NCBI RefSeq assembly: GCF_000526515.1
Contig: NZ_JAGF01000001.1
Span: 1,674,001-1,738,000, forward strand
Length of the DNA: 64,000 nucleotides
Direction of reading: 5' to 3'
Source: Cellulomonas sp. KRMCY2
GTDB lineage: Bacteria; Actinomycetota; Actinomycetes; Actinomycetales; Cellulomonadaceae
Below the pieces are notes generated by a model. The model was not told the DNA's origin. It ran no database searches and worked only from the letters and a program-made list of their open reading frames with translations. Numbering within the stretch: position 1 is the stretch's first letter; each line of letters begins with the position of its first letter. Below, piece by piece: positions 1 through 64,000 of this stretch. Both the position numbers and the translations under genes were made by a program.

Positions 1-471
1 CGGGGTACCCGACTCCTGCTCGTTGCGGAGGTAGGAGTGGTCGGTTGAGGCCGCTGTCATGATCAGGCCGTCGACGCGGCGTGAGGTGAAGGCTGCGACG
101 AGGTCGCGCTCGCGTTCCGGGTCCTCGTCGATGCTGGCGGAGAACACGGCGACGCCGCGGAGCGCTGCGACGTCCTCGACCGCGCGGTGGACGGCCGCGC
201 AGAAGGGATTGTCGACGCTGGCCAGGATGAGCCCGAGGCTGCGCGAGCGGCGGTCCGAGCGGCGCAGCGTGCCGGCGGTCAGGTCCGGCCGGAAGCTCAG
301 GGCCCGCGCGGCAGCGTGCACGCGCTCGGCCGTGGCGGGCGTCACGCCGGGCTCGTCGTTGATCACTCTGGAGACCGTCTTGATGCCGACACCGGCGAGT
401 GCGGCGACATCACGCATCGTCGGGCGCTGGCGCGGCGGCCGGCCCTGGTTCTCGTCAGACAACGTTGTCAT
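1..471 (-). CDS. LacI-family transcriptional regulator (C-terminus beyond the window)
   Basis: The visible 157 residues hold a LacI-type helix-turn-helix at residues 18-45 (TMRDVAALAGVGIKTVSRVI) followed by the hinge and the start of the periplasmic-binding-like effector domain (SLGLILASVDNPF). The coding frame is open to the window edge, so the protein is cut, not truncated in the genome. It is transcribed divergently from a sugar ABC operon beginning at 585, whose substrate is therefore the likely inducer. The ATG at 471 overlaps a palindromic operator copy, which suggests autoregulation. Family is clear; the ligand is inferred only from the neighbour. Confidence 0.9.
   Translation of the reverse strand, partial: MTTLSDENQGRPPRQRPTMRDVAALAGVGIKTVSRVINDEPGVTPATAERVHAAARALSFRPDLTAGTLRRSDRRSRSLGLILASVDNPFCAAVHRAVEDVAALRGVAVFSASIDEDPERERDLVAAFTSRRVDGLIMTAASTDHSYLRNEQESGTP
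458..469. promoter_or_regulatory. LacI operator copy 1, inside the lacI start
   Basis: GACAACGTTGTC is a perfect 12-bp palindrome that covers codons 1-5 of the divergent LacI gene. It shares the same core as the copy at 535-548, with centres 78 bp apart. Binding here would block initiation or translation of the regulator itself. Confidence 0.6.
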
Positions 472-534
472 CCTGTGACCATATCGCGATCCAACGCTCT
501 TGACCGGCTACGTGCAGCCGGGTAGACATGGCCG

Positions 535-548
535 TGACAACGTTGTCA
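535..548. promoter_or_regulatory. LacI operator copy 2, upstream of the sugar ABC operon
   Basis: TGACAACGTTGTCA is a perfect 14-bp palindrome with the central CG typical of LacI-family operators. It ends 36 bp before the GTG start at 585, where a repressor would cover the promoter or early transcript of the transporter operon. Because this is an operator, the upstream in-frame ATG at 528 is unlikely to be the translation start. Confidence 0.7.
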
Positions 549-584
549 GGCGCCTTGGCGCCGCCGACCCGGGGAGCTTCAACG

Positions 585-1694
585 GTGAACACACATCCGA
601 TCACGCGCTCACGCCGACCGCGCACCATGACGACCGCAGCGCTGGGCGCCGCGGTCCTCGTCCTCGCCGGATGCACGTCGTCGCCGTCCGGCGACGAGGC
701 CGGGTCGCCGTCGGCCGGTTCCGACGAGGAGATCGGCGTCTCGCTGATCGTCAAGACCACCACCAACCCGTTCTTCGTCGCGATGCAGGACGGTGCCAAG
801 CAGGCCGCCGAGGACGAGGGTGTCACGCTGACCCTCGCGGCAGGCAAGGAGGACGGCGACGAGGACACCCAGATCCAGGCGATCGAGAACGCGATCTCCC
901 AGGGGCAGCGCGGCATCCTGATCACTCCGAACGGCCCCGCGGTCGTCGACGCGATCGAGAAGGCGCGTGCGGAGGGGCTCTTCGTGATCGCCCTCGACAC
1001 GCCACCGGACCCCGCCGATGCCGTCGACATCACCTTCGCGACCGACAACTTCGACGCCGGCCTGCGCATCGGGGAGTGGACCGCTGGGCACCTGGACGGC
1101 CAGCCCGCCGTGATCGCCATGCTCGACCTCTTCGACGACAAGATCGTCTCGGTCGACTACAACCGCGACCAGGGCTTCCTCACCGGCATGGGCGTCGACG
1201 TCAAGGACGCCGCCGTGAACGGTGACGAGGACCCCACGGGCAGCTACAGCGGTGGCACCTACACGATCGTCTGCAACGAGGCCACCAACGGTGCCGAGGA
1301 CGGCGGGGCGACCGCCATGGAGACCTGCCTGTCGAAGAACCCGGACATCAACGTGGTCTACACGATCAACGAGCCGGCTGCCTATGGCGCCTACCAGGTG
1401 CTGCAGAACGCCGGCCGCGAGGGTGACGTGACCCTGGTGTCGGTCGACGGCGGCTGCGCAGGCGTCGGCTACGTCAAGGACGGGATCATCGGTGCGACGT
1501 CGCAGCAGTACCCGCTGCGGATGGCCCAGGAGGGCGTCAAGGCGATCGCCGAGCTGGTCCGGACCGGCGCCGCCCCGGAGACCTCCGAAGGGCTCGACTT
1601 CTTCGACACCGGCGTCGCGCTCGTGACCGAGAGCCCCGTCGACGGCGTCGAGAGCATTGACGTCGCCGCAGCCGAGGCGATCTGCTGGGGCTGA
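585..1694 (+). CDS. Sugar ABC transporter substrate-binding lipoprotein (FrcB-like)
   Basis: This is the extracytoplasmic receptor of a CUT2 (ribose/fructose-type) importer. Residues 15-35 are a signal segment ending in the lipobox LAGC, so the mature protein is lipid-anchored. The periplasmic-binding domain then starts with IGVSLIVKTTTNPFF, typical of the pentose/hexose-binding class. GTG 585 was chosen because GGGGAG lies just upstream and because the alternative ATG at 528 precedes the operator at 535-548; ATG 627 is also possible. Permease and ATPase genes follow. The gene order B-C-A and the single-domain ATPase resemble FrcBCA, so fructose or a similar monosaccharide is the inferred substrate. 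Confidence 0.88.
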   Translation: MNTHPITRSRRPRTMTTAALGAAVLVLAGCTSSPSGDEAGSPSAGSDEEIGVSLIVKTTTNPFFVAMQDGAKQAAEDEGVTLTLAAGKEDGDEDTQIQAIENAISQGQRGILITPNGPAVVDAIEKARAEGLFVIALDTPPDPADAVDITFATDNFDAGLRIGEWTAGHLDGQPAVIAMLDLFDDKIVSVDYNRDQGFLTGMGVDVKDAAVNGDEDPTGSYSGGTYTIVCNEATNGAEDGGATAMETCLSKNPDINVVYTINEPAAYGAYQVLQNAGREGDVTLVSVDGGCAGVGYVKDGIIGATSQQYPLRMAQEGVKAIAELVRTGAAPETSEGLDFFDTGVALVTESPVDGVESIDVAAAEAICWG

Positions 1695-1700
1695 GCCCGG

Positions 1701-1739
1701 GTGGTCGGTGGCGCGCCGTCGCGACGCGCCACCGACCAC
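1701..1739 (+). promoter_or_regulatory. Intercistronic hairpin after the binding-protein gene
   Basis: A perfect 15-bp stem (GTGGTCGGTGGCGCG with its complement at 1725-1739) around a 9-nt loop lies 6 bp after the stop of the receptor gene and 49 bp before the permease. No U-tract follows. Such hairpins commonly protect or terminate the transcript so that the receptor is made in excess over the membrane parts. Confidence 0.6.
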
Positions 1740-1788
1740 GCCCGGTGACTTGGACGCACAGCCATCGCCACGACGCACAGGAGACACC

Positions 1789-2838
1789 GTGAACAGCCAA
1801 CCAGCTCCTGCTGATGCGTCGACCGCGCAGCATCACGACCTCGCGGAGGAGTTCCTCGAGCAGCAGACCGTCGGCCAGCGCATCCAGGGCACCCTGCACC
1901 GGTACCCCGCGCTGAGCCCGGCGCTCGTGCTCATCGTCTCGATCATCGCCTTCGGCATCCTCAACGACCGGTTCCTGCGGCCGGAGAACCTCTCCCTGAT
2001 CACGCAGCAGGTCGCGGTCGTCGGGGCGCTCGCCGTCGGCCAGACCCTGATCATCCTCACGGCGGGCATCGACCTGTCGGTCGGGGCCGTGATGCTCCTC
2101 GGCACGATGGTGATGGCGCAGACAGCCACCACCAACGGTGTCCCCGGGCCGCTGGCGCTCGGGCTCGGGCTCGCCGTCGGCCTGCTCGCGGGCCTGTTCA
2201 ACGGCGTCCTGGTCACCCGCCTCAAGCTGCCGCCCTTCATCGTCACCCTCGGCACGCTCAACATCTTCATCGCGCTGACCCTGCTGTACTCCAAGGGCGC
2301 CACCGTCCGTGGTGACGACCTGCCGGGGCTCCTCACCCGGGCCGGTTCGGCGTTCTCGATCGGGCAGGTACGTGTCACCGTCGGCGTGCTGCTGATGCTC
2401 GTGATGTACGCCGTGGTCGCTTTCTGCCTGGGGCAGACGGCCTGGGGTCGCCACGTGTATGCGGTCGGGGACGACAAGGACGCCGCGCGTCTGGCGGGCA
2501 TCTCGGTCAACCGTGTCCTGCTGAGCGTCTACGTCAGTGCCGGTGTGGTCTTCGCGCTGGCCGGCTGGATCCTGATCGGTCGGATCAACGCGGCGAGCCC
2601 GAACGCGGGCGCGGATGCGAACCTCGACTCGATCACCGCTGTCGTGATCGGTGGGACCAGCCTGTTCGGTGGTCGCGGCATCGTGTGGGGGAGTCTGCTG
2701 GGGGCGCTGATCGTCGGCGTCTTCCGCAACGGGCTCTCGCTCGCCGGCCTCGACGTGCTCTACCAGACTCTTGCCGTCGGCATCCTGGTGATCGTCGCGG
2801 TCTCCGTGGACCAGTGGATCCGGAAGGGACGGGCATGA
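1789..2838 (+). CDS. Sugar ABC transporter permease (FrcC/RbsC-like)
   Basis: The 349-residue membrane subunit of the CUT2 importer begins at GTG 1789 with GGAGACACC upstream. After about 50 hydrophilic residues there are roughly eight to ten hydrophobic segments. It carries the family signatures TLIILTAGIDLSVGAVM (residues 85-100) and the C-terminal GGTSLFGGRG. It overlaps the ATPase gene by 4 nt (ATGA), so translation is coupled. It acts as the translocation channel for the sugar delivered by the lipoprotein encoded upstream. Family assignment is secure; substrate is not shown by the sequence. Confidence 0.9.
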   Translation: MNSQPAPADASTAQHHDLAEEFLEQQTVGQRIQGTLHRYPALSPALVLIVSIIAFGILNDRFLRPENLSLITQQVAVVGALAVGQTLIILTAGIDLSVGAVMLLGTMVMAQTATTNGVPGPLALGLGLAVGLLAGLFNGVLVTRLKLPPFIVTLGTLNIFIALTLLYSKGATVRGDDLPGLLTRAGSAFSIGQVRVTVGVLLMLVMYAVVAFCLGQTAWGRHVYAVGDDKDAARLAGISVNRVLLSVYVSAGVVFALAGWILIGRINAASPNAGADANLDSITAVVIGGTSLFGGRGIVWGSLLGALIVGVFRNGLSLAGLDVLYQTLAVGILVIVAVSVDQWIRKGRA

Positions 2839-3662
2839 GCACCTCCACGACCCCGATGGCGGCTGCGACCGTCACGCGCGAACCGGTGATCCAGGCGATG
2901 GGCCTGGTCAAGACCTTCGGCAGCGTCGTCGGCCTCGACGGTGTGGACCTCGAGCTCTACCCCGGCGAGGTGCTGGCCATCATCGGTGACAACGGCGCAG
3001 GCAAGTCGACGCTGATCAAGTGCCTGTCCGGTGCCTACACCCCTGACCGCGGGGAGCTGCTGCTCGAGGGCAGGCCGATGATCTTCCATGGACCGCAGGA
3101 CGCCCGGGCGGCCGGTATCGAGACCGTCTACCAGAACCTGGCCGTCTCACCTGCCCTGGACATCGCCTCCAACCTGTACCTCGGTCGTGAGGAGCGGTTG
3201 CCCGGGGTCATGGGCTCGGTGTTCCGGATGCTCGACAAGCGGGGGATGCGGGCCCGGGCGAAGGACCAGGTGCAGGCCCTCGGCATCACGACGCTGCAGA
3301 GCATGACGCAGGCCGTGGAGACCCTGTCCGGCGGGCAGCGGCAGGCGGTCGCGGTGGCCCGCGCCGCCGCATTCGGCTCGAAGGTGGTCATCCTCGACGA
3401 ACCGACGGCGGCCCTGGGGGTCAGGGAGTCCAACCAGGTGCTCCGACTGGTCCGCGACCTGCGCGACCGCGGCCTGCCGGTCATCCTGATCAGCCACAAC
3501 ATGCCGCAGGTCTTCGAGGTGGCGGACCGGATCCACATCCAGCGGCTGGGCCGGCGGGTGGCCGTGGTGACTCCGCAGAGCCACACACCGAGCGAAGCCG
3601 TCGCGATCATGACGGGTGCGATGAGCGTCGAAGGGGACGGCGGGACCTTCGCCCCTGTCTGA
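2835..3662 (+). CDS. Sugar ABC transporter ATP-binding protein (FrcA-like)
   Basis: This 275-residue ATPase energises the importer encoded at 585-2838. It has Walker A GDNGAGKST, the signature LSGGQRQAVAVARA, Walker B KVVILDEPTAALG and the switch ISHN. Unlike RbsA or XylG, which carry two ATPase domains, it has one. Single-domain subunits are typical of FrcA-type systems. ATG 2835 overlaps the permease stop. It is the last gene of the operon; about 500 bp without a convincing gene follow. Confidence 0.9.
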   Translation: MSTSTTPMAAATVTREPVIQAMGLVKTFGSVVGLDGVDLELYPGEVLAIIGDNGAGKSTLIKCLSGAYTPDRGELLLEGRPMIFHGPQDARAAGIETVYQNLAVSPALDIASNLYLGREERLPGVMGSVFRMLDKRGMRARAKDQVQALGITTLQSMTQAVETLSGGQRQAVAVARAAAFGSKVVILDEPTAALGVRESNQVLRLVRDLRDRGLPVILISHNMPQVFEVADRIHIQRLGRRVAVVTPQSHTPSEAVAIMTGAMSVEGDGGTFAPV

Positions 3663-4167
3663 GGTGGCACCGGCGGGGCTGTCGACGACCTGCTCGCCTC
3701 GCCGCCTTCGCGACCTCGAGCGCCGAGCTGTCCGTGGGGATCGATGCGGCAGTCGAGGGATCGTCGGAGGTCGCCCTGGGTGACGCGCGCGGCAGCAACA
3801 TCGTCAACGGGCTGCTACCTCACGGTGCTGCTGATGGCGCGGCGAGGGTGAGTGTCACGACAGCCCCGCGGGAGCGGTCGCACTCGTGTGGCGGGGAGTG
3901 CGACCCGCGAGTGGAGCGTTCGGATCCTGTGTGGAGCGTTCGGATCCTGTGTGGAGCGTTCGGGTGCGACACGCCCAGCGCGTCGCGGACGGTGCGCTCC
4001 ACTCGTGGAGGGGTGGACGAGGTCCTGGCGGAGGCGCAGGCGGTCCGCCGCGGGTGGTGGTCGACGCCGCCTCGGGACCTTCGCCCCTTCTGGGACGGCG
4101 TGGCCGAGGTCTAGGGCTGGAAGAGCAGGTCTCGACCGAGACGGCAGAGCGGTGCAAGGAGATCACG
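3663..4167. other. Gene-poor stretch with tandem and inverted repeats
   Basis: No reading frame here has convincing protein character. The left 200 bp may hold decayed coding sequence. The middle holds the 20-bp tandem repeat at 3911-3964, with GAGTGGAGCG at 3909-3918 mirrored by CGCTCCACTC at 3995-4004, which could pair into a large stem-loop. The last 12 bases contain the ribosome site of the next gene. Confidence 0.5.
3911..3964. repeat. 20-bp tandem repeat, 2.7 copies
   Basis: GTGGAGCGTTCGGATCCTGT occurs at 3911-3930 and 3931-3950 without mismatch, and its first 14 bases recur at 3951-3964. It does not encode a recognisable protein. It may be an intergenic repeat family or replication-slippage product. 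Confidence 0.85.
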
Positions 4168-4623
4168 ATGAGGATCGACCGGGGCGAGCGCGAGCCGCAG
4201 CTCATCATCGGAGTCCACGGAGAGGTCGCGATGGCGGGCCTGTCCGAGTTCTTCGGACGGGCGTTCGCCGAGGTCACCGCCGCCCTCGACCAGCAGGGGG
4301 TCCCACCGGCCGGTCCACCCGTGGCGTTCTACGCCGGTGCGACGGAGCAGGTGGCCGACGTGACTGCCGGGTTCCCCGTGATCGGCTCGGTGGTCCCGGC
4401 ACGTGGGCTCGTCGCACTGACCCTGCCCGGTGGCCCGACGGTCGAGGCGACGTACGTCGGCGCCTACGACGGTCTGGCGGACGCGTACGCAGAGCTCACG
4501 CGCTGGTTCGAGGAGCAGGGACTGACGCCGTCCGCCGCGATGTGGGAGGAGTACCTCGTCGGGCCGGCGAGCGTCGCCGACCCCGGCAGGTGGCAGACCC
4601 GCATCGTCTACCCGATGGGCTGA
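4168..4623 (+). CDS. GyrI-like small-molecule-binding domain protein
   Basis: A 151-residue soluble protein whose fold and spacing resemble the GyrI-like/AraC effector-binding domain. It starts with a short strand region (PQLIIGVHGEV), continues with VAFYAGATEQ and VEATYVGAYDGLADAYAELTRWFEEQGL, and ends with the characteristic RIVYPMG. No DNA-binding domain is attached, so it is a stand-alone ligand-binding protein. AAGGAGA at 4156-4162 fixes the ATG at 4168. Stand-alone members are thought to bind or hydrolyse hydrophobic small molecules; the ligand is unknown. Confidence 0.75.
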   Translation: MRIDRGEREPQLIIGVHGEVAMAGLSEFFGRAFAEVTAALDQQGVPPAGPPVAFYAGATEQVADVTAGFPVIGSVVPARGLVALTLPGGPTVEATYVGAYDGLADAYAELTRWFEEQGLTPSAAMWEEYLVGPASVADPGRWQTRIVYPMG

Positions 4624-4647
4624 CGGTCGGCCGCCCCGTCCGATCGC

Positions 4648-4735
4648 CCGTCGGTCAGTCGTCGCGCCCGTCGGTCAGTCAGTCGTCGCGCCCGTCGGTC
4701 GGTCAGTCGTCCCGCCCGTCGATCAGTCGTCCTCG
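4648..4735. repeat. Degenerate about 20-bp tandem repeat
   Basis: Four imperfect units built on CCCGTCGGTCAGTCGTCGCG run through the intergenic space. The last unit overlaps the final codons of the minus-strand gene ending at 4723, whose acidic C-terminus (EDSGAEDD) it encodes. It looks like slippage-generated DNA between two convergent genes. Confidence 0.7.
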
Positions 4736-5328
4736 GCCCCGCTGTCCTCCGAGGCGCCGCCGGTCTCGGTCTGCATGGTCGGGATGCCGTCGGTGCAGGC
4801 GGCCCGCACCGTCAGCTCCGACTCGTCGCGGTGGAGCTCGACCTCCACGTTCTCGGGTCCGGAGGCCTTGACCTCGACGGTCCAGCCGTCCAGCGGGGTT
4901 GCGCCCAGCAGGCTGATCGCGGCGCCGCGGCAGATGACCTCGACCTGCCCGCCGACGACGTCCCAGGTCCGCGCGACCTCAGCGACGACGGGCTCCGTCG
5001 TCGGGGGTGTCGTGGGTGTGGTCGGTGACGGCTCCGAGGTCGGTACCGGGCTGGTCGAGGGCGTCGGCTCGGGCGTCGTGGTCGGTCCGGGTGTCGGTGT
5101 CGGGGCCGATGTCGGACCTGCGGTCGGACCGGCCGTCGCCGCAGCCCTCGCCTCGGCGAGCGCCGCCCGCACGTCGGACTCGGTGCGCACGACGTCCCCG
5201 GACACCCCGCCGTCGTCCCCGACCACGGCGACGCCCCACCACGCGATCAGACCCGCGAGCACCGAAGCCGTCGCCCACGCGAGCGCGACCATGACCCGTG
5301 CACCGTGGACGGTCCGCGCGCCGCTCAT
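4723..5328 (-). CDS. Single-pass membrane protein with Pro/Thr-rich stalk
   Basis: I do not recognise a named family. The 201 residues comprise a short basic N-terminus, one transmembrane helix (residues 11-36), a 60-residue Pro/Thr/Ser linker (about 66-112) and a C-terminal extracellular domain of about 75 residues with two cysteines (VICRG and AACTDG). The last ten residues are strongly acidic. The layout fits a cell-surface domain held off the membrane through the peptidoglycan. It is divergent from the two-component genes at 5473, about 140 bp away. Confidence 0.75.
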   Translation of the reverse strand: MSGARTVHGARVMVALAWATASVLAGLIAWWGVAVVGDDGGVSGDVVRTESDVRAALAEARAAATAGPTAGPTSAPTPTPGPTTTPEPTPSTSPVPTSEPSPTTPTTPPTTEPVVAEVARTWDVVGGQVEVICRGAAISLLGATPLDGWTVEVKASGPENVEVELHRDESELTVRAACTDGIPTMQTETGGASEDSGAEDD

Positions 5329-5472
5329 CGGCGTCCCGTTCTCCTCATGGCCCCATCGTGCCGCATCCCCACCTCAAGGCAGGGTTAAGGCGAGGAGAAG
5401 GTTCACGCCACAGGTCCGCCGGGTGGCCGTCCGTGGCCCCACCGACCGCGTCTATGGCCTACCGTCCGTGAT

Positions 5473-6153
5473 GTGGCCGACGTACTCATCATCGAGGACG
5501 ACGCGACGATCCGGACGGCACTCGTGCGCGCCCTGTCGGCGCGCGAGCACTCGACAATGACCTCTCCGACGGCACTCGACGGGCTGCAGAGCCTCGTCGC
5601 GCACCGGCCCGACGTCGTGCTGCTCGATCTGGGACTGCCCGACCTGGACGGCACGGCCCTGCTGGCGATGATCCGTTCGGTCAGCGACGTCCCGGTCATC
5701 GTGCTGAGCGCACGCGACGACGGCCCGGGCATCGTCGCCGTCCTGGACGGCGGCGCGGACGACTACCTGGTCAAGCCGTTCGCGGCCGACCAGCTCGACG
5801 CCCGCATCCGGGCCGTCCTGCGGCGCGCCGACCCGGCCCGCCCGGCCGGCCCGGTCACGGTCGGCGGACTCGTCATCGACGCCCGAGCGCGCACCGTTGT
5901 CCTGGACGGCACCGTCCTGGACCTGAGCCCCAAGGAGTTCGACCTGCTGCACCACCTCGCCGAACGGGCGGGCGAGGTGGTCAGCAAGCGTGAGCTCCTC
6001 GCCAAGGTGTGGAACCAGCCCTACGGCGGTGCGGACAAGACCGTCGACGTCCACCTGCACTGGCTGCGTCGCAAGCTCGGCGAGAGTGCCGACGCCCCCC
6101 GCTACCTGCACCGGGTGCGCGGGGTGGGCGTCAAGCTCGCCCCACCGCCGTGA
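5473..6153 (+). CDS. OmpR-family response regulator
   Basis: A 226-residue DNA-binding response regulator. The receiver domain carries the acidic pair D9/D10, phosphoacceptor D52 (VVLLDLGLPD), S79 and K101 (VKPF). A winged-helix effector follows from about residue 128 (LSPKEFDLLHHLAERAGEVVSK). GTG 5473 begins directly at the conserved MADVLIIEDD sequence. The gene overlaps the sensor kinase by 4 nt, so the pair is co-translated. Its nearest downstream targets would be the exported acidic protein and redox cassette starting at 7523; that link is inference. Confidence 0.92.
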   Translation: MADVLIIEDDATIRTALVRALSAREHSTMTSPTALDGLQSLVAHRPDVVLLDLGLPDLDGTALLAMIRSVSDVPVIVLSARDDGPGIVAVLDGGADDYLVKPFAADQLDARIRAVLRRADPARPAGPVTVGGLVIDARARTVVLDGTVLDLSPKEFDLLHHLAERAGEVVSKRELLAKVWNQPYGGADKTVDVHLHWLRRKLGESADAPRYLHRVRGVGVKLAPPP

Positions 6154-7424
6154 GACGCCTGCTGGTCCGCTACGGACTGGCCATGACCTCGGTGGTGCTG
6201 GTGGCCTTCCTGGTGCCGCTCGGCCTGCTCGCACGGTCGCTCGCCCAGGAGCGTGCCCTCGACGCCGGACGGCAGGACGCGCAGAGCGTGGCGGTCTTCG
6301 CCGGCGGTGCAGGGCAGGACGACGCACGGCTCGAGGCGGCCGTCCTGGCGGTCAACGGGGGACATCGGCAGACGACCGTCTACCTGCCCGACGGCACGAG
6401 CGTCGGGGCGGCGGCGGCACGGACGCCCGCCGTCGAGCTCGCAGGCCTCGGCACCGCGCTGACGTCGCGGACCGACGGCGGCATCGAGCTCGTGCTCCCG
6501 GTCGGCGGCTCGGCGGGTGTCGCGGTGGTCCGCACCCTCGTGCCCGACGCCGAGCTCACCGAGGGCGTCCAGCAGTCGTGGCTCATCCTCGCCGTCGTCG
6601 GCGCAGTGCTGCTGGCCGGGACCGTCCTGGCCGGCGACCGGATCGCGGCTCGCCTGGCGAGGTCCGTCCTGGACCTGTCGGGGGTTGCCGAACGCCTGGG
6701 CGCCGGTGACCTGGCGGCCCGGGTCGAGCCCTCCGGCCCGCCGGAGGTCGCCTCCGTCGGTCGGGTGCTCAACGGGCTCGGAGCGCGGGTCGCGGGTCTG
6801 CTGGCGACCGAGCGCGAGCTCGTCGCGGACCTGTCGCACCGCCTGCGCACACCCATCACCGCACTGCGGCTGGATGTCGACCTGCTTGCCGACGCCCAGG
6901 AGCGGGACCGGATGACCACGCACATCGACGAGCTCGTCCATGCGGTCGACGCGATCGTCTGGACCGCCCGGCACCCCCTGCACGACGCGCCGGTCAGCCG
7001 GTGCGACGCCGTGCAGGTCGTACGCGACCGGGCCACGTTCTGGGGGGTCCTCGCCGTCGACCAGGGGCGCGACCTGCGGCTCGACGTGCCGGACGCGGTC
7101 CTCGGCGTCGGCGTCGGTGCCGACGAGCTCGGTGTGGCGCTCGACGTCCTGGTCGACAACGTCTTCAGCCATACCCCCGACCAGACGCCCTTCGCCCTGG
7201 CGGTGCGCCCGGCAGGCGACCTCGTCCAGGTGGTCGTCGAGGACGGTGGCCTCGGCTTCCCGACCGGCGACCTCGCCGAGCGGGGCCGCAGCGGCGCGGG
7301 ATCGACCGGCCTCGGCCTCGACGTCGCCCGGCGGACCGCCGAACGGGCCGGCGGCCGGCTCGTCGTCGAGCCCGGCCGGCTCGGTGGCGCCCGGATCGTC
7401 CTCGAGCTGCCGGTGCGGCCTTAA
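6150..7424 (+). CDS. Sensor histidine kinase, partner of the preceding regulator
   Basis: A 424-residue membrane kinase. It has transmembrane helices at about residues 10-30 and 145-165 around an extracytoplasmic sensing domain of about 110 residues. A HAMP-like linker is followed by the H-box DLSHRLRTPITALRLD (His near residue 230), then an N-box (VLVDNVFSHTP), the G-box GLGF and STGLGLDVARR. The GTG at 6150 overlaps the regulator stop (GTGA). The N-box lacks the usual second Asn spacing but retains the key Asn. The signal is unknown. Confidence 0.9.
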   Translation: MRRLLVRYGLAMTSVVLVAFLVPLGLLARSLAQERALDAGRQDAQSVAVFAGGAGQDDARLEAAVLAVNGGHRQTTVYLPDGTSVGAAAARTPAVELAGLGTALTSRTDGGIELVLPVGGSAGVAVVRTLVPDAELTEGVQQSWLILAVVGAVLLAGTVLAGDRIAARLARSVLDLSGVAERLGAGDLAARVEPSGPPEVASVGRVLNGLGARVAGLLATERELVADLSHRLRTPITALRLDVDLLADAQERDRMTTHIDELVHAVDAIVWTARHPLHDAPVSRCDAVQVVRDRATFWGVLAVDQGRDLRLDVPDAVLGVGVGADELGVALDVLVDNVFSHTPDQTPFALAVRPAGDLVQVVVEDGGLGFPTGDLAERGRSGAGSTGLGLDVARRTAERAGGRLVVEPGRLGGARIVLELPVRP

Positions 7425-7522
7425 CCGAGCCTTAGCGGTCGCTTGCCGCGCCCCGAACCCAGGGGCCGCGATGGTGGGCGCGACGCGGAAGCAGCGTCGT
7501 ACCGACCAACAAGGGATCGATC

Positions 7523-8008
7523 ATGAGCTGGAAGAGCCGCTCGACCATCGCCATCGCCAGTGCCGTCGTACTCACCGGCGGGGCTGTCGCCGCCGTCGCG
7601 AGCACCATGCCGACGTCCGCGGCACCGACCCAGGACGACGTCGCCGCAGTCGCGAGCACCGAGCCCACCTCGAGCTCGTCGCAGGCGGCGGACCTCGAGC
7701 GATCGGTCAAGGACCTGCTCGGACAGGTCGACGGCCTCGAGGCAGCGGTGGCCGCGGGTTCAGCAGCGAATGCGCCGGTCGTGACCACGCCGGCCGTGAC
7801 AGTTCCGGCTGTGACCGCAGCCGCACCCGCCGCACCCGCCGGCGCCGGTTCGGGCGCCGTCGGCTACGACGACGGTGACGACGACTCGTACGACGACCAC
7901 GGCGACGACGACTCGTACGACGAGAGCGACTCGTACGACGACAGCGACGACAGCCAGGGCGAGAGCCACGAGAGCGACGACGCCAGCGACACGGGCGACG
8001 ATGACTGA
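7523..8008 (+). CDS. Exported Asp/Ser/Tyr-rich acidic protein
   Basis: I do not recognise a family. Residues 5-33 form a signal-like hydrophobic segment, residues 35-110 are Ala/Val/Pro-rich with a short helix (DLERSVKDLLGQVDGLEAAVA), and the last 50 residues are almost entirely Asp, Ser, Tyr and Glu (for example DDDSYDDHGDDDSYDE). This tail resembles cation-binding or low-complexity surface tails. It opens a string of overlapping genes leading into ApbE and the redox proteins, and lies 98 bp after the sensor kinase. A role in metal or cofactor handling at the surface is speculation. Confidence 0.75.
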   Translation: MSWKSRSTIAIASAVVLTGGAVAAVASTMPTSAAPTQDDVAAVASTEPTSSSSQAADLERSVKDLLGQVDGLEAAVAAGSAANAPVVTTPAVTVPAVTAAAPAAPAGAGSGAVGYDDGDDDSYDDHGDDDSYDESDSYDDSDDSQGESHESDDASDTGDDD

Positions 8009-8450
8009 GTACCGGGCCGCGCGCCGGCGTGCGGCCACGCTCGCCCTGATCCCCGCTGCGGCGGGGATCTTCGGCGGGAGCGTGGCGTGGGCCGGCGCGC
8101 ACGACCCGCTCGCGGTCGCGGCCACCTCGACAGACCAGCCGACAGCCCAGCCGACCGCCGACGCGGCACCGGCCGTGGCGAGCGGCCCGACGGCGGAGGA
8201 CCAGCGGCTGGCCGATCTCACGGCGCAGGTGCTCGCGGCCCAGGCCAGGATCGCCGCGCTGCAGGCGACGCTCGCCGCGCAGGCGTCGGATGCCGAGAGC
8301 GCTCGGGTGCAGGCAGCCGACGCGGCTGCCACGCAGGCTGCGGCAACAGCCCAGGCCGCAGCCGACCGGGCCGCGACGCAAGCGGCGCCGGCGCCGGCTC
8401 CTGCTCCGGCGGCGCCCCCGGTCAACGTCACCACCGGGGCGTCCGGATGA
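8001..8450 (+). CDS. Exported Ala-rich coiled-coil protein preceding apbE
   Basis: 149 residues with a hydrophobic segment at about 11-31 (ATLALIPAAAGIFGGSVAWAG), a predicted coiled coil at about 65-105 (EDQRLADLTAQVLAAQARIAALQATLAAQ), an Ala/Pro linker and the C-terminus VNVTTGASG. It overlaps the upstream acidic-protein gene by 8 nt and the apbE gene by 4 nt, so it is translated as part of the same unit. The end TTGAS vaguely resembles the S/T-G-A-S/T sequence that ApbE flavinylates but lacks the usual preceding Asp. Function unknown. Confidence 0.75.
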   Translation: MTEYRAARRRAATLALIPAAAGIFGGSVAWAGAHDPLAVAATSTDQPTAQPTADAAPAVASGPTAEDQRLADLTAQVLAAQARIAALQATLAAQASDAESARVQAADAAATQAAATAQAAADRAATQAAPAPAPAPAAPPVNVTTGASG

Positions 8451-9445
8451 CCCCGGCCCGCCCGGCCGTCGTCGGCGCCCAGACCTCGGTGGTCAGCCGG
8501 TCGCTGCGGGCGATGGCGAGCCCGGTCACCCTGAGCGTCGTCGACCCGGGCCCGCAGGCGCAGGACTGCCTGGACCGCGCCGAGCAGATCGTGCGGGAGG
8601 TCGAACGCACCTGTTCCCGCTTCGACCCCACCAGCGCGCTCTCGCGCGCCAATGACGAGCCGGACCGGTGGCACACCGTGCCCGCCACGCTCGCGGCGGC
8701 GGTCCAGGAGGCCGGACGCGCCCACCGGGAGTCACGCGGTCTCTTCGACCCGCGGATCCTGGACGTGCTGCTCCGTTGGGGCTACGACCGTTCGCTCCCG
8801 TTCGAGTCCGGCTCGGTCGACCGGGACGGCCTCGCCGACGCCGCGGGTGGCGCGGTCCGTGCCGGGTCCGCCGATCCGTGGCAGCCCGAGGTCGTCCAGG
8901 ACGGCCACGAGTGGCTGCTGCACCTGGGCGGGCGCCCGATCGACCTCGGCGGCATCGGCAAGGGTCTCGCCGTGCGGTGGGCGGCGGCGGCGCTGGACGG
9001 CGCCGGCCGTGGCCACCTGGTCGACGCCGGCGGGGACTGCGCGCTCAGCGGGGCCGGACCTGACGGCGGGAGCTGGCGGGTCGGCGTCGAGGACCCCGCG
9101 GGCGGGCCGGACCCCGTCCTGGTCCTCGAGGTCACGGACACCGGGTGTGCGACGTCGTCGACCCGCCTTCGCCACTGGCGCGCGGGAGGTGAGCGGGTGC
9201 ACCACCTCGTCGACCCGCGGACCCGGCGTCCGGGTGGTGCCGGTCTCGCCGCCGTCACGGTCCTGGACCCGGACCCCGCGTGGGCCGAGGTCCTGAGCAA
9301 GTGCCTGTTCCTCGCCGGCGCCGCGGAGATCCGCGACCAGGCGACCGACCTCGGCCTCGCGGCCGCCTGGGTCGGGCTGGACGGGACTGTCGGCACGACG
9401 ACGGCGATGGAGCGTTCGGTGACCTGGAGGCGTGCAGATGTCTGA
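8447..9445 (+). CDS. apbE: FAD:protein FMN transferase
   Basis: ApbE hydrolyses FAD and links FMN by a phosphoester to Thr or Ser of extracytoplasmic redox proteins, using Mg. The 332-residue sequence shows the family hallmarks FDPTSALSRAN, the glycine-rich DLGGIGKGLAVRWAAAAL and GHLVDAGGD, and the metal-site segment HHLVDPRTRRPGG near residue 247. No signal peptide is evident, so it may act inside or be carried out in another way. ATG 8447 overlaps the preceding gene (ATGA). It sits between putative exported proteins and a ferric-reductase-like membrane protein, which marks a flavin-based transmembrane electron-transfer unit. Confidence 0.92.
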   Translation: MTPARPAVVGAQTSVVSRSLRAMASPVTLSVVDPGPQAQDCLDRAEQIVREVERTCSRFDPTSALSRANDEPDRWHTVPATLAAAVQEAGRAHRESRGLFDPRILDVLLRWGYDRSLPFESGSVDRDGLADAAGGAVRAGSADPWQPEVVQDGHEWLLHLGGRPIDLGGIGKGLAVRWAAAALDGAGRGHLVDAGGDCALSGAGPDGGSWRVGVEDPAGGPDPVLVLEVTDTGCATSSTRLRHWRAGGERVHHLVDPRTRRPGGAGLAAVTVLDPDPAWAEVLSKCLFLAGAAEIRDQATDLGLAAAWVGLDGTVGTTTAMERSVTWRRADV

Positions 9446-10166
9446 GTCCCGTCCGACCGCAGCGACCACGGCCGGTGTCGTGCTCGCCGCCCTGGCCGGA
9501 TCCGCCGCGGTGGGTCTTGCCGCCTGGACCGTCGTCACCACCCTGATGGGCGGTTCGCCGGTGTCCTGGGTGCTCGGCCGCGCGAGCGGGCTGACCTCCT
9601 ACCTGCTGCTGCTCGCCCTCGTGACCACCGGCCTGGTCCTGTCCCACCCGTGGGCGCGCGGGATGCGACGTCCGTCCCCCGCCGGTCGGCTCCGGCTGCA
9701 CATCGCCCTCGCGACGTTCACCCTGGCGTTCACGGTGCTCCACGTCGTCGTCCTCGCCACGGATCCGTGGGCCCAGGTCGGCTGGCGCGGTGCGCTGCTC
9801 CCGCTCGCCTCGACCTACCGGCCGGTACCCGTCACGCTCGGTGTCCTCGCGCTCTGGGCCGGTCTGCTCACGGGCATCACGGCGCGCCTGGCAGGGTCGA
9901 TCGCGGCCCGGATCTGGTGGCCGGTGCACAAGGTGGCGGCCGGGATCCTCGTGCTCGTCTGGTCGCACAGCGTGCTGGCCGGCAGCGACACCCCGACCCT
10001 CCGGTGGTTCTACGTCTCGACGGGCGTTGCCGTGATCGGCCTCGCGATCACCAGGTACAGCGCACGGACGCCGACCGACCGGGTGGCCGAGCTGAACCGC
10101 GAGCTGGGCGCCTCCGTCGCCCGTGCCGTCCCCCACGCCGCCTACCACGACGGAGCCTCGCGATGA
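9438..10166 (+). CDS. Ferric-reductase-like transmembrane protein
   Basis: A 242-residue integral membrane protein with six hydrophobic segments, resembling the ferric-reductase/NOX transmembrane core. Histidines that could ligate b-type heme occur in helices: LRLHIALATFTLAFTVLHVVV and WWPVHKVAAGILVLVWSHS. There is no FAD/NAD reductase domain, so electrons must come from partner proteins, probably the NuoF/RnfC-like protein and ferredoxin encoded next. ATG 9438 lies inside the end of apbE and the stop overlaps the next start. Confidence 0.85.
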   Translation: MSESRPTAATTAGVVLAALAGSAAVGLAAWTVVTTLMGGSPVSWVLGRASGLTSYLLLLALVTTGLVLSHPWARGMRRPSPAGRLRLHIALATFTLAFTVLHVVVLATDPWAQVGWRGALLPLASTYRPVPVTLGVLALWAGLLTGITARLAGSIAARIWWPVHKVAAGILVLVWSHSVLAGSDTPTLRWFYVSTGVAVIGLAITRYSARTPTDRVAELNRELGASVARAVPHAAYHDGASR

Positions 10167-10891
10167 CCTTCGACACGGTGCGCCTCGACACCCAGCGCCT
10201 CGACACCCAGCCCTTCGACCCGGTGCGTCTCGACACGCAGCCCTTCGGCCGGCCGGCCGACGACCAGGTCGCGCTCCTGCTGGGCGGTGTCCGGCTCGGC
10301 CGCACCGGAGCCGCCGACCCGCGCTCGCGGGCGATGACCGAGCACCTCGCCGAGCACATCGACCGGGTCGGGCACCGGCCGCGCGGGACGACCGGGCTCG
10401 TCGAGGCCCTCGGCCGGGCCGATCTGACGGGGTACGGCGGAGCCCACGTGCCGACGGCGACGAAGTGGCGGTCCGCCCTCGCCGCCGGTCGGCCGCTCGT
10501 CGTCGTCGCGAACGGCGCCGAGAGCGAGCCGCTCAGCGCCAAGGACGCCACGCTGCTGCGTCAGCGTCCGCACCTCGTGCTGGACGGGCTGGCGCTCGCG
10601 GCCGAGGCGCTCGGTGCCCGACGGGCCGTGCTGTGGCTGCACGCCGGCGACACCGGGGCCAGGGCCGCGGTCGAGCTGGCGCTCGCGGAGCGGTTGACCG
10701 CCGGTGCCCCGGACCCGCGGATGGAGGTCGTGGTCGGCCCGGACCACTACCTCTCGGGTGAGTCGAGCGCGATCGCCCGCGCGCTGGCCGGTGGCCCCGC
10801 GCTGCCGACCGCACGGCGCCCGGCAGCCCTGCCCCCGGTGCCCCGCGCACTCTGGTGCACAACGTCGAGACGCTGGCCCGGGTGGCCCTGA
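10163..10891 (+). CDS. NuoF/RnfC-like protein, N-terminal part before a frameshift
   Basis: This frame encodes the flavin/NAD-type Rossmann region related to NuoF and RnfC. GYGGAHVPTATKWRSAL replaces the usual GRGGAGFPTGLKW, and VVVANGAESEPLSAKDATLLRQRPHLVLDGLALAAEALGA matches the conserved core. The N-terminus carries a repeated (RLDTQ)-type segment. Homology stops at about 10,820. The missing continuation (TLVHNVETLA and onward) is in the +2 frame from about 10,820, so the 25 residues after ARRPA are out-of-frame. A 1-nt deletion in the C-runs near 10,831-10,844 would explain this. It may be a sequencing error or a real mutation. Confidence 0.75.
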   Translation: MTFDTVRLDTQRLDTQPFDPVRLDTQPFGRPADDQVALLLGGVRLGRTGAADPRSRAMTEHLAEHIDRVGHRPRGTTGLVEALGRADLTGYGGAHVPTATKWRSALAAGRPLVVVANGAESEPLSAKDATLLRQRPHLVLDGLALAAEALGARRAVLWLHAGDTGARAAVELALAERLTAGAPDPRMEVVVGPDHYLSGESSAIARALAGGPALPTARRPAALPPVPRALWCTTSRRWPGWP

Positions 10892-11502
10892 TCGCCCGCG
10901 GCTACCCGCCGGTGGCGACACTGCTGCTCACCGTGCTGACGCCGGTGGACCGGCTGGTGCTCGAGGTGCCTCGGGGCACGCGGGTCGCCGAGGTCATGCG
11001 CGAGACGGGCTGGTTGCGCGCCGGGCCGCCGCAGGCGCTGCTGCTCGGCGGGTTCGGCGGGAGCTGGGCGCCGTGGCGCGACCTCGAGCACCGGACGTTC
11101 GACGAGGACGACCTGCGCGCGCTCGGCCTGAGCGTCGGCGCAGGCGTCGTCGCCCCGATCCCGTCGTCGGCCTGCGGCGTGGCCGAGACGGCCGCGATCG
11201 CCGGCTACCTCGCCGCGATGAGCGCCCGCCAGTGCGGCCCGTGCCACTTCGGCCTGCCCGCCCTCGCCGACAGCATGGGCCGGCTCGCCGACGGTGATGC
11301 GCCCTCCGGCGAGCGGACGCGCCTGCTCGCGGACCTGCAGGCGGTCGCGGGCCGTGGGGCGTGCCACCATCCCGACGGCGTGACCCGGCTGGTCGCGTCC
11401 GCCATCGCGACCTTCGACAGCGATGTGGCCGAGCACGCCGCTGGTCGGCTGTGCGGCGGCGCCCACCGCCGGACCGTGCCGGTGCCCGAGGTCAGGCGAT
11501 GA
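10855..11502 (+). CDS. NuoF/RnfC-like protein, C-terminal part after the frameshift
   Basis: Holds the continuation of the preceding gene: VHNVETLARVALIARGY, a soluble-ligand-binding-like region (RLVLEVPRGTRVAEVMRETG) and the C-terminal iron-sulfur segment. In NuoF the cluster ligands are CxxCxxC plus a distant Cys. Here only QCGPC and GACHH are seen, so one ligand position is Ala (SARQCGPC). The listed GTG at 10,855 is merely the first possible start in this frame; homology reaches upstream to about 10,830, so the two parts were one protein. Its stop overlaps the ferredoxin start. Confidence 0.7.
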   Translation: MHNVETLARVALIARGYPPVATLLLTVLTPVDRLVLEVPRGTRVAEVMRETGWLRAGPPQALLLGGFGGSWAPWRDLEHRTFDEDDLRALGLSVGAGVVAPIPSSACGVAETAAIAGYLAAMSARQCGPCHFGLPALADSMGRLADGDAPSGERTRLLADLQAVAGRGACHHPDGVTRLVASAIATFDSDVAEHAAGRLCGGAHRRTVPVPEVRR

Positions 11503-11765
11503 CGCCCCGCAGCGGTGCCGGTCCGAGGCCGTCGGGCTCGGCGGCCGAGACCCGGCTCCGGGTCGACCCGGTCGCCTGCGACGGCATCGGGCTGTGCGCT
11601 CTCCTGGCCCCGGACGTCATCGAGCTGGACCGGTGGGGGTTCCCCGTCGTCGTGCGGCGCGACCTGGCGCCCCGTGAGGTCAAGGCCGCCCGCGGGGCCG
11701 TTCGAGCGTGCCCGCGGCGCGCGCTGTGGCTGGAGAGAGTCACGAGCCTGTCTGCGGCGCGGTGA
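11499..11765 (+). CDS. Single-cluster ferredoxin
   Basis: An 88-residue small iron-sulfur protein with the arrangement C-x5-C (ACDGIGLC) and a distal ACP motif (RACPRRAL). This matches [3Fe-4S]/[4Fe-4S] ferredoxins of actinobacterial electron-transfer chains; a third ligand between them is Ala or Leu (LCALLAP). The ATG overlaps the NuoF-like gene (ATGA), so it is the soluble electron carrier of the same cassette. Its 3' end overlaps a convergent small gene by 26 nt. Confidence 0.85.
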   Translation: MTPRSGAGPRPSGSAAETRLRVDPVACDGIGLCALLAPDVIELDRWGFPVVVRRDLAPREVKAARGAVRACPRRALWLERVTSLSAAR

Positions 11766-11952
11766 GCCGACGTCGGAGCCTGGCGTACCAGCCGGCGGTG
11801 GCGACGGTCGCGGCCACGCCGTCACCGGCAGCGAGGCCGGCTGCCGCGCCCGTCAGCCGGTCGTTGCACGGGTCGCACAGGTCCCGACCGGTCACGGTCA
11901 CGACGGGCGAGCCGGTCGAGGTACGGCGGCAGCTGTCACAGGTGTAGGCCAC
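11740..11952 (-). CDS. Small zinc-ribbon protein
   Basis: A 70-residue protein starting at GTG 11952 with two CxxC knuckles (CDSC near residue 5 and CDPC near 27), followed by a short Ala/Gly-rich region and a basic tail (GWYARLRRRL). Spacing suits a zinc ribbon. No close family recognised. It is convergent with the ferredoxin gene and diverges from the HEAT-repeat gene at 12053. The longer frame upstream is Arg/Pro-rich and not protein-like, so the later start was chosen. Confidence 0.5.
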   Translation of the reverse strand: MAYTCDSCRRTSTGSPVVTVTGRDLCDPCNDRLTGAAAGLAAGDGVAATVATAGWYARLRRRLTAPQTGS

Positions 11953-12052
11953 GCGGCCATGCTGCCAGCAGAGTCGGGCAATTCGGGCACGATGCGGCGG
12001 TCGGCGCGCCGATGGGCTGCGGGGCCTCGCTCGCCGGTGGGACGCTCGGCGC

Positions 12053-12787
12053 ATGACGGTGCGGGGCGACTTCCGGACGGTGCTCGAAGGCCTCGACGCG
12101 GCCGCGACCCAGGAGTTCCTGACGGCGCACTCCGCGCTGCCCGGGCCACGCGCCAACCTCGAGCTCCTCGCCGCCTTCGGCGATGTCGCGCCCGCCGATC
12201 AGATCCTCGCCCTGGTGGGATCCGACGACGAGTACGTCGCGTCGTGCGCCGCTGCCGCCCTCGGGCGGCTCGCCGGATCCGGGTCGGCCGAGCAGTCCCG
12301 GCAGGCCCTCGACCTGATGCGCGCGTCGGCCGCGGACCTCCGCTGGCGGGTCCGGGAGGGCGTGGCGATGGGCCTGCAGCGGCTCGGTGACGCCGACCCG
12401 GTCCGCCTGTGCGCCGTCGTGCTCACCTGGGCGGTCGCCGACGACCCGCTGGTCCAGCGCGCCGCCGTCGCGGGGATCTGCGAGCCGCGGCTGCTGCGCG
12501 ACCCGTCGACCGCCCGGTGTGCGCTCGAGGCCTGCCGCCTCGCGACCGCGTCGATCGCGGCCCTCGGTCCGGAGGTCCGCCGGCGGACGGACGTGCGGGT
12601 CCTGCGGCAGGGCCTCGGGTACTGCTGGAGCGTCGCCGTCGTGGGCGACCCCGAGCACGGGCTGCCCGCCTTCGACGAGCTCGCCGCGTCGGACGATCCC
12701 GATGTCCGCTGGATCGTCACGGCGAACCGCTCCAAGGCGCGGCTGATCCGACTGCTCGCCGCGGCACCGGGATCCTCGGCCCGGTGA
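12053..12787 (+). CDS. HEAT-repeat protein
   Basis: 244 residues forming an alpha-solenoid. Helical pairs repeat about every 30-35 residues, for example DDEYVASCAAAALGRLAG, AADLRWRVREGVAMGLQRLGD, DDPLVQRAAVAGICEP and SDDPDVRWIVTANRSKARL. The DDPxVR pattern is typical of HEAT/PBS-lyase-like repeats. No catalytic motif is seen, so a scaffolding role is likely. It appears monocistronic. Confidence 0.8.
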   Translation: MTVRGDFRTVLEGLDAAATQEFLTAHSALPGPRANLELLAAFGDVAPADQILALVGSDDEYVASCAAAALGRLAGSGSAEQSRQALDLMRASAADLRWRVREGVAMGLQRLGDADPVRLCAVVLTWAVADDPLVQRAAVAGICEPRLLRDPSTARCALEACRLATASIAALGPEVRRRTDVRVLRQGLGYCWSVAVVGDPEHGLPAFDELAASDDPDVRWIVTANRSKARLIRLLAAAPGSSAR

Positions 12788-12938
12788 CGAGCGGCGCCGG
12801 TCCACCGGCGTCCCACGGGCTCCCGGGCGCCGTTCCATGGTCATCCGACTATTCCGCGCGGGGGCATGGATACTGACGCGGTTGCCGGAAGGTCGGCGGC
12901 CGAGGGACTCTCGTCTCTCATGATCTCCAGGAGGAGAC

Positions 12939-15227
12939 ATGACCGTCAGGCTCCACGCACCGAACGATCGACCCGAAGGATCGACAGTTCTGGAGCAGGA
13001 TCCGGCGCTCCCACCGGTCGCTCTCGACGCCGCGCTCCTGGACGCCGAGGACCGTAGGTGGACCCCGGCCAAGATCGCCCTGTGGGTCGGCATCGCGCTC
13101 CTCGGCGGGGTCAGCTGGGTCGTGATCGCCATCGTGCGCGGTGAGACGGTCAACGCCATCTGGTTCGTCTTCGCGGCCGTCTGCTCGTATCTCATCGCGT
13201 ACCGCTTCTACTCGAAGTTCATCGAGAAGCACCTGCTCGAGCCGGACGACCGGCGCGCGACCCCGGCGGAGTACAAGGCCGACGGCAAGGACTACGTCGC
13301 CACCGACCGCCGGGTCCTGTTCGGCCACCACTTCGCCGCGATCGCCGGGGCCGGTCCGCTGGTCGGCCCGGTGCTGGCTGCCCAGATGGGGTACCTGCCG
13401 GGAACGATCTGGATCATCGTCGGTGTCATCCTCGCCGGCGCGGTCCAGGACTACCTGGTGATGTTCTTCTCGATGCGCCGTGGTGGGCGTTCGCTCGGTC
13501 AGATGGCGCGCGACGAGCTCGGCGTCGTCGGCGGCACGGCGGCCCTCGTCGCCACCCTCGTCATCATGATCATCATCATCGCGATCCTCGCCCTCGTCGT
13601 GGTCAACGCCCTGGCCGAGAGCCCGTGGGGCGTGTTCTCGGTCTCCATGACCATCCCGATCGCCCTGCTCATGGGTGTCTACCTGCGGTTCTTCCGCCCG
13701 GGCAAGGTCACCGAGGTCTCGATCATCGGCTTCGTCCTGCTTGTCGCGGCCATCATCGGTGGCGGCCTGATCGCCGACACCGCGTGGGGCACGGAGATCT
13801 TCCTCCTGGACAAGGTCACCATCGCGTGGGGGATCATCATCTACGGCTTCATCGCCGCGATCCTGCCGGTCTGGCTGCTCCTGGCCCCCCGGGACTACCT
13901 GTCCACCTTCATGAAGGTGGGCACGATCGTGATGCTCGCCGTGGCGATCATCGTCGTCCGTCCTGTGATCGACGTCCCCGCGGTGAGCGAGTTCGCCAGG
14001 GCGGGGAACGGTCCGGTCGTCGCCGGGTCGCTGTTCCCGTTCCTCTTCGTCACGATCGCCTGCGGCGCGTTGTCGGGCTTCCATGCGCTCATCGCCTCGG
14101 GGACGACGCCCAAGCTCGTCGAGAAGGAGCGTCAGACCCGCTTCATCGGGTACGGCGGGATGCTCATGGAGTCGTTCGTCGCGATCATGGCGCTGGTCGC
14201 CGCCCTGTCGATCGACCGTGGGATCTACTTCGCGATGAACTCGTCCGCTGCCTTCACCGGGGGCACCGTCGAGGGTGCTGTCGCGTTCGTCAACGGCCTC
14301 GGCCTGCAGGGTGTCGACCTCACGCCGGCGATGCTCACCCAGACGGCGAGCGACGTCGGCGAGCAGTCGATCGTCTCCCGCACCGGCGGTGCGCCGACCC
14401 TGTCCGTCGGGCTCGCGCACATCATGCAGCAGGCCATCGGCGGCAGCGGGATGATGGCCTTCTGGTACCACTTCGCGATCATGTTCGAGGCGCTGTTCAT
14501 CCTCACCGCCGTCGACGCCGGCACCCGCGTCGCGCGCTTCATGCTCCAGGACAGCATCGGCAACGTCGTCCCGCGGTTCCGGGACACCTCCTGGCGCCTG
14601 GGGGCCTGGGTGACGACGGCGGTCATGGTCGGTGCCTGGGGCGCCGTGATGCTGATGGGCGTCACCGATCCGCTCGGCGGCATCAACACCCTGTTCCCGT
14701 TGTTCGGCATCGCCAACCAGCTGCTCGCGGCCATCGCGCTCGCGGTGTGCATGGCGATCGTCGCCAAGCGAGGCACCTTCCGGTACCTGTGGATCGTCGC
14801 GGTCCCGCTGGCGTTCGCCTCGGTCGTCACGATCACCGCGTCGTTCCAGAAGATCTTCTCGCCGGTCCCGGCGGTGGGGTACTTCGCGCAGCACAGCGCC
14901 TTCTCGCAGGCCCTGGCGGACGGCAAGACGAGCTTCGGGACCGCCGGCACCGTCGAGGCCATGGAGGCAGTGGTCCGCAACACGATGATCCAGGGTGTCC
15001 TGTCGATCCTCTTCGTCGGCCTGGCGATCATCGTGATCGTGACCGCGATCTGGGCGACCTGGAACGCCTTCCGCGCCGGCGGCGGCCCGAGCACCGAGGA
15101 CCCCGCCCTGCCGTCGAGGATCTTCGCCCCGGCCGGGTTCGTCCCGACCCAGGCGTCGAAGGAGCTCCAGCAGCAGTGGGACGAGCACCGAACCGGTCAG
15201 GTGCCTGTGCGGACCGGCGGTCACTGA
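12939..15227 (+). CDS. cstA: Carbon-starvation protein, pyruvate/peptide transporter
   Basis: A 762-residue membrane protein with about 16-18 hydrophobic segments and family signatures: FGHHFAAIAGAGPLVGPVLAAQMGYLPG, GTTPKLVEKERQTRFIGYGGML and DAGTRVARFMLQD. CstA-family proteins import pyruvate (E. coli CstA/BtsT) or peptides. AGGAGGAGAC precedes the ATG at 12939. The stop overlaps the start of a DUF466 gene (TGATG), the standard partner. The N-terminal 45 residues are soluble. The hydrogenase genes downstream are convergent and not in the operon. Confidence 0.95.
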   Translation: MTVRLHAPNDRPEGSTVLEQDPALPPVALDAALLDAEDRRWTPAKIALWVGIALLGGVSWVVIAIVRGETVNAIWFVFAAVCSYLIAYRFYSKFIEKHLLEPDDRRATPAEYKADGKDYVATDRRVLFGHHFAAIAGAGPLVGPVLAAQMGYLPGTIWIIVGVILAGAVQDYLVMFFSMRRGGRSLGQMARDELGVVGGTAALVATLVIMIIIIAILALVVVNALAESPWGVFSVSMTIPIALLMGVYLRFFRPGKVTEVSIIGFVLLVAAIIGGGLIADTAWGTEIFLLDKVTIAWGIIIYGFIAAILPVWLLLAPRDYLSTFMKVGTIVMLAVAIIVVRPVIDVPAVSEFARAGNGPVVAGSLFPFLFVTIACGALSGFHALIASGTTPKLVEKERQTRFIGYGGMLMESFVAIMALVAALSIDRGIYFAMNSSAAFTGGTVEGAVAFVNGLGLQGVDLTPAMLTQTASDVGEQSIVSRTGGAPTLSVGLAHIMQQAIGGSGMMAFWYHFAIMFEALFILTAVDAGTRVARFMLQDSIGNVVPRFRDTSWRLGAWVTTAVMVGAWGAVMLMGVTDPLGGINTLFPLFGIANQLLAAIALAVCMAIVAKRGTFRYLWIVAVPLAFASVVTITASFQKIFSPVPAVGYFAQHSAFSQALADGKTSFGTAGTVEAMEAVVRNTMIQGVLSILFVGLAIIVIVTAIWATWNAFRAGGGPSTEDPALPSRIFAPAGFVPTQASKELQQQWDEHRTGQVPVRTGGH

Positions 15228-15436
15228 TGGACCTGGCGGGACCCCTGCGCCGGGCGTGGCGAGGTCTGGCCTGGTTCGTCCGAGGCATGGTCCGCGAGGA
15301 CGCCTACGAGAAGTACCTGGCGCACGTCGAGACGACGCATGCGCCCGGCCAGGAGCCGCGCCCGATGACCGAGCGTGAGTTCTGGCGGGACCTGACGGAC
15401 CGGCAGGACACCAACCCCCAGGGCCGGTGCTGCTGA
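15227..15436 (+). CDS. YbdD/YjiX (DUF466) small protein, CstA partner
   Basis: A 69-residue protein of the DUF466 family. It begins with an amphipathic stretch (RRAWRGLAWFVRGMVREDAYEKYLAHV) and has the conserved MTEREFWRD and final CC. It is encoded immediately after cstA in many bacteria, including E. coli (YbdD, YjiX), where it supports transporter activity. It overlaps cstA by 1 nt here. The length is normal for the family. Confidence 0.93.
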   Translation: MDLAGPLRRAWRGLAWFVRGMVREDAYEKYLAHVETTHAPGQEPRPMTEREFWRDLTDRQDTNPQGRCC

Positions 15437-15491
15437 GCACCGGGTGAGCACCGGGTGAGCTCAGGGCACCGGTCTCAGGTCGTGACCGGTC

Positions 15492-16001
15492 TCACGTCGT
15501 GGCGGCCTCCGCACGCAGCCCGGCGACGATCTCGCGCACCTGGGCCGGGGTCACCCGGCCCAGTGCCTTCCGGTCGATGAGCAGGGCCGGCGGCTGGTCG
15601 CACATGCCGATGCAGTTCACCCAGTCGAGCGTGACGAGGTTGTCCGCTGACGTCCCGCCGACCGTGACGCCCAGCTCCGCCTGGAGCTGCTCGGCGACCC
15701 GGCGCATGCCGGCCATCTCGCAGCTGAGCGTGCGGCAGACGTGCACGATGTGCTTGCCGGCCGCCTCCATCTTGAGGAACGAGTAGAACGTGACGACGCC
15801 CTGGACGTCGACCGGGGTGATGCCGAGCCGGTCCGCCACCACCTGCATGGCGACGTCGTTGATCTCGTGCCGCTGCTCGCGCAGGCCCTGGAGCACCGGG
15901 ATGAGGGCGCTGCGCGTCGCGCCGTGCGCGTCGACGAGGGCGTCGATCGCGGCGATGAGGTCCGCGTGCTCGGCGGCGAGCTCCACCGGAAGGGTCAGCA
16001 T
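15492..16001 (-). CDS. hydC: NuoE-like thioredoxin-fold [2Fe-2S] subunit of the hydrogenase
   Basis: A 169-residue subunit of a trimeric NAD-dependent [FeFe]-hydrogenase. The N-terminal helical region contains LIPVLQGLREQ and RLGITPVDVQGVVTFYSFL. The thioredoxin-like [2Fe-2S] domain carries four cysteines in HVCRTLSCEMAG and NCIGMCDQPPALLID. It passes electrons between NAD(H) and the other clusters. ATG 16001 has GGAG upstream and overlaps the hydA stop by 7 nt. It is the last gene of the operon; convergent cstA genes end about 55 bp away. Confidence 0.9.
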   Translation of the reverse strand: MLTLPVELAAEHADLIAAIDALVDAHGATRSALIPVLQGLREQRHEINDVAMQVVADRLGITPVDVQGVVTFYSFLKMEAAGKHIVHVCRTLSCEMAGMRRVAEQLQAELGVTVGGTSADNLVTLDWVNCIGMCDQPPALLIDRKALGRVTPAQVREIVAGLRAEAATT

Positions 16002-17943
16002 GTCGACTCCTCGCCCCGGGCGTTCACGTCGATGAACGTGCCGCGTGCGGTGTACTCGGTGTGCAGCAGATGGTGGCTGATCTGCCCGCACGGCCCGTCG
16101 GTGAGGAACTCCTCGTACAGCCGCAGCACAGCGGGGTTCTCGTGGCTCTTGCGCGCCCGGCCGGTCTCGCCGTAGTGCGCGTCCTCGCCGTAGATCGCCT
16201 TGGCCCGCGCCGTGCGGATCGCGGCATCCGTGGGGATCGGCTGGCCACCGCCACCGAGGCACCCTCCGGGGCACGCCATGAACTCGATGAAGTGGCACTC
16301 GCTGAAGGTCCCGCCGGCCTTGATGTCCGCCATCACGCGGTTCGCGTTGGCGGTGCCGTGCACGACGGCGACCTTCAGGGTCACGCCGCGCAGCCAGTCC
16401 CAGCTCGGTACCAGGTGGGCGAGGATCGGCGGCACCGGGCCGAGCTGGTCGGGCAGCGTCACCTCGGCCATCCGCGCACCGTCGAACCCGCGCACCGGCG
16501 TGATGTCCGCATGGCTGAACAGGTCCTCGACCTTGAGCCCCGTGACCAGCTCGATCACGGTGCGCAGGGCGGCCTCCATCACACCACCGGTCGCGCCGAA
16601 GATGATGCCGGAGCCGCTCGCGGTGCCGAACGGGTCGTCGAAGTCGCTCTCCGGCAGGTCCGGCAGGTGGATGCCGTTCTCGTGGATCATCCGGCCGAGC
16701 TCGCGCGTGGTGAGCGCGAAGTCGACGTCCTGGTACCCGCTGTCGGTCATCTCGGGCCGCCGGGACTCGAACTTCTTCGCGGTGCAGGGCATCAGGGAGA
16801 CCGACACGACGTCGGCCGGGTCGATGCCGTTCCGGTCCGCGTACCAGGTCTTGATCAGCGCGCCGAACATCTGCTGCGGGCTCTTGCAGCTGGACAGGTT
16901 CGGCAGGTACTCGGGGTACTTGTGCTCGATGTACTTGATCCAGCCGGGGCTGCACGAGGTGAACTGGGGCACCGGCCGGCTGCTGTCGCCGAGCACGAGG
17001 TTCTCGTACAGGCGCAGGAGCAGCTCGGTGCCCTCCTCGATGATCGTCAGGTCCGCGCTGAAGTTGGTGTCGAAGACCTTGTCGAAGCCCATCTCCTTGA
17101 GCGCGGTGTTGAGGTTCCAGGTCATCGGCGTGCCCGGCTCGAGGCCGAACTCCTCGCCGATCGCGGCCCGCGGTGCCGGCGCCGTCTGGATCACCACGTG
17201 CTTGGTCGGGTCCTCGATGGCCGCCCACACGTCCTGCGTGCTGTCGGCCTCCTGGAGGGCGCCGGTCGGGCACCGGTTGATGCACTGCCCGCAGTTCACG
17301 CAGACGACCTCGGAGATCGGCAGGGTGAGGTAGGGCGACATGGTCGTGGAGTCGCCACGGCCGATGACACCGAGCGCCCCGACGCCCTGCAGCTCGGCGC
17401 AGGTGCGGATGCAGCGCGTGCAGTGCACGCACTTGTTCATGTCCCGCATGATCGACGGCCCGAAGGTGTCGAAGAGCCGGGTGGGTTCGGTCCGGTGGCC
17501 GAACCGGAAGGTGTCCGAGCCGTACTCCGCGGCGAGGTCCTGCAGCTCGCAGTTGCCGTTGCGCCCGCAGGTCTGGCAGTTGCCGCAGTGCTCGGCGAGC
17601 ATCAGGTCGACGATGTCCCGCCGGGCCTGCCGGACCCGCGGGCTGTACGTGCTGATCTCCACCGGTGCAGTGATCGGGTAGGCGCAGCTCGCCTGGAGGT
17701 TCCGCTGGCCGGAGACCTCGACGACGCACACCCGGCAGACGCCGGCGTCGGGCAGGTCCGGGTGGTGGCACAGGGTCGGGATCCGCCGGCCCGCGCGCTC
17801 GGCCGCCTCGAGGATGCTGGACCCCATCGGGACCTCGACCGCGCGACCGTCGACAGTGACGGTGACCATCTCGTCGGTGTTCAGCGGGGTGGCGCTCGCC
17901 ATGATGCGCATGGCCTGAGCGCGGACTGCCGGGTCCTGGGTCT

Positions 17944-17947
<4 letters not shown>
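15995..17947 (-). CDS. hydA: [FeFe]-hydrogenase catalytic subunit with NuoG-like N-terminus
   Basis: About 650 residues. It reversibly reduces protons to H2. The N-terminus (25-230) is NuoG-like: a [2Fe-2S] domain (CHHPDLPDAGVCRVCVVE), a His-Cys3 cluster (HCGNCQTCGRNGNC) and two [4Fe-4S] sets (CVHCTRCIRTC, CVNCGQCINRCP). The H-cluster follows with L1 TSCSPGW near residue 328, L2 MPCTAKKFE near 387 and L3 FMACPGGCLGGGGQP near 555. In most group A enzymes L1 reads TSCCP; here the second Cys, the proton-relay residue, is Ser. A C-terminal extension follows. GTG 17947 overlaps the nuoF-like stop (GTGA). No HydEFG maturases are in the window. Confidence 0.95.
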
Positions 17948-19155
<1,208 letters not shown>

Positions 19156-19441
19156 CGGGCAGTCTCCTTGGACCTGAAGAGGTCGCCACGGCATCGAGGC
19201 GACACCTCGACCGTAGGTGGCCGTATCACGTCGCCGCATAGGTCCTTTGGGCCCAATGTCCACGGTCCCGTGCCTGTGCTGCTGAGCGCCGGGTCGGTCC
19301 GACGCCGTCGCCGACGTCTGGACGTCGCCACCCACCCGGACAAAGGCCGCACAAGGGACTAACGGCCCACTCTTGCGGGGAGGCCGCGGCAGGGGGAATG
19401 GTGGGTCGGGGGCAGACGTGCGCCCACCAAGGGGGGTGGAC
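19156..19441. promoter_or_regulatory. Divergent regulatory region between hydrogenase operon and SARP-like regulator
   Basis: This 286-bp space must hold the hydrogenase promoter (leftward) and the regulator promoter (rightward). Candidate protein sites are the palindrome TTGGGCCCAA at 19247-19256 and an inverted repeat CACCT-N7-AGGTG at 19203-19219. I found no Rex-type TTGTGAA-N4-TTCACAA site. No -10/-35 pair is obvious in this GC-rich DNA. Confidence 0.4.
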
Positions 19442-20323
19442 ATGGCTGACGTGCTGAGGGTGGCGCGCAGCGTGCTGCCGGCGGGTCACGTGCAGGTGGC
19501 GCGCGGCACGCGCCCGGCTGTCGGTGGCGCAGGCGCGGCCGACCCGGTCCGCGCCGCCCGGAACGGGATCAGCCGGGTCACCCTGCTCGGCGGGTTCGGA
19601 CTGACTGTCGACGGTCGCCCGGTCAGCGTCCCGGTGACCCTGCAACGGGTCGTCGCGCTGATGGCGCTGCGGGGCAGGTGCGGCCGCAGCAGGCTCGCCG
19701 GGTCGCTCTGGCCGGAGAACACCGAGGCCCGCGCCCTGGCGAACCTGCGCACCGCCATCTGGCGGGCCAACCAGCTGTGCCCCGGGCTCGTGGTCGCCGA
19801 CCACGACTGCCTCGCCCTGGACGACGACGTCGACGTGGACGTGACCCGGCTGGTGCGGGCGGCCCATGACGTGATGGACGGCCGGGCCACGACCGACCCG
19901 GACCAGCCGACGCTCCGGTACGTCGAGGGCGACCTGCTCCCGGACTGGAGCGACGAGTGGCTCGTGCCCGACCGCGAGCGGCTGCGCCAGCTCCGGCTGC
20001 ACGTCCTGGAGACGATGGCGGGCCAGCTGTCGGCCGACGGGATGTTCGGACTGGCGATGGAGGCGGCCCTGGCCGCGCTGCGGGCCGATGCGCTGCGCGA
20101 GAGCGCCCACCGGGCCGTGATCCGGATCCACCTCGCCGAGGGCAACCTCGCGGAGGCGGTCCAGGCGTACCGGCACTGCTGCGCAGTGCTCTCCCGGGAG
20201 TTCGGGGTCGCCCCGTCGGCCGAGACGTCGCGGCTGGTCGGCTCGCTCGGCTGGGCTGTGCCGGCTGTGCCGATCGTGCCGGCTGTGCCGACTGTGCCGA
20301 TCGTGCCGACCGTGCCGCTGTGA
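19442..20323 (+). CDS. SARP-like regulator with BTAD domain (paralog 1)
   Basis: A 293-residue transcriptional regulator of the AfsR/SARP class. After a 40-residue leader comes the OmpR-like winged-helix segment (VTLLGGFGLTVDGRPVSVPVTLQRVVALMALRG ... LAGSLWPE). The BTAD helical repeats follow (EWLVPDRERLRQLRLHVLE, LRESAHRAVIRIHLAEGNLAEAVQAYRHCCAVLSREFGVAPSAET). The last 25 residues are a VPxVP repeat. It diverges from the hydrogenase operon, which it may control. A similar paralog follows 46 bp later. Confidence 0.82.
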   Translation: MADVLRVARSVLPAGHVQVARGTRPAVGGAGAADPVRAARNGISRVTLLGGFGLTVDGRPVSVPVTLQRVVALMALRGRCGRSRLAGSLWPENTEARALANLRTAIWRANQLCPGLVVADHDCLALDDDVDVDVTRLVRAAHDVMDGRATTDPDQPTLRYVEGDLLPDWSDEWLVPDRERLRQLRLHVLETMAGQLSADGMFGLAMEAALAALRADALRESAHRAVIRIHLAEGNLAEAVQAYRHCCAVLSREFGVAPSAETSRLVGSLGWAVPAVPIVPAVPTVPIVPTVPL

Positions 20324-20368
20324 TGCCGCAGAGACGTGCGGGAGACGCCACCGCCCGATCCTGGGCAC

Positions 20369-21121
20369 ATGTCGGTGGGCAGCGAGCGCCTCGCGGAGCA
20401 GCGGGCCCTGTCCGCGGCCCGGCCCGGGGGCCACCGCGAGGAGGTCCGCCTGCGACTGCTCGGCGGGTTCGAGCTCACGGTCGGCGGCAGGTCCTGGGAC
20501 CTGCCGCCGGCGGCGGCCCGGCTGGTGGCGTTCCTGGCGCTGCAGTCGCGGCCGCTCATGCGCTCGCACGTCGCCGGGGCGCTGTGGGGCGATCGCAGCG
20601 AGAACCGGGCGGGCGCGTGCCTCCGGTCGGCGATCTGGCGGGTGAACGGCGGGCGCGCGACGCCGGTGATCCAGGCCGGCCGGACCCGGATCGCCCTGAA
20701 CGGCGTGTCGGTCGACGCGCACGAGGCGGCGGGCGCCGCGCACACCCAGCTGATGGGTGGCAGCCCGGTGTCGCCGCAGGTCCTCAGCGGTGAGCTGCTC
20801 CGCGGCTGGTACGACGACTGGGTCATCGTCGAGCGCGAACGGCTCCGTCAGCTGTGCCTGGAGGGCATGGAGCAGATGGCGCAGTCGCTGCTCCGTGCGG
20901 AGCTGTGGCACCGCGCGATCGAGGCGGCCATGTTCGTGGTCGCGACCGAGCCGCTGCGCGAGGCCGCGCATCGGGTGATCATCGAAGCCCAGGTCGGCGC
21001 GGGGAACCGGGGTGAGGCGCTGCGTCAGTTCACTGTGTGCCGGGAGCTGCTCGTTCGCGAGCTCGGCCTGGAGCCGGGGCCGGCGTTGCAGGCGGCAGCG
21101 GCTCGGGCGCGAGAGGCGTGA
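20369..21121 (+). CDS. SARP-like regulator with BTAD domain (paralog 2)
   Basis: 250 residues with the same layout as the gene before it: winged-helix segment (VRLRLLGGFELTVGGRSWDLPPAAARLVAFLALQ ... LWGDRSENRAGACLRSAIWRVN), then BTAD repeats ending in LVRELGLEPGPALQAAAARAREA. The two proteins share GGF-LTV-GR, LR-AIWR-N, RERLRQL and LRE-AHR-VI, so they are a tandem duplication. ATG 20369 was chosen; GTG 20336 is possible and neither has a strong ribosome site. Its 3' end overlaps a convergent protease gene by 92 nt. Confidence 0.8.
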   Translation: MSVGSERLAEQRALSAARPGGHREEVRLRLLGGFELTVGGRSWDLPPAAARLVAFLALQSRPLMRSHVAGALWGDRSENRAGACLRSAIWRVNGGRATPVIQAGRTRIALNGVSVDAHEAAGAAHTQLMGGSPVSPQVLSGELLRGWYDDWVIVERERLRQLCLEGMEQMAQSLLRAELWHRAIEAAMFVVATEPLREAAHRVIIEAQVGAGNRGEALRQFTVCRELLVRELGLEPGPALQAAAARAREA

Positions 21122-21920
21122 CGGTCGCGGCCGGTCGCCCGGTTCGAGGCATCACCAGGAACCCGTAGACCGTGAAGCCGACGGCGTACCCGGCCTGGAC
21201 GAGCACGTCCGCCTTCGAGATGCCGGTCGCGACCGTGCCGTCGGCCGTGATGAACGCGACGGCGTCGATCAGCCCGTGGATGATCACCAGCGGCCAGATC
21301 GCGCCGGTGCGCAGGGCCACGGCCGCGAAGGCGAAGCCCATCGCGGCGGCGTACCCCACCTGGAGCAGGGTGGCGGCCGGGTCGGCGCCGACGAGCAGGT
21401 TGGCACCGTGCGCGAGGCCGAACAGGACCGAGGAGACGATCGCCGCCCGCCAGGTCCCCCGGGCCATGAGGGCACGCAGGATCAGCCCGCGGAAGAACGT
21501 CTCCTCGACGAAGCCGACCAGGGCGGCCAGGGCCAGGTAGGAGGCCAGCCGGCCGGGCTCGATGCCGGCGAGGGACGCGATCGCGGTGCCGAGCACGGGC
21601 AGGAACGGGAACAGCGGTATCCAGTACAGGCGCAGGTCCCGTGACGTCCTCAGCGGGCGGAAGCCGACGTCCCGCCACGCGTGCAGCCGGGTCAGCAGGA
21701 TCGCGGCCAGGGCGGCCAGCGCCGCCTCTGCGGCCAGCTCGAGCCGACCGGTCGGCAGGTCGAACGCCGATGCCGCCGCGTGGGCGGCGACCAGCACGAG
21801 GACGACCGTCACCACGATCAGCGCGGTGAACAGGTGCGGCCGTCGGACGTCGAGGGCCTGGAGGTCGTGCCGCTGCTCAGCGGGCGGGGGCGCGTCGTCG
21901 TGACGTGGCGGGGGCGTCAC
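21030..21920 (-). CDS. CPBP-family intramembrane metalloprotease
   Basis: A 296-residue membrane protein with about eight hydrophobic segments and the CPBP/Abi motifs EETFFRG (glutamate pair and Arg), FGLAHG and IIHGLID, which place Glu and His in the membrane active site. Family members process prenylated proteins or serve in bacteriocin immunity. GTG 21920 lies inside the end of the GT2-GtrA gene, so it is the third gene of a minus-strand operon. The Pro-rich C-terminal 30 residues overlap the convergent regulator gene. Confidence 0.85.
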   Translation of the reverse strand: MTPPPRHDDAPPPAEQRHDLQALDVRRPHLFTALIVVTVVLVLVAAHAAASAFDLPTGRLELAAEAALAALAAILLTRLHAWRDVGFRPLRTSRDLRLYWIPLFPFLPVLGTAIASLAGIEPGRLASYLALAALVGFVEETFFRGLILRALMARGTWRAAIVSSVLFGLAHGANLLVGADPAATLLQVGYAAAMGFAFAAVALRTGAIWPLVIIHGLIDAVAFITADGTVATGISKADVLVQAGYAVGFTVYGFLVMPRTGRPAATVTPLAPEPLPPATPAPAPGRARERAAPGTQ

Positions 21921-23037
21921 ACCCCACCGTAGGCATCGGGGCGGATCGTGACCCGGGGTCGAACGTCCCTGTGGCACGCGCCGTGCTGCGCGCCGGCCGA
22001 GGTGCCCGCCGGGCGAAGACGACCCGTCGCTGGACCTGGAAGCTGGCCGCGAACAGCGTCGCGTCGGTCACGACCTTCGCCGCCACCAGCGGCAGCCCGA
22101 CGTGCGTCAGCGCGGCCAGCAGGCCGTAGCCGGCCGCGAGCAGGGCGACGGCGAGGCTCCAGTACTGGGCCGCGGCCGCGCCGACCGGCTTGTCCGACCC
22201 CCCGGCGAACACCAGCCGGCGGTTGGTCAGGAAGTTCACCGTCGAGCTGATCACCCGTGCACCCACGACCGACGTGAGCAGCTGCCCGGTCACCGCGTGC
22301 AGCGCGAGCAGCGCGACCGCGTCGACGGCGAAGGCGCCGAGCGACGAGAGCAGGAACCTCAGCAGCGGGGCGAGGACCCGCAGCGAGTCCGCCAGCGGCC
22401 GGAAGTGCGAGGACGCGTTCTGCTCCAGGTAGATCGTCTCGATCCCGACCTCCTCGATCCGGTAGCCGGCGCCCTGGGCCCGCAGCAGCACGGTCAGCTC
22501 GTACTCGAACCGGTCGCCCGGGACGGTCTGCAGCCAGCCGAGCATCGAGGCCGGGTAGCCGCGCAGACCGGTCTGGGTGTCCTGGACGCGCAGGTGGGTG
22601 GCCAGCCCGACCAGGGGCCGGGTCATCGCGTTGCCGAACCTGCTGCGCACGGGGACGTGTCCGGTGAACCGGCGTGCGCCGAGGACCATCGCAGTGCGTC
22701 CCGACCCGGCCCGCCCGGCGTGCACCTGGTCGGCCACGCGCAGGATGTCGACCGGGCTGTGCTGGCCGTCGCAGTCGGCGCACACCACGTCCTGACCCGG
22801 GTGGACCCGGGCGACGTGCTCGAACCCGGCCCGCAGGGCGAAGCCCTTCCCGCGGTTCGTCGGGTGCCCGATGACGGTGCAGCCGAGCGCGCGGACTGCC
22901 TCGACGACCGGCCGGTAGGCGGGGCCGCTGCCGTCGTCCACCACGACCACGTGCAGGTCCGGCCGGGTGCCGAGGACCTGCTCGACGAGCCGCACGAGGC
23001 GCTCGTCCGGCTGGTAGGCGGGGATCAGGACGATCAC
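21877..23037 (-). CDS. GT2 glycosyltransferase fused to a GtrA-like membrane domain
   Basis: 386 residues. The N-terminal half is a GT-A transferase like polyprenyl-phosphate mannose/glucose synthases: VLIPAYQPDERL, VVVDDGSG, NRGKGFALRAGFEH, CADCDGQHS (DxD equivalent DCD) and DTQTGLRGYP. From about residue 225 a GtrA domain has four hydrophobic helices (LRFLLSSLGAFAVDAVALLALH, FLTNRRLVFAGG). Such fusions make lipid-linked sugars and flip them for cell-envelope glycosylation. GTG 23037 lies 9 bp after the upstream glycosidase gene, in one operon. Confidence 0.88.
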   Translation of the reverse strand: MIVLIPAYQPDERLVRLVEQVLGTRPDLHVVVVDDGSGPAYRPVVEAVRALGCTVIGHPTNRGKGFALRAGFEHVARVHPGQDVVCADCDGQHSPVDILRVADQVHAGRAGSGRTAMVLGARRFTGHVPVRSRFGNAMTRPLVGLATHLRVQDTQTGLRGYPASMLGWLQTVPGDRFEYELTVLLRAQGAGYRIEEVGIETIYLEQNASSHFRPLADSLRVLAPLLRFLLSSLGAFAVDAVALLALHAVTGQLLTSVVGARVISSTVNFLTNRRLVFAGGSDKPVGAAAAQYWSLAVALLAAGYGLLAALTHVGLPLVAAKVVTDATLFAASFQVQRRVVFARRAPRPARSTARATGTFDPGSRSAPMPTVGCDAPATSRRRAPAR

Positions 23038-23046
23038 GGTCGTGCC

Positions 23047-24069
23047 TCAACCCGCGATGTAGAGGATGTCGGAGGTTCCCCGTTCGCGACCCTTGCCGAG
23101 CGGGTCGTTGACCAGCTCGCCGTCGAAGACCATGGTCGAGGAGCCGCCGCCGTCGAGGTTGTAGGCGGTCGTGGCGCCGAGCCCCTGCATGATCTGCGCC
23201 AGCTCGGTCATCGTGGCGCCCTTGCTGTACCCCGGGCTGCGACCGTCGACGACGACGAAGACGAGGTGGTTGGCCTCGATCACGCCGACGGCGGTGCGCG
23301 GCTGGTTGCCCTGGATCGAGTGGTTGCCGACGTTCGTGTCGATCTCGACGTCCTCGATACCGGCGACGACCTGCCCGTCGGCGACGATCGCCGGACCGAA
23401 CGAGAGCGTGTTCCACACCCCTGCGGCGACGAGCTCGGCGGCGGTCGTGGCCGTCTCGTCGTAGACCGCCACGGTGCCGTCCCGGTAGAAGGCGAGCCCG
23501 TCGCGGGCGTCCTCGTCGCGGTAGACGACCCCGTTGCGGATGACGATGCCGGTGTCCCGGAAGCCGTAGTAGTCGCCGTTGACGGCGAAGATCGCGTCGT
23601 TGTCGGCCGCGATGTCCGAGGTGTCCTCGGTGATGTTCAGCCCGAAGCTGTTCTGGGCGAAGGCCGACCGCAGGGCGGTGGCGTCGGTCAGGACGACGTC
23701 GGCGACGTAGTAGGTGACGGTGTCCTGCCCGCTGCCGGTGACCACCGTGGAGATCGTGACCGAGGCGTCGTCGGACACCGCGGAGGTGTCGGTGACGACG
23801 GCGGGGGTGGCGGTCCCGGCCGAGGAGGTGGCGGTGTCGGTGGCGTTGGTGGTGTCGGTGGTCCCGCTGGTGTCGGTGGTCCCGGTGGCGGGCTGCTCCG
23901 CGGACTGGGCGGCCTCGTACGCGTCGACGTCGGCGATCTGCACGTGCTCGATCACGTAGCGGTCGAGCGCCCAGCCGGCGACCCCGACCAGGGACAGCGA
24001 CAGGGTCACGATGCCGACGACGACCGCGCGGTGGGCCGGTCGTCCGGGCTTGCGGGTGGCTCGTTGCAT
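23047..24069 (-). CDS. Membrane-anchored phosphodiester glycosidase domain protein
   Basis: 340 residues: an N-terminal transmembrane helix (15-37), a Thr/Ser/Ala-rich stalk (about 58-100), then a NAGPA-type domain with NGDYYGFRDTGIVIRNG, FVVVDGRSPGYSKGATMTELAQIM and the hallmark NLDGGGSSTMV. This family uncovers GlcNAc-1-phospho groups or acts on exopolysaccharide and teichoic-type phosphodiesters. It is placed outside the membrane. It is the first gene of the operon with a lipid-linked sugar transferase, which points to cell-wall glycopolymer modification. Confidence 0.88.
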   Translation of the reverse strand: MQRATRKPGRPAHRAVVVGIVTLSLSLVGVAGWALDRYVIEHVQIADVDAYEAAQSAEQPATGTTDTSGTTDTTNATDTATSSAGTATPAVVTDTSAVSDDASVTISTVVTGSGQDTVTYYVADVVLTDATALRSAFAQNSFGLNITEDTSDIAADNDAIFAVNGDYYGFRDTGIVIRNGVVYRDEDARDGLAFYRDGTVAVYDETATTAAELVAAGVWNTLSFGPAIVADGQVVAGIEDVEIDTNVGNHSIQGNQPRTAVGVIEANHLVFVVVDGRSPGYSKGATMTELAQIMQGLGATTAYNLDGGGSSTMVFDGELVNDPLGKGRERGTSDILYIAG

Positions 24070-24161
24070 GCGCCAGTTCTAGGCGGCGCCGGTGTGCCGT
24101 CGATGTGCCTGGGCTGTGGCTCCGCTGAGAGGGCGTGCGCTCGCCCGGCTCGCGCCAGTCC

Positions 24162-25385
24162 TCAGACGAGCACGAGCGGGTGCGGTCGGCGCGGGCTCCG
24201 GGCGGCGCGTCCGCTCGGTCGGCCGACGCGGACCATGGCGATGACCTCCGCGCCGTCGGCCAGGCTGCTGAGGCGGTCCGCGATGTTCGGGCTGCGGCCG
24301 GTCGCCTCCTCGCGTTCGGCCACCTCGACGGCCTGGTTGAGATGCTGCATCGCCCAGCCTTCGCTGGTCAGGGCCAGGTGCAGACGCTGGAGCGCGCATC
24401 CGGCCCGCAGGCGGGCGGCGACGTCCGTCCGGGGTGCCAGGACGAGGCCGTAGGCGCGGGCAGTCGCGGTGTGCACCTCGCGAGTCATCTGGACCCAGGT
24501 GGCGTCGCCGCGTTGCCGGGAGACCGGCGGGAGCATCTTCGCGGCCAGCTCGGTGAGCGCCGGCAGCGCCTGGCAGTCCAGGGTCAGGCCGTCCATCTGG
24601 CGACGGACCTCGTCCGGGGTGGTGCGGAACCAGGCGAAGCCGTCCCTGCTCATCGCCTCGTCGGCGACGACGATCTCGGCGGCGTCCACGAGCAGCGCGC
24701 CCGCCTCGTCGAGCTGGTGCCCGCCGGTCAGCCATCGGACCTCGACGCCCTCGCTGCCTGCTGACGCGGTACGGGCGAGGTGGTCGAGGAGCTCCTGACC
24801 CGGCGCCTCCTCGGGGTAGGGTCCGCGGTCGCAGTGCCGGCTGCGGATCGCGTGGAACAGGGGATCGTCGTCCCGGGCGTCCGCCTGCGTGAGCGCGATG
24901 GTGGCGACGAGCTCGGGTTCCGTGGCCGACGGCACGAGGGTGGTCTGTCCGGACAGGCCGGACGGCGGGCAGGCGAGCTCGAGGTTCGCCAGTGCGCACC
25001 CCAGGCCCAGGTGAGCCTCGCGTCGGAACGGGTCGACGGCGCCGAGTGAGCGTCGGGGATCGTCGAACAGGTCGGCGCGAGAGCCGGTCAGGTGAAGCAG
25101 CCAGTTCTGCATGTTGTGGGCGCTGGCGGCCAGCACGGTTGCCGCCGCGAGCGCACCGGTTCCGGACTCGCCCGAGCTCCGCCACGCCTCGAAGGCCGGG
25201 CCTTCGAAGGGCGCGAACACACCCTGGTCGTCGGCGCGCCACACCATGCCACCGGCGACGACGACGGCCCCGGCGAGCGCGCCGCGGAGGAACCTCCTGC
25301 GGGTCGGCCCGGAAGCGGGCGCCGCATCGGGCGACCGGTCGACGTCGGAGTCGTCTTCGGTCCCTCGGGTGCGTGCTCTGCCCAT
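24162..25385 (-). CDS. Tat-exported Acg-like nitroreductase-fold protein
   Basis: 407 residues. A twin-arginine signal (TRRRFLRGALAGAVVVAGG) near residue 30 precedes a domain like the Acg-family FMN-binding nitroreductase fold: LAASAHNMQNWLLHL (the N-Q-W FMN segment), two tandem halves, and SEGWAMQHLNQ near the end. Acg relatives sequester flavin and often lack classical nitroreductase activity. ATG 25385 has GAGGAGAC upstream. It follows a TetR gene by 11 bp, so TetR probably controls it. Confidence 0.82.
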   Translation of the reverse strand: MGRARTRGTEDDSDVDRSPDAAPASGPTRRRFLRGALAGAVVVAGGMVWRADDQGVFAPFEGPAFEAWRSSGESGTGALAAATVLAASAHNMQNWLLHLTGSRADLFDDPRRSLGAVDPFRREAHLGLGCALANLELACPPSGLSGQTTLVPSATEPELVATIALTQADARDDDPLFHAIRSRHCDRGPYPEEAPGQELLDHLARTASAGSEGVEVRWLTGGHQLDEAGALLVDAAEIVVADEAMSRDGFAWFRTTPDEVRRQMDGLTLDCQALPALTELAAKMLPPVSRQRGDATWVQMTREVHTATARAYGLVLAPRTDVAARLRAGCALQRLHLALTSEGWAMQHLNQAVEVAEREEATGRSPNIADRLSSLADGAEVIAMVRVGRPSGRAARSPRRPHPLVLV

Positions 25386-25396
25386 GGTCTGTCTCC

Positions 25397-26014
25397 TCAG
25401 GTCGCGCGACCGGTGCTCAGGTAGGGCTCGATCACGGCGCGCAGCAGGTTCTCGCCGACACGGGGGTCCGGGTCGCCTTCCGCTGAGTCCAGCTCGGCGA
25501 ACGACCACCACGTCTCGGCGAGGATCCACAGCGCCCGGACGACGTCCTCGAGCCGGTCGTCGTCCACGGCCCGGATGACGCCGCTCGCACGCCAGGAGCG
25601 CGCGAGCCCCGTGAGCGCCGCCAGTCGATGCTCGCGGTTGGCGACGTACGCGGCGTGGAGCTCTGGGTCCCCGTGGACGAGGGCAAGCATGTCCCGGGCG
25701 AGGAACCGGTACGTGCGACTCAGCTCGGTGGCGGCGGAGAGCCGGGCCAGCACCTGGTCCGGTCCGGGCGGAGGGCCTTCCGGCGCCTCCCAGAGCACAC
25801 CGTGGGCGTCGGCGAACCGGGTCCACAGGGCCCGGATGATCTCCGGCTTGTCGGCGTACCAGTAGTAGAGGTTGCCCGGGCTGATCCCGACGTGTGCTGC
25901 GATGTGGTTGGTCGTCACCCGGGCCGTGCCATCCCGGTTGAACAGCTCCAGCGCGCCGTCGAGCACGCGGTCAGCGGTCTGCCGGGCGGTCCGGGTTCGA
26001 GGGGTGCGGGCCAT
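25397..26014 (-). CDS. TetR-family transcriptional regulator
   Basis: 205 residues with an N-terminal TetR helix-turn-helix (RVLDGALELFNRDGTARVTTNHIAAHVGISPGNLYYWYADKPEIIRALW) and a helical ligand domain (RFLARDMLALVHGDPELHAAYVANR). It is the first gene of a two-gene operon with the Tat-exported nitroreductase-like protein. An inverted repeat directly upstream of the start suggests autoregulation. Inducer unknown. Confidence 0.9.
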   Translation of the reverse strand: MARTPRTRTARQTADRVLDGALELFNRDGTARVTTNHIAAHVGISPGNLYYWYADKPEIIRALWTRFADAHGVLWEAPEGPPPGPDQVLARLSAATELSRTYRFLARDMLALVHGDPELHAAYVANREHRLAALTGLARSWRASGVIRAVDDDRLEDVVRALWILAETWWSFAELDSAEGDPDPRVGENLLRAVIEPYLSTGRAT

Positions 26015-26016
26015 GT

Positions 26017-26036
26017 TTTAGAGCATACACTCCAAA
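26017..26036. promoter_or_regulatory. Candidate TetR operator
   Basis: TTTAGAG-N6-CTCCAAA is an inverted repeat (6 of 7 arm positions match) two bases before the TetR start codon. It stands out as AT-rich in high-GC DNA. Position and symmetry fit autorepression. Confidence 0.5.
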
Positions 26037-26040
26037 GCAC

Positions 26041-26071
26041 GGCCACTCATCGGTGGATGGCGTCGCAGTTG
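26041..26071. repeat. Left 31-bp attachment-site-like repeat
   Basis: Identical to 40399-40429 except T for C at the tenth base. On the minus strand it encodes NCDAIHR and a stop codon, but the upstream sequence is not a PPOX gene, so it is the displaced copy. Confidence 0.7.
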
Positions 26072-26178
26072 GTCCGGGTCCAGCAGGCATGGACCGACAA
26101 AGCCGGCACCATTCTCGGTCTGTGAGGCCGGCGGCCGTCGACGGACGGCTCGTCGGTGCCGTGCGCCACGATGAGAGC

Positions 26179-26358
26179 GTGTCTGGTGACCTGACTCTGC
26201 TGCCCGACTACGCCGATCTGCTCGCCGACCTCAAGGACCAGGTCCGTTCGGCCCGGCTCCAGGCTCACCGGGTCGTGAACACCGAGCTGCTCACGCTGTA
26301 CTGGCGAATCGGCGACGCGATCCGCATCCGCTGGTCGGCGTGGTGGACGGCCAGGTAG
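26179..26358 (+). pseudogene. DUF1016 (YhcG-type) nuclease N-terminal fragment
   Basis: The 59 residues contain LPDYADLLADLKDQVRSARLQAHRVVNTELLTLYWRIGDAI, matching the start of DUF1016 N-terminal domains, which precede a PDDEXK nuclease in about 340-residue proteins. Homology stops at about 26325 where an unrelated segment joins and a stop follows. It is a truncated relic just inside the left repeat. Confidence 0.7.
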
Positions 26359-26359
26359 G

Positions 26360-26748
26360 CGCGCACGTCGCCGCCGACCGTTGATGCCGCCAGGCTGGCC
26401 GCCAGCTGCATGCCCGGTCCACCACGACCCTGCGGCCTCGTCCTGGACTGCCCGCCCGGCGGCCTCGCCTATGCCGCTGAGCACCGCCGCCTCCATACGG
26501 TCGTGGCGCCCGGGGTCCAGGACGCGCAGGTATGCGTCCTCGTACTGCGGGACCAGGCGCGCCAGTGACGATGCCCGGCTCCACTCCTCGTCCAGTGTGG
26601 TGGTGGCCGAAGGGGCGGCGCTGGACGTGTTCAGCTTCGCGCGGGCGGGCGTGGGCTGGGTGCGCAGGTCGACGTCGAGCAGGTCGCCCGTGACGAAGTG
26701 GACCTTGTTGCTCAGGCGACCGCGGGTCACGCCGGAGTACAGGAACAC
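26360..26748 (-). pseudogene. Fragment resembling a MobF/TraA-type relaxase-helicase C-terminus
   Basis: Read leftward from 26748, YSGVTRGRLSNKVHFVTGD matches the TRGR motif near the end of TraA/RecD-like helicases of MobF relaxases. A helical region (RLVPQYEDAYLRVLDPGRHDRMEAAVLSGIGEAAGRA) follows. Near 26400 the sense appears to move to another frame (LAASLAASTVGGDVRAYLAVHHADQRM). No catalytic relaxase domain remains. It abuts the DUF1016 fragment and the oppositely oriented mobC. Confidence 0.4.
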
Positions 26749-26786
26749 TCATCTGCTCGGCGGGGGCCGCCACCGGCGGCTCGAAG
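26739..26786. repeat. Left copy of an internal about 48-bp imperfect repeat
   Basis: ACAGGAACACTCATC is shared exactly with 38571-38585 and CGGCGGCTCGAAG with 38606-38618; the sequence between matches with a few substitutions and a 1-nt shift. At the right copy this DNA is the junction of two overlapping small genes, so the left copy is likely a relic of that junction. Confidence 0.6.
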
Positions 26787-26806
26787 CAGGCCTTCACCAC
26801 CGGCAC

Positions 26807-27124
26807 GTGGTGAAGGTGACGCCGGCGGAGGAGGCGCTGCTGCTGCAGCTCGCCGCCGCGCAGGGGGTCACGGTTCCTCGTCTGCTGGTCGAGGCGGCGC
26901 TGTCCGCGTCGGCCGGCCAGACCCCGACGGAGCGGCGCAACGCGATCGCCGAGCTGTTCCGGATCTACCGGTTGCTGGGGACCATCGCGAACAACGTGAA
27001 CCAGATGGCGCGGGCGACGAACGCGACCGGCCAGGTGCATCCCGAGCTGACCGAGACGATGCGGGCGGTGCGGCGGGTGGCGGACCGTGTCGAGGGCGCG
27101 ATCGACGGGTTGGCCCTGCCGTGA
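26807..27124 (+). CDS. mobC: MobC-like relaxosome protein
   Basis: About 105 residues. It has the MobC/ribbon-helix-helix pattern VVKVTPAEEALLLQLAAAQGVTVPRLLVEAALS, followed by AELFRIYRLLGTIANNVNQMARATNATGQV, which is highly typical of mobilization accessory proteins. MobC helps open oriT and position the relaxase encoded immediately downstream (stop and start overlap in TGATG). The start is unsure: GTG 26807 or 26810 are the only near codons, and homologous sense seems to continue upstream through the repeat at 26739-26786, so the natural N-terminus may have been replaced. Confidence 0.78.
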   Translation: MVKVTPAEEALLLQLAAAQGVTVPRLLVEAALSASAGQTPTERRNAIAELFRIYRLLGTIANNVNQMARATNATGQVHPELTETMRAVRRVADRVEGAIDGLALP

Positions 27125-28776
27125 TGCCCAACGTGGTCCGCGGTGAACGGATGGGTGGGCTGTTGACCTACCTGGCCGGTCCGGGCCGGGCGAACGAGCA
27201 CACCGAGCCACATCTGGTGGCCGGTGATGCGCCGATGATGGCGTGGCACGGTGAGGACGAGCTGAACCACTCCGCGGCCCTGTCGATCGCGCGCTACCTG
27301 GACCAGCCTCGCCGTGCGTTCGACGTCGAGGTGGCCGGCGGTCATGTGTGGCACTGCTCGCTGAGCCTGCGCGCCGAGGAGGGGCAGCTGAGCGATGAGA
27401 AGTGGGGGGCGATCGCCCGCGACTTCGTCGACCGGATGGGCTTCGGCGACGAGGGTGGCTCGAAGGCACCGTGCCGGTGGGTGGCGGTCCGTCACGGTGT
27501 GTCGACCAACGGCAACGACCACATCCACATCGCGGTGAACCTGGTCCGCGAGGATGGCACCAAGGCCGGGGTCTGGCGCGACTTCCAGCGCGCCCAGACC
27601 GTCGCCCGCGACCTCGAGCGCGAGCACGGGCTGCAGGAGCTGGACACGACGTACGCCTCGCGTGGGCTCAAGCCGGGGGAGCGAGAGGCGCACGCGCGAC
27701 GCTCCGCGCGGGCCACCTACGAGCGGGCCGCCGTGTTGGGCGCGACGCCCTGGGCGGGGCTGAGTGCGGCGGATCGGAACGGGCGGATCACGGCGGCCGC
27801 GGCCGGCGACCAGCCACGCTGGGACCTGGCCAGGCGGGTGCGCGCGTGCGCGACAGCGAGCGTCGATGAGGCGGAGTTCGTGCGCCGAATGCGCCAGGTC
27901 GGGTTGCTCGCCCGGCCGCGCTTCGCGGACGGCCGCGACGACGTCGTGGTGGGCTACTCGGTCGCGGTGCGACCGACGGCGGGGGAGCGGCCCGTTTGGT
28001 ACGGGGGCGGGCGCCTGGCGCGCGACCTGACGCTGCCGCGGCTACGCGAGGTGTGGCCCGACACCCCGCAGTGCGCGACCGCGGCCGCAAGTGAGTGGTC
28101 CGCTGCGAGGCGCGGCCGGCGGCCGGTCGCACCGGGTCGGGAGGTCGACCAGCCGGGCCCTGAGCTGTGGGCGCAGTACACCCGTCAGGTCCAGGAGCTG
28201 CGCGAGCAGCTGCGGGCGGTCCCGATCGAGGACCGTGAGACCTGGGCTCGGGTGGCCGGGCAGACGGCCGGTGCGTTCGCGGCCTGGTCACACCGGGTCG
28301 AGGCCACGCCCGGCCCGCTGGCCGCGACCGCCGATGCGCTGGCGAAGTCCGCACACCTGCGGCGCAGTCCCGCGCGACCGACGCGCACCGCGATGGCTTC
28401 GGCTAGTGGCGCGGCACTCCTGCTGATCCAGGCCGCTCAAGGCGGGCAGGGGCCGGCCGCCGAGGCCGTCATGCTGCGCCAGCTGGCGAACCTGGCCAAG
28501 GCGCTGTACGACATGCACCGCGCCGCGGGCGACGCGCGCCGCGCCGCGGAGGTCGCGGCCGCGGTCCGCGGCCAGCTCGCTCAGGTTGCGGCCCGGATGC
28601 CGCAGCCCGCCGGCCACGCGCACGTGGTCGACCAGCGCGTCACGGACGCTACGCGTCGCGCACAGCAGGGCCAGGCGCCTATCCAGGCCGGGTCACCAGT
28701 CCCGGCCCGGCTGGACCCGGCCCGACCACGAACACCAGCCGCACCCGGCAACGACCGGGGCGGGCCCGAACGTTGA
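27124..28776 (+). CDS. MobP-type relaxase (MobA/VirD2-like)
   Basis: 550 residues. It nicks oriT and leads conjugative transfer of the element. The N-terminus has MPNVVRGERMGGLLTYLAGPGRANEHTEPHLVAG, and the metal-binding three-His motif appears as HGVSTNGNDHIHIAVNLV near residue 130-145 (HxDxxHIH-like with N-D). The region after residue 250 is helical and Ala/Arg-rich, without a helicase or primase. It is coupled to mobC by a 1-nt overlap. The catalytic Tyr expected near the N-terminus is probably in LLTYLAG. It looks full length. Confidence 0.88.
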   Translation: MPNVVRGERMGGLLTYLAGPGRANEHTEPHLVAGDAPMMAWHGEDELNHSAALSIARYLDQPRRAFDVEVAGGHVWHCSLSLRAEEGQLSDEKWGAIARDFVDRMGFGDEGGSKAPCRWVAVRHGVSTNGNDHIHIAVNLVREDGTKAGVWRDFQRAQTVARDLEREHGLQELDTTYASRGLKPGEREAHARRSARATYERAAVLGATPWAGLSAADRNGRITAAAAGDQPRWDLARRVRACATASVDEAEFVRRMRQVGLLARPRFADGRDDVVVGYSVAVRPTAGERPVWYGGGRLARDLTLPRLREVWPDTPQCATAAASEWSAARRGRRPVAPGREVDQPGPELWAQYTRQVQELREQLRAVPIEDRETWARVAGQTAGAFAAWSHRVEATPGPLAATADALAKSAHLRRSPARPTRTAMASASGAALLLIQAAQGGQGPAAEAVMLRQLANLAKALYDMHRAAGDARRAAEVAAAVRGQLAQVAARMPQPAGHAHVVDQRVTDATRRAQQGQAPIQAGSPVPARLDPARPRTPAAPGNDRGGPER

Positions 28777-28806
28777 GCACCATCCGCAGACACAAGGGGG
28801 AGCGTC

Positions 28807-29772
28807 ATGTCTGAATCCGACGGGATCGAAGAGGCCTTCGAGGGCACGCTGCGCGTCGCCGTCACCGCTGCAGGACGGGTCGGTGAAGAACTCATGCGGA
28901 TGCGTGAGGCGCAGCTGGCACGCGCTCGAATCAGCAGCGAGCAGGAAGGCCGCGAGCTCGCAGTGCGCCTGGACGCCGAGCGCGCCGGCGCCAGGGCCCA
29001 GCTGGCACCCGTGCGCCGCGACGAGTGGTGGGCCGGTGCCGATGCTCAAGCGATTGGTGCCGCGTACGCCACTGCCCACGCGTGGGCAGGGATCGAGCCC
29101 GAAGCTGACCGGGCCGAGCAGCACATCCGCACGGAGCTGCGCACCCGGTACGGCCTTGACGTCGACCACGCCGGCGGCGACCCAGCCGCAGTCAACGAGG
29201 CCATCGCCGCCGGCCTACGGGCCGAGGCCCAGCGGCTTGACCGCGCGGCCAGCACGGCGATCACCGAGGCGCACGCCCTGATGGCCCAGGCCGACCGCGC
29301 AGACCGTGCCGCGCAGGACGCACGCGGGACGGTCTCGCCCCAGCACCAGGCCGACGCCATGAGCCAGGAGATCGAGCAGCGCGCAGCGGACAAGGCTCGT
29401 GCGCAGGACGAACGGGACCTGGCGATCGCTGGCCGCACGTTCCCGACCGAGGAGCACCGCGAGGCCTTCTACGACCGCGAGCCCGAGCTCGCCCAGAGCG
29501 AACGCCAAGCCGCGGCAGAGGACTCGCGCGCTGGTGCGGCACGCGAGAGGGGCGCCACGGGCTACGACTCTGCCGATCGCCGCCGGCAGATGGCCGCCGA
29601 CCTCGACGGCAAGGCTGACGCCGAGACGATCAACGCCCGAGTGGTCGCCGACACCGGCCAGGCGCGGCATCCGCGCGAGGCCGTAGACACCAAGGGCGGC
29701 CCCGCAACGGCCGGTCGCCGAGGTCGCGGCGCCACCGCCCGGCAGCGTCAACGCCCGGGACTGGGTCGGTAG
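28807..29772 (+). CDS. Mobilization-associated coiled-coil protein
   Basis: 321 residues, mostly long charged helices (EELMRMREAQLARARISSEQEGRELAVRLDAERAGARAQL, then RDEWWAGADAQAIGAAYATAHAW, and MSQEIEQRAADKARAQDERD). No enzymatic motif. Proteins with the DEWW segment and coiled coils are common beside relaxase genes of actinobacterial plasmids and integrative elements. A purine-rich AGGGGGAG lies upstream. It follows the relaxase by 30 bp in the same direction. Function unknown; a relaxosome or coupling role is inferred. Confidence 0.7.
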   Translation: MSESDGIEEAFEGTLRVAVTAAGRVGEELMRMREAQLARARISSEQEGRELAVRLDAERAGARAQLAPVRRDEWWAGADAQAIGAAYATAHAWAGIEPEADRAEQHIRTELRTRYGLDVDHAGGDPAAVNEAIAAGLRAEAQRLDRAASTAITEAHALMAQADRADRAAQDARGTVSPQHQADAMSQEIEQRAADKARAQDERDLAIAGRTFPTEEHREAFYDREPELAQSERQAAAEDSRAGAARERGATGYDSADRRRQMAADLDGKADAETINARVVADTGQARHPREAVDTKGGPATAGRRGRGATARQRQRPGLGR

Positions 29773-29945
29773 GTAGCACAACGAGGAGAGCGCCGCCCTG
29801 GCGGCGGAACGGAGTACCACCTGACCAGCTACATCCTCAACGGCTACACCCAGGACCTCCCCACCGGAGCGCCGTCAGTGCCTGGTCCTGAGTCGTCGCG
29901 GACCTCAGGCGCGTCCTGGACGCGCCGCGCCGCTACCGTGGGTGG

Positions 29946-30206
29946 ATGAAGATCGCCGCCGTCGTGCTGGCCGCCGTTGGCGCAGCCCTCCCGATCTGGG
30001 GCGGCCTCGGGCTCTACCGCCGCGCTAAGACTGCGGCCGCCAAGATCCCGGAAGGCCCCGCTGACATCGCGTCGTTCAACGCGATGATGAACGGTCTTCA
30101 TGACCGGGCGGTCGAGGACGTCGCCGCTGCTCGCGGAGACCTGATCCGAGTAGGCGCCGGGGTCGTTCTGTCTGCCATCTCGTCGGTGCTCGCAGCGTTC
30201 AGTTGA
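29946..30206 (+). CDS. Small two-helix membrane protein
   Basis: 86 residues with an N-terminal hydrophobic helix (AAVVLAAVGAALPIWGGLGLY) and a C-terminal one (GAGVVLSAISSVLAAFS) around a polar helix rich in Ala/Asp. Family not recognised. ATG 29946 follows a weak ribosome site. The gene may be cargo of the element; about 170 bp without clear genes precede it. Confidence 0.5.
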   Translation: MKIAAVVLAAVGAALPIWGGLGLYRRAKTAAAKIPEGPADIASFNAMMNGLHDRAVEDVAAARGDLIRVGAGVVLSAISSVLAAFS

Positions 30207-30354
30207 GGCGTCGCGTTCGATGGAGGTCTTTGCGCCTTGTCGTCCGGGCGCGCATCATGCGGGCGAGGTCGCTGATGGCGGCTTCCCGCTGGTCCTAGAA
30301 CGCCGCGCGAGCGGCATCGAGGTCGCCTTCGAGGTCCGGGTCGTCCACGTCCGA

Positions 30355-30855
30355 CTACCCGCCAGTCGGCACGCTCAGCACGCCGCGTGGCATGGGAAGG
30401 ACTCCCCGGTGCTCCCTGCACAGCAACAGCATGAGGTCAGGGTTGTAGCGCTCGGGGTTTCGGATGTCAGGGACGGGTGCGGACCGGTACACCACGTCCG
30501 TGCCGTCCGACACACCGCACTCACGGCACTTGCCTCCGTCCCGCTCCCGCACGGAGTTGATCACGTCGCGACCGCGCTGGACGTACGCCTCGATGTCCAC
30601 TCTCTGCTTCCGCTCTTCCTCAGGCGAGCGGGTGATCAGTGCAGCCACGAGCAACAGCGGTCCACCGATGGCGCTGACGAACTTGAGCGGTGTGACCCAG
30701 CCTGGGGACGTGTCCACTGCGCACTCGAAGGCGCTACCGACGCAGACGTACTCGGTCTCGGTTGCGGCGAAGCCGACGGAGCAGCCACCCAAGAGCAGCA
30801 GTAGTCCTGCAATCGCGAGGGTGATCCGCAGCGCCTTCGCCTGCTTCGTCGTCAC
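30355..30855 (-). CDS. Membrane-anchored protein with HNH-like zinc motif
   Basis: 166 residues starting at GTG 30855. A signal-like helix ends in a lipobox-like LGGC near residue 24. A second hydrophobic helix lies at about 55-75, and a cytoplasmic-side domain contains CRECGVSDGTDVVYRSAPV, PERYNPDLMLLLCREHRG. The CxxC-x(~30)-N-x-CxxH layout looks like an HNH nuclease or its zinc scaffold, although the catalytic His is not evident. Genes on either side are on the plus strand. A defence or regulatory role is guesswork. Confidence 0.6.
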   Translation of the reverse strand: MTTKQAKALRITLAIAGLLLLLGGCSVGFAATETEYVCVGSAFECAVDTSPGWVTPLKFVSAIGGPLLLVAALITRSPEEERKQRVDIEAYVQRGRDVINSVRERDGGKCRECGVSDGTDVVYRSAPVPDIRNPERYNPDLMLLLCREHRGVLPMPRGVLSVPTGG

Positions 30856-31214
30856 TACCTGACCTCTCCTCGTGCGTCTGTCTCCTAGAGCCATCGGCAC
30901 AGCGAGGTGCCTACTCCACTACACGGTCCACATCGAGCGGGACGACGGCTGCACCCAGTGTCCGGAGCTTCCGCGATGTTGATCGTGCGGAGCGGGGGAG
31001 TGACCGTATCGCCCTGGCGCGGCGCGGCCCGGCGAGCTGCGGACCGTATCCGCTCCAAGGCGCTCAAGAGCAGCTGGTGGCAGCCCAACCGTCTTGGGAG
31101 CGTCATACAAGGCCCATACCACGCAAGACCCGCGGCTCGGTCGGTCGTCACCAACGACGTCCGTGGTGACTGCTACGTTCGTTGCCGAGCAAGGATGAGA
31201 GTCAGGGGGTTTCG
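30856..31214. other. 359 bp without a supported gene, upstream of the toxin module
   Basis: No frame here shows protein-like composition. Base composition is more mixed than the flanking chromosome. The last 60 bp should hold the promoter of the toxin-antitoxin-chaperone operon, but no clear -10/-35 pair is seen. Confidence 0.4.
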
Positions 31215-31676
31215 GTGCGTCGCGTGTCGCGCACTACCCAGCCGGCAGGCGCACCGTACGAGTGGCATGACTACGTTGCCAGCGACCGCGCGCGCGTCGC
31301 GGAGAACGAGTTGGACGCCTGTCTGCAGAACACCTGCGTCAACCAGGCCGACTACGACCTTTGCGTCGAGGGTGTCGACGCGCGCAAGCGGCGGGCCGCG
31401 GCCGGACGCCTGGCGCCCTCGAGCGAGGTCACCCCGGTGATGAGCCAGCCTGTCCTGTGGGAGATCAAGTGGGACTTCTCCGACCGCCAACTCCGGCTCT
31501 ACCATGCCGAGCCCCAGCAGGATCCGCGAGCACTCCTCGCCCTGATGTACCACTGGAAGGACACCTCGGGTCGGACTCCCTCTGAGGTGAACACGGCGCA
31601 GAACGCACAGATGGCGGAAGCCGCCGAGCGGTACCGGCGATCACCACTCCACCCGGTCGATGGACTCGACTGCTGA
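31215..31676 (+). CDS. RelE/HigB-like toxin of a toxin-antitoxin-chaperone module
   Basis: About 153 residues. The C-terminal part resembles RelE/HigB mRNA interferases: VLWEIKWDFSDRQLRLYHAEP (paired strands with a basic Arg), then a strand and the TP-containing helix HWKDTSGRTPSEVNTAQNAQMAEAAERYRR, which matches the KxTxxTPxxEIxxA end of HigB toxins. The first 75 residues are an extra N-terminal region with two cysteines. GTG 31215 with CAGGGGG upstream was chosen; TTG 31182 is in frame. The antitoxin gene follows by 57 bp, then a SecB-like gene. Order toxin-antitoxin-chaperone is that of HigB1-HigA1-SecB in Mycobacterium tuberculosis. Confidence 0.7.
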   Translation: MRRVSRTTQPAGAPYEWHDYVASDRARVAENELDACLQNTCVNQADYDLCVEGVDARKRRAAAGRLAPSSEVTPVMSQPVLWEIKWDFSDRQLRLYHAEPQQDPRALLALMYHWKDTSGRTPSEVNTAQNAQMAEAAERYRRSPLHPVDGLDC

Positions 31677-31719
31677 AGCTTCACCCTGCCAACGGACTGG
31701 ACGACCGAACCGCAACCCT

Positions 31720-31735
31720 ATAGATTTGAGTCTAT
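31720..31735. promoter_or_regulatory. Candidate antitoxin operator
   Basis: ATAGA-N6-TCTAT is an AT-rich inverted repeat between toxin and antitoxin genes that covers the first bases of the antitoxin ATG at 31734. HigA antitoxins bind such sites to autoregulate. TATAGAT in its left arm could also be a -10 element, giving an internal antitoxin promoter with a leaderless transcript. Confidence 0.45.
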
Positions 31736-32141
31736 GGCTGACGCACCGCGCTTCACGCGCGACCGCAACACCCCCTCCCGTCGCCGGGCCGCGGCACTGG
31801 TCGAAGCCGACGAGATGCTGCACGCCTCTCTCATCGCCGCTCGCCACGACCAAGGCCTGTCCCAGCAGCACGTTGCCGAGGTCATGGGCGTGACCCAGCC
31901 CACCGTCGCCGCGTTCGAGCGATATGACAACGACCCGCGTCTGTCGACGATTCGCCGCTACGCGCATGCGGTCGGCGTCGTGATCACACACGCCGTCTCG
32001 CGCGACGGAACGCCGGTGCAGTGCGGCTGGGCGCCCGTGTCGACCAGCTTCACGTTCTCCGTGAACCCCGGGGCTACTGCTCGACAGGTCCAGTTCGCGG
32101 CTCCGGACACGATCAAGAGCTCCGTGGCTCTCGCGGCATGA
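31734..32141 (+). CDS. HigA-like XRE-family antitoxin
   Basis: 135 residues. A Cro/C1-type helix-turn-helix lies at about residues 35-85 (EMLHASLIAARHDQGLSQQHVAEVMGVTQPTVAAFERYDNDPRLSTIRRYAHAVG). The C-terminal 45 residues (TPVQCGWAPVSTSFTFSVNPGATARQVQFAAPDTIKSSVALAA) are hydrophobic and likely carry the chaperone-addiction sequence that makes such antitoxins depend on their SecB-like partner. The stop overlaps the chaperone start (ATGA). It neutralises the toxin encoded upstream and represses the operon. Confidence 0.85.
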   Translation: MADAPRFTRDRNTPSRRRAAALVEADEMLHASLIAARHDQGLSQQHVAEVMGVTQPTVAAFERYDNDPRLSTIRRYAHAVGVVITHAVSRDGTPVQCGWAPVSTSFTFSVNPGATARQVQFAAPDTIKSSVALAA

Positions 32142-32614
32142 CAACAGGCGCTGACGTCAGACAAATCAAGGACGTCGTCGAGCTCCTGCAGGCATCGGAG
32201 CTTAGCGAGATCCGCTATTACCAGATCGCCGGCGTACGGGTCGAGCGACCCGACGGTGAGCCCGTGCGGGAGACGGGCCAGGACCTGAAGGTGCAGGTCG
32301 GCGGCGACGCAAACGGCCTTGAGACGCGCGTCCTGATGACCGTGTCCACGGAGGAAGCGAACCTTGCAGCCGAGGTAGGTGCCCTCTACTCCTTCGAGGA
32401 GCCTCTGGAGATCCCGCAACCCGTCATCGCCGAGTTCATCGAGAAGGTCGGCGTCATGGCTGTCTTCCCGTTTCTGCGAGAGTCCGTGTTCACGACCGCG
32501 ACCCGGCTCGGCGTCCCCGCGCCTGTCATCGGGCTCTTGCGCGCCGGGGAGCTCCATGTCGAGGCGCCGGACTCGGAAGCGAGCGAGTCAACGGCCGGGG
32601 TCGGCGGCGTCTAA
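32138..32614 (+). CDS. SecB-like chaperone of the toxin-antitoxin-chaperone module
   Basis: 158 residues with the SecB layout: a strand-rich first half (IRYYQIAGVRVERP, DLKVQVGGDANGLETRVLMTVSTEEANLAAEVGALYSFEE) and the helical signature IAEFIEKVGVMAVFPFLRESVFTTATRLGVPAPVIGLL. The latter corresponds to the PFARE segment of SecB. SecB is not normal in Actinobacteria, whereas stand-alone SecB-like proteins coupled to HigBA-type pairs are, as with Rv1957. It should hold the antitoxin's C-terminus and protect it from proteolysis. Confidence 0.82.
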   Translation: MTTGADVRQIKDVVELLQASELSEIRYYQIAGVRVERPDGEPVRETGQDLKVQVGGDANGLETRVLMTVSTEEANLAAEVGALYSFEEPLEIPQPVIAEFIEKVGVMAVFPFLRESVFTTATRLGVPAPVIGLLRAGELHVEAPDSEASESTAGVGGV

Positions 32615-33130
32615 GGTCGCCAGCGCCGCGACCAGCAGGATGTGGCGTGCAGGGCGCTCGGGGCTCGCGCACCCCAGGCTCCAACAGCCCGACCCGTGGC
32701 ACCCGCCTACATCGGAATGCGGGGAAATTGCGATCAGGGCGTCGAGGACGCTGCCGGACTGCGAGAACGCGACCGCGTCGACCTGGTCATGGACGGAGTC
32801 CAACGGGGTCCGCTCCATTGGGTGGGATAATGCACGGAATCCCGTGTGATGGCCGCTACGGTCAGGTTCCATGGCGATCGAACGATCCGACCTCGAGCTG
32901 GTCTGGCCGGCGCACCTGTTCGTCCAGGAGGCCGGGGAGCTGCTCGGCGCCGGCCAGACCTCCGAGGCGGTCCTGGGGGTGGGGCCGTGGCTACTCGGGG
33001 TCGGTGACGTCGGTGATGAGGTCGGCGAGCTCGGCGCTGCTGGGCAGGGCGGCGCGACCCGCCGGCCGACGCTCTCGGCCCGATGAACGATGAACGATGA
33101 ACGGCGCGCTCGCGTGCCGTAGTGTTGGGC
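32615..33130. other. 516 bp without a supported gene, before the riboswitch
   Basis: A plus-strand frame at 32871-33086 (MAIERSDLELVWPAHLFVQEAGELLGAG) is short and of unknown character; I do not support it as a gene. GATGAAC repeats three times at 33082-33102. The end should hold the promoter of the riboswitch-controlled thiamine operon. Confidence 0.4.
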
Positions 33131-33239
33131 CTGCCATGCCGGGGAGCTCGAGACAGTCGAGCTGAGAGGACGGCCGGGATTCATATCCGGCGCCGTCGAC
33201 CCGTGAACCTGACCTGGGTAATGCCAGCGTAGGGATGCA
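33131..33239 (+). promoter_or_regulatory. TPP riboswitch (THI element)
   Basis: Conserved blocks of the thiamine-pyrophosphate aptamer are present in order: GGGGAGCT, GCTGAGAGG (the CUGAGA block) at about 33160-33170, then ACCCGTGAACCTGACCTGG and GTAATGCCAGCGTAGGGA ending near 33236. The variable arm between them pairs GGCCGGGAT with ATCCGGC. The switch lies 119 bp before the first gene of the thiamine-type transport operon and should shut it off when TPP is abundant. Ends are approximate. Confidence 0.93.
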
Positions 33240-33357
33240 CTGTGGCCGACGTGTGTCGGTGCCTGCGGGTCGTGAAGCCCCTGGGTGTCCCCGGTCTCGT
33301 CGTCGACGTCGCCTCCCGTCGTGCGGTTGACCCCCGGTCCGACGTCCGGAGGATTCG

Positions 33358-33651
33358 ATGCTTGCCGAGATCCAGGTGTATCCCCGCCCTGCCGGGGTTC
33401 CCGATGCCCCCTACGCCCATGTCGATGCCGCGATCGCTGTGATCCAGGCATCCGGTCTGACCTATGAGGTCCACGCGCTGGGCACCGTCGTCGAAGGGCC
33501 GCCGGACCGGCTCTGGCCGCTGCTGCGTCAGGTCCACGAGGCCACGCTCGCGGCCGGTGCGCAGGCCAGTTCCAGCGTCATCAAGGTGTCCGAGGGTGCC
33601 GACGACGCGGGCCCGCGGATCGTGGACCTCGTCGCGAAGTTCCGTGCCTGA
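33358..33651 (+). CDS. MTH1187/YkoF-family thiamine-binding protein
   Basis: 97 residues with the MTH1187-type ferredoxin-like fold: MLAEIQVYPRPAG, HVDAAIAVIQASGLTYEVHALGTVVEGPPDRLWPLLRQVHEATLAAGA and SVIKVSEGADD. Members bind thiamine or HMP and occur with YkoEDC or ThiXYZ transporters. GGAGGA precedes the ATG at 33358. It is the first gene after the TPP riboswitch and lies 3 bp before the permease start. Cytoplasmic; likely a thiamine sensor or carrier. Confidence 0.88.
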   Translation: MLAEIQVYPRPAGVPDAPYAHVDAAIAVIQASGLTYEVHALGTVVEGPPDRLWPLLRQVHEATLAAGAQASSSVIKVSEGADDAGPRIVDLVAKFRA

Positions 33652-33654
33652 GCC

Positions 33655-34458
33655 GTGGCCGTCGTTGCTCCCGGCGTGACCCGCCGCGTGCTGCTTCCTA
33701 CGACGTCGGTCCTCGGGCTGCTCCTCGTGTGGGAGGCGGCCGTCCGGGTGCTCGACGTCGCGCCCTTCGTGCTGCCTGCGCCGTCGCGAGTGGCGCAGGC
33801 GGCGGTCCGGACGGCCGGGGTGCTGCCGGCCCATGTGGTGACGACGCTCACCGAGGCCGTCCTCGGTCTCGTCCTCGGCGCGGTGGCCGGCACGCTTCTC
33901 GCGCTCGGGGCGGTGCTCTGGCCGCGGGCCGGCGACGCGTTGGAACCGCTCGTGCTGCTCACCCAGACGGTGCCGACGGTCGTCCTGGCGCCGTTGCTGA
34001 TCCTGTGGACAGGCTTCGGCCTCGTGCCGAAGGTGCTGTTGGTGGCGCTCACGGTCTTCTTCCCGGTCTTCATCTCGGCCACGTCGGCGATGCGCTCGGC
34101 GGACACCGACCTCCTCGACGTCGTCGCCGGTCTGGGTGGGCGCGCTCGGGACCAACTGGTGGTCGTCCGGCTGCCGGGTGCCGTGACCGGGGCGATGGCA
34201 GGCCTGCGGGTGGCCGCGACCTACACCGTCGGGGCCGCGGTCGTGGCGGAGTACCTCGCCGGTCAGTCCGGGCTCGGCGTGTTCATCCAGCGCTCGCGCA
34301 AGGCGTACGCGGTGGACCAGATCCTCGTCGGCGTGATCGCTGTGGCACTTCTCACCGCAGTGCTCGTGGGCGCCGTCGTGCTGCTCGAGCGGGCGGCGAC
34401 CCCCTGGCGGCCGCGCGCTCGGGGCCCAGCACGGGTGCGGTCACGCGCCCCGTCCTGA
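33655..34458 (+). CDS. Thiamine-precursor ABC transporter permease (ThiX-like)
   Basis: 267 residues with about six transmembrane helices. The inner-membrane coupling loop is RARDQLVVVRLPGAVTGAMAGLRVAATYTVGAAVVAEYLAGQSGLGVFI, characteristic of the SsuC/ThiX taurine/nitrate/HMP group. The GTG start lies 3 bp after the previous stop. It forms the channel of the importer with the substrate-binding lipoprotein at 34522 and the ATPase at 35513. A basic C-terminal tail (RPRARGPARVRSRAPS) is species-specific. Confidence 0.9.
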   Translation: MAVVAPGVTRRVLLPTTSVLGLLLVWEAAVRVLDVAPFVLPAPSRVAQAAVRTAGVLPAHVVTTLTEAVLGLVLGAVAGTLLALGAVLWPRAGDALEPLVLLTQTVPTVVLAPLLILWTGFGLVPKVLLVALTVFFPVFISATSAMRSADTDLLDVVAGLGGRARDQLVVVRLPGAVTGAMAGLRVAATYTVGAAVVAEYLAGQSGLGVFIQRSRKAYAVDQILVGVIAVALLTAVLVGAVVLLERAATPWRPRARGPARVRSRAPS

Positions 34459-34521
34459 CCCGTTGTCCGCAGCCCGCCCGTCTTGACCCCGCCCGTTTCA
34501 GCACCCGATCTTGGAGATCTG

Positions 34522-35535
34522 ATGACCCCCACCCGTTCCTTCCTCGCCGCCACGGCCGGTGCGACGGCGGCACTGGCCTTCCTCGCCGGCTGCAGCCCGG
34601 CCACGGCCTCGGACAGCGACTCCGCCGACCGACAACCGGTGACCGTCGTGCTCGACTGGACCCCGAACACCAACCACGGCGGGCTGTACCTCGCCGAGGC
34701 GAACGGTTGGTTCGACGACGCCGGCCTCGACGTGGAGATCATCGAGCCGGGGGAGACGTCCGGCCTCCAGCTGCTCGCCACGGGCCACGCGGACTTCGCC
34801 TACTCCGTCGCCGAGTCCCTGGTGCCCGCGCGTGCGCAGGGCGTGGACGCCGTGTCTGTCGCGGCGATCGTCGAGCACAACACGTCCAGCCTGATCTTCG
34901 AGGCCTCGTCGGGCATCACCCGCCCCCGGGACCTCGAGGGCAAGGTCTACGGCACCTACGGCTCGGACCTGGAGAACGCGCTGATCTCGCAGCTCATCGC
35001 CTGCGACGGCGGCGACCCCGAGATGGCCACGGCCCCGTTGGCCAGCGACGACTTCAGGATCGGCCTCAGCGAGCACCAGTTCGACTTCGCCTGGGTTTTT
35101 GATGCCTGGGACACGATCCGGCTCCGCGACATCGACGGCATGGACGTGGGCACGCTGCCCTTCCTCGACTACACCCAGTGCATCCCCGACTGGTACACGC
35201 CGCTCCTCGCGACGACGGCGTCGACACTGACGTCGGATCCGACGATGGTCAGGGCCTTCCTCGACGTGCTGAGCCGCGGGTACCGCGCAGCCATGGAGGA
35301 CCCTGCGGCCGCTGCGGACGCGTTGCTGGCGGCGGCGCCGGAGCTCGACCCGACGCTGGTCCGCGCGAGCGCCGACTACCTCGCCACGCGATACGCCGAC
35401 GACGCCGCAGCCTGGGGCCGGCAGACCCCGGCGACCTGGAACGGCTTCGTCGGATTCCTCGAGGCCAAGGACCTGCTCGAGGACGGCTTCGACACCGATG
35501 CGGCGTGGACGAATGACTACCTACCCACGCACTGA
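34522..35535 (+). CDS. NMT1/THI5-like substrate-binding lipoprotein (ThiY-like)
   Basis: 337 residues. The signal peptide ends in the lipobox LAGC near residue 22. The NMT1/THI5 domain begins VTVVLDWTPNTNHGGLYLAEANGWFDDAGLDVEIIEPG and continues with HADFAYSVAESL and EHNTSSLIF. This subfamily binds the HMP moiety or N-formyl-4-amino-5-aminomethyl-2-methylpyrimidine, consistent with control by the TPP riboswitch at 33131. TTGGAGAT precedes ATG 34522. Its 3' end overlaps the ATPase gene by 23 nt. Confidence 0.9.
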   Translation: MTPTRSFLAATAGATAALAFLAGCSPATASDSDSADRQPVTVVLDWTPNTNHGGLYLAEANGWFDDAGLDVEIIEPGETSGLQLLATGHADFAYSVAESLVPARAQGVDAVSVAAIVEHNTSSLIFEASSGITRPRDLEGKVYGTYGSDLENALISQLIACDGGDPEMATAPLASDDFRIGLSEHQFDFAWVFDAWDTIRLRDIDGMDVGTLPFLDYTQCIPDWYTPLLATTASTLTSDPTMVRAFLDVLSRGYRAAMEDPAAAADALLAAAPELDPTLVRASADYLATRYADDAAAWGRQTPATWNGFVGFLEAKDLLEDGFDTDAAWTNDYLPTH

Positions 35536-36289
35536 GCAGCGCGCACCGAGCGACGTCGTGGTGGCCGAGGTCGCTCGGCTGACCGTGGACGTCCGCGGAC
35601 CTTCGGGGCCCAGGATCCTCGAGGACGTCGCCCTGTCGGTGCGTGCGGGCGAGTTCGTCGCCGTTGTCGGGCCGTCGGGCTGCGGCAAGTCGACACTGCT
35701 CCGCGCCGTCGCCGGCCTCCTTCCGCCATCGCTGGTGGCGTCAGGTGGGTCGAGGATCGACGTGGCGACCGACGGTGGGCGGAGGGACGTCGCGTGGATG
35801 CCGCAACGCGATGGCCTGCTGCCCTGGCGCCGGGCGTGGTCCAACGCGATGCTCGGGGCGCAGATCGCGGGCCGGGACGAGGCTGCGGCGAAGGTCCGCG
35901 CTACCGAGCTCTTTGAGCGGTTCGGGCTGGCCGGGTCCGAGCGTCGCTGGCCGCACGAGCTCTCCGGAGGCATGAGGCAACGCCTCGCATTGTTGCGCAC
36001 GGTGCTCGCCGACCGGCGCCTGCTGCTCCTGGACGAGCCGTTCTCCGGCCTGGACGCGCTCACCCGGCGCCGGATGAACAGCTGGCTGCGCGACGTCGAC
36101 CTGGTGGGGACGGGCTCGCGGGGCAGCGCCGTCGTCCTCGTCACGCACGACGTGGACGAGGCAGTGCTGCTGGCCGACCGGGTGCTCGTGATGTCCGGCC
36201 CACCCGGCCGGGTGGTCGACTGCATCTTGACTCGCGCAGGTAGCGAGGACGCCGCGCGCGGGAGGTTGTTGGAACTGCTCGGGGTCTGA
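35513..36289 (+). CDS. Thiamine-precursor ABC transporter ATPase (ThiZ-like)
   Basis: 258 residues. Walker A is GPSGCGKST, the Q-loop is MPQRDGLLPWRRAWSN (typical of the SsuB/TauB/ThiZ group), the signature LSGGMRQRLALLR, Walker B LLLLDEPFSGLD and the switch VTHDVDEAV. ATG 35513 overlaps the binding-protein gene, so the four genes 33358-36289 form one riboswitch-controlled operon. A 56-bp space separates its stop from a dif-like site. Confidence 0.9.
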   Translation: MTTYPRTEQRAPSDVVVAEVARLTVDVRGPSGPRILEDVALSVRAGEFVAVVGPSGCGKSTLLRAVAGLLPPSLVASGGSRIDVATDGGRRDVAWMPQRDGLLPWRRAWSNAMLGAQIAGRDEAAAKVRATELFERFGLAGSERRWPHELSGGMRQRLALLRTVLADRRLLLLDEPFSGLDALTRRRMNSWLRDVDLVGTGSRGSAVVLVTHDVDEAVLLADRVLVMSGPPGRVVDCILTRAGSEDAARGRLLELLGV

Positions 36290-36345
36290 GATTCGCCCCG
36301 CCTCGCGGCCGGCGAGCGGATGAGCAGGGCCCACTATTCTCGTCA

Positions 36346-36373
36346 AACTGACATAAGGCAAATTATCGGCCAG
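36346..36373. other. dif-like XerC/XerD recombination site
   Basis: AACTGACATAA-GGCAAA-TTATCGGCCAG has the 11-6-11 layout of dif. Its reverse strand gives GCCGATAA-N6-TTATGTCAG, matching the inner arms of E. coli dif (CATAA/TTATGT) and the actinobacterial type GCCGATAA/TTATGTCA as I recall it. It lies in a 176-bp gene-free gap and is much richer in A and T than its surroundings. It may be the chromosomal dif or a copy carried by a Xer-using element. Confidence 0.6.
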
Positions 36374-36465
36374 CTTCGGTAGCCAGGCCCGGCGGCCCTG
36401 TGTGGTCCTCAAACGCCCTTGTCCCGCCGACGCCACCCGCGCCCGCGCCCGCCGACCGTTGCGGG

Positions 36466-37317
36466 TCAGACGCCCGGTGCCATCCCCACAGCAGGAACAG
36501 TGCACCCCGGGATCGGCGCAGTTGACCACGCTGCGCGGAACCGCGCGAAGTACGCAATCACGGTGCACGCCTCGTTCGTCGTGTCCTGCCACCCGTCAAC
36601 CGTCCAGGTCGTCCCCGCCGACTGGCTTGCCAGGATGACCGTCGCAGCCGCCAGCTCGGCCCGGACCGTGTCCACGTCCACCTCAGGAACCTCGGCGGTG
36701 AACGACCACGCGTTGTGGTACTGCACGGTCTCGTCCACCCCCAGCGCAGAGACCCACTCAGGATCACCGTTCGCGCCGTACGCAGGGTCGACCATCGGCA
36801 TCGCGCACACGTCCAGCTCGTCCGTGCTCATGCCGAGGAAGACATCAGCCAACGCGAAGGTACTCGGCGTGGTGCAGACGTACGAGGCTGACGGGAAGAC
36901 CAGCCACGGCTCCATGTGAGACAGGGTGCTCTGACGGTCTGCCGTCGTGTTGTGGATCGACATGGTCACGGTGAAATCCCACGACAGGATCGTGTTTCCC
37001 GGCCTGGCTGACGTGACGTCGTCAGGCATCGGATCGAGCACCCTGATGTCGTTGACCTCCACGTCCGTTGTGTACCCGTCACTGTCCAGGACGGAGAACG
37101 CACCCACCACAGGAAGAGGCTCGGGAGTCGGTTCGGGTGCAGGCTCAACCACGAGAGGCTCCGGGGCAGGGGTGTCCACGACGACTGGTTCGGCACTGGG
37201 GGCCGGTGTGCCGCCGGCTCCTTCGCCGGAGCACCCAGACAGCCAGACCGCGGCCGCCACAGCAGCCAGGGCCGCGCGAGGCATTGGACGGGTCAGGCGG
37301 CGAGTGAGCGCACTCAC
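36466..37317 (-). CDS. Secreted lipoprotein with Pro/Glu-rich linker
   Basis: 283 residues from GTG 37317 (AAGGACATC before it). The signal ends in lipobox LSGC. A linker of alternating Pro, Glu, Val and Ala (about 37-75) precedes a single domain of about 200 residues with four or five cysteines (SYVCTTPS, ELDVCAMP, NEACTVI, PIPGCTV). It contains NTILSWDFTVTMSIHNTTADRQ, reminiscent of DUF4352-like immunoglobulin folds. Substrate or role unknown. No operon partner. Confidence 0.72.
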   Translation of the reverse strand: MSALTRRLTRPMPRAALAAVAAAVWLSGCSGEGAGGTPAPSAEPVVVDTPAPEPLVVEPAPEPTPEPLPVVGAFSVLDSDGYTTDVEVNDIRVLDPMPDDVTSARPGNTILSWDFTVTMSIHNTTADRQSTLSHMEPWLVFPSASYVCTTPSTFALADVFLGMSTDELDVCAMPMVDPAYGANGDPEWVSALGVDETVQYHNAWSFTAEVPEVDVDTVRAELAAATVILASQSAGTTWTVDGWQDTTNEACTVIAYFARFRAAWSTAPIPGCTVPAVGMAPGV

Positions 37318-37651
37318 GATGTCCTTCCGGGGGGTGCGGTGGTCAGGCGGCGGTGCCAGGGTGAGCATCGAACCAGATGATCATGCCGGTGTACCGGACC
37401 ATCCTGGCGGACTGGTCACTGTACGGGTGTCGGCGTGAGGGTGAACCCTGGACCGGCGGTCTAGTGCTGAGCCGTGACAGCCGACCCGTCCGAGAGGGCT
37501 GCATGATCGGGCGCCGCGTAGTTCGAATCAAGAATCGACTGCGGCGTGTCGGATCACGATTTGAACACTATGCAGATCACCATTGACTGTGAGGCGGGAG
37601 AGTTCCGCTCACGCGGCCAGGTTGACCCAGCGGGCGAACGAAGGGCTGATC
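37318..37651. other. 334 bp without a supported gene
   Basis: Between the divergent lipoprotein and zinc-finger genes. Short frames are present but none is protein-like. GTTCGAATC at 37519-37527 resembles a tRNA T-loop, yet no acceptor or anticodon arms fit. Both promoters should lie here. Confidence 0.4.
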
Positions 37652-38173
37652 TTGAAGACTCGCCCCTACATCCGATGCAAGTGCTGCGAGCTTGTGCAGC
37701 AGGTTGTGGACCAGACCGGCTACGAGACCTCGAGGGTTTGTCGCACGTGCTACGAGCACAGAGGTGTCGATGAGGTCTCCCAGCGTCGCCGCGCGGAGAG
37801 CCACCTTGCGATGGTCACCGAGCACTTCAGCGCCGCTCGGGACTCGGCAGAGAAGGCCTATGCCGACCGCGACCGCTACAGGGAGAAGATGCACGCGGCG
37901 TACGGCAGCCGCGAGGTGGCCGTACGCCGACTACGGGCGCTCAGTCGTCTGCACGAGCCGCTCGGCAACGGGGTGTGTCTCTGCAAGAAGCGAGGGTGCG
38001 AGTCGCTTGTCATCCTCGACACCCCGTGGGTGCGCGACATGGTGTCGAAGCTTGACGCAATTGAAGCGCAGCGCGAGGCGGAACTGCGCGCGGTCGACCC
38101 ACGCGACGACTGGTCGATCGTGGCCTGGGACGATGGTCAAGTAACGAGCGAAGGGCAGACGTGGATCGCCTAG
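37652..38173 (+). CDS. Zinc-finger and coiled-coil protein of unknown function
   Basis: 173 residues from TTG 37652, chosen because GAAGGG lies six bases upstream. Upstream sense in the same frame is weak. Residues 8-32 form a zinc knuckle (RCKCCELV ... VCRTCYEHRG). A charged helix follows (RRAESHLAMVTEHFSAARDSAEKAYADRDRYREKMHAAY), then a second Cys set (GVCLCKKRGCESLV). No homologous family recognised. The composition is less GC-rich than chromosomal neighbours, in keeping with acquired DNA. Confidence 0.6.
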   Translation: MKTRPYIRCKCCELVQQVVDQTGYETSRVCRTCYEHRGVDEVSQRRRAESHLAMVTEHFSAARDSAEKAYADRDRYREKMHAAYGSREVAVRRLRALSRLHEPLGNGVCLCKKRGCESLVILDTPWVRDMVSKLDAIEAQREAELRAVDPRDDWSIVAWDDGQVTSEGQTWIA

Positions 38174-38209
38174 CCCAGAGCCAGAGGGCCGACGTGGAGC
38201 GGCCTGGCG

Positions 38210-38584
38210 TTACGCGCGAACACCAGGCGGTCCTTCCGCCAGCGCCCAGGGCTGCCGGGCGGCGGGGACTGTCAACGGCGGACTGAGAGTGACCCCCTGG
38301 CGACCTCGATTGGCGGAGGCGGTGCGCTTGATCGGGGGCAGGGGATCAGGAGTCGTAGTCGCCGGCACACTCGCGGGAGTTCGCGCGGTCCGTGACGGTC
38401 GGGGCGTGGTCGCGACCGTGCCCTGCTTGGCTGGCGGCGTCACCTCACCGGGGTCGTGTACAAGCGCCCACACCGCGCGACCTACAAGGATCGTGAAGAG
38501 GACCCCACCGAGCGCGGCCAATGCAATCACTCGGGTGAGGTGCCGGCTCTGCTGACCGCGGAGCGGCGGCACAGGAACACTCAT
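38210..38584 (-). CDS. Small single-pass membrane protein of the mobile element
   Basis: 124 residues with one transmembrane helix (VIALAALGGVLFTILVGRAVWAL, about 18-40) and a Thr/Pro/Arg-rich extracytoplasmic tail. The ATG overlaps the stop of the gene before it (ATGA), so the two form a unit. Its first codons (MSVPV) and upstream junction recur at 26739-26786, showing that this locus was partly duplicated in the element. Function unknown. Confidence 0.55.
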   Translation of the reverse strand: MSVPVPPLRGQQSRHLTRVIALAALGGVLFTILVGRAVWALVHDPGEVTPPAKQGTVATTPRPSRTARTPASVPATTTPDPLPPIKRTASANRGRQGVTLSPPLTVPAARQPWALAEGPPGVRA

Positions 38585-38619
38585 CGGCTTGGCGGGGAGT
38601 CGCCGCCGGCGGCTCGAAG
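38571..38619. repeat. Right copy of the internal about 48-bp imperfect repeat
   Basis: Matches 26739-26786 (exact blocks ACAGGAACACTCATC and CGGCGGCTCGAAG). Here it spans the end of the gene 38581-38997 and the start of 38210-38584. Confidence 0.6.
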
Positions 38620-38997
38620 TTGGCCGGTCACAGCCTCAATCAGGTTGCCGAGCCGCTGTGGTCCCGCGGCGCCGTCGGGGGGCTGGGTCTCCGGTTCGTC
38701 GGCCGATTCCGGCGACCCGTCCTCGATCGTGGTGGGCACTGGCAGGGTTTCGGTCATCGGTGAGCGGCGCCCGGCACGCTCGGTGCCCTCGAGCATCGGC
38801 TGGGAGTGGGCCCGCCAGGTCAGGGTCGCGTCCACGAGCCGCTGGTAGGTCTGGGTGTCTCGCGGATCGGTCAGCCACGCATCGGCCGCCTCGGCGACAC
38901 GGCGGGCAAGGCGATCGCCCGTACCCTCCACGGCGCTCCTCCCGGTCGTGCGGGCATCGTAGAACGGCGTGCCCGGGCGGCGCACCAGGCTCGGCAC
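38581..38997 (-). CDS. Small hydrophilic mobile-element protein
   Basis: 138 residues, no membrane segment. The first 80 residues are helical and charged (RLARRVAEAADAWLTDPRDTQTYQRLVDATLTWRAHSQPML), the rest is acidic and Pro-rich with a helix LGNLIEAVTGQLRAAGG. It diverges from the ATPase at 39081 across 83 bp and is translationally coupled to the membrane protein downstream. Family not recognised. Confidence 0.55.
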   Translation of the reverse strand: MPSLVRRPGTPFYDARTTGRSAVEGTGDRLARRVAEAADAWLTDPRDTQTYQRLVDATLTWRAHSQPMLEGTERAGRRSPMTETLPVPTTIEDGSPESADEPETQPPDGAAGPQRLGNLIEAVTGQLRAAGGDSPPSR

Positions 38998-39045
38998 TGC
39001 TGACGTGCGACCCCTCCACTAACTCTACGAGAGTCTTGTACACTA

Positions 39046-39073
39046 TTGGGTTTTCCTAAGTGTGGCCTAGACT
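39046..39073 (+). promoter_or_regulatory. Candidate leaderless promoter of the ATPase gene
   Basis: TTGGGT at 39046-39051 and TAGACT at 39068-39073 are 16 bp apart. The ATG lies 7 bp after the -10, so transcription could start at the start codon. An inverted repeat ACTCT-ACG-AGAGT lies just upstream at about 39022-39034. Identified by eye only. Confidence 0.4.
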
Positions 39074-39080
39074 CCCGTAG

Positions 39081-40262
39081 ATGGACTCCGCGCTCAACCC
39101 GTTCAGCCCCGGTTCTGGTCGTCGACCGCCCGAGCTCGTCGGGCGCACCTCGGAGCTGGAGGCGTTCGACACGATCGTGGCCCGGTCTCGCAGTGGCCTG
39201 ACGAGCCGCGGGATCATGCTCGCGGGGTTGCGCGGGGTGGGAAGGACAGTGCTGCTGAACGAGATGTTCACCCATGCCGAGCAGATGGGCTGGTTCGTCG
39301 TTCGGCTCGAGGCACGACGCGACGAGGCCGGCGCGGACAGTACTCGCCGTCGCCTCGCTCGTGGCCTGGCCGCCGCGGCCCGCTCCCTGAACAAGCCGAA
39401 GGTCTCCAAGCGGATGGTCCGGGCGCTGCAGTCGGTCGCGGCGTTCAACGCCAAGATCGGTGCCACGGGCATCGACCTCGGCGTCCAGCTCTCCCCCGGC
39501 AGGGCTGACTCCGGGGACATCGAGGTCGACCTCGGCGAGCTCGTCCAGGACATCAGCGTCGCCCTGCAAGAAGAGCACGGGACATTCGGGCTGTTCATCG
39601 ACGAGCTGCAGGACCTCGACCCGGCCACCATGAGCGCGCTGGTCACGGCCCAGCACCAGGCCGGCCAACGTGACTGGCCGTTCTACATCATCGGCGCCGG
39701 CCTGCCGAACCTCCCTCGTGTCCTGTCCGACGCACGCTCCTACGCTGAGCGGCTCTTCGACTACCGCACGATCGGCCGGCTGCGCCCCGCCGACGCCCAA
39801 CAAGCCCTGGCCGAACCGGCCACCCGGTTCGGCGCCCACTTCGAACCGGATGCCCTGGCAACGCTCGTGACCGCTGCGGACGGGTACCCGTACTTCATCC
39901 AGGAGTACGGGCAGGCGATCTGGAACCTCGCGCCGACGGCCACATTCACCGCCGCAGATGCGAAGGCGGCCGTCATCTTCGGTCTCGAGCACCTCGACCA
40001 AGGCTTCTTCCGAGCCCGATGGGAACGCGCCACCCCCGCCGAGCGCCGCTTCCTTCGAGCCATGTCCCAGGACAACGACGCCCCATCGCAAACCAGTGAC
40101 GTCGCACGACGCATGGGTCTGAAGATCAACAGCCTGGGCCCCTACCGGGCCAACCTCATGGCCAAGGGCCTGGTCTACTCCCCCGAGCACGGCGAGATCG
40201 CCTACACCGTCCCCGGCATGGCCGCCTACGTCCACCGCCACCGCGAAGACGCCGACGCCTGA
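39081..40262 (+). CDS. AAA ATPase with altered Walker A and C-terminal winged helix
   Basis: 393 residues. The core resembles AAA_16/ORC-like ATPases: RTSELEAFDTIV, Walker A in LAGLRGVGRTVLL, Walker B LFIDELQDLD, sensor-like FYIIGAGLPNLP, RLFDYRTIGRLRP, and a C-terminal winged-helix segment (TPAERRFLRAMSQDNDAPSQTSDVARRMGLKINSLGPYRANLMAKGLVY). The Walker A lysine is replaced by Arg (GVGRT), which usually weakens ATP hydrolysis; AGG for AAG would be a single base. It ends 137 bp before the right repeat. Similar proteins are common in actinobacterial mobile regions; role unknown. Confidence 0.85.
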   Translation: MDSALNPFSPGSGRRPPELVGRTSELEAFDTIVARSRSGLTSRGIMLAGLRGVGRTVLLNEMFTHAEQMGWFVVRLEARRDEAGADSTRRRLARGLAAAARSLNKPKVSKRMVRALQSVAAFNAKIGATGIDLGVQLSPGRADSGDIEVDLGELVQDISVALQEEHGTFGLFIDELQDLDPATMSALVTAQHQAGQRDWPFYIIGAGLPNLPRVLSDARSYAERLFDYRTIGRLRPADAQQALAEPATRFGAHFEPDALATLVTAADGYPYFIQEYGQAIWNLAPTATFTAADAKAAVIFGLEHLDQGFFRARWERATPAERRFLRAMSQDNDAPSQTSDVARRMGLKINSLGPYRANLMAKGLVYSPEHGEIAYTVPGMAAYVHRHREDADA

Positions 40263-40398
40263 CTGCTGGGCACATCCAGCTGCCCCGGGAGGTCGGGTCA
40301 GGCGTCCTGACACCGAGGGCAGGCTCGCCTCGGTCTCGGCGCCCTGCGCGGCCTGCCGCTCGTCGTCGACACGCTCGAGGTCCGTGGACCACTGCCCT

Positions 40399-40429
40399 GG
40401 CCACTCACCGGTGGATGGCGTCGCAGTTG
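40399..40429. repeat. Right 31-bp attachment-site-like repeat (3' end of a PPOX gene)
   Basis: Matches 26041-26071 with one mismatch. On the minus strand it encodes the last residues NCDAIHR and the stop of the PPOX gene 40405-40860, so the element's insertion left this gene's end intact. Confidence 0.7.
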
Positions 40430-40860
40430 ACCCGGACGGGACGGATCCGCACGGCGACCCGGGTCTCGGCGGTGCGCAGCCCGTCGGGGGCGACGTGCCT
40501 GTCGTCGGCGGGTGCGCCGAGGTACTCCTGGGTCAGCCGGTCCAGCACGTCGATGGCTCCGTCGGTGACGAGCTCGACGTCGCCGCGGACCTCGATCCAC
40601 CGGGAGCTGTCCGCCGGGTCGACCACCAGGACCGTCGCGCGGGGGTCCGCCAGGAGGTTGCGGCCCTCGCGGCTCTCCATCGTGGTGGACAGCACGACGA
40701 CGCCCGCGTCGCGGCGGCACCAGGCCGGTTGGGTCCGGGCCGAGCCGTCCGGCATCCGGGTGCTCAACGCTGCGAGCAGCGGCCGGTCGAACAGGTCGAG
40801 GTGGCTGGCCGGGAGCGCGACCGCCGCGCGGCTGGTGTCGTGGGACGGCAGGGCGAGGTG
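40405..40860 (-). CDS. PPOX-class flavin/F420-dependent oxidoreductase, start unclear
   Basis: About 150 residues of the split-barrel pyridoxamine-phosphate-oxidase fold: LPASHLDLFDRPLLAALSTRMPDGSARTQPAWCRRDAGVVVLSTTMESREGRNLLADPRATVLVVDP, SSRWIEVRGDVELV and the C-terminus VRIRPVRVNCDAIHR. Many relatives use F420 or FMN. No ATG, GTG or TTG occurs in frame near the start of homology, and the neighbouring PPOX gene reads into it out of frame. The 5' boundary is thus a guess and the gene may be damaged by a small indel. Its 3' end is the element's insertion site. Confidence 0.65.
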   Translation of the reverse strand, partial: HLALPSHDTSRAAVALPASHLDLFDRPLLAALSTRMPDGSARTQPAWCRRDAGVVVLSTTMESREGRNLLADPRATVLVVDPADSSRWIEVRGDVELVTDGAIDVLDRLTQEYLGAPADDRHVAPDGLRTAETRVAVRIRPVRVNCDAIHR

Positions 40861-41321
40861 CGCGGCCGCGCCTCGCAGCGTCCCGGCCGGGTCAGGCGCG
40901 GTCGGCCGGTGACCACGGTGTGCGGGACCAGCCGGAACGAGGTCGGGTGCTCGCTCTGCGCGAGCTCGGCCGGGACCACCGCGCCGAAGTACGGTGACGT
41001 GCCGATGTCGCGGACCGCGAGCGCATCGAGGTCGGCCGCCGCGTCGCTCCGCTCGGGCAGGACAGTGCCGCGGACCTCGATCCAGCGCTCGGCACCCTCC
41101 GGCTCGAGGACGAGCAGGGTCGCGCGCGGGCGGGCGCGCAGGTTCCGGGCCTTGTGGAACTCCTCCATGGTGCTGAGCAGCAGGTGATCGGCGTCGCGCC
41201 AGTACCAGACGACGGGGGACTGCAGCCGGCCGTCGGCCAGGTGGGTCGTCAGGACCGCCGGCAGCGGACGGTCGAGCAGGTCGAGGTGGCCGGCGGGCAG
41301 CGTCGCCGTCGTGGCGTTCAC
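40764..41321 (-). CDS. PPOX-class flavin/F420-dependent oxidoreductase
   Basis: From GTG 41321 the first 140 residues are a PPOX split barrel (LPAGHLDLLDRPLPAVLTTHLADGRLQSPVVWYWRDADHLLLSTMEEFHKARNLRARPRATLLVLEP, RWIEVRGTVLPE, HTVVTGRPRLTRP). The last 45 residues are Arg/Pro/Thr/Ser-rich and overlap the next PPOX gene in another frame, so the original stop was probably lost; a TGA lies one frame away at about 40894. The two genes look like a tandem duplication (shared HLDL-DRPL, RWIEVRG). Confidence 0.7.
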   Translation of the reverse strand: MNATTATLPAGHLDLLDRPLPAVLTTHLADGRLQSPVVWYWRDADHLLLSTMEEFHKARNLRARPRATLLVLEPEGAERWIEVRGTVLPERSDAAADLDALAVRDIGTSPYFGAVVPAELAQSEHPTSFRLVPHTVVTGRPRLTRPGRCEARPRTSPCRPTTPAARRSRSRPATSTCSTGRCSQR

Positions 41322-41467
41322 ACACCTGATTGTGCCGCCGCGCTGACCAGGCACACCAGCCGGGCCGCGGAAGGTCCGGACGCGTCCTGGGCGGGCTACC
41401 GTCGGAGTGTGGAGATCCCCGACCAGGGGCCCAGGTCCACCGCACGTCCGGGTGGGACGCTCGACCC

Positions 41468-42322
41468 ATGGCACAGCGATCGACGGTGCGGCGGATGACG
41501 CCGCTCGGCGTGGTCCTGGTCGTCGTCCTGGCGGCGGTCGCGACCGTCTGGTTCGGCCAGCGGTCCCAGATGTACCACCCGGACCGCACGACGCCGCCCG
41601 CGGCCGCGCAGGTGCTCCCCGGCGCGCAGGACGTCACGTTCGCGACGTCCGACGGCCTCACGCTGGCTGCCTGGTACTTGCCGCCGACCGGGTCGTGCGA
41701 CGCGACAGTCCTGGTGGCGCACGGGAACGGCGGCAACCGGGCCGGGCGGGTCGGGCTCGCCCGTGCGATCGGTGACCGCGGGTTCGGTGTGCTGCTGCTG
41801 GACTACCGCGGGTACGGCGGCAATGCCGGTCAGCCGACCGAGGCCGGCCTGGCGCGCGACGCACGCGCAGCCCGCGCCTTCCTGCTCGAGGAGCAGGGCG
41901 TCGCGCCGGAGGGGCTGATCTACCTCGGCGAGAGCCTCGGTACGGGCGTGGTCAGCGCGCTCGCCGTGGAGCACCCGCCCGCGGCGATGGTGCTGCGCTC
42001 GCCGATGACGTCCTTCCCCGACGTCGTGCAGGCGCTGTACAAGGTCCCGGTGGGCTGGGTGTGGCGGGACACGTATCCGGTGCGGGACGACGTCGCGCAG
42101 GTCACGGTGCCGGTCGCTGTCGTCTACGGCAGCGGCGACACGATCGTGCCGCCCGGGCAGAGCCGCGAGGTGGCGCAGGCCGCACGGGACGGCGGGGCCG
42201 AGGTCGTGGAGGTGGAGGTGCCCGGGGCGAACCACAACGATGCCGTGCTGGCCGAGGGCGCCGACCTGACCGATGCGCTCGTCGCCGTGGCCGAGCTGGC
42301 CGGCGTGACGGGCTGCGGCTGA
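41468..42322 (+). CDS. Membrane-anchored alpha/beta-hydrolase
   Basis: 284 residues. One N-terminal transmembrane helix (13-29) anchors an alpha/beta-hydrolase with oxyanion motif VAHGNGGNRAGR, DYRGYGGNAGQP, nucleophile elbow LGESLGTG (Ser), acid in VVYGSGDTIVPPGQ and His in GANHND. This group includes BEM46/YqkD-like hydrolases; substrate unknown. ATG 41468 gives the membrane helix. It is divergent from the PPOX genes and convergent with the gluconokinase gene. Confidence 0.85.
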   Translation: MAQRSTVRRMTPLGVVLVVVLAAVATVWFGQRSQMYHPDRTTPPAAAQVLPGAQDVTFATSDGLTLAAWYLPPTGSCDATVLVAHGNGGNRAGRVGLARAIGDRGFGVLLLDYRGYGGNAGQPTEAGLARDARAARAFLLEEQGVAPEGLIYLGESLGTGVVSALAVEHPPAAMVLRSPMTSFPDVVQALYKVPVGWVWRDTYPVRDDVAQVTVPVAVVYGSGDTIVPPGQSREVAQAARDGGAEVVEVEVPGANHNDAVLAEGADLTDALVAVAELAGVTGCG

Positions 42323-42351
42323 GGCGTCTCGTCCAGGCCTCTGCACCCTGT

Positions 42352-42960
42352 CTAGGCGAGATGGTCCTTGGGTGCCGTGACCTCTCGAACCGCCCTGGCA
42401 ATGAGCTCGTGGGCTGGCGCGTCGACATCGAGAACGACTCCCGGCTCATCCGGCTCCAGCGGCTCGAGAGTGTCGATCTGGGAGCCGAGCAGGCTGGCCG
42501 GCATGTAGTGCCCGGCGCGAATGGAGATCCGCCGCCGGATCAGCTGTGCCGTCCCCCGGAGGTGGACGAAGTCGATCGAGGGCGGTCCGCCGGCCAGGAC
42601 GTCGCGATATGCGCGTCTCAGTGCTGAGCAGGCGATGACCGTCGACTGGCCCTCGGCTGCCCGCTCAGCCATCCAGAGGGCGAGGTCGTTCAGCCAGGGC
42701 CAGCGGTCGTCGTCGCTGAGTGGGCTGCCGGACCGCATCTTGTCGACGTTGGCTTGCGAGTGGAAGTCGTCGGCCTCGGCGAAGAGCAGTCCCGTGGTCA
42801 GCGCGATCCCGCGCGCGACGGTCGTCTTCCCGGAGCCTGATACCCCCATGACGACGACGTGACGGGTGCCAAGCCCCAGTGGTCTGTCTCCGTCGTGGAT
42901 GCGCTCACCCGTCATGGACTGTTGCGCTCCTACTTGGTCGAGCGAGTGGACAGGACTCAT
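42352..42960 (-). CDS. gntK: Gluconokinase
   Basis: 202 residues. ATP-dependent phosphorylation of D-gluconate to 6-phosphogluconate. Motifs: P-loop VMGVSGSGKTTVARGIA, LFAEADDFHSQANVDKMRSGSPLSDDDRWPWL (the GntK signature), IACSALRRAYRDVL, FVHLRGTAQLI, RRISIRAGHYMPASLLGSQIDTLEPL. ATG 42960 overlaps the sugar-kinase stop (ATGA), so it is the last gene of the sugar-acid operon. The N-terminal 30 residues are longer than usual, so ATG 42915 is possible. Confidence 0.93.
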   Translation of the reverse strand: MSPVHSLDQVGAQQSMTGERIHDGDRPLGLGTRHVVVMGVSGSGKTTVARGIALTTGLLFAEADDFHSQANVDKMRSGSPLSDDDRWPWLNDLALWMAERAAEGQSTVIACSALRRAYRDVLAGGPPSIDFVHLRGTAQLIRRRISIRAGHYMPASLLGSQIDTLEPLEPDEPGVVLDVDAPAHELIARAVREVTAPKDHLA

Positions 42961-43904
42961 CGCACGGTGGTCCCGACCGTCTGGTCGTCGAGGAGGGCCA
43001 GCTCGGCCCTCGTGGGAGCGCCTTCCCAGTCACCCCTGGTGGACACGGCGAACGCGCCGCTGGTCACTGCCCGCCGCAGACACGCCTCGGGGGCGAGCCC
43101 ATCGAGGAAGCCTGACAGGAGTCCGGCGCTGAACGCGTCGCCGGCTCCGATCGGGTCCACAGCGGTGACGGTGAGAGCCGCGAGATCGACGCGGCCCTCG
43201 CCGGTGTGGATCGTCGCGCCGCGGGAGCCTCTCTTGACGGCCACGTACCGCACGCCCCGAGCCATGAGCGCAGCCACGGCCTCCGGTTCCGGGCCGGCCG
43301 CAACCAGGTCGAGCTCGTCGTCCGAGGCGATGACGATCCCGGCATGAGCGACCAGGGGACGGAGCGCCTCGCGCGCCTCGTCGCGTGACCACAGCCGACT
43401 GCGGTAGTTCACGTCGAGAGTGACCAGGACGCCCGCGGCCGAGGCCGATGCTGCCATCGACCTGGTGCACTCTCGGGCCGACGCCGACAGGGCCGGCGTG
43501 ATACCGGTCAGGTGCAGCATGCGCGGTGCACGGTCGAGGGCGGACAGCATCTGCTCGGCGCTCAGGGCTGATCCGGCCGACCCGCTGCGGCGGTACTCGA
43601 CCCGGGTCAGGTCGGCGGTGCGCTGTTCGACGAACATCAGCCCGGTCGATCGGGTCGGGTCGATGACGGCGTGAGAGGTGTCGACACCCTCTGCGCGCAG
43701 CTGGCGCAGGATCATCTCCCCGAACGGGTCCGCGCCCACCCTTCCGGCCCAGGAGACGGCGTGGCCGAGTCTGGCCAGACCGATCGCGACGTTGGACTCT
43801 GCCCCGGCGAGTCGGGTCGTCAACGTTCCCCCGAGGCTGAGCGGACCAGCGCCGCGGAAGGACACCATCGTCTCGCCGAATGTCAGGACCTCGGTCGCGT
43901 TCAT
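42957..43904 (-). CDS. PfkB-family 2-keto-3-deoxy-sugar-acid kinase
   Basis: 315 residues of the ribokinase/PfkB fold. FGETMVSFRG opens, AGAESNVAIGLARLG is the sugar-binding segment, and the C-terminal anion hole and base are DPIGAGDAFSAGLLSGFLDG. KdgK-type enzymes phosphorylate 2-keto-3-deoxygluconate or galactonate to the 6-phosphate, the substrate for the aldolase encoded next door (43901-44542). It overlaps both neighbours by 4 nt. The exact sugar is inferred from context (DgoD upstream). Confidence 0.88.
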   Translation of the reverse strand: MNATEVLTFGETMVSFRGAGPLSLGGTLTTRLAGAESNVAIGLARLGHAVSWAGRVGADPFGEMILRQLRAEGVDTSHAVIDPTRSTGLMFVEQRTADLTRVEYRRSGSAGSALSAEQMLSALDRAPRMLHLTGITPALSASARECTRSMAASASAAGVLVTLDVNYRSRLWSRDEAREALRPLVAHAGIVIASDDELDLVAAGPEPEAVAALMARGVRYVAVKRGSRGATIHTGEGRVDLAALTVTAVDPIGAGDAFSAGLLSGFLDGLAPEACLRRAVTSGAFAVSTRGDWEGAPTRAELALLDDQTVGTTVR

Positions 43905-44542
43905 GCCGAGAAGCCCTGCGCTGCCGCGAGGTAGGAGCGGGCGCGCTCGCGCAGCGCCGCGAGGTCCCCGCCCGCGGCGGCGTCACCGACGAGCGGACCA
44001 CCCACGCCGACGCCGACAGCTCCGGCCCTCAGGTACTCCACGACGTCGGTCAGCCCGACGCCGCCCACAGCGAGGAAGGGGATGTCCGGCAGCGGGTCGC
44101 GCAGGCTCCTGAGGTAGCCGGGGCCCCCGACCGAAGCCGGGAAGAGCTTCACCGCCGAGGCGCCGTGCTGCATGGCGAGCCAGACCTCGGTGGGGCTCAG
44201 CGCGCCGGCGACCACGGGCAGGCCCTGTCGCACACCGGCCTCGATCGAGGGAGTCACCGCGGGGGTCACGATGAACTGCCCACCGGCCGCCGCCACGTCG
44301 GCCGCATCCCGGGCGGTGAGGACGGTGCCTGCGCCGATGCTGCAGCCGGCCGGTGCGCTCTCGCGAATCACCTGGATCACGTGCAGCGCGTCCTTCGTCG
44401 TCAGGGACACCTCGACGTACCGGAAGCCCTCTGCGAACAAGGTGCGTGCGGTCTCGACGGATGCTGCCGCGTCAGACCCCCGGATGATGGCCATGACTCG
44501 CGCAGCGGAGAACCCCGCGATGAAGCTCCTGGGCACCGTCAC
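43901..44542 (-). CDS. KDPG/KDPGal-type aldolase
   Basis: 213 residues of the class I KDPG aldolase family. FRYVEVSLTT contains the catalytic Glu, GAGTVLTARDAADVAAAGGQFIVTPA follows, and the Schiff-base Lys lies in SAVKLFPAS. It splits 2-keto-3-deoxy-6-phospho-sugar acids into pyruvate and glyceraldehyde 3-phosphate. GTG 44542 overlaps the dehydratase stop (GTGA) and GGAG precedes it; GTG 44536 is an alternative. Together with the neighbouring dehydratase and kinase it completes a De Ley-Doudoroff-like pathway. Confidence 0.9.
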   Translation of the reverse strand: MTVPRSFIAGFSAARVMAIIRGSDAAASVETARTLFAEGFRYVEVSLTTKDALHVIQVIRESAPAGCSIGAGTVLTARDAADVAAAGGQFIVTPAVTPSIEAGVRQGLPVVAGALSPTEVWLAMQHGASAVKLFPASVGGPGYLRSLRDPLPDIPFLAVGGVGLTDVVEYLRAGAVGVGVGGPLVGDAAAGGDLAALRERARSYLAAAQGFSA

Positions 44543-45687
44543 CACTCCGCGAACGAGCCGTCGGTGTGGCGCCAGACCGGCCCTCGCCATGCGTGGCCAC
44601 GTCTGTCGGCGTCGCGGACGGCTCGCTCATCGACCTCGATGCCCAGGCCGGGCGCGGTCAGACGTTCGATGTGGCCGTCGGCGAACGCCAGCGGTCGTGG
44701 GTCGACCACGTAGTCGAGGACCTCCGCGCCCTGGTTGTAGTGGATCCCGATGCTCTGCTCCTGGATGAGGAAGTTCGGCGTCGCGAAGGCCACCTGGAGG
44801 CATGCCGCCAGCGCGATGGGTCCCAGGGGGCAGTGCGGGGCGAGCTGGACGTCGTAGACCTCCGCCAGCGAGGCGATCTTGCGTGTCTCGGTGATGCCGC
44901 CGGCGTGCGAGAGGTCAGGTTGAGCGACGGCGATGCCGGCCTGCAGGACCGGGAGGAACTCCTGGCGGCTGTAGAGACGCTCACCCGTCGCGACCGGTGT
45001 CGTCGTGGAGCGGGTGAAGTCGGCCATGAGGTGGGAGTTCTCGGGGAGCACCGGCTCCTCGAGGAAGAGCGGACGGAACGGCTCGAGCAGCGGTGCGACC
45101 CGCCTCGCGTTGGCAAGCGTGAACCGGCCGTGGAAGTCGACCGCCACATCGCCACGGTCACCGAGGACGCCTCTCGCCGCAGCGACCCGCTGCACGACCG
45201 AGTCGATCTCGGCCACGGTGGCGATGGGGCTCATCCGGCCACTGGCGTTCATCTTCACCGCAGTGAGGCCCGCCTCCACCTGTTCCCGGATGTGGTCGGC
45301 CACCTCGGTGGGCTCGTCTCCGCCCACCCACCCGTAGACCCGGACCCGATCGCGGACCGGGCCCCCCAGCAACTGGTGCACCGGCACGCCGTACCGCTTG
45401 CCGGCGATGTCCCACAGCGCCTGGTCGAGGCCCGAGACCGCACTGGCCAGGATGGGGCCGCCGCGATAGAAGGAGCCCTTGGTCATGACCTGCCAGTGGT
45501 CCTCGATCCGCAGGGCATCCTTGCCGATGAGCACCTCGCTCAACTGGTGGACCGCGGTCCGAACCGTCTCCGAGCGGCCCTCGCAGGTGGCCTCACCCCA
45601 GCCGACGATGCCGCTGACGGTCTCCACGCGCACGAACAGCCAGCGTGGCGCGACGAGAAAGGTCTCGACCTGTGCAACATCGGTCAT
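44539..45687 (-). CDS. dgoD: D-galactonate dehydratase-like enolase-superfamily enzyme
   Basis: 382 residues. Dehydrates a sugar acid, probably D-galactonate, to its 2-keto-3-deoxy form with Mg. Motifs of the mandelate-racemase subgroup: capping loop start VETFLVAPRWLFVRVET, KMNASG, metal ligands in VDFHGRF, FLEEPV and TGERL, and HCPLGP near residue 300 with catalytic His. The length and RSETV, WDIAGKRYGVPVHQLLGG match DgoD. Spacing of 3 bp to the permease gene shows it is transcribed with the transporter. Confidence 0.88.
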   Translation of the reverse strand: MTDVAQVETFLVAPRWLFVRVETVSGIVGWGEATCEGRSETVRTAVHQLSEVLIGKDALRIEDHWQVMTKGSFYRGGPILASAVSGLDQALWDIAGKRYGVPVHQLLGGPVRDRVRVYGWVGGDEPTEVADHIREQVEAGLTAVKMNASGRMSPIATVAEIDSVVQRVAAARGVLGDRGDVAVDFHGRFTLANARRVAPLLEPFRPLFLEEPVLPENSHLMADFTRSTTTPVATGERLYSRQEFLPVLQAGIAVAQPDLSHAGGITETRKIASLAEVYDVQLAPHCPLGPIALAACLQVAFATPNFLIQEQSIGIHYNQGAEVLDYVVDPRPLAFADGHIERLTAPGLGIEVDERAVRDADRRGHAWRGPVWRHTDGSFAEW

Positions 45688-45690
45688 GGC

Positions 45691-46506
45691 TCAGCCCTTC
45701 GTCGCGCCGGCGGTGAGCCCGGAGACCACGTACTTCTGTGCGAACAGTGCGAGCACCATGATGGGGACGGTCACGACGGTCGAGGCGGCCATCAACCCGC
45801 CCCAGTCGATGCTCGCGTAGCCGACGAAGTCGAAGATCGCCACGGGCAGGGTCTTGGTGTTGGCCCCGGACAGCACCAGGGCGAACATGAAGTTGTTCCA
45901 CGAGAAGATGAAGGCGAGGATCCCGGCGGTCGCGATCCCCGGCATGGAGAGTGGCAGGCTGATCCTTCGGAATGCACCGATGTGCGTCAGCCCGTCGACG
46001 AGTCCCGACTCCTCCAGCTCGACCGGCAGGGTGTCGAAGTAGCCCATCATGATGTAGACGATCAGCGGCAGCGCCACGAACATGTGGGAGAGGACCAGCA
46101 CGCCGAAGCCGCCGACCATCCGCAGGTTGGAGAAGACGTAGTACCAGGGAACCAGCAACGAGACCGCAGGGATCACGCGGGCCATCAGGACGACGAGTGC
46201 AGAACGCCTCATCGCGAAGCGGCTCATCGAGTACGCGGCGGGTACCCCGATGATGATCGACAGCGACGTGGAGACGAACGCGAGCCAGAGGCTGTTCCCG
46301 ATGAACTGCACGTAGTTCGCCCGCTCGAGGACGGTGTCGTAGTTGTCCAGGGTCGGCTCGAAGAAGACCGCCTTGGCGACGTCGTAGATGTCGACGTTGG
46401 TCTTCAGGGACGCCGTCGCCATCCACACCAGCGGCGCCAGGAGCGTCATGACGACAACGATCAGGGCGGCGACCCGGAAGACCTTGTACGGCGTGCTGAC
46501 CCGCAT
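45691..46506 (-). CDS. CUT1 sugar ABC transporter permease 2 (MalG-like)
   Basis: 271 residues with six transmembrane helices and the EAA loop of MalG-type permeases, ESGLVDGLTHIGAFRRISLPLSMPGIATAGILAFIFSWNNFMFALVL. ATG 46506 overlaps the stop of permease 1 by one base. No ATPase gene is in the operon, so a shared MsiK-type ATPase elsewhere is probably used, as in other actinobacterial CUT1 systems. It imports the sugar acid or its precursor used by the enzymes downstream. Confidence 0.9.
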   Translation of the reverse strand: MRVSTPYKVFRVAALIVVVMTLLAPLVWMATASLKTNVDIYDVAKAVFFEPTLDNYDTVLERANYVQFIGNSLWLAFVSTSLSIIIGVPAAYSMSRFAMRRSALVVLMARVIPAVSLLVPWYYVFSNLRMVGGFGVLVLSHMFVALPLIVYIMMGYFDTLPVELEESGLVDGLTHIGAFRRISLPLSMPGIATAGILAFIFSWNNFMFALVLSGANTKTLPVAIFDFVGYASIDWGGLMAASTVVTVPIMVLALFAQKYVVSGLTAGATKG

Positions 46507-47426
46507 CAGTCTCTCGCCTTCTTCCGCGAGGTGAGGGCCCACATGGAGCCGATGATGATGAGGAAGAAGATGATCAGGACGGTCGAGGACAGGCCGTACT
46601 CGTTGTAGTCGAAGCTCAGGCCGTAGGCGTAGACGTTCAAGGTCTCGACCTCGTGGAAGGAGCCGCCCCCCTTGCCCTTGGTGGCATAGAGGATGTCGAA
46701 GGTCTTCAGGGCGTCGATGCCCCGCAGGAGGATGGCGACGATCACCGTCGGCATCATCAGCGGGAGGGTGACGTAGCGGAATCGCTGGAACGCGCTCGCG
46801 CCGTCCATGAGGGCGGCCTCGTTCGGCTCCTCGGACAACGACGTGAGGCCGGCGAGGAGGATGAGCACCACCATCGGTGTCCATTGCCAGATGTCGATGA
46901 GCATCGTCGTCGGCAGCGCCGTGCTCTGCCCGGCCAGCCACGGTTGGGGGGCGATGCCGACCCACCCGAGCATCGTGTTGGCCAGACCGATGTTGGGGTC
47001 GAAGATCAGTCGCCACATCATGCCCACGGCGACCGGCGTCGCCACCAGCGGGAGCAGGATCGCGACGCGCACCCACTTCTCGCCCTTGAACGGCCGCCAC
47101 AGCAGGAGCGCGATGCACATGCCGAGGACGACCTCCACCACGAGGACCACGGCGGTGAACGCGATGGTCCTGGCGGCGGCCGGCCAGAAGCGTGCCGTGT
47201 CGGACAGGACCTCGGCGTAGTTGGCGAAGCCGATGAACTCGGACTCCGCACGAACCGAGCCCTGCGCGTCGGTGAGGCTCAAGAACACCGTCCAGGCCAC
47301 CGGAAAGATGATCAGTACAGCGACAAAGATCATCGCCGGTGCTGCGAAGAGCCACTTGCGGTGCTGGTTCGCCCAGCCGGCGAGCGCTGGGCCGGTGCGG
47401 GATCTGGTGAAGGTGCTGGCGTCCAC
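46506..47426 (-). CDS. CUT1 sugar ABC transporter permease 1 (MalF-like)
   Basis: 306 residues with about six helices. The N-terminus reads LFAAPAMIFVAVLIIFPVAWTVFLSLTD and the EAA loop is ALMDGASAFQRFRYVTLPLMMPTVIVAILLRGIDALKTFDILY. GTG 47426 is preceded by GGAG at a 7-nt spacing. It lies about 80 bp after the binding-protein gene; that gap contains a strong hairpin (47461-47496). Confidence 0.9.
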   Translation of the reverse strand: MDASTFTRSRTGPALAGWANQHRKWLFAAPAMIFVAVLIIFPVAWTVFLSLTDAQGSVRAESEFIGFANYAEVLSDTARFWPAAARTIAFTAVVLVVEVVLGMCIALLLWRPFKGEKWVRVAILLPLVATPVAVGMMWRLIFDPNIGLANTMLGWVGIAPQPWLAGQSTALPTTMLIDIWQWTPMVVLILLAGLTSLSEEPNEAALMDGASAFQRFRYVTLPLMMPTVIVAILLRGIDALKTFDILYATKGKGGGSFHEVETLNVYAYGLSFDYNEYGLSSTVLIIFFLIIIGSMWALTSRKKARD

Positions 47427-47460
47427 TGTTCTGCTCCAGGTGCGCGCTGCGAGTGGTGTC

Positions 47461-47496
47461 GGGTGGTCAGGCGGCGCCTTGGTCGCCTGACCACCC
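47461..47496 (-). promoter_or_regulatory. Intercistronic hairpin between binding protein and permease
   Basis: GGGTGGTCAGGCG pairs with CGCCTGACCACCC at 47484-47496 (13-bp perfect stem, 10-nt loop). It lies 10 bp after the receptor-gene stop. No U-tract follows. It mirrors the hairpin at 1701-1739 and probably raises receptor mRNA level over that of the membrane genes. Confidence 0.6.
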
Positions 47497-47505
47497 GGCG
47501 GCGGC

Positions 47506-48789
47506 CTAGTTCGCGTCGTCCAGGAAGGCCTGGAACGCCGTGTTCGCCGTATCGGCCGAGGCGCCCGCATCCTTGCCTGTGATGGCATCGACGAGCGGCT
47601 GGCCGACGATCTCCCGCGCTTCGGCGACCTTCACCACGAGCGGACGATCGTGGCCGACGCCCTGTTCGGTGCTGACTGCGATCGCCGCGACGAGGTCCTC
47701 CGGGTAGTCGGCCGTGGCCTCCGGGTTCTCCCACACCGAGGTGCGCCCGCCGGGAACGCCGGCCTGCTGGTTCTCGAGAGTCTGCACCTTGCTGGTGGCC
47801 CACTCGATGAACTTCCAGGCGTTGGCCTGATTCTCGGAGGACTCGTTCACTCCGAGGGCCCACGACGGGATGTTGTACGGCTTCGAGCCGGCTGGACCAG
47901 CGGGGAAGGGCGCGAAGCCCACCGTCTCCGACACCTTGGAGTTGACCGGGTCGGTCGCGTTCTTGTAGAGGGAGCTCGCCTCCGTGTAGAAGGCGGCCTG
48001 GCCCTGCGTGAAGATCGCCATGGCCTCAGGCCAGCCCATGTCGGTGCTCACGTTCTCCGGCCCGTTCTCCCTGATCAGGTCGCCGTAGTAGGCGTACGCC
48101 TCCTTGGCCTCGGGGGTGTTGATCGATGCGTTCCCGTCCTCGTCGACGAAGTCACCGCCGAAGCTGTAGAGGAAGCTGGAGAACTGGGTCACGGCCGCGG
48201 ACTTGGCGGTGCGGGCGACGAAGCCCGCGATGCCGGGGTTCGCGGCCTGGATCGTGGCGGCCGCCTCCTTGAGCTCCTCGAGCGTCTGCGGCGGGTTGGC
48301 GTAGCCGGCCTGCTCGAGGAGGTCGGTGCGGTAGTAGAGGATCTCCTGCTCGGTGATGATCGGTACGCCGACCACCTTGTCCTCGTAGGTCGTCGCGGCC
48401 ACCGGGCCGGCCTGGAAGTCGCTCCACTCCCAGTCAGCACTGCTGCTGACCTCGTCGGTGAGGTCTGCGAGGTAGTTGTTCTCGGCGAAGAGCTTCCCCT
48501 CCTGGAGCGGCCGGTACATCATCACGTCGATGTCGCTGGTACCGGCGTTGAGCTTGACGTTGTACTGGTCGGAGAGCTGGTCCTCGCCGAGCTGGGTCAG
48601 CTCGACGGTCAGGCCGGTCTCTGCCTCGAACTCGGGCAGGGCGTCCTTGATGTTGTCGGTCCACACGTGGTTGGCCAAGGTCACCTGCACCGTGGTGGAC
48701 CCCGTGCTTGCCTCCCCACCGCCGCAGGCGGACAGACCCATGGCCGCCACCATGGCCAGTGAGGTCCCGATCGCTGACTGTCGCAACAC
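47506..48789 (-). CDS. CUT1 sugar-binding lipoprotein
   Basis: 427 residues. The signal peptide ends in lipobox LSAC near residue 21. An extracellular solute-binding family 1 domain follows (TLANHVWTDNIKDALPEFEAETGLTVEL, MMYRPLQEGKLFAENNYLADLT, GVPIITEQEILYYRTDLLEQAGYANPPQTLEELKEAA). GTG 48789 has GGAG six bases upstream; TTG 48801 is less likely. It is the first gene of the operon of seven genes ending at 42352. Substrate inferred to be a galactonate-like acid or an oligosaccharide containing it. Confidence 0.9.
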   Translation of the reverse strand: MLRQSAIGTSLAMVAAMGLSACGGGEASTGSTTVQVTLANHVWTDNIKDALPEFEAETGLTVELTQLGEDQLSDQYNVKLNAGTSDIDVMMYRPLQEGKLFAENNYLADLTDEVSSSADWEWSDFQAGPVAATTYEDKVVGVPIITEQEILYYRTDLLEQAGYANPPQTLEELKEAAATIQAANPGIAGFVARTAKSAAVTQFSSFLYSFGGDFVDEDGNASINTPEAKEAYAYYGDLIRENGPENVSTDMGWPEAMAIFTQGQAAFYTEASSLYKNATDPVNSKVSETVGFAPFPAGPAGSKPYNIPSWALGVNESSENQANAWKFIEWATSKVQTLENQQAGVPGGRTSVWENPEATADYPEDLVAAIAVSTEQGVGHDRPLVVKVAEAREIVGQPLVDAITGKDAGASADTANTAFQAFLDDAN

Positions 48790-48970
48790 GTCGGTCTCCA
48801 ATCCTGTCGCGGGCGTCCCGCCATTGGGCCGCCTCCGCCGACGGAGCGCTTACATCCGCCGAATGCCCACACGCTAGCCATATGATCGGACTTATACAAG
48901 ACCCATGGCGTATGAGTATGCTTTAGCGTGCCCTGACACACCGACGAGGACGCTCGGCGTGAGACCCACG
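48790..48970. promoter_or_regulatory. Divergent promoter region of the sugar-acid operon and its regulator
   Basis: AT-rich compared with the surroundings. Leftward, TTGTAT at 48899-48894 and TAGCGT at 48876-48871 (17-bp spacing) may be the operon promoter. The quasi-palindrome CTTATACAAG at 48891-48900 could be an operator for the FadR-type regulator encoded at 48971. These are eye-picked matches. Confidence 0.4.
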
Positions 48971-49720
48971 ATGGGAGAACCGGTGGCCGCCGAGAGTGCC
49001 ACACCGCTGACGGGGCTGCATGCCCAGCTTCTCGACCAGATCGGCCTCGCCGTCTGCGGCGGAGACCTCGCTTCGGGGGTGATCCTCTCGATCGACGACC
49101 TCATCGAGCGCTACGGCGTGTCGCGGTCTGTGGTCCGGGAAGCGCTGCGGGTACTTGCATCGATGGGCCTCGTGGAGTCGCGGCGCAAGGTCGGCACGCT
49201 CATCCTCGCCGCCTCCGAGTGGAACGTGTACGACCCGCAGGTGATCCGCTGGCGTCTGGCGTCCGTGGGCAGGCTCGGGCAGCTGCGTTCGATCACCGAG
49301 CTGCGCGGCGCCGTGGAGCCCGCGGCCGCCTTCCTCGCTGCAGAGCGGGCGACCCCGGAACGCGCGAGTGACATCGTCGGAACAGCGGCGAAGCTCTGGG
49401 CGGCGGCGCAGGGCGACGACGAGGAGGAGTTCCTCAGGCTTGACATCGAGTTCCACCGCCTCGTGCTCGCCAGCTCGGACAACGAGATGTTCCTCAAGCT
49501 GCACGAGCTCATCGCGGAGGTCCTCACCGGCCGTCACCAGCACGGTCTGATGCCGCACCATCCGCACGAAGACGCCATGCGGCTGCACGCCGACGTCGCG
49601 CAAGCCATCCAACGGCGGGACGGCGAGCGTGCCCGGGCGGCGATGCACCAGATCATGGAGCAGGCCCTGGACGAGATGAAGAGCCTGTGGGCTCGGGCGG
49701 GTGATGAGGGCGCGCTGTGA
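48971..49720 (+). CDS. FadR/GntR-family regulator of sugar-acid genes (DgoR-like)
   Basis: 249 residues. The N-terminal GntR winged helix (LLDQIGLAVCGGDLASGVILSIDDLIERYGVSRSVVREALRVLASMGLVESRRKVGTLI) is followed by a FCD effector domain (ELRGAVEPAAAFLAAERAT, LRLDIEFHRLVLASSDNEMFLKL, HEDAMRLHADVAQAIQRRDGERARAAMHQIM) with the metal-binding Asp/His pattern of the family. ATG 48971 was chosen; GTG 48983 is possible. It diverges from the galactonate-type operon, as DgoR does in related bacteria; galactonate as inducer is inferred. Confidence 0.88.
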   Translation: MGEPVAAESATPLTGLHAQLLDQIGLAVCGGDLASGVILSIDDLIERYGVSRSVVREALRVLASMGLVESRRKVGTLILAASEWNVYDPQVIRWRLASVGRLGQLRSITELRGAVEPAAAFLAAERATPERASDIVGTAAKLWAAAQGDDEEEFLRLDIEFHRLVLASSDNEMFLKLHELIAEVLTGRHQHGLMPHHPHEDAMRLHADVAQAIQRRDGERARAAMHQIMEQALDEMKSLWARAGDEGAL

Positions 49721-49852
49721 AGCCCTCGCCTGTGGACCGGCCGAGCATCCACATCGGGATCCGTCGCAGGCTCTTGTGATCGTCTGACCTGGTCTGCATG
49801 TCCCGGGCCGGAGTGCCGTCCGCTGGGCGACCCGCGCTGCGACACTGATGGT

Positions 49853-50965
49853 GTGGGCGGCGCCGAGGTGCTCGCGTGGGTCCTCGCGTCCGACGAGCCG
49901 GCGGCGCGGTGGATCGTGCACGCCCAGGTCCTGGCCGGCCGACGCGTCGACGGGGTCGACCACGCGCAGCTCGCCGAGGACGCGCGGGCGGCGATGCTGG
50001 CGGACCCCGCGACGCAGGCGCTGCTCGAACGCCTGCCCGACTGGGAGGTGGCCGCCGAGCTGGGCGGGCACCAGAGCCCGGCCTTCGTGCCCAACCTGCT
50101 CGGGCTGCTCGCGGACATGGGTGTCGCGGCCGGCGACGACGAGCGGGTCGAGCGCGTGCTGGACGCCATGCTCCGTCATCAGCTCGCCGACGGCAGGTTC
50201 GCGTCCATCGCCAAGAGCCGGGTCACCCCGGTGGCTGCCTGGGCCTCGCTGCTGTGCGACACCCACGCGATCACGGAGGTGCTGCAGCGCCTCGGCCGTG
50301 GCGCCGACCCGCGCGTCGCCCGTGCCCTGCAGACCACGATCGGCGACCTGGCCGCGACCGCTCAGGGGCGCAGCTGGCCGTGCCTGCCGGACGAGGTCCG
50401 CGGGTTTCGCGGACCGGGACGCAAGGGCGACTTCTGCCCGCAGGCGACGCTCGAGGCGCTGCGGGCCTGGTCCTACGTGCCGCCGGACGAGCGCCCGGCC
50501 GAGGTGCACGACGCCGCGCGGGTGTCCCTGCGCGCCTGGCGCGCCCGGGCCGACGAGCAGCCGTACATGTTCGGCCACGGCTACCGCTTCAAGATCGTGA
50601 AGTGGCCGACGACCTGGTACGACGTGCACGGCGTCCTGGACACGCTCGGCCGGTACCCGGCGCTGTGGCGCGGAGCCGGCGCCGATCCGGCCGACCGCCG
50701 GGCCCTGGCCGAGCTGGTCGCGTGCCTGGTCGCGTACAACATGGCGCCTGCCGGCACCGTCACGCCGCAGTCCTGCTACCGCGGCTTCGAGGAGTACTCG
50801 TTCGGCCAGAAGAAGCGCCCCTCGCCGTTCGCCACCGCCCGGCTGCACCAGGTCCTGCGGAGGCTGGACGACCTCGCGGACGAGGCAGCGGAGATCGACG
50901 TCGCCGCGCTCGGCAGCTCCAAGGGCGGCAGCGGCACGGCCCGCCCACCGCGCGGCGCGCGGTGA
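49853..50965 (+). CDS. Alpha/alpha-toroid (prenyltransferase/squalene-cyclase-like) protein
   Basis: 370 residues with repeated helical hairpins. Segments such as DEPAARWIVHAQVLAG, MLRHQLADGRFASIAKSRVTPVAAWASLLCDTHAITEVLQRLGRG, SWPCLPDEVRGFRGPGRKGDFCPQATLEALRAW and WYDVHGVLDTLGRY resemble the (alpha/alpha)6 barrel of terpenoid cyclase/prenyltransferase-type proteins. No complete QW or DxDD catalytic motif is seen, so enzymatic activity is doubtful. GTG 49853 was chosen. Neighbours suggest no pathway. Confidence 0.7.
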   Translation: MGGAEVLAWVLASDEPAARWIVHAQVLAGRRVDGVDHAQLAEDARAAMLADPATQALLERLPDWEVAAELGGHQSPAFVPNLLGLLADMGVAAGDDERVERVLDAMLRHQLADGRFASIAKSRVTPVAAWASLLCDTHAITEVLQRLGRGADPRVARALQTTIGDLAATAQGRSWPCLPDEVRGFRGPGRKGDFCPQATLEALRAWSYVPPDERPAEVHDAARVSLRAWRARADEQPYMFGHGYRFKIVKWPTTWYDVHGVLDTLGRYPALWRGAGADPADRRALAELVACLVAYNMAPAGTVTPQSCYRGFEEYSFGQKKRPSPFATARLHQVLRRLDDLADEAAEIDVAALGSSKGGSGTARPPRGAR

Positions 50966-51099
50966 CCGGCGGACCCTCCGGGTCGAGCCGGACGAGCCGG
51001 CGGGACCGACCGCACCGTGCACTGGTGCGCACCCGCGGAAGAGCGCAAGATCAGAACGGGTCGGTCCGCGCCCGCGACCTGGTAGGGAGCTGACCCGCG

Positions 51100-51606
51100 A
51101 TGCCGCGTCCGACGACGAAGGACGAGCTGCTCGCGGCGAGCGAGAGCCGCTACCGGGCCCTCCTGGCGCTCGTCGACGGGCTGCCCCCCGAGGCGCTCGA
51201 CCGGGAGTTCGGCTTCGAGGACCGCGACCGCCGGGTGCGTGACGTGCTCGGGCACCTGCACGTCTGGCACCTGATGATGCTCGGCTGGTACGAGGAGGGC
51301 ATGGCCGGCCGACACCCGGCGATCCCCGCGCCCGGTCACACCTGGTCCACCCTGCCTGCGCTCAACGCCGAGATCTGGCAGCGCTGCCAGGCCTCGGACC
51401 TGCCGACGACGCGGGCCGCCCTCGAGGCGAGCCACGGCCGCCTGCAGGAGCTGATCCGGAGCCACACGGACGCCGAGCTGTTCACGAAGAAGCGCTACCC
51501 GTGGACCGGGTCGACCTCGCTCGGTGCCTATCTGGTCTCGTCGACGTCGAGCCACTACGACTGGGCGGCCAAGAAGATCCGGCGGTACCGACAGACGCTC
51601 GGCTGA
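51100..51606 (+). CDS. ClbS/DfsB-family four-helix-bundle protein
   Basis: 168 residues. RPTTKDELLAASESRYRALLALVDGL opens, and DRRVRDVLGHLHVWHLMMLGWYEEGMAG and SSHYDWAAKKIRRYRQ follow, typical of the ClbS/DfsB branch of DinB-like proteins. ClbS protects E. coli against colibactin by hydrolysing its cyclopropane; most homologs are uncharacterised. GGGAG precedes ATG 51100. A bidirectional terminator follows at 51726. Confidence 0.88.
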   Translation: MPRPTTKDELLAASESRYRALLALVDGLPPEALDREFGFEDRDRRVRDVLGHLHVWHLMMLGWYEEGMAGRHPAIPAPGHTWSTLPALNAEIWQRCQASDLPTTRAALEASHGRLQELIRSHTDAELFTKKRYPWTGSTSLGAYLVSSTSSHYDWAAKKIRRYRQTLG

Positions 51607-51725
51607 GAGGCGCACCGCTCGCGCCCGGGACGCCGCAGGCCGATCGGGGAACCCGACGATCCGGCTGCCGGATTCACCCGCGCGGGGACTGCCGAATCGG
51701 GCCGACGATGTGCCATCCTCAACCA

Positions 51726-51762
51726 GAAGACCCGTTGCCGGCCCCCTGCGCAGCGGGTCTTC
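51726..51762. terminator. Bidirectional terminator hairpin
   Basis: GAAGACCCG pairs with CGGGTCTTC at 51754-51762, a perfect 9-bp stem extended by weaker pairing inside. It lies between convergent genes ending at 51606 and 51785. Confidence 0.7.
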
Positions 51763-51784
51763 GCCATGCGGGTGACGCCAGCTC

Positions 51785-52567
51785 TCACTCGACAGCAGTT
51801 CCAGGGTCCTGGGCGCGGGCGCGCACGCACCAGGCCGAGCCGGCCACCTCGAACGGGGCCGCCGGCATGAGCTGGGAGCAGCGGGTCCGCAGCGCCTCGC
51901 GCGCATCCCCGGCCAGCCCGGCGACGTAGGCTCCCGCCGGCCCGACGCCCAGCGTGAAGGGTTCCCACCAGTCGGCGAAGGTCGCGAACGGCACCACGAC
52001 GGTCAGCGAGGTGGGCTCGATGCGGGTCAGGCCGGCCGCCTCGCACAGCTCCACCAGGTGGTGCCGGCGAGTGCCGGCGAGATCGGCCTCGCTGCTCGCA
52101 CCGGGGTCGACGTCGCGCATCGCGCGCGAGAAGGTGCTCAGCGGCCCGCCGTCCCCGGCGTGGTCCCACACGCACGCAGCGACAGTCCCGCCCGGGCGTG
52201 TCACCCGAGCCATCTCGGAGAGGCCCGAGACGGGGTCGGACATGAAGTGCACGACGAGCTGGGCAAGCGCCAGGTCGAAGGTGTCATCGGCAAACGGAAG
52301 CCGCTCGGCGACACCGGTCCGCACGTCCACGCCGGGGAAGCGGGATCGGATCGCCGCCACGAATGACGCGGACGGGTCGACGGCCGAGACCGCGTCCGCC
52401 CCGAGCCGGTCCACCAGCTGTCCGGTCAGCGCGCCGGGACCGCACCCGACGTCCAGCGCCCGTAGGCCCGGCCGTGCGCCGACCAGCTCCGCGAACTCCG
52501 CGGCCAGCGGCTCGGAGTACCGACCCATGAAGCGCGTGTAGGCATCCGCTGCGACGTCGAAGGACAT
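51785..52567 (-). CDS. Class I SAM-dependent methyltransferase
   Basis: 260 residues. YSEPLAAEFAELVG leads into motif I LRALDVGCGPGALTGQL (SAM binding), motif II AVDPSASF, motif III/IV AERLPFADDTFDLALAQLVVHFMSDP and VTRPGGTVAACVWD. This UbiE/methyltransferase-11 type usually modifies small molecules. ATG 52567. Its promoter region is shared with the divergent ABC exporter gene at 52797; the substrate may therefore be a drug or antibiotic, but that is conjecture. Confidence 0.85.
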   Translation of the reverse strand: MSFDVAADAYTRFMGRYSEPLAAEFAELVGARPGLRALDVGCGPGALTGQLVDRLGADAVSAVDPSASFVAAIRSRFPGVDVRTGVAERLPFADDTFDLALAQLVVHFMSDPVSGLSEMARVTRPGGTVAACVWDHAGDGGPLSTFSRAMRDVDPGASSEADLAGTRRHHLVELCEAAGLTRIEPTSLTVVVPFATFADWWEPFTLGVGPAGAYVAGLAGDAREALRTRCSQLMPAAPFEVAGSAWCVRARAQDPGTAVE

Positions 52568-52796
52568 CGCTCGAATGTACGCTCCGGCGCGCTTCGGGCC
52601 CACGCCGGCGGGCTGTCGGGCACCTGCGCCGCCACGCGGCATCCGCACGGCGGTGCGGGCGACGACCCGACGTCGCCGCAGGGCCGAGGGCCCTGTCGCC
52701 CGACCCGTGCGGAGCGGTACAACGGGGGCGGGTGACTCGCCGCGGCGCGACGCCGTCGTGCGCGACGCGATCGCCCGGAGCGGGAGGGGTGGCCGG

Positions 52797-53726
52797 ATGC
52801 CGACCGTCGTCGTGGAGGGTCTGCGCAAGAGCTACGGCACGCTCGCAGCAGTCGACGGGCTCGACCTGACGATCGAGCAGGGCGAGGTGATCGCCCTGCT
52901 CGGACCGAACGGCGCCGGCAAGACGACCACCGTCGAGATCCTCGAGGGCTACCGCAAGGCCGACGCGGGCACCGTCTCCGTCCTCGGCATGGATCCGATG
53001 ACCGGCGGGCGCGGGTACCGCGAGCGGATCGGCGTCGTGCTCCAGGAGGCGGGCTTCGAGGAGCAGTTCAGCCCGCGGGAGCTGATCCGGCTGCACGCCG
53101 GCTACTACCCGCACCCCCGTGCCGTCGACGACGTGATCCGCCTCGTCGGGCTCGAGGAGAAGGCCGACGCGCGGGTCAGGACCCTGTCCGGTGGCCAGCG
53201 CCGACGGCTCGACCTCGCCCTGGGCATCGTCGGCGACCCCGAGATGCTCTTCCTCGACGAGCCGACCACGGGTTTCGACCCGTCGGCGCGGCGCAAGGCG
53301 TGGGAGCTCGTCGACCGGCTCCGTGACCTCGGCGCCACCATCCTGCTGACCACGCACTACCTCGACGAGGCCGAGCACCTGGCCGACCGCGTCGTGGTGA
53401 TCGACCACGGCCGGATCGTCGCGCAGGGCACGCCGGAGCAGCTCGCGTCGTCCTCCGGGCTCGCGACGGTGATCTCGTTCCGGCTGCCGCAGAGCGTCGT
53501 GGCGGACGACCTCCCGGTCATCGGCGAGGACCTGCGCCTGGCGGGCAACCTGGTGGAGGTGCGGACCCGGTCCGCGACGGCCGACGTCAACACCCTCGCC
53601 GCCTGGGCGGTCGGCCGCGGCGTCGAGCTCGAGAGCCTCTCGCTCGCGCGGCCCAGCCTCGAGGACGTCTACCTCGACCTGGTCGAGGAGCAGGTCGACC
53701 AGGACGAGGCGCAGGTCGGCGCATGA
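52797..53726 (+). CDS. ABC-2 type exporter ATP-binding protein
   Basis: 309 residues of the DrrA/CcmA-type exporter ATPase group: GPNGAGKTTTVEILEGYRKADAG, Q-loop VVLQEAGFEEQFSPRELI, signature LSGGQRRRLDLALGIV, Walker B MLFLDEPTTGFDPSARR, switch TTHYLDEAEHLADRV and a C-terminal domain of about 80 residues. ATG 52797 has GGGAGGGG upstream; the longer upstream frame is Arg/Pro-rich and is not coding. Overlaps the permease gene by 4 nt. Likely exports a lipid or drug. Confidence 0.9.
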   Translation: MPTVVVEGLRKSYGTLAAVDGLDLTIEQGEVIALLGPNGAGKTTTVEILEGYRKADAGTVSVLGMDPMTGGRGYRERIGVVLQEAGFEEQFSPRELIRLHAGYYPHPRAVDDVIRLVGLEEKADARVRTLSGGQRRRLDLALGIVGDPEMLFLDEPTTGFDPSARRKAWELVDRLRDLGATILLTTHYLDEAEHLADRVVVIDHGRIVAQGTPEQLASSSGLATVISFRLPQSVVADDLPVIGEDLRLAGNLVEVRTRSATADVNTLAAWAVGRGVELESLSLARPSLEDVYLDLVEEQVDQDEAQVGA

Positions 53727-55375
53727 ATCGCGACGCCGGCATCCTCCTGCGTCAGGTCGGGCACGAGCTGGCGATGCTGAGGCGGACCCCGATCACGATG
53801 ATCCTGAGCATCGGGTTCCCGCTGCTCTTCTTCGTCCTGATCGCCGCGCTGGTCGGCAACCAGACCCTCGACGAGCGCAACGGCGTCCGGCTCGCCCAGT
53901 TCCTCGCCCCGGGATTCGCCTCCTTCGGTGTGGTCATGGCCACCTTCTCGTTCCTCGCCGTGGGCTTCGCCGAGGCCCGCAGCACGGGTGTGCTCAAGCG
54001 GCAGAACGGCACCCCGCTGCCGCGCTGGGCGCTGCTCGGCGGGCGGATCGGCGCCGCGCTGCTCCTCGGCGTGCTCGCCACCGCGGTCGTCGTCACGGCC
54101 GGTGTGGTGCTCTACGACGTCCAGCTCTTCAGCCGTTCGATCCTCGCCGTCGTCGTGACCCTCGTGCTCTCGGCGGTGACGTTCAGCGCCCTCGGGCTCG
54201 CGCTCGCGGTCCTCCTGCCGACGCCGCAGGCGACCCTCGCGGTGACCAACGGGATCGTCATCCCGATCTCCTTCTTCTCGGACATCTTCCTGTTCGGCGG
54301 CGAGATGCCGGGCTGGATGTCGACGGTCGGCTGGCTCTTCCCGCTCAAGCACCTGGTCAACGTCTTCGCCGACGCGCTCAACCCGTACCTCACCGGCAAC
54401 GGGTTCCAGCTCGACCACCTTGCCGTGATCGTCGCGTGGGGTGTGGCCGGTGCGCTCGTCGCCGCCTGGGGACTGCGGCGGGAGCGCGACCGGGTGACGA
54501 CGACGGCGCGCGCATCGGCTCGTCGGACCCCGGCGGCGGACGCCGCACCTCGCCGCACCGCGTCGCCGTCGGCGCTGGCCCTGATGGGTGGCCAGGTCAA
54601 GCACACCAGCACGGTGCTGTGGCGGGACGCCTCCTCGGTCTTCTTCGCCGTGATCTTCCCCGTCCTGCTGGTGGCGATCATCCCGACGGTCAACGGCGGC
54701 GGGGACGTCGTGCTCGACAACGGCCAGCTGCTCGGCGGGTTCTTCGCCGCGACGATGGCGGTCTACGGCGCGGCGGTGACGGCCTACGTCAACATGCCGC
54801 AGGGTCTGGCCGAGGCCCGCGACCGTGGCGTGCTCAAACGCGTGCACGGCTCGCCGCTGCCGGCCTGGGCGCTGCTGGTCGGGCGGGTGGCCGGGACGCT
54901 GGTGGTCGCCGTGCTGACCCTGGTCGCGATGTACCTGGTCGCCGGGCTCATGTACGGCACCGGCATCCCACCGGCGTGGCCGGGCGCACTCCTGACCTTC
55001 CTGCTCGCGACGACCTGCTTCGCGGTGCTCGGGCTCGCGGTCATGTCCCTGATCCGGTCCGCGGAGGCGGTCATCGGCGTCACCCTCGGCACGCTCCTGC
55101 CGCTGTGCTTCATCTCCGACGTCTTCGTCTACGGCGCCGACTTCCCACCGCTGCTCGACCGCATCTCGTGGTTCTTCCCGCTGCGGCACGCCACGGGTGC
55201 GATGACCACGGCCGCGGCGAACGACGTCGTCGGCTCGGGCCTGTCCTGGGACCACCTCGGGGCGCTGCTGGCCTGGACGGTCGTCGGGCTGGTCGTCGTG
55301 GCCTGGCGGTTCAGCTGGGTCGACCTCGAGCCGAGCCGGCGGCGGCGATCTGTCGGGCGGGCACCCGTCAGGTGA
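53723..55375 (+). CDS. ABC-2 exporter permease with two fused permease domains
   Basis: 550 residues comprising two similar ABC-2 halves (1-255 and 280-535), each with six transmembrane helices. Both carry the same loops: FAEARSTGVLKRQNGTPLPRWALLGGR against LAEARDRGVLKRVHGSPLPAWALLVGR, and ISFFSDIFLFGGEMPGWMSTVGWLFPLKH against LCFISDVFVYGADFPPLLDRISWFFPLRH. It forms the entire membrane part with one polypeptide, so a heterodimer of separate half-permeases is not needed. Coupled to the ATPase gene by ATGA. Confidence 0.9.
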   Translation: MNRDAGILLRQVGHELAMLRRTPITMILSIGFPLLFFVLIAALVGNQTLDERNGVRLAQFLAPGFASFGVVMATFSFLAVGFAEARSTGVLKRQNGTPLPRWALLGGRIGAALLLGVLATAVVVTAGVVLYDVQLFSRSILAVVVTLVLSAVTFSALGLALAVLLPTPQATLAVTNGIVIPISFFSDIFLFGGEMPGWMSTVGWLFPLKHLVNVFADALNPYLTGNGFQLDHLAVIVAWGVAGALVAAWGLRRERDRVTTTARASARRTPAADAAPRRTASPSALALMGGQVKHTSTVLWRDASSVFFAVIFPVLLVAIIPTVNGGGDVVLDNGQLLGGFFAATMAVYGAAVTAYVNMPQGLAEARDRGVLKRVHGSPLPAWALLVGRVAGTLVVAVLTLVAMYLVAGLMYGTGIPPAWPGALLTFLLATTCFAVLGLAVMSLIRSAEAVIGVTLGTLLPLCFISDVFVYGADFPPLLDRISWFFPLRHATGAMTTAAANDVVGSGLSWDHLGALLAWTVVGLVVVAWRFSWVDLEPSRRRRSVGRAPVR

Positions 55376-55676
55376 GGAAGACGGGCAGGGTTGCGGCGCC
55401 GATCATGATCGCGATGATCGCCACCGTGGCGACCAGCTCGAGGTAGCCGAGCACGAGGCCGACGATCGCGAGCGCCTCGCCCGCCTCGCCACGGGCCCTG
55501 ATCTGGCGCAGTGCGATGTGGCCGCAGATCACCGGGACCAGCGAGAACCCGAGCAGCGACGTGACGAGCGCCGTGACGGCCAGGCCGTTCGTCCGGGGTG
55601 CCAGGACCTGGTAGGCGGGCGGGAACTGGGCCGGGTAGGCGGGCGTGCCTGGCTGGGACAGCGGCGGGTTGCTCAT
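55368..55676 (-). CDS. DUF4190 small membrane protein
   Basis: 102 residues with a Pro-rich N-terminus and two hydrophobic helices: LAVTALVTSLLGFSLVPVICGHIALRQIRARGEAGEALAIVGLVLGYLELVATVAIIAIMIG. The GHIALRQIRxRGExG segment is the DUF4190 hallmark. Function unknown in all relatives. It overlaps the end of the convergent exporter permease by 8 nt. Confidence 0.9.
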   Translation of the reverse strand: MSNPPLSQPGTPAYPAQFPPAYQVLAPRTNGLAVTALVTSLLGFSLVPVICGHIALRQIRARGEAGEALAIVGLVLGYLELVATVAIIAIMIGAATLPVFLT

Positions 55677-55905
55677 GACGTCGACGCTAGGCAGTCGGTG
55701 CGGCCCACGGGTCGCAGCGGTGTCGCAGGCTGGTCGCAGCTCTGCGACACAGGTCGCTGAGCTGCGACGACGCTGCGACGACCGGGGGCCCGCCGGTCAC
55801 TACGGTCGTGCTCGCAGCGATCTGCGCCACACCGGCCGAGCTGCCAGCCGAGTCACCGACCGAGCCAGCGACGCAAGCCCTGGCGAGACCTCTGAGGAGT
55901 CCCGG

Positions 55906-57216
55906 ATGTCCCATCTGCGCCCACGTCCTGCCCCCGTCCGCGTGCTCAGAGGTACGGTGCCGGTCGCCATGTGCCTTGCTCTGGTGGTCGGTCTGATCGC
56001 GGCCTGCGGCGTCGGGGTGAGCACCAAGGAGCCGCCGCCGTCCGGCAGGTCCGCGCCGTCGCCGGCTGATCCGGCGCCTGCGGATCCGTCGCCCCGGCCC
56101 ACCCGTTCCGCGGCGGGGGACGCGACCGCGGCCCCCTCGGTCGACGCGGTCGGGGCCCAGGAGCCGGTGCAGGTCCCCCCGGTGCCGTTGATCGAGATCC
56201 CTGACCTGGCCGCGCTCGACGACGCCCAGCAGGGCCTCACGGCCTCGCTCGACGCCGCCGTCGCGGACCTGGTCGACCTGACCGACGTGGACCTGTCCGG
56301 GCTGACGGTGGTCCCAGCCCGCTGTGACGCCCAGGGCAATCTCGTGCGCGACGACGCCACCGTGCTCTACGGCGACGGGTCCGGCTCGTACTTCGGTGCG
56401 GACGGCAACGAGTCGACGTGGAACTACGGTGACGGTTCGGGCTCCGACATCGACGGCGATAGCTCGACGTGGAACTACGGCGACGGTTCGGGAAGCTACA
56501 TCGACGGCAATATGTCGATCTGGAACTACGGAGACGGTTCCGGCAGCTACATCGACGGCGATGTGTCGATCTGGATCTATGGTGACGGTTCCGGGAGCCA
56601 TATTGACGGCAGCGCGTCGATCTGGAACTACGGTGATGGGTCGGGCAGCTATGTTGACGGCAGCGCGTCGATCTGGAATTACGGTGATGGTTCGGGCAGC
56701 TACATCACCGGCCGCGTGTCGATGCGGAACAACGGCGACGGGACCGGGACGGTGAACGGCGTCGCGACCGCGATGGAGCCGCTGCCGCCGCTGCCGCGCC
56801 TGGGGGCGTCCCCGCCGCTGGCCGCGCTGCAGCCGCTTGCGCCGTCGTGCGGCACCCTCGTGACGCTGCCCGGTGGGGTCTTGTTCGACTTCGGCTCGGC
56901 CGAGCTGCGGCCTGAGGCGGGTGCGGTCCTGGACGCCGTCGCCGAGGCCCTGGGGGGTCCGCTCGCCCGGACCTCGACCGTGACCGTCGAGGGGCACACC
57001 GACTCGGTCAGTGACGACGCGTTCAACCTGGCGTTGTCCCAGCGGCGCGCGGACTCGGTGGTCGACGCCCTGGTCGGACGTGGGGTCGGGGCGCCGCTCG
57101 AGGCCGTCGGGTTCGGCGAGACCCTGCCGGTGGCAGCCAACGAGATCGGCGGGGTGGACAACCCGGCCGGACGCCAGCTCAACCGCCGGGTCGAGATCCT
57201 GATCCCCCCGGTCTGA
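55906..57216 (+). CDS. OmpA-family lipoprotein with glycine-rich 17-residue repeats
   Basis: 436 residues. ATG 55906 has GAGGAG upstream. The signal ends in lipobox LIAAC; a Pro/Ser/Ala-rich linker (about 45-100) follows. Residues 155-285 are seven units of YGDGSGSxIDGxxSxWN (units of 17 residues, the first of 19) plus a partial eighth. The C-terminal OmpA domain has LFDFGSAELRPEAGAVLDAVAEAL, VEGHTDSVSDDAFNLALSQRRADSVVDAL and GRQLNRRVEILIPP, which bind peptidoglycan. The repeats resemble beta-solenoid or metal-binding Asp/Gly-rich units. Role at the cell surface; details unknown. Confidence 0.88.
   Translation: MSHLRPRPAPVRVLRGTVPVAMCLALVVGLIAACGVGVSTKEPPPSGRSAPSPADPAPADPSPRPTRSAAGDATAAPSVDAVGAQEPVQVPPVPLIEIPDLAALDDAQQGLTASLDAAVADLVDLTDVDLSGLTVVPARCDAQGNLVRDDATVLYGDGSGSYFGADGNESTWNYGDGSGSDIDGDSSTWNYGDGSGSYIDGNMSIWNYGDGSGSYIDGDVSIWIYGDGSGSHIDGSASIWNYGDGSGSYVDGSASIWNYGDGSGSYITGRVSMRNNGDGTGTVNGVATAMEPLPPLPRLGASPPLAALQPLAPSCGTLVTLPGGVLFDFGSAELRPEAGAVLDAVAEALGGPLARTSTVTVEGHTDSVSDDAFNLALSQRRADSVVDALVGRGVGAPLEAVGFGETLPVAANEIGGVDNPAGRQLNRRVEILIPPV
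56368..56760 (+). repeat. 51-bp in-frame repeats encoding YGDGSGSxIDGxxSxWN
   Basis: Seven contiguous units (57 bp for the first, 51 bp each for the next six) and a partial eighth of about 30 bp. Third codon positions are less GC-rich (tat, att, gat) than in the rest of the gene. Confidence 0.85.
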
Positions 57217-57241
57217 CCCATCCGCGGCGCGGGTGACACGG

Positions 57242-57745
57242 TCAGGACGTCAGGACCGTGTTGCCCGCGCCCTCGTCGGTGACGGCGCCCTTGACGGTGT
57301 CGAGCGAGAGGTAGTTGTCGGAACCGCTCACGGTGACCTGGCCGACCGCGCCCGCCAGGATGGTGTTCCCGTCGCCGATCACCACGACCGACCTGGCGTC
57401 GTCCAGGCTGAGATAGGCACCCGACGCCATGATGGTGACTGTCGCGCACTGACCGTCCATGAGGACTGTCGCATCGTCCTGGGTGACATCGAGGTCGTCG
57501 TCCTGACACGTCGAGCTGATGTACGGAGCCGAGTCGTCGGTCGGCGGGCCGGACGTGTCCGCGGGTCGTGCGTGGGGGCCCGGCGTCGGGTCGTCGGCGG
57601 GAACCTTGCCGTCGCTCGTCGGTGCCGATCCGGCGGCCTCCGCAGGTTCGATCCCGGCCGAGCATCCGGTGAGCCCGGGCAGCAGGAGCAGTGCGGTCAG
57701 GGCGACGGCGGCCGATCGGTGCCCGGGCGTGGCTCGACGTCTCAC
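57242..57745 (-). CDS. DUF3060 lipoprotein
   Basis: 167 residues from GTG 57745 (AAGGAG six bases before). Signal peptide with lipobox LTGC near residue 28, linker of Asp/Pro/Gly, then a DUF3060 domain (TVLMDGQCATVTIMASGAYLSLDDARSVVVIGDGNTILAGAVGQVTVSGSDNYLSLDTVKGAVTDEGAGNTV) that resembles a short right-handed beta-helix. It overlaps the sensor-kinase stop (GTGA), which suggests it works with or is sensed by that kinase. Confidence 0.87.
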   Translation of the reverse strand: MRRRATPGHRSAAVALTALLLLPGLTGCSAGIEPAEAAGSAPTSDGKVPADDPTPGPHARPADTSGPPTDDSAPYISSTCQDDDLDVTQDDATVLMDGQCATVTIMASGAYLSLDDARSVVVIGDGNTILAGAVGQVTVSGSDNYLSLDTVKGAVTDEGAGNTVLTS

Positions 57746-58803
57746 GTCGTGCTCCTTGGTGGTCGTTGAATGGCGACGGGCTCGGGTCTGGGTGGTCGTG
57801 CGGACGGCTCGGGCGCGGGTGGTCGGGCGGACGGTGCGGGCGGTCCGGCGACCGGCAGCCGCAGGCGCACCACGGTCCCGTGCCCCTCGCGGGAGCGCAG
57901 CTCGGCCCGGCCACCGTGCCGGCGCACGATCGTCCGGACCAACGGCAGGCCGAGCCCCGTGCCGGGTACCCCGCGCGAGGTCGAGGCGCGGGCGAGCTCC
58001 TCCCAGACGGCCTCGACCTCGTCGGCAGGGATGCCCGCCCCGGTGTCGGCGACCTCCACGACGACATGGGTGTCCGACTCCTCCGCGACGCGCAGCTCGA
58101 TGCGGTCCCCGGGGCGGGAGTACTTCAGGGCGTTGTCGGCCAGGTTGTGCAGTGCGAGGAACAGCAGGTCGGCATCGGCCCGCAGGCGCGGGACGGGCCA
58201 CGGTGCTTGAGGAACGACGAGCACCCAGGTCCGCTCGGCGGCGCCCGGGCGTCCGGCGACCGACGCGCGGACCTCGTCAAGGACGGCTGCCAGGTCGACG
58301 TCCTCGACGTCCAGCGCCAGCCGCTCGACGTCGGTGACCTTGCGCAGGTCGTTCAGCAGCGCCCCGATGCGTGCTGCCTGCTGCTCGACGAGCGCGAGCG
58401 CGTCGTCGCTGCCGTCGGCGCGCAGGTTCGCCAGGCCGAGCCGCATCGCCATCAGCGGGTTCTTCAGCTCGTGATCCAGCCGGCTCAGCAGTCGCAGCTG
58501 CTCGGCGTGCACGCGCTGCTCGGCGTCGGCCTGCGCCCGGGCCCGCACCCGCTCGCTCTCGTCGGCCTGGTGGCGGCGTGCGTCGTCGGCCCGTCGCCGA
58601 GCGCGGCGCACCAGGGCGACGACGACGCCCGTGACCACGCCCGCCTCCGCGAGCAGCAGTGCGGGTGAGGCCGACGCGGTGACCCGAACGGACGGGCCCC
58701 ACAGCCACCAGAGCGCCGCGAGCACCAGACCACCCGCAACAGGTGCGAGCACCGCGCCGGACCGCGCGACCGAGGGGCCCGGACCGCTCGTGAGCCCGCT
58801 CAC
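57742..58803 (-). CDS. Sensor histidine kinase with two adjacent N-terminal helices
   Basis: 353 residues. Two transmembrane helices lie at about 13-31 and 42-62 with hardly any extracellular loop, so sensing is probably within the membrane or cytoplasm. A coiled segment then leads to the H-box LLSRLDHELKNPLMAMRLGLANL. The N-box is LALHNLADNALKYS, and VADTGAGIP and GTGLGLPLVRTIVRRHGG follow. The C-terminal 40 residues are Pro/Arg-rich. GTG 58803 overlaps the regulator stop (GTGA). Partner of the regulator encoded upstream. Confidence 0.9.
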   Translation of the reverse strand: MSGLTSGPGPSVARSGAVLAPVAGGLVLAALWWLWGPSVRVTASASPALLLAEAGVVTGVVVALVRRARRRADDARRHQADESERVRARAQADAEQRVHAEQLRLLSRLDHELKNPLMAMRLGLANLRADGSDDALALVEQQAARIGALLNDLRKVTDVERLALDVEDVDLAAVLDEVRASVAGRPGAAERTWVLVVPQAPWPVPRLRADADLLFLALHNLADNALKYSRPGDRIELRVAEESDTHVVVEVADTGAGIPADEVEAVWEELARASTSRGVPGTGLGLPLVRTIVRRHGGRAELRSREGHGTVVRLRLPVAGPPAPSARPPAPEPSARPPRPEPVAIQRPPRSTT

Positions 58804-59525
58804 GGCGCGATCTCCACCACTGCCCGGAACCGGTATCCGGTCCCCGGCACGGTATCGATCCACCGCGGCGCCGTGGCGTCGTCGGCAAGGACGCGGCGCA
58901 GCTCGGCGACCCGGTGATCGACGGCCCGGGTCCCCACGGGATGCTCGAACCCCCAGACGACCTCGAGCAGGCGCTCGCGCGTGAACAGCTCGTCCGGATG
59001 CGTGAGCAGGAAGTCGAGCAGGGCCGCGGCCTTCGGGGTGAGCACGAGCTCGGTTCCGGCGAGCCAGAAACGGCGCGCCACCCGGTCGACGGTCAGGTCC
59101 TCGGCGCGCAGCCGGCCGGAGCCGGTGAGGCTGGGGGTGCCGCGGCCGACGCGACGCAGGATCGCCCGCACGCGCGAGACGAGCTCGCCCGGATCGAACG
59201 GCTTGTTGAGGTAGTCGTCGGCGCCCTCGTCGAGCGCCCGCGCCCGCTCGCCGGCCTCGCCGACCGAGGTCAGGAGGACGACCGGGACAGTACGCCCGGC
59301 CACCCGCAGCTCGCGCAGCACCCCGCGGCCGTCGATGCCGGGGAGCATGACGTCCAGCACGACGATGTCGGGTTCGCGGGCCGCGATCTCCGCGAGTGCG
59401 CGCTCCCCGTCACCGGCGACCGTGACGTCGAAGCCCTCGCGGCGCAGCAGAGGCGCGAGGGCATCGGTGATCGAGCGGTCGTCATCGACCAGCAGCAGAC
59501 GCTCAGCACGGGGGGGCGTCAGCAC
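58800..59525 (-). CDS. OmpR-family response regulator
   Basis: 241 residues. Receiver with D15/D16, phosphoacceptor D58 (VVLDVMLPG), T86 and K108 (NKPF), followed by a winged-helix domain (LTPKAAALLDFLLTHPDELFTRERLLEVVWGFEHPVGTRAVDHRVAELRRVL). GTG 59525 is the start. First gene of the operon with the kinase and the DUF3060 lipoprotein. Target genes unknown; the convergent OmpA lipoprotein is a neighbour candidate. Confidence 0.92.
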   Translation of the reverse strand: MLTPPRAERLLLVDDDRSITDALAPLLRREGFDVTVAGDGERALAEIAAREPDIVVLDVMLPGIDGRGVLRELRVAGRTVPVVLLTSVGEAGERARALDEGADDYLNKPFDPGELVSRVRAILRRVGRGTPSLTGSGRLRAEDLTVDRVARRFWLAGTELVLTPKAAALLDFLLTHPDELFTRERLLEVVWGFEHPVGTRAVDHRVAELRRVLADDATAPRWIDTVPGTGYRFRAVVEIAP

Positions 59526-59779
59526 CCGGCTGATCCTAGCCTTGCGGTCTCACGGCGGGTGGGGACCTGCGGCCAGGACCGGCACCGACGGCGCCGGTGG
59601 CCGGTGGCTTCGGTTGCGGCCCGGCTGCGAGCGGACGCCGAAGGTCGCCTGACGCGCGGCCGGGTTCATCGACCGGTCGTCTCCCCGACCGCCGCCATCT
59701 CTTGCCGGTCCGTCAGGTCGGGACAAGCATGGGCGGGCACCCCACCGGTGCACATCTCACATCCCGGGAGGATCCCCGC

Positions 59780-61633
59780 ATGAGAACTCGCATCGCACCT
59801 CGAGCCCGAGCGTTCGGCGCCATGGCCGCCGCCGCGGTCCTCGTCGCGGCGGCGGCGCTGCCGGCCGCGGCCGGCGACGACAACGGCGACGGGCGCGGCA
59901 ACGGTCACGGTCAGCCGCGTACCTACCAGCTCACGATCATGGGCACGACGGACCTGCACGGCAACGCCTTCAACTGGGACTACTTCAGGAACGCCGAGTA
60001 CGACGACAGCGCCCACAACGACGTGGGTCTGGCCAAGATCTCGACCCTGGTCGACCAGGTCCGCGCGGACCGCGGTGACCGCAACACGCTGCTGATCGAC
60101 GCCGGCGACACGATCCAGGGCACGCCGCTGGCCTACTACTACGCCAAGATCGATCCGATCACCTCGGGCAGCATCCACCCGATGGCCGCCGCGATGAACG
60201 CCATCGGCTACGACGCCGCTGCGCTGGGCAACCACGAGTTCAACTACGGCATCCCGCTGCTGCGCGCCTACGAGTCGCAGCTGGACTTCCCGCTGCTCGG
60301 CGCGAACGCGATCGACGACGCGACAGGGCGACCGGCGTTCAAGCCGTACGTCATCGAGACGGTGCGACCGGAGCGTGGCAAGCCGGTCCGCGTCGGCATC
60401 CTCGGCCTGACGAACCCCGGGATCGCGATCTGGGACAAGGCCAACGTCGAGGGCCAGATGAGCTTCCCCGGCCTGGTCGAGCAGGCACAGGTCTGGGTCC
60501 CGAAGATGCGTGCGGCCGGTGCCGACGTCGTCATCGTCGCTGCGCACTCGGGTGCCGACACGTCGTCGTCGTACGGCGACACGCTGCCGTTCCCGGAGAA
60601 CGCCGCCACCCTGGTCGCCGAGCAGGTGCCGGGTATCGACGCGATCCTCGTCGGGCACGCCCACAAGGAGATCGCCGAGCGCATCGTCACCAACCAGACC
60701 ACCGGCAAGGAGGTCGTGCTCTCCGAACCGCTGCGGTGGGGCGAGCGGCTGTCGGTCTTCGACCTCGACCTGTCGTACGCGCGTGGCAGGTGGACCGTCG
60801 ACTCGGTCGACGCGAGCGTCCTGAACGCCAACACCGTCACGGAGGACCCGGAGATCGTGAACCTGCTGTCCGCGCAGCACGACACGGTCGTCAGCTACGT
60901 GAACAGCGTGATCGGCACGGCGACGGAGCCGATGTCGGCAGCGACCGCCCGGTACGAGGACACGGCGGCGCTCGACTTCATCAACTACGTCCAGGCCCGG
61001 GAGGTCCAGGCGAACCTGACCGGCGCCGACGCCGCTCTGCCGGTGCTGTCGATCGCGGCGCCGTTCAACCGGGACGCGGCGATCCCCGCCGGCGACGTCT
61101 CGGTGCGGGACATCGCAGGTCTGTACATCTACGACAACACGCTGCTGGGCATCAAGCTCACCGGTGCCCAGGTCAGGGCGTACCTCGAGAAGTCGGCCGA
61201 GTACTTCAAGCAGGTCCCCGCGGCCGGCAGCTACGCCTCGACCGACGTGACCAACGCACCGACGGCCACGGCGCCGAACGGCACGCCGGACTACAACTAC
61301 GACGTCATGGGCGGGCTCGACCAGCCGTTGACCTACGGCATCGACCTGTCGCAGGCGGCCGGGGCGCGGATCACCGACCTCGCCTACGGCGGCGTGCCGG
61401 TGGCGGACGGCCAGGAGTTCGTCGTGGCGATCAACAACTACCGGCAGTCCGGGGGAGGCAACTTCCCGGGCGTCACGACGGCACCTGTCGTGTACAACCG
61501 GCAGATGGAGATCCGGCAGCTGCTCATCGACTGGGTCACGGCTGAGCAGGTCGTCGACCCGTCGACCTTCACGAAGACCAACCCGGACTGGCAGCTGACC
61601 TTCGGCGGCGTGCCGCTGACGATCACGCCGTAG
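59780..61633 (+). CDS. Secreted 5'-nucleotidase / 2',3'-cyclic phosphodiesterase
   Basis: 617 residues. A signal peptide (17-31, AMAAAAVLVAAAALPAAAG) precedes a calcineurin-like domain with metal motifs TTDLHGN, LIDAGDTIQGTPLAY, LGNHEFNYG, VAAHSGAD and VGHAHKE. The 5'-nucleotidase C-terminal domain starts near residue 380 (TARYEDTAALDFINYVQAREVQANLTGADAALPVLSIAAPFNRDAAIPAG). It hydrolyses extracellular nucleotides for phosphate and nucleoside salvage. GGGAGG precedes ATG 59780. A strong terminator follows. Confidence 0.93.
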   Translation: MRTRIAPRARAFGAMAAAAVLVAAAALPAAAGDDNGDGRGNGHGQPRTYQLTIMGTTDLHGNAFNWDYFRNAEYDDSAHNDVGLAKISTLVDQVRADRGDRNTLLIDAGDTIQGTPLAYYYAKIDPITSGSIHPMAAAMNAIGYDAAALGNHEFNYGIPLLRAYESQLDFPLLGANAIDDATGRPAFKPYVIETVRPERGKPVRVGILGLTNPGIAIWDKANVEGQMSFPGLVEQAQVWVPKMRAAGADVVIVAAHSGADTSSSYGDTLPFPENAATLVAEQVPGIDAILVGHAHKEIAERIVTNQTTGKEVVLSEPLRWGERLSVFDLDLSYARGRWTVDSVDASVLNANTVTEDPEIVNLLSAQHDTVVSYVNSVIGTATEPMSAATARYEDTAALDFINYVQAREVQANLTGADAALPVLSIAAPFNRDAAIPAGDVSVRDIAGLYIYDNTLLGIKLTGAQVRAYLEKSAEYFKQVPAAGSYASTDVTNAPTATAPNGTPDYNYDVMGGLDQPLTYGIDLSQAAGARITDLAYGGVPVADGQEFVVAINNYRQSGGGNFPGVTTAPVVYNRQMEIRQLLIDWVTAEQVVDPSTFTKTNPDWQLTFGGVPLTITP

Positions 61634-61649
61634 CGCTCGGGGCGCGACG

Positions 61650-61685
61650 AGCAGGACCCCGGGCCCGCGGTCCGGGGGTCCTGCT
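61650..61685 (+). terminator. Rho-independent-like terminator after the 5'-nucleotidase gene
   Basis: AGCAGGACCCC pairs with GGGGTCCTGCT at 61675-61685 (11-bp perfect stem with a G/C-rich inner part), followed by TCTG. It lies 16 bp after the stop codon. Confidence 0.8.
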
Positions 61686-61794
61686 TCTGTCACACCAGCG
61701 AGTCACGCTCCGTTATCGGATCGTGACCTGGCCCTCCTTCTCACCCGAATGGCGGAGTGGTGGGGTGGCAGGGTCGCCTCACGAAGGAGTGATC

Positions 61795-64000
61795 GTGCGC
61801 CGCCCGACCCGAACCCACCGTCTGTCCCGTCCCTCCGTCGCCGCCCTGGCCGTCATCGGCCTCCTCGCACCGCTCGCGGTGCTCAGCGCAGGGACCCCGG
61901 CTGCCGCCGCCACCGCAGACCTCGCGCTCAGCGGCGTGGCGACCGCCTCGCAGTCGCAGGACGACGGCGACGGCCGGTTCCCGCCGGACAACGCGGTCGA
62001 CGGCGACCCGGCGACCCGCTGGGCCAGCGGCAACGGGCCGGACGAGGACGTCGAGTTCACCGCGTGGCTGCAGGTCGACCTCGGCGGCGCGGCCCAGGTC
62101 GAGAGCATCACGCTGACCTGGGAGGCCGCCTACGCGACGGCCTACGACCTGCAGGTCGCGACGTCGTCGCCGCAGGACGAGGCCAGCTGGACCACCGTGC
62201 ACACCGAGACCGCGGGCGATGGCGGCGACGACGCGATCGCGCTCGCGGCCCCGGTCGAGGCGCGCTACGTCCGCGTGGTCATGCTCGAGCGGGTCGGCTT
62301 CGACTGGGACCCGGCGCGGACCCACTGGTATGGCTACTCGCTGTTCACCCTCGGCGTGCACGGCACGCCGGACCAGACCGCCGTGCTGTTCGCCCGCGCG
62401 ACGACGTCGGTCCCGGCCGGGCAGAGCGCGGCGGTGCCGGTCGTCCTCAACGCTCCCGCGACCCAGGACCTCACGGTGCGGGTCACCAGCGGAGGCGGCA
62501 CCGCCGTGCCCGGGACCGACTACACGCCGGTCGACCAGGTGCTGACCTTCCCGGCGGGCAGCACCCGCCAGGACGTGATCGTCGAGACCGTCGACCGGGG
62601 CCCGCTCGCACCGGTGAGCACTGTCGACCTCGCGCTCACCGAGCCGTCGGGCGGTCTGGTGCTCGGCGCGCGCGCCGCGACGACCGTCACGCTCAGCCCG
62701 CACGGTGACCTGCCCGACGTCGGCACGGTCGTGGTCCTCGACGACTTCGAGTCCGGCGTCCCCGCCGGCTACACCACGTGGGGCAGCAGCGGCCCGGTCA
62801 CGCCCGTGCTCAGCACGGTCCCGAGCGACCGGGACGGCGCACCGGCCGGCAACCACGCGCTGCAGGCCACGGTCGGCGCGACGCCTGTCGCGGGCGACTG
62901 GTTCGGCTTCACGCATGACCTCGCAGCTCAGGACTGGTCCGCCTCCGACGGCTTCAGCTTCTGGTTCCTCGGCACCGGGTCGGGCGGCCTGCTGCGCTAC
63001 GAGCTCAAGAGCGGTGGGCAGCTGTTCGAGCGTGCGGTGGTCGACGACACGGCCGGCTGGCGGCTGGTATCCGTCCCGTTCAGCCAGCTCAGGCTCAAGG
63101 GCGACCCGGGCTCGGACGCACGGTTCGACCCCAGCGCCTCGACCGGCTTCGCGGTGACCCTGACCGACCTCGGTGCCGGCGACTGGCTGATCGACGACAT
63201 CGGTCTCTACGAGCGCGTCACGACCGTCGAGGACTTCGAGGGCGACGTGCCGATCGCCGCGCCGGGCACGACCGTGGGCCTGTTCACGTGGGGCTCGGCC
63301 GGTGCGACGGTCTCGTTGAACGTCACCGAGATGGAGCGCGAGGGCGGCCCCGTCGGCAACCACGTGCTCTCCGGTGCGTACCTCATCCCGTCCGGCGGCT
63401 GGGGCGGTTTCAGCCACAACCTCGCCGCGGCGCAGGACTGGAGCTCCTTCCAGGGGATCCGGTTCCTCTGGTACGCCTCGCAGGACAACCGCCCCGCCTC
63501 GCCGACTGCCGGCGGCGACATCAAGGTCGAGCTCAAGGACGGTGGCCCGGACGGTGAGCACTCCGAGCTGTGGGCGGCGACCTTCAAGGACAACTGGTCG
63601 CCGGCCGGCAGCCGGTGGAAGCTCGTCGAGCTGCCGTTCAGCGACTTCACCCTCGGTGGCTACCAGCCGGGCGACGCAGCCACCCGCAGCGGCACGCTCG
63701 ACCTGACGTCCGCGTGGGGCTACGCGCTGACGATGGTGCCGGGCACGGTGGACGCGGTGGGCTACGCGGTCGACGACGTCCAGCTCTACGGCTCGGCGGT
63801 CCCCGCGCCGACCGTGGCTGTCGCGCCCGCGCAGGAGGTCTACCTCGTCGACCCGGGTGACGCGGCCCAGGTGGCTGTGCGGGTCACGACGACCGACGGT
63901 GCGCCCCTCGGCGCGGCTGTGACCGTCGGCTACGCCGACACCGCGGGCACCGCGCAGGCGGGGACGCACTACCCACCGCTGACCGGCTCGCTGACCTTCG
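61795..64000 (+). CDS. Large secreted carbohydrate-binding protein (C-terminus beyond the window)
   Basis: 735 residues are visible. GTG 61795 has AAGGAG five bases upstream. A signal peptide (AALAVIGLLAPLAVLSAGTPAAA) is followed by an F5/8 type C (CBM32-like) domain with NAVDGDPATRWASGNG, AWLQVDLGG and RYVRVVML at about 35-180. A Calx-beta-like domain comes next (TSGGGTAVPGTDYTPVDQVLTFPAGST). Then two CBM11/CIA30-like domains each begin with VxxDFExxVP and end in WLIDDIGLY or AVDDVQLY. A second Calx-beta motif begins at the edge. Such arrays in Actinobacteria precede glycoside hydrolases (for example GH3), but no catalytic domain is in view. Confidence 0.85.
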   Translation, partial: MRRPTRTHRLSRPSVAALAVIGLLAPLAVLSAGTPAAAATADLALSGVATASQSQDDGDGRFPPDNAVDGDPATRWASGNGPDEDVEFTAWLQVDLGGAAQVESITLTWEAAYATAYDLQVATSSPQDEASWTTVHTETAGDGGDDAIALAAPVEARYVRVVMLERVGFDWDPARTHWYGYSLFTLGVHGTPDQTAVLFARATTSVPAGQSAAVPVVLNAPATQDLTVRVTSGGGTAVPGTDYTPVDQVLTFPAGSTRQDVIVETVDRGPLAPVSTVDLALTEPSGGLVLGARAATTVTLSPHGDLPDVGTVVVLDDFESGVPAGYTTWGSSGPVTPVLSTVPSDRDGAPAGNHALQATVGATPVAGDWFGFTHDLAAQDWSASDGFSFWFLGTGSGGLLRYELKSGGQLFERAVVDDTAGWRLVSVPFSQLRLKGDPGSDARFDPSASTGFAVTLTDLGAGDWLIDDIGLYERVTTVEDFEGDVPIAAPGTTVGLFTWGSAGATVSLNVTEMEREGGPVGNHVLSGAYLIPSGGWGGFSHNLAAAQDWSSFQGIRFLWYASQDNRPASPTAGGDIKVELKDGGPDGEHSELWAATFKDNWSPAGSRWKLVELPFSDFTLGGYQPGDAATRSGTLDLTSAWGYALTMVPGTVDAVGYAVDDVQLYGSAVPAPTVAVAPAQEVYLVDPGDAAQVAVRVTTTDGAPLGAAVTVGYADTAGTAQAGTHYPPLTGSLTF

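Follow-up and report, generated by a model that had tools for sequence, protein, structure and literature searches.

The locus described here raises the question of what decides the fate of an antitoxin whose gene is followed by a gene for a SecB-like protein. The window, i.e., the whole stretch of 64,000 bases that was analyzed (G000:C1:1674001-1738000), belongs to a single-contig actinobacterial genome of 4,495,232 bases, and all positions given below are those of the window. A preceding sequence-only reading had described three consecutive genes encoding a toxin, an antitoxin, and a SecB-like protein, with a 4-nt overlap between the last two, as a toxin-antitoxin-chaperone (TAC) module of the HigB-HigA-SecB type carried by a mobile element, and the coordinates agree with that order (Table 1). 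What it missed are the last residues of the antitoxin, which in this antitoxin family often appear to imitate the tag encoded by the tmRNA of the host. The tmRNA (SsrA) tag is the mark that bacteria add to faulty proteins for destruction.

Table 1. Features of the trio and of its upstream neighborhood in the window
Feature	Position	Strand	Remarks
MobC/NikA-like mobilisation ORF	26381..27124	+	PF21983 E 3.3e-7, PF05713 E 5e-6; true start probably further in
MobA/VirD2-like relaxase ORF	26698..28776	+	PF03432 E 9.2e-14, residues 213-312; actual start probably more internal
24-bp imperfect palindrome, candidate operator	31147..31170	.	12-nt arms, 83% complementary, no spacer, 44 nt upstream of GTG 31215
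Toxin gene	31215..31676	+	GTG start at 31215, 153 aa, predicted HigB/RelE fold; no Pfam, NCBIfam, or PADLOC match
Antitoxin gene, XRE-family, 135 aa	31734..32141	+	HTH_3 E 4.6e-8
Antitoxin C-terminal extension codons (residues 90-135), ChAD counterpart	32001..32138	+	3' of HTH domain; chaperone binding presumed by analogy with excerpts of PMC5105189
Antitoxin last 12 codons, PDTIKSSVALAA	32103..32138	+	final ALAA equals the end of host tmRNA tag ADSKRTDFALAA
SecB-like chaperone gene, 158 aa, predicted SecB fold	32138..32614	+	start codon overlaps antitoxin stop (ATGA)

The mobile setting proposed for the trio is supported, as the ORFs for a MobC/NikA-like protein and a MobA/VirD2 relaxase are found a short way upstream and relatives of the trio are carried by Rhodococcus and Dermacoccus plasmids and by temperate Gordonia phages. 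To the right of the trio, a TPP riboswitch is found at 33130-33253 (RF00059, 56.1 bits), and with the mobilisation and relaxase ORFs on the left and this riboswitch on the right, the trio appears to occupy the right-hand end of a small mobilisable insertion. The genes 3' of the riboswitch look thiamine-related (transport), and the ordinary chromosome seems to resume there. A domain scan of six neighboring ORFs recognized no integrase, and no convincing element ends were found among the matches listed for 25900-33300 (20 direct and 25 inverted repeats). The short ORF 26053-26358 resembles, by eye, the truncated start of a DUF1016-type nuclease; lying beside the mobilisation genes, it is perhaps an older insertion scar. 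Alternative start codons of the toxin gene are TTG 31182 and GTG 31224. According to its sequence, the palindrome at 31147-31170 is a candidate site for self-repression by the XRE antitoxin. No promoter- or terminator-like patterns were detected in 30900-33300.

The HigB-HigA-SecB reading is backed by the gene order, by both predicted folds (strongly for the chaperone, weakly for the toxin), and by a recurring neighborhood, and the order, the 4-nt overlap, and the recurrence among relatives mark the three genes as belonging together. The chaperone model has the SecB fold and finds its best Foldseek match in Mycobacterium tuberculosis Rv1957, and the product of 32138-32614 is strongly predicted to be a SecB-fold chaperone. 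For the toxin, the HigB fold is weakly predicted: the best Foldseek match of a low-confidence model is M. tuberculosis HigB1, at a weak E of 7.9e-3, and the four best rows comprise HigB1 and other RelE/HigB-type entries. The RelE and SecB domains expected from the earlier reading did not surface in HMM searches, in which neither toxin nor chaperone matched any Pfam or NCBIfam model; the members of the toxin family likewise matched no RelE/HigB sequence model, and sequence searches of solved structures with the toxin and the chaperone returned no RelE or SecB match. In L105, a related trio, the toxin does match Gp49 (E 5.9e-15), and the profile-profile comparison of the window toxin with Gp49-like relatives yielded a weak local match (E 0.074) against a mixed set, whose row L029 is not a toxin. 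The trio stands and its mobile setting is supported, but the 75-residue N-terminal extension formerly deemed an unusual feature of the toxin does not stand, since most of it makes up the N-terminal half of the predicted RelE fold. The antitoxin, in turn, carries a C-terminal extension of about 45 residues beyond its HTH domain.

The tmRNA of the window genome encodes the tag ADSKRTDFALAA, to which the tail of the window antitoxin, PDTIKSSVALAA, shows 5/12 identities (score 21), with only 1/8 outside the final ALAA. The search for antitoxin homologs found 179, and the tail tests cover the 120 listed, which are mutually related; 44 of these 120 share at least 6/12 identities with ADSKRTDFALAA. 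One tail, P0093, is identical to the host tag at 12/12 positions, and two more, P0066 and P0089, at 11/12; these three are represented by their antitoxin sequences. In 2,000 shuffles of the tag, a mean of 0.22 of the 120 homologs reached 6/12 or more, with a maximum of 23 presumably due to shuffles keeping an ALAA-like end, and control windows shifted by 1, 2, 3, 6, 12, or 24 residues gave 0 or 1 of 120. Five identities to the tag were reached by none of the C-termini of 15 SecB-like proteins and 11 toxins. Since LAA is a known ClpX signal, the eight residues upstream of the last four were tested alone, and 28/120 tails showed at least 4 identities, against a shuffled mean of 0.51 (maximum 24 in 5,000) and at most 1 in each of 24 shifted windows. 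Single-linkage clustering places the imitators in 19 of 35 clusters at 70%, and all of them in one of 5 clusters at 60%.

In the window, two of 565 ORFs of at least 60 aa score 15 or more against the tag, namely the antitoxin and one short ORF. Among the distinct ORFs of at least 60 aa in the fetched loci, 31 of 3,985 have a tag-like end (16 are tmRNA reading frames, 14 are antitoxins whose gene adjoins a SecB-like one, and 1 is neither), a background which is not neutral since these loci were picked around such genes. A search blind to both tail and chaperone (A4) yielded 20 of 297 genomes, with tag-like tails in the window genome, G606, G596, and G643 (score of at least 15) and in G620 (score 12), and in 5/5 of these the SecB-like gene lies directly downstream. 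Alignment A4 left out L021, and alignment A3 left out P0009, P0011, and the loci L007, L008, L018, L022, and L024. Tag-like ends occur on XRE antitoxins and also on unrelated HicB-like ones (L012 and L106; by eye). We considered whether such tails are bound to a single SecB clade; this is ruled out by the SecB tree of 44 rows, on which they require at least nine changes. In L019, L021-L023, and L093, the tag-like end is replaced by AHA or AHV, a second ending that recurs among the antitoxins.

When each tail was compared with the tag of its own genome, 9 of 33 loci scored at least 15 and 24 scored below 15, while shuffled controls had a mean of 0.10 and a maximum of 3 and shifted windows gave 0, once 1. 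The 33 rows comprise 30 of the 34 SecB-like-positive genomes plus G493, G560, and G689, which show a trio-like order without a SecB-profile match; G084 (no clear antitoxin ORF), G794 (candidate tail ending in VVKNGAA), G417, and G1250 were left out, and no full tmRNA was found in G652 and G513. Among the best matches is G606, where the tail AESLRSDFALGA faces the tag AESKRTDFALAA, and the locus L011, with the tail AESLRSDFALGA, is a full mimic. The tail and tag of G599 (AEYKRQEFTLAG and ADSKRTEFALAA) both have E instead of D, and in G1077, whose toxin is by eye a classical HigB, the tail ADNNRLALGA stands beside ADNNRLALAA, a tag unlike the Micrococcales type. Tail and tmRNA of G1077 agree in 3/10 codons only, an argument against recent copying of the tmRNA at the DNA level. 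G977, whose antitoxin shares 68% identity with the one of G1077, scores below 15 against its own tag. Permuting tags among the ten most tag-like loci gave p of about 0.010 for the score and 0.015 for the identity, with G1077 carrying much of the signal.

The variants follow lineages, with DFALAA in Micrococcales and Y in place of F in Rhodococcus. We found no published Rhodococcus tag in the literature, and the Rhodococcus plasmid tails ADSNQKQYGLAS and GDSFQSSYALAV were therefore compared with ADSNQRDYALAA, which may not be the hosts' own; they share 8/12 and 7/12 identities with it and 5/12 each with the Micrococcales tag. ADSNQRDYALAA is the M. smegmatis tag according to the portion of PMC6133939 consulted, and it is also the tag in six genomes of one class-level family. 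Judged by these sequences, the imitation tends to follow the host tag. The genome G910 has ADNKRTDFALAA as its main tag and a further tmRNA gene, with the odd short tag AKRDFALTA, next to three tRNA genes (L142 1501-1858); this second gene may travel on a phage or another mobile element.

The SecB-like profile matched in 7 of 99 relatives and in 18 of 396 genomes of the order, and a wider profile in 11 of 221 genomes at the family level and in 10 of 394 at the class level, while none of 59 related genomes has a SecB above the Pfam cut-off. A toxin-family gene at E of 0.01 or less is present in the fetched locus of 12 of 21 SecB-like-positive genomes, window included; other SecB-like loci carry instead a pair that by eye looks HicA-like and HicB-like, and in L106, Pfam gives a weak HTH match only for the HicB-like protein and none for the HicA-like one. 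Across related genomes, plasmids, and phages, the SecB-like gene adjoins the same toxin-antitoxin (TA) pair or another one, and one Rhodococcus plasmid relative combines an HTH protein with a toxin annotated as RelE/ParE and a product annotated as SecB chaperone. In the SecB tree, the window chaperone groups with those of L065, which has a HicB-like antitoxin, and of L003 (support 93; SH-aLRT, quick method), and from this grouping with a HicB-serving chaperone, these proteins seem to swap TA partners. The Gordonia phages Horus, Agueybana, Azula, and Suerte (L109-L112) harbor SecB-like and HTH genes between the immunity repressor and the integrase, and 2 of these 4 modules end in GLAA or ALAA. 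Their SecB-like genes are unannotated, and the HTH protein of Horus and Agueybana is HicB-like by eye.

Scans of genome contigs and viral contigs confirmed no relatives of the SecB-like protein, the toxin profile found the window only in 396 genomes of the phylum (at most 9 candidates scored per genome), and tblastn with the toxin against plasmids gave no match. In the loci L092-L101, a toxin-like gene, an XRE gene, and a third gene are arranged as in the trio; the product of the third has diverged to the point that the SecB profile rarely picks it up. In L006 (G084), a SecB-like gene is followed by a second partial SecB-like stretch without a clear antitoxin, as in a decaying module.

The closest known system is M. 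tuberculosis HigB1-HigA1-SecB-TA (Rv1955-Rv1957), which the window trio resembles in gene order, best Foldseek matches, SecB-like partner, and antitoxin C-terminal extension. There, according to the parts of PMC8165232 and PMC9753991 available to us, the chaperone protects the antitoxin, and the C-terminal region of HigA1 holds both the SecB site and a ClpX degron whose last residues are Val-Ala (PMC8165232). The differences are that the window toxin and chaperone showed no sequence-level match in the searches of solved structures, and that the window tail ends like the host tmRNA tag, most of which is copied by the tails of relatives. CmdTAC of Escherichia coli likewise combines a SecB-like chaperone with an LAA-ending antitoxin, which ClpP degrades once a phage capsid protein takes the chaperone; however, CmdT is an mRNA ADP-ribosyltransferase, whereas a HigB fold is predicted here, and the sections of PMC11618068 that describe it make no mention of a host-matched tag. 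SecB-like chaperones serve HigBA, MqsRA, and HicAB pairs, with variable C-terminal extensions described in excerpts of PMC5105189 as mutually dissimilar; HicAB-like trios are among the relatives here, too (L012, L106, and L109; by eye), but in this set tag-like ends are found repeatedly, on XRE antitoxins as well as on HicB-like ones. Genetically encoded tag-like C-termini on regulators are also a trait of integration-dependent immunity in actinophages, where ssrA-like tags, described as short -AA ends, destabilise repressors and integrases (PMC8092301 and PMC5559632, in part). In those phages integration removes the tag, whereas here, by analogy with TACs, a chaperone would mask it. In ParD, an SsrA-like motif lies nearer the N-terminus, as given in an excerpt of PMC6191456.

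Our preferred reading, to which we assign a probability of roughly 0.6, is that the window encodes a trio of predicted HigB-fold toxin, XRE antitoxin, and SecB-fold chaperone, in which the ALAA tail would likely commit the antitoxin to Clp destruction unless the SecB-like partner covers it, and many of whose relatives bear a near-complete imitation of a host-type tag. In this favored account of an SsrA-like degron masked by a chaperone, drawn by analogy, toxicity, chaperone dependence, and proteolysis are predicted. Like HigB1, the toxin would cleave ribosome-bound mRNA, and the antitoxin would bind the toxin and repress the operon. The SecB-like protein would bind the C-terminal extension of the antitoxin, hiding its tag-like end, until it is titrated by phage-made or stress-born clients or by tmRNA-tagged proteins, whereupon Clp would remove the antitoxin and the toxin would be freed. 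The simplest account would thus be a switch of the HigA1/CmdTAC type plus a host-matched degron.

The same locus might be an ordinary TAC, in which only the last two or three hydrophobic residues count, serving ClpX as a generic degron, and the similarity further upstream is functionless shared ancestry. The window tail, which retains ALAA only, would fit this reading, as would the 24 of 33 loci scoring below 15 against their own tag and the Val-Ala end that is enough as ClpX signal of HigA1 (PMC8165232, in part). However, we deem it somewhat unlikely, as the eight upstream residues alone beat their controls, the likeness changes from lineage to lineage along with the host tag, as seen for E in G599, for RLAL in G1077, and for Y in Rhodococcus, and it is seen by eye on HicB-like antitoxins unrelated to the XRE ones. 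A further reading, in which the tail is a SecB-binding sequence that resembles the tag by chance and serves chaperone recruitment, not proteolysis, appears quite improbable to us. It agrees with the recruitment of the chaperone by the HigA1 C-terminal extension, reported in passages of PMC5105189 and PMC6377645, and with the SecB-like neighbors of all five tag-like tails from the blind search. Yet chance likeness leaves the lineage-matched variants unexplained, the tails are not tied to one SecB clade (at least nine changes, 44 rows), and a binding role is compatible with a degron role, not exclusive of it.

As to the role of the trio, the sequence-only reading proposed that it stabilises its mobilisable element. 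The adjoining MobC-like and relaxase genes and the relatives on plasmids speak for this, but the Gordonia phage relatives sit between immunity repressor and integrase, and the E. coli TAC defends against phage (PMC11618068, in the sections concerned), so that phage defense is an equal reading of the role and stabilisation in its own right is doubtful.

Within the preferred reading of a chaperone-masked degron, the upstream tag likeness would ask for more than ClpX reading the final residues, such as a reader of the whole tag or tmRNA-tagged proteins that compete for chaperone or protease. By cutting mRNA on ribosomes, a HigB-type toxin would itself raise tagging, and a feedback is conceivable. 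Speculatively, and at odds that we judge to be low, these modules could be trans-translation sensors in which tmRNA-tagged debris, made in bulk when a phage or a toxin leaves ribosomes stalled, competes with the antitoxin for two partners, the SecB-like chaperone and the Clp protease. Rivalry over the former would trip the switch and rivalry over the latter would reset it, and the tail would track the host tag because what is read out is the quality-control traffic of the host.

A ClpX degron beneath the chaperone in TAC antitoxins, with LAA or Val-Ala ends, is already known from the relevant parts of PMC11618068 and PMC8165232. What appears to be new, on comparison of the C-termini, is their imitation of the host tmRNA tag, near-complete in many relatives; in the open-access literature, as far as its accessible portions go, we recognized no report of a TAC antitoxin with a near-complete, host-matched copy of the tag. 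A review, in the section seen, calls the signal that detaches the chaperone from the TAC antitoxin unknown (PMC9753991), while for CmdTAC a phage capsid protein is the demonstrated trigger (PMC11618068, in part). The imitation gives a handle on TAC chaperones missed by Pfam (0/59 by its cut-off, compared with 7/99 and 18/396 by the SecB-like profile), and the tag-copying tail points to a specific candidate trigger, the load of tagged proteins.
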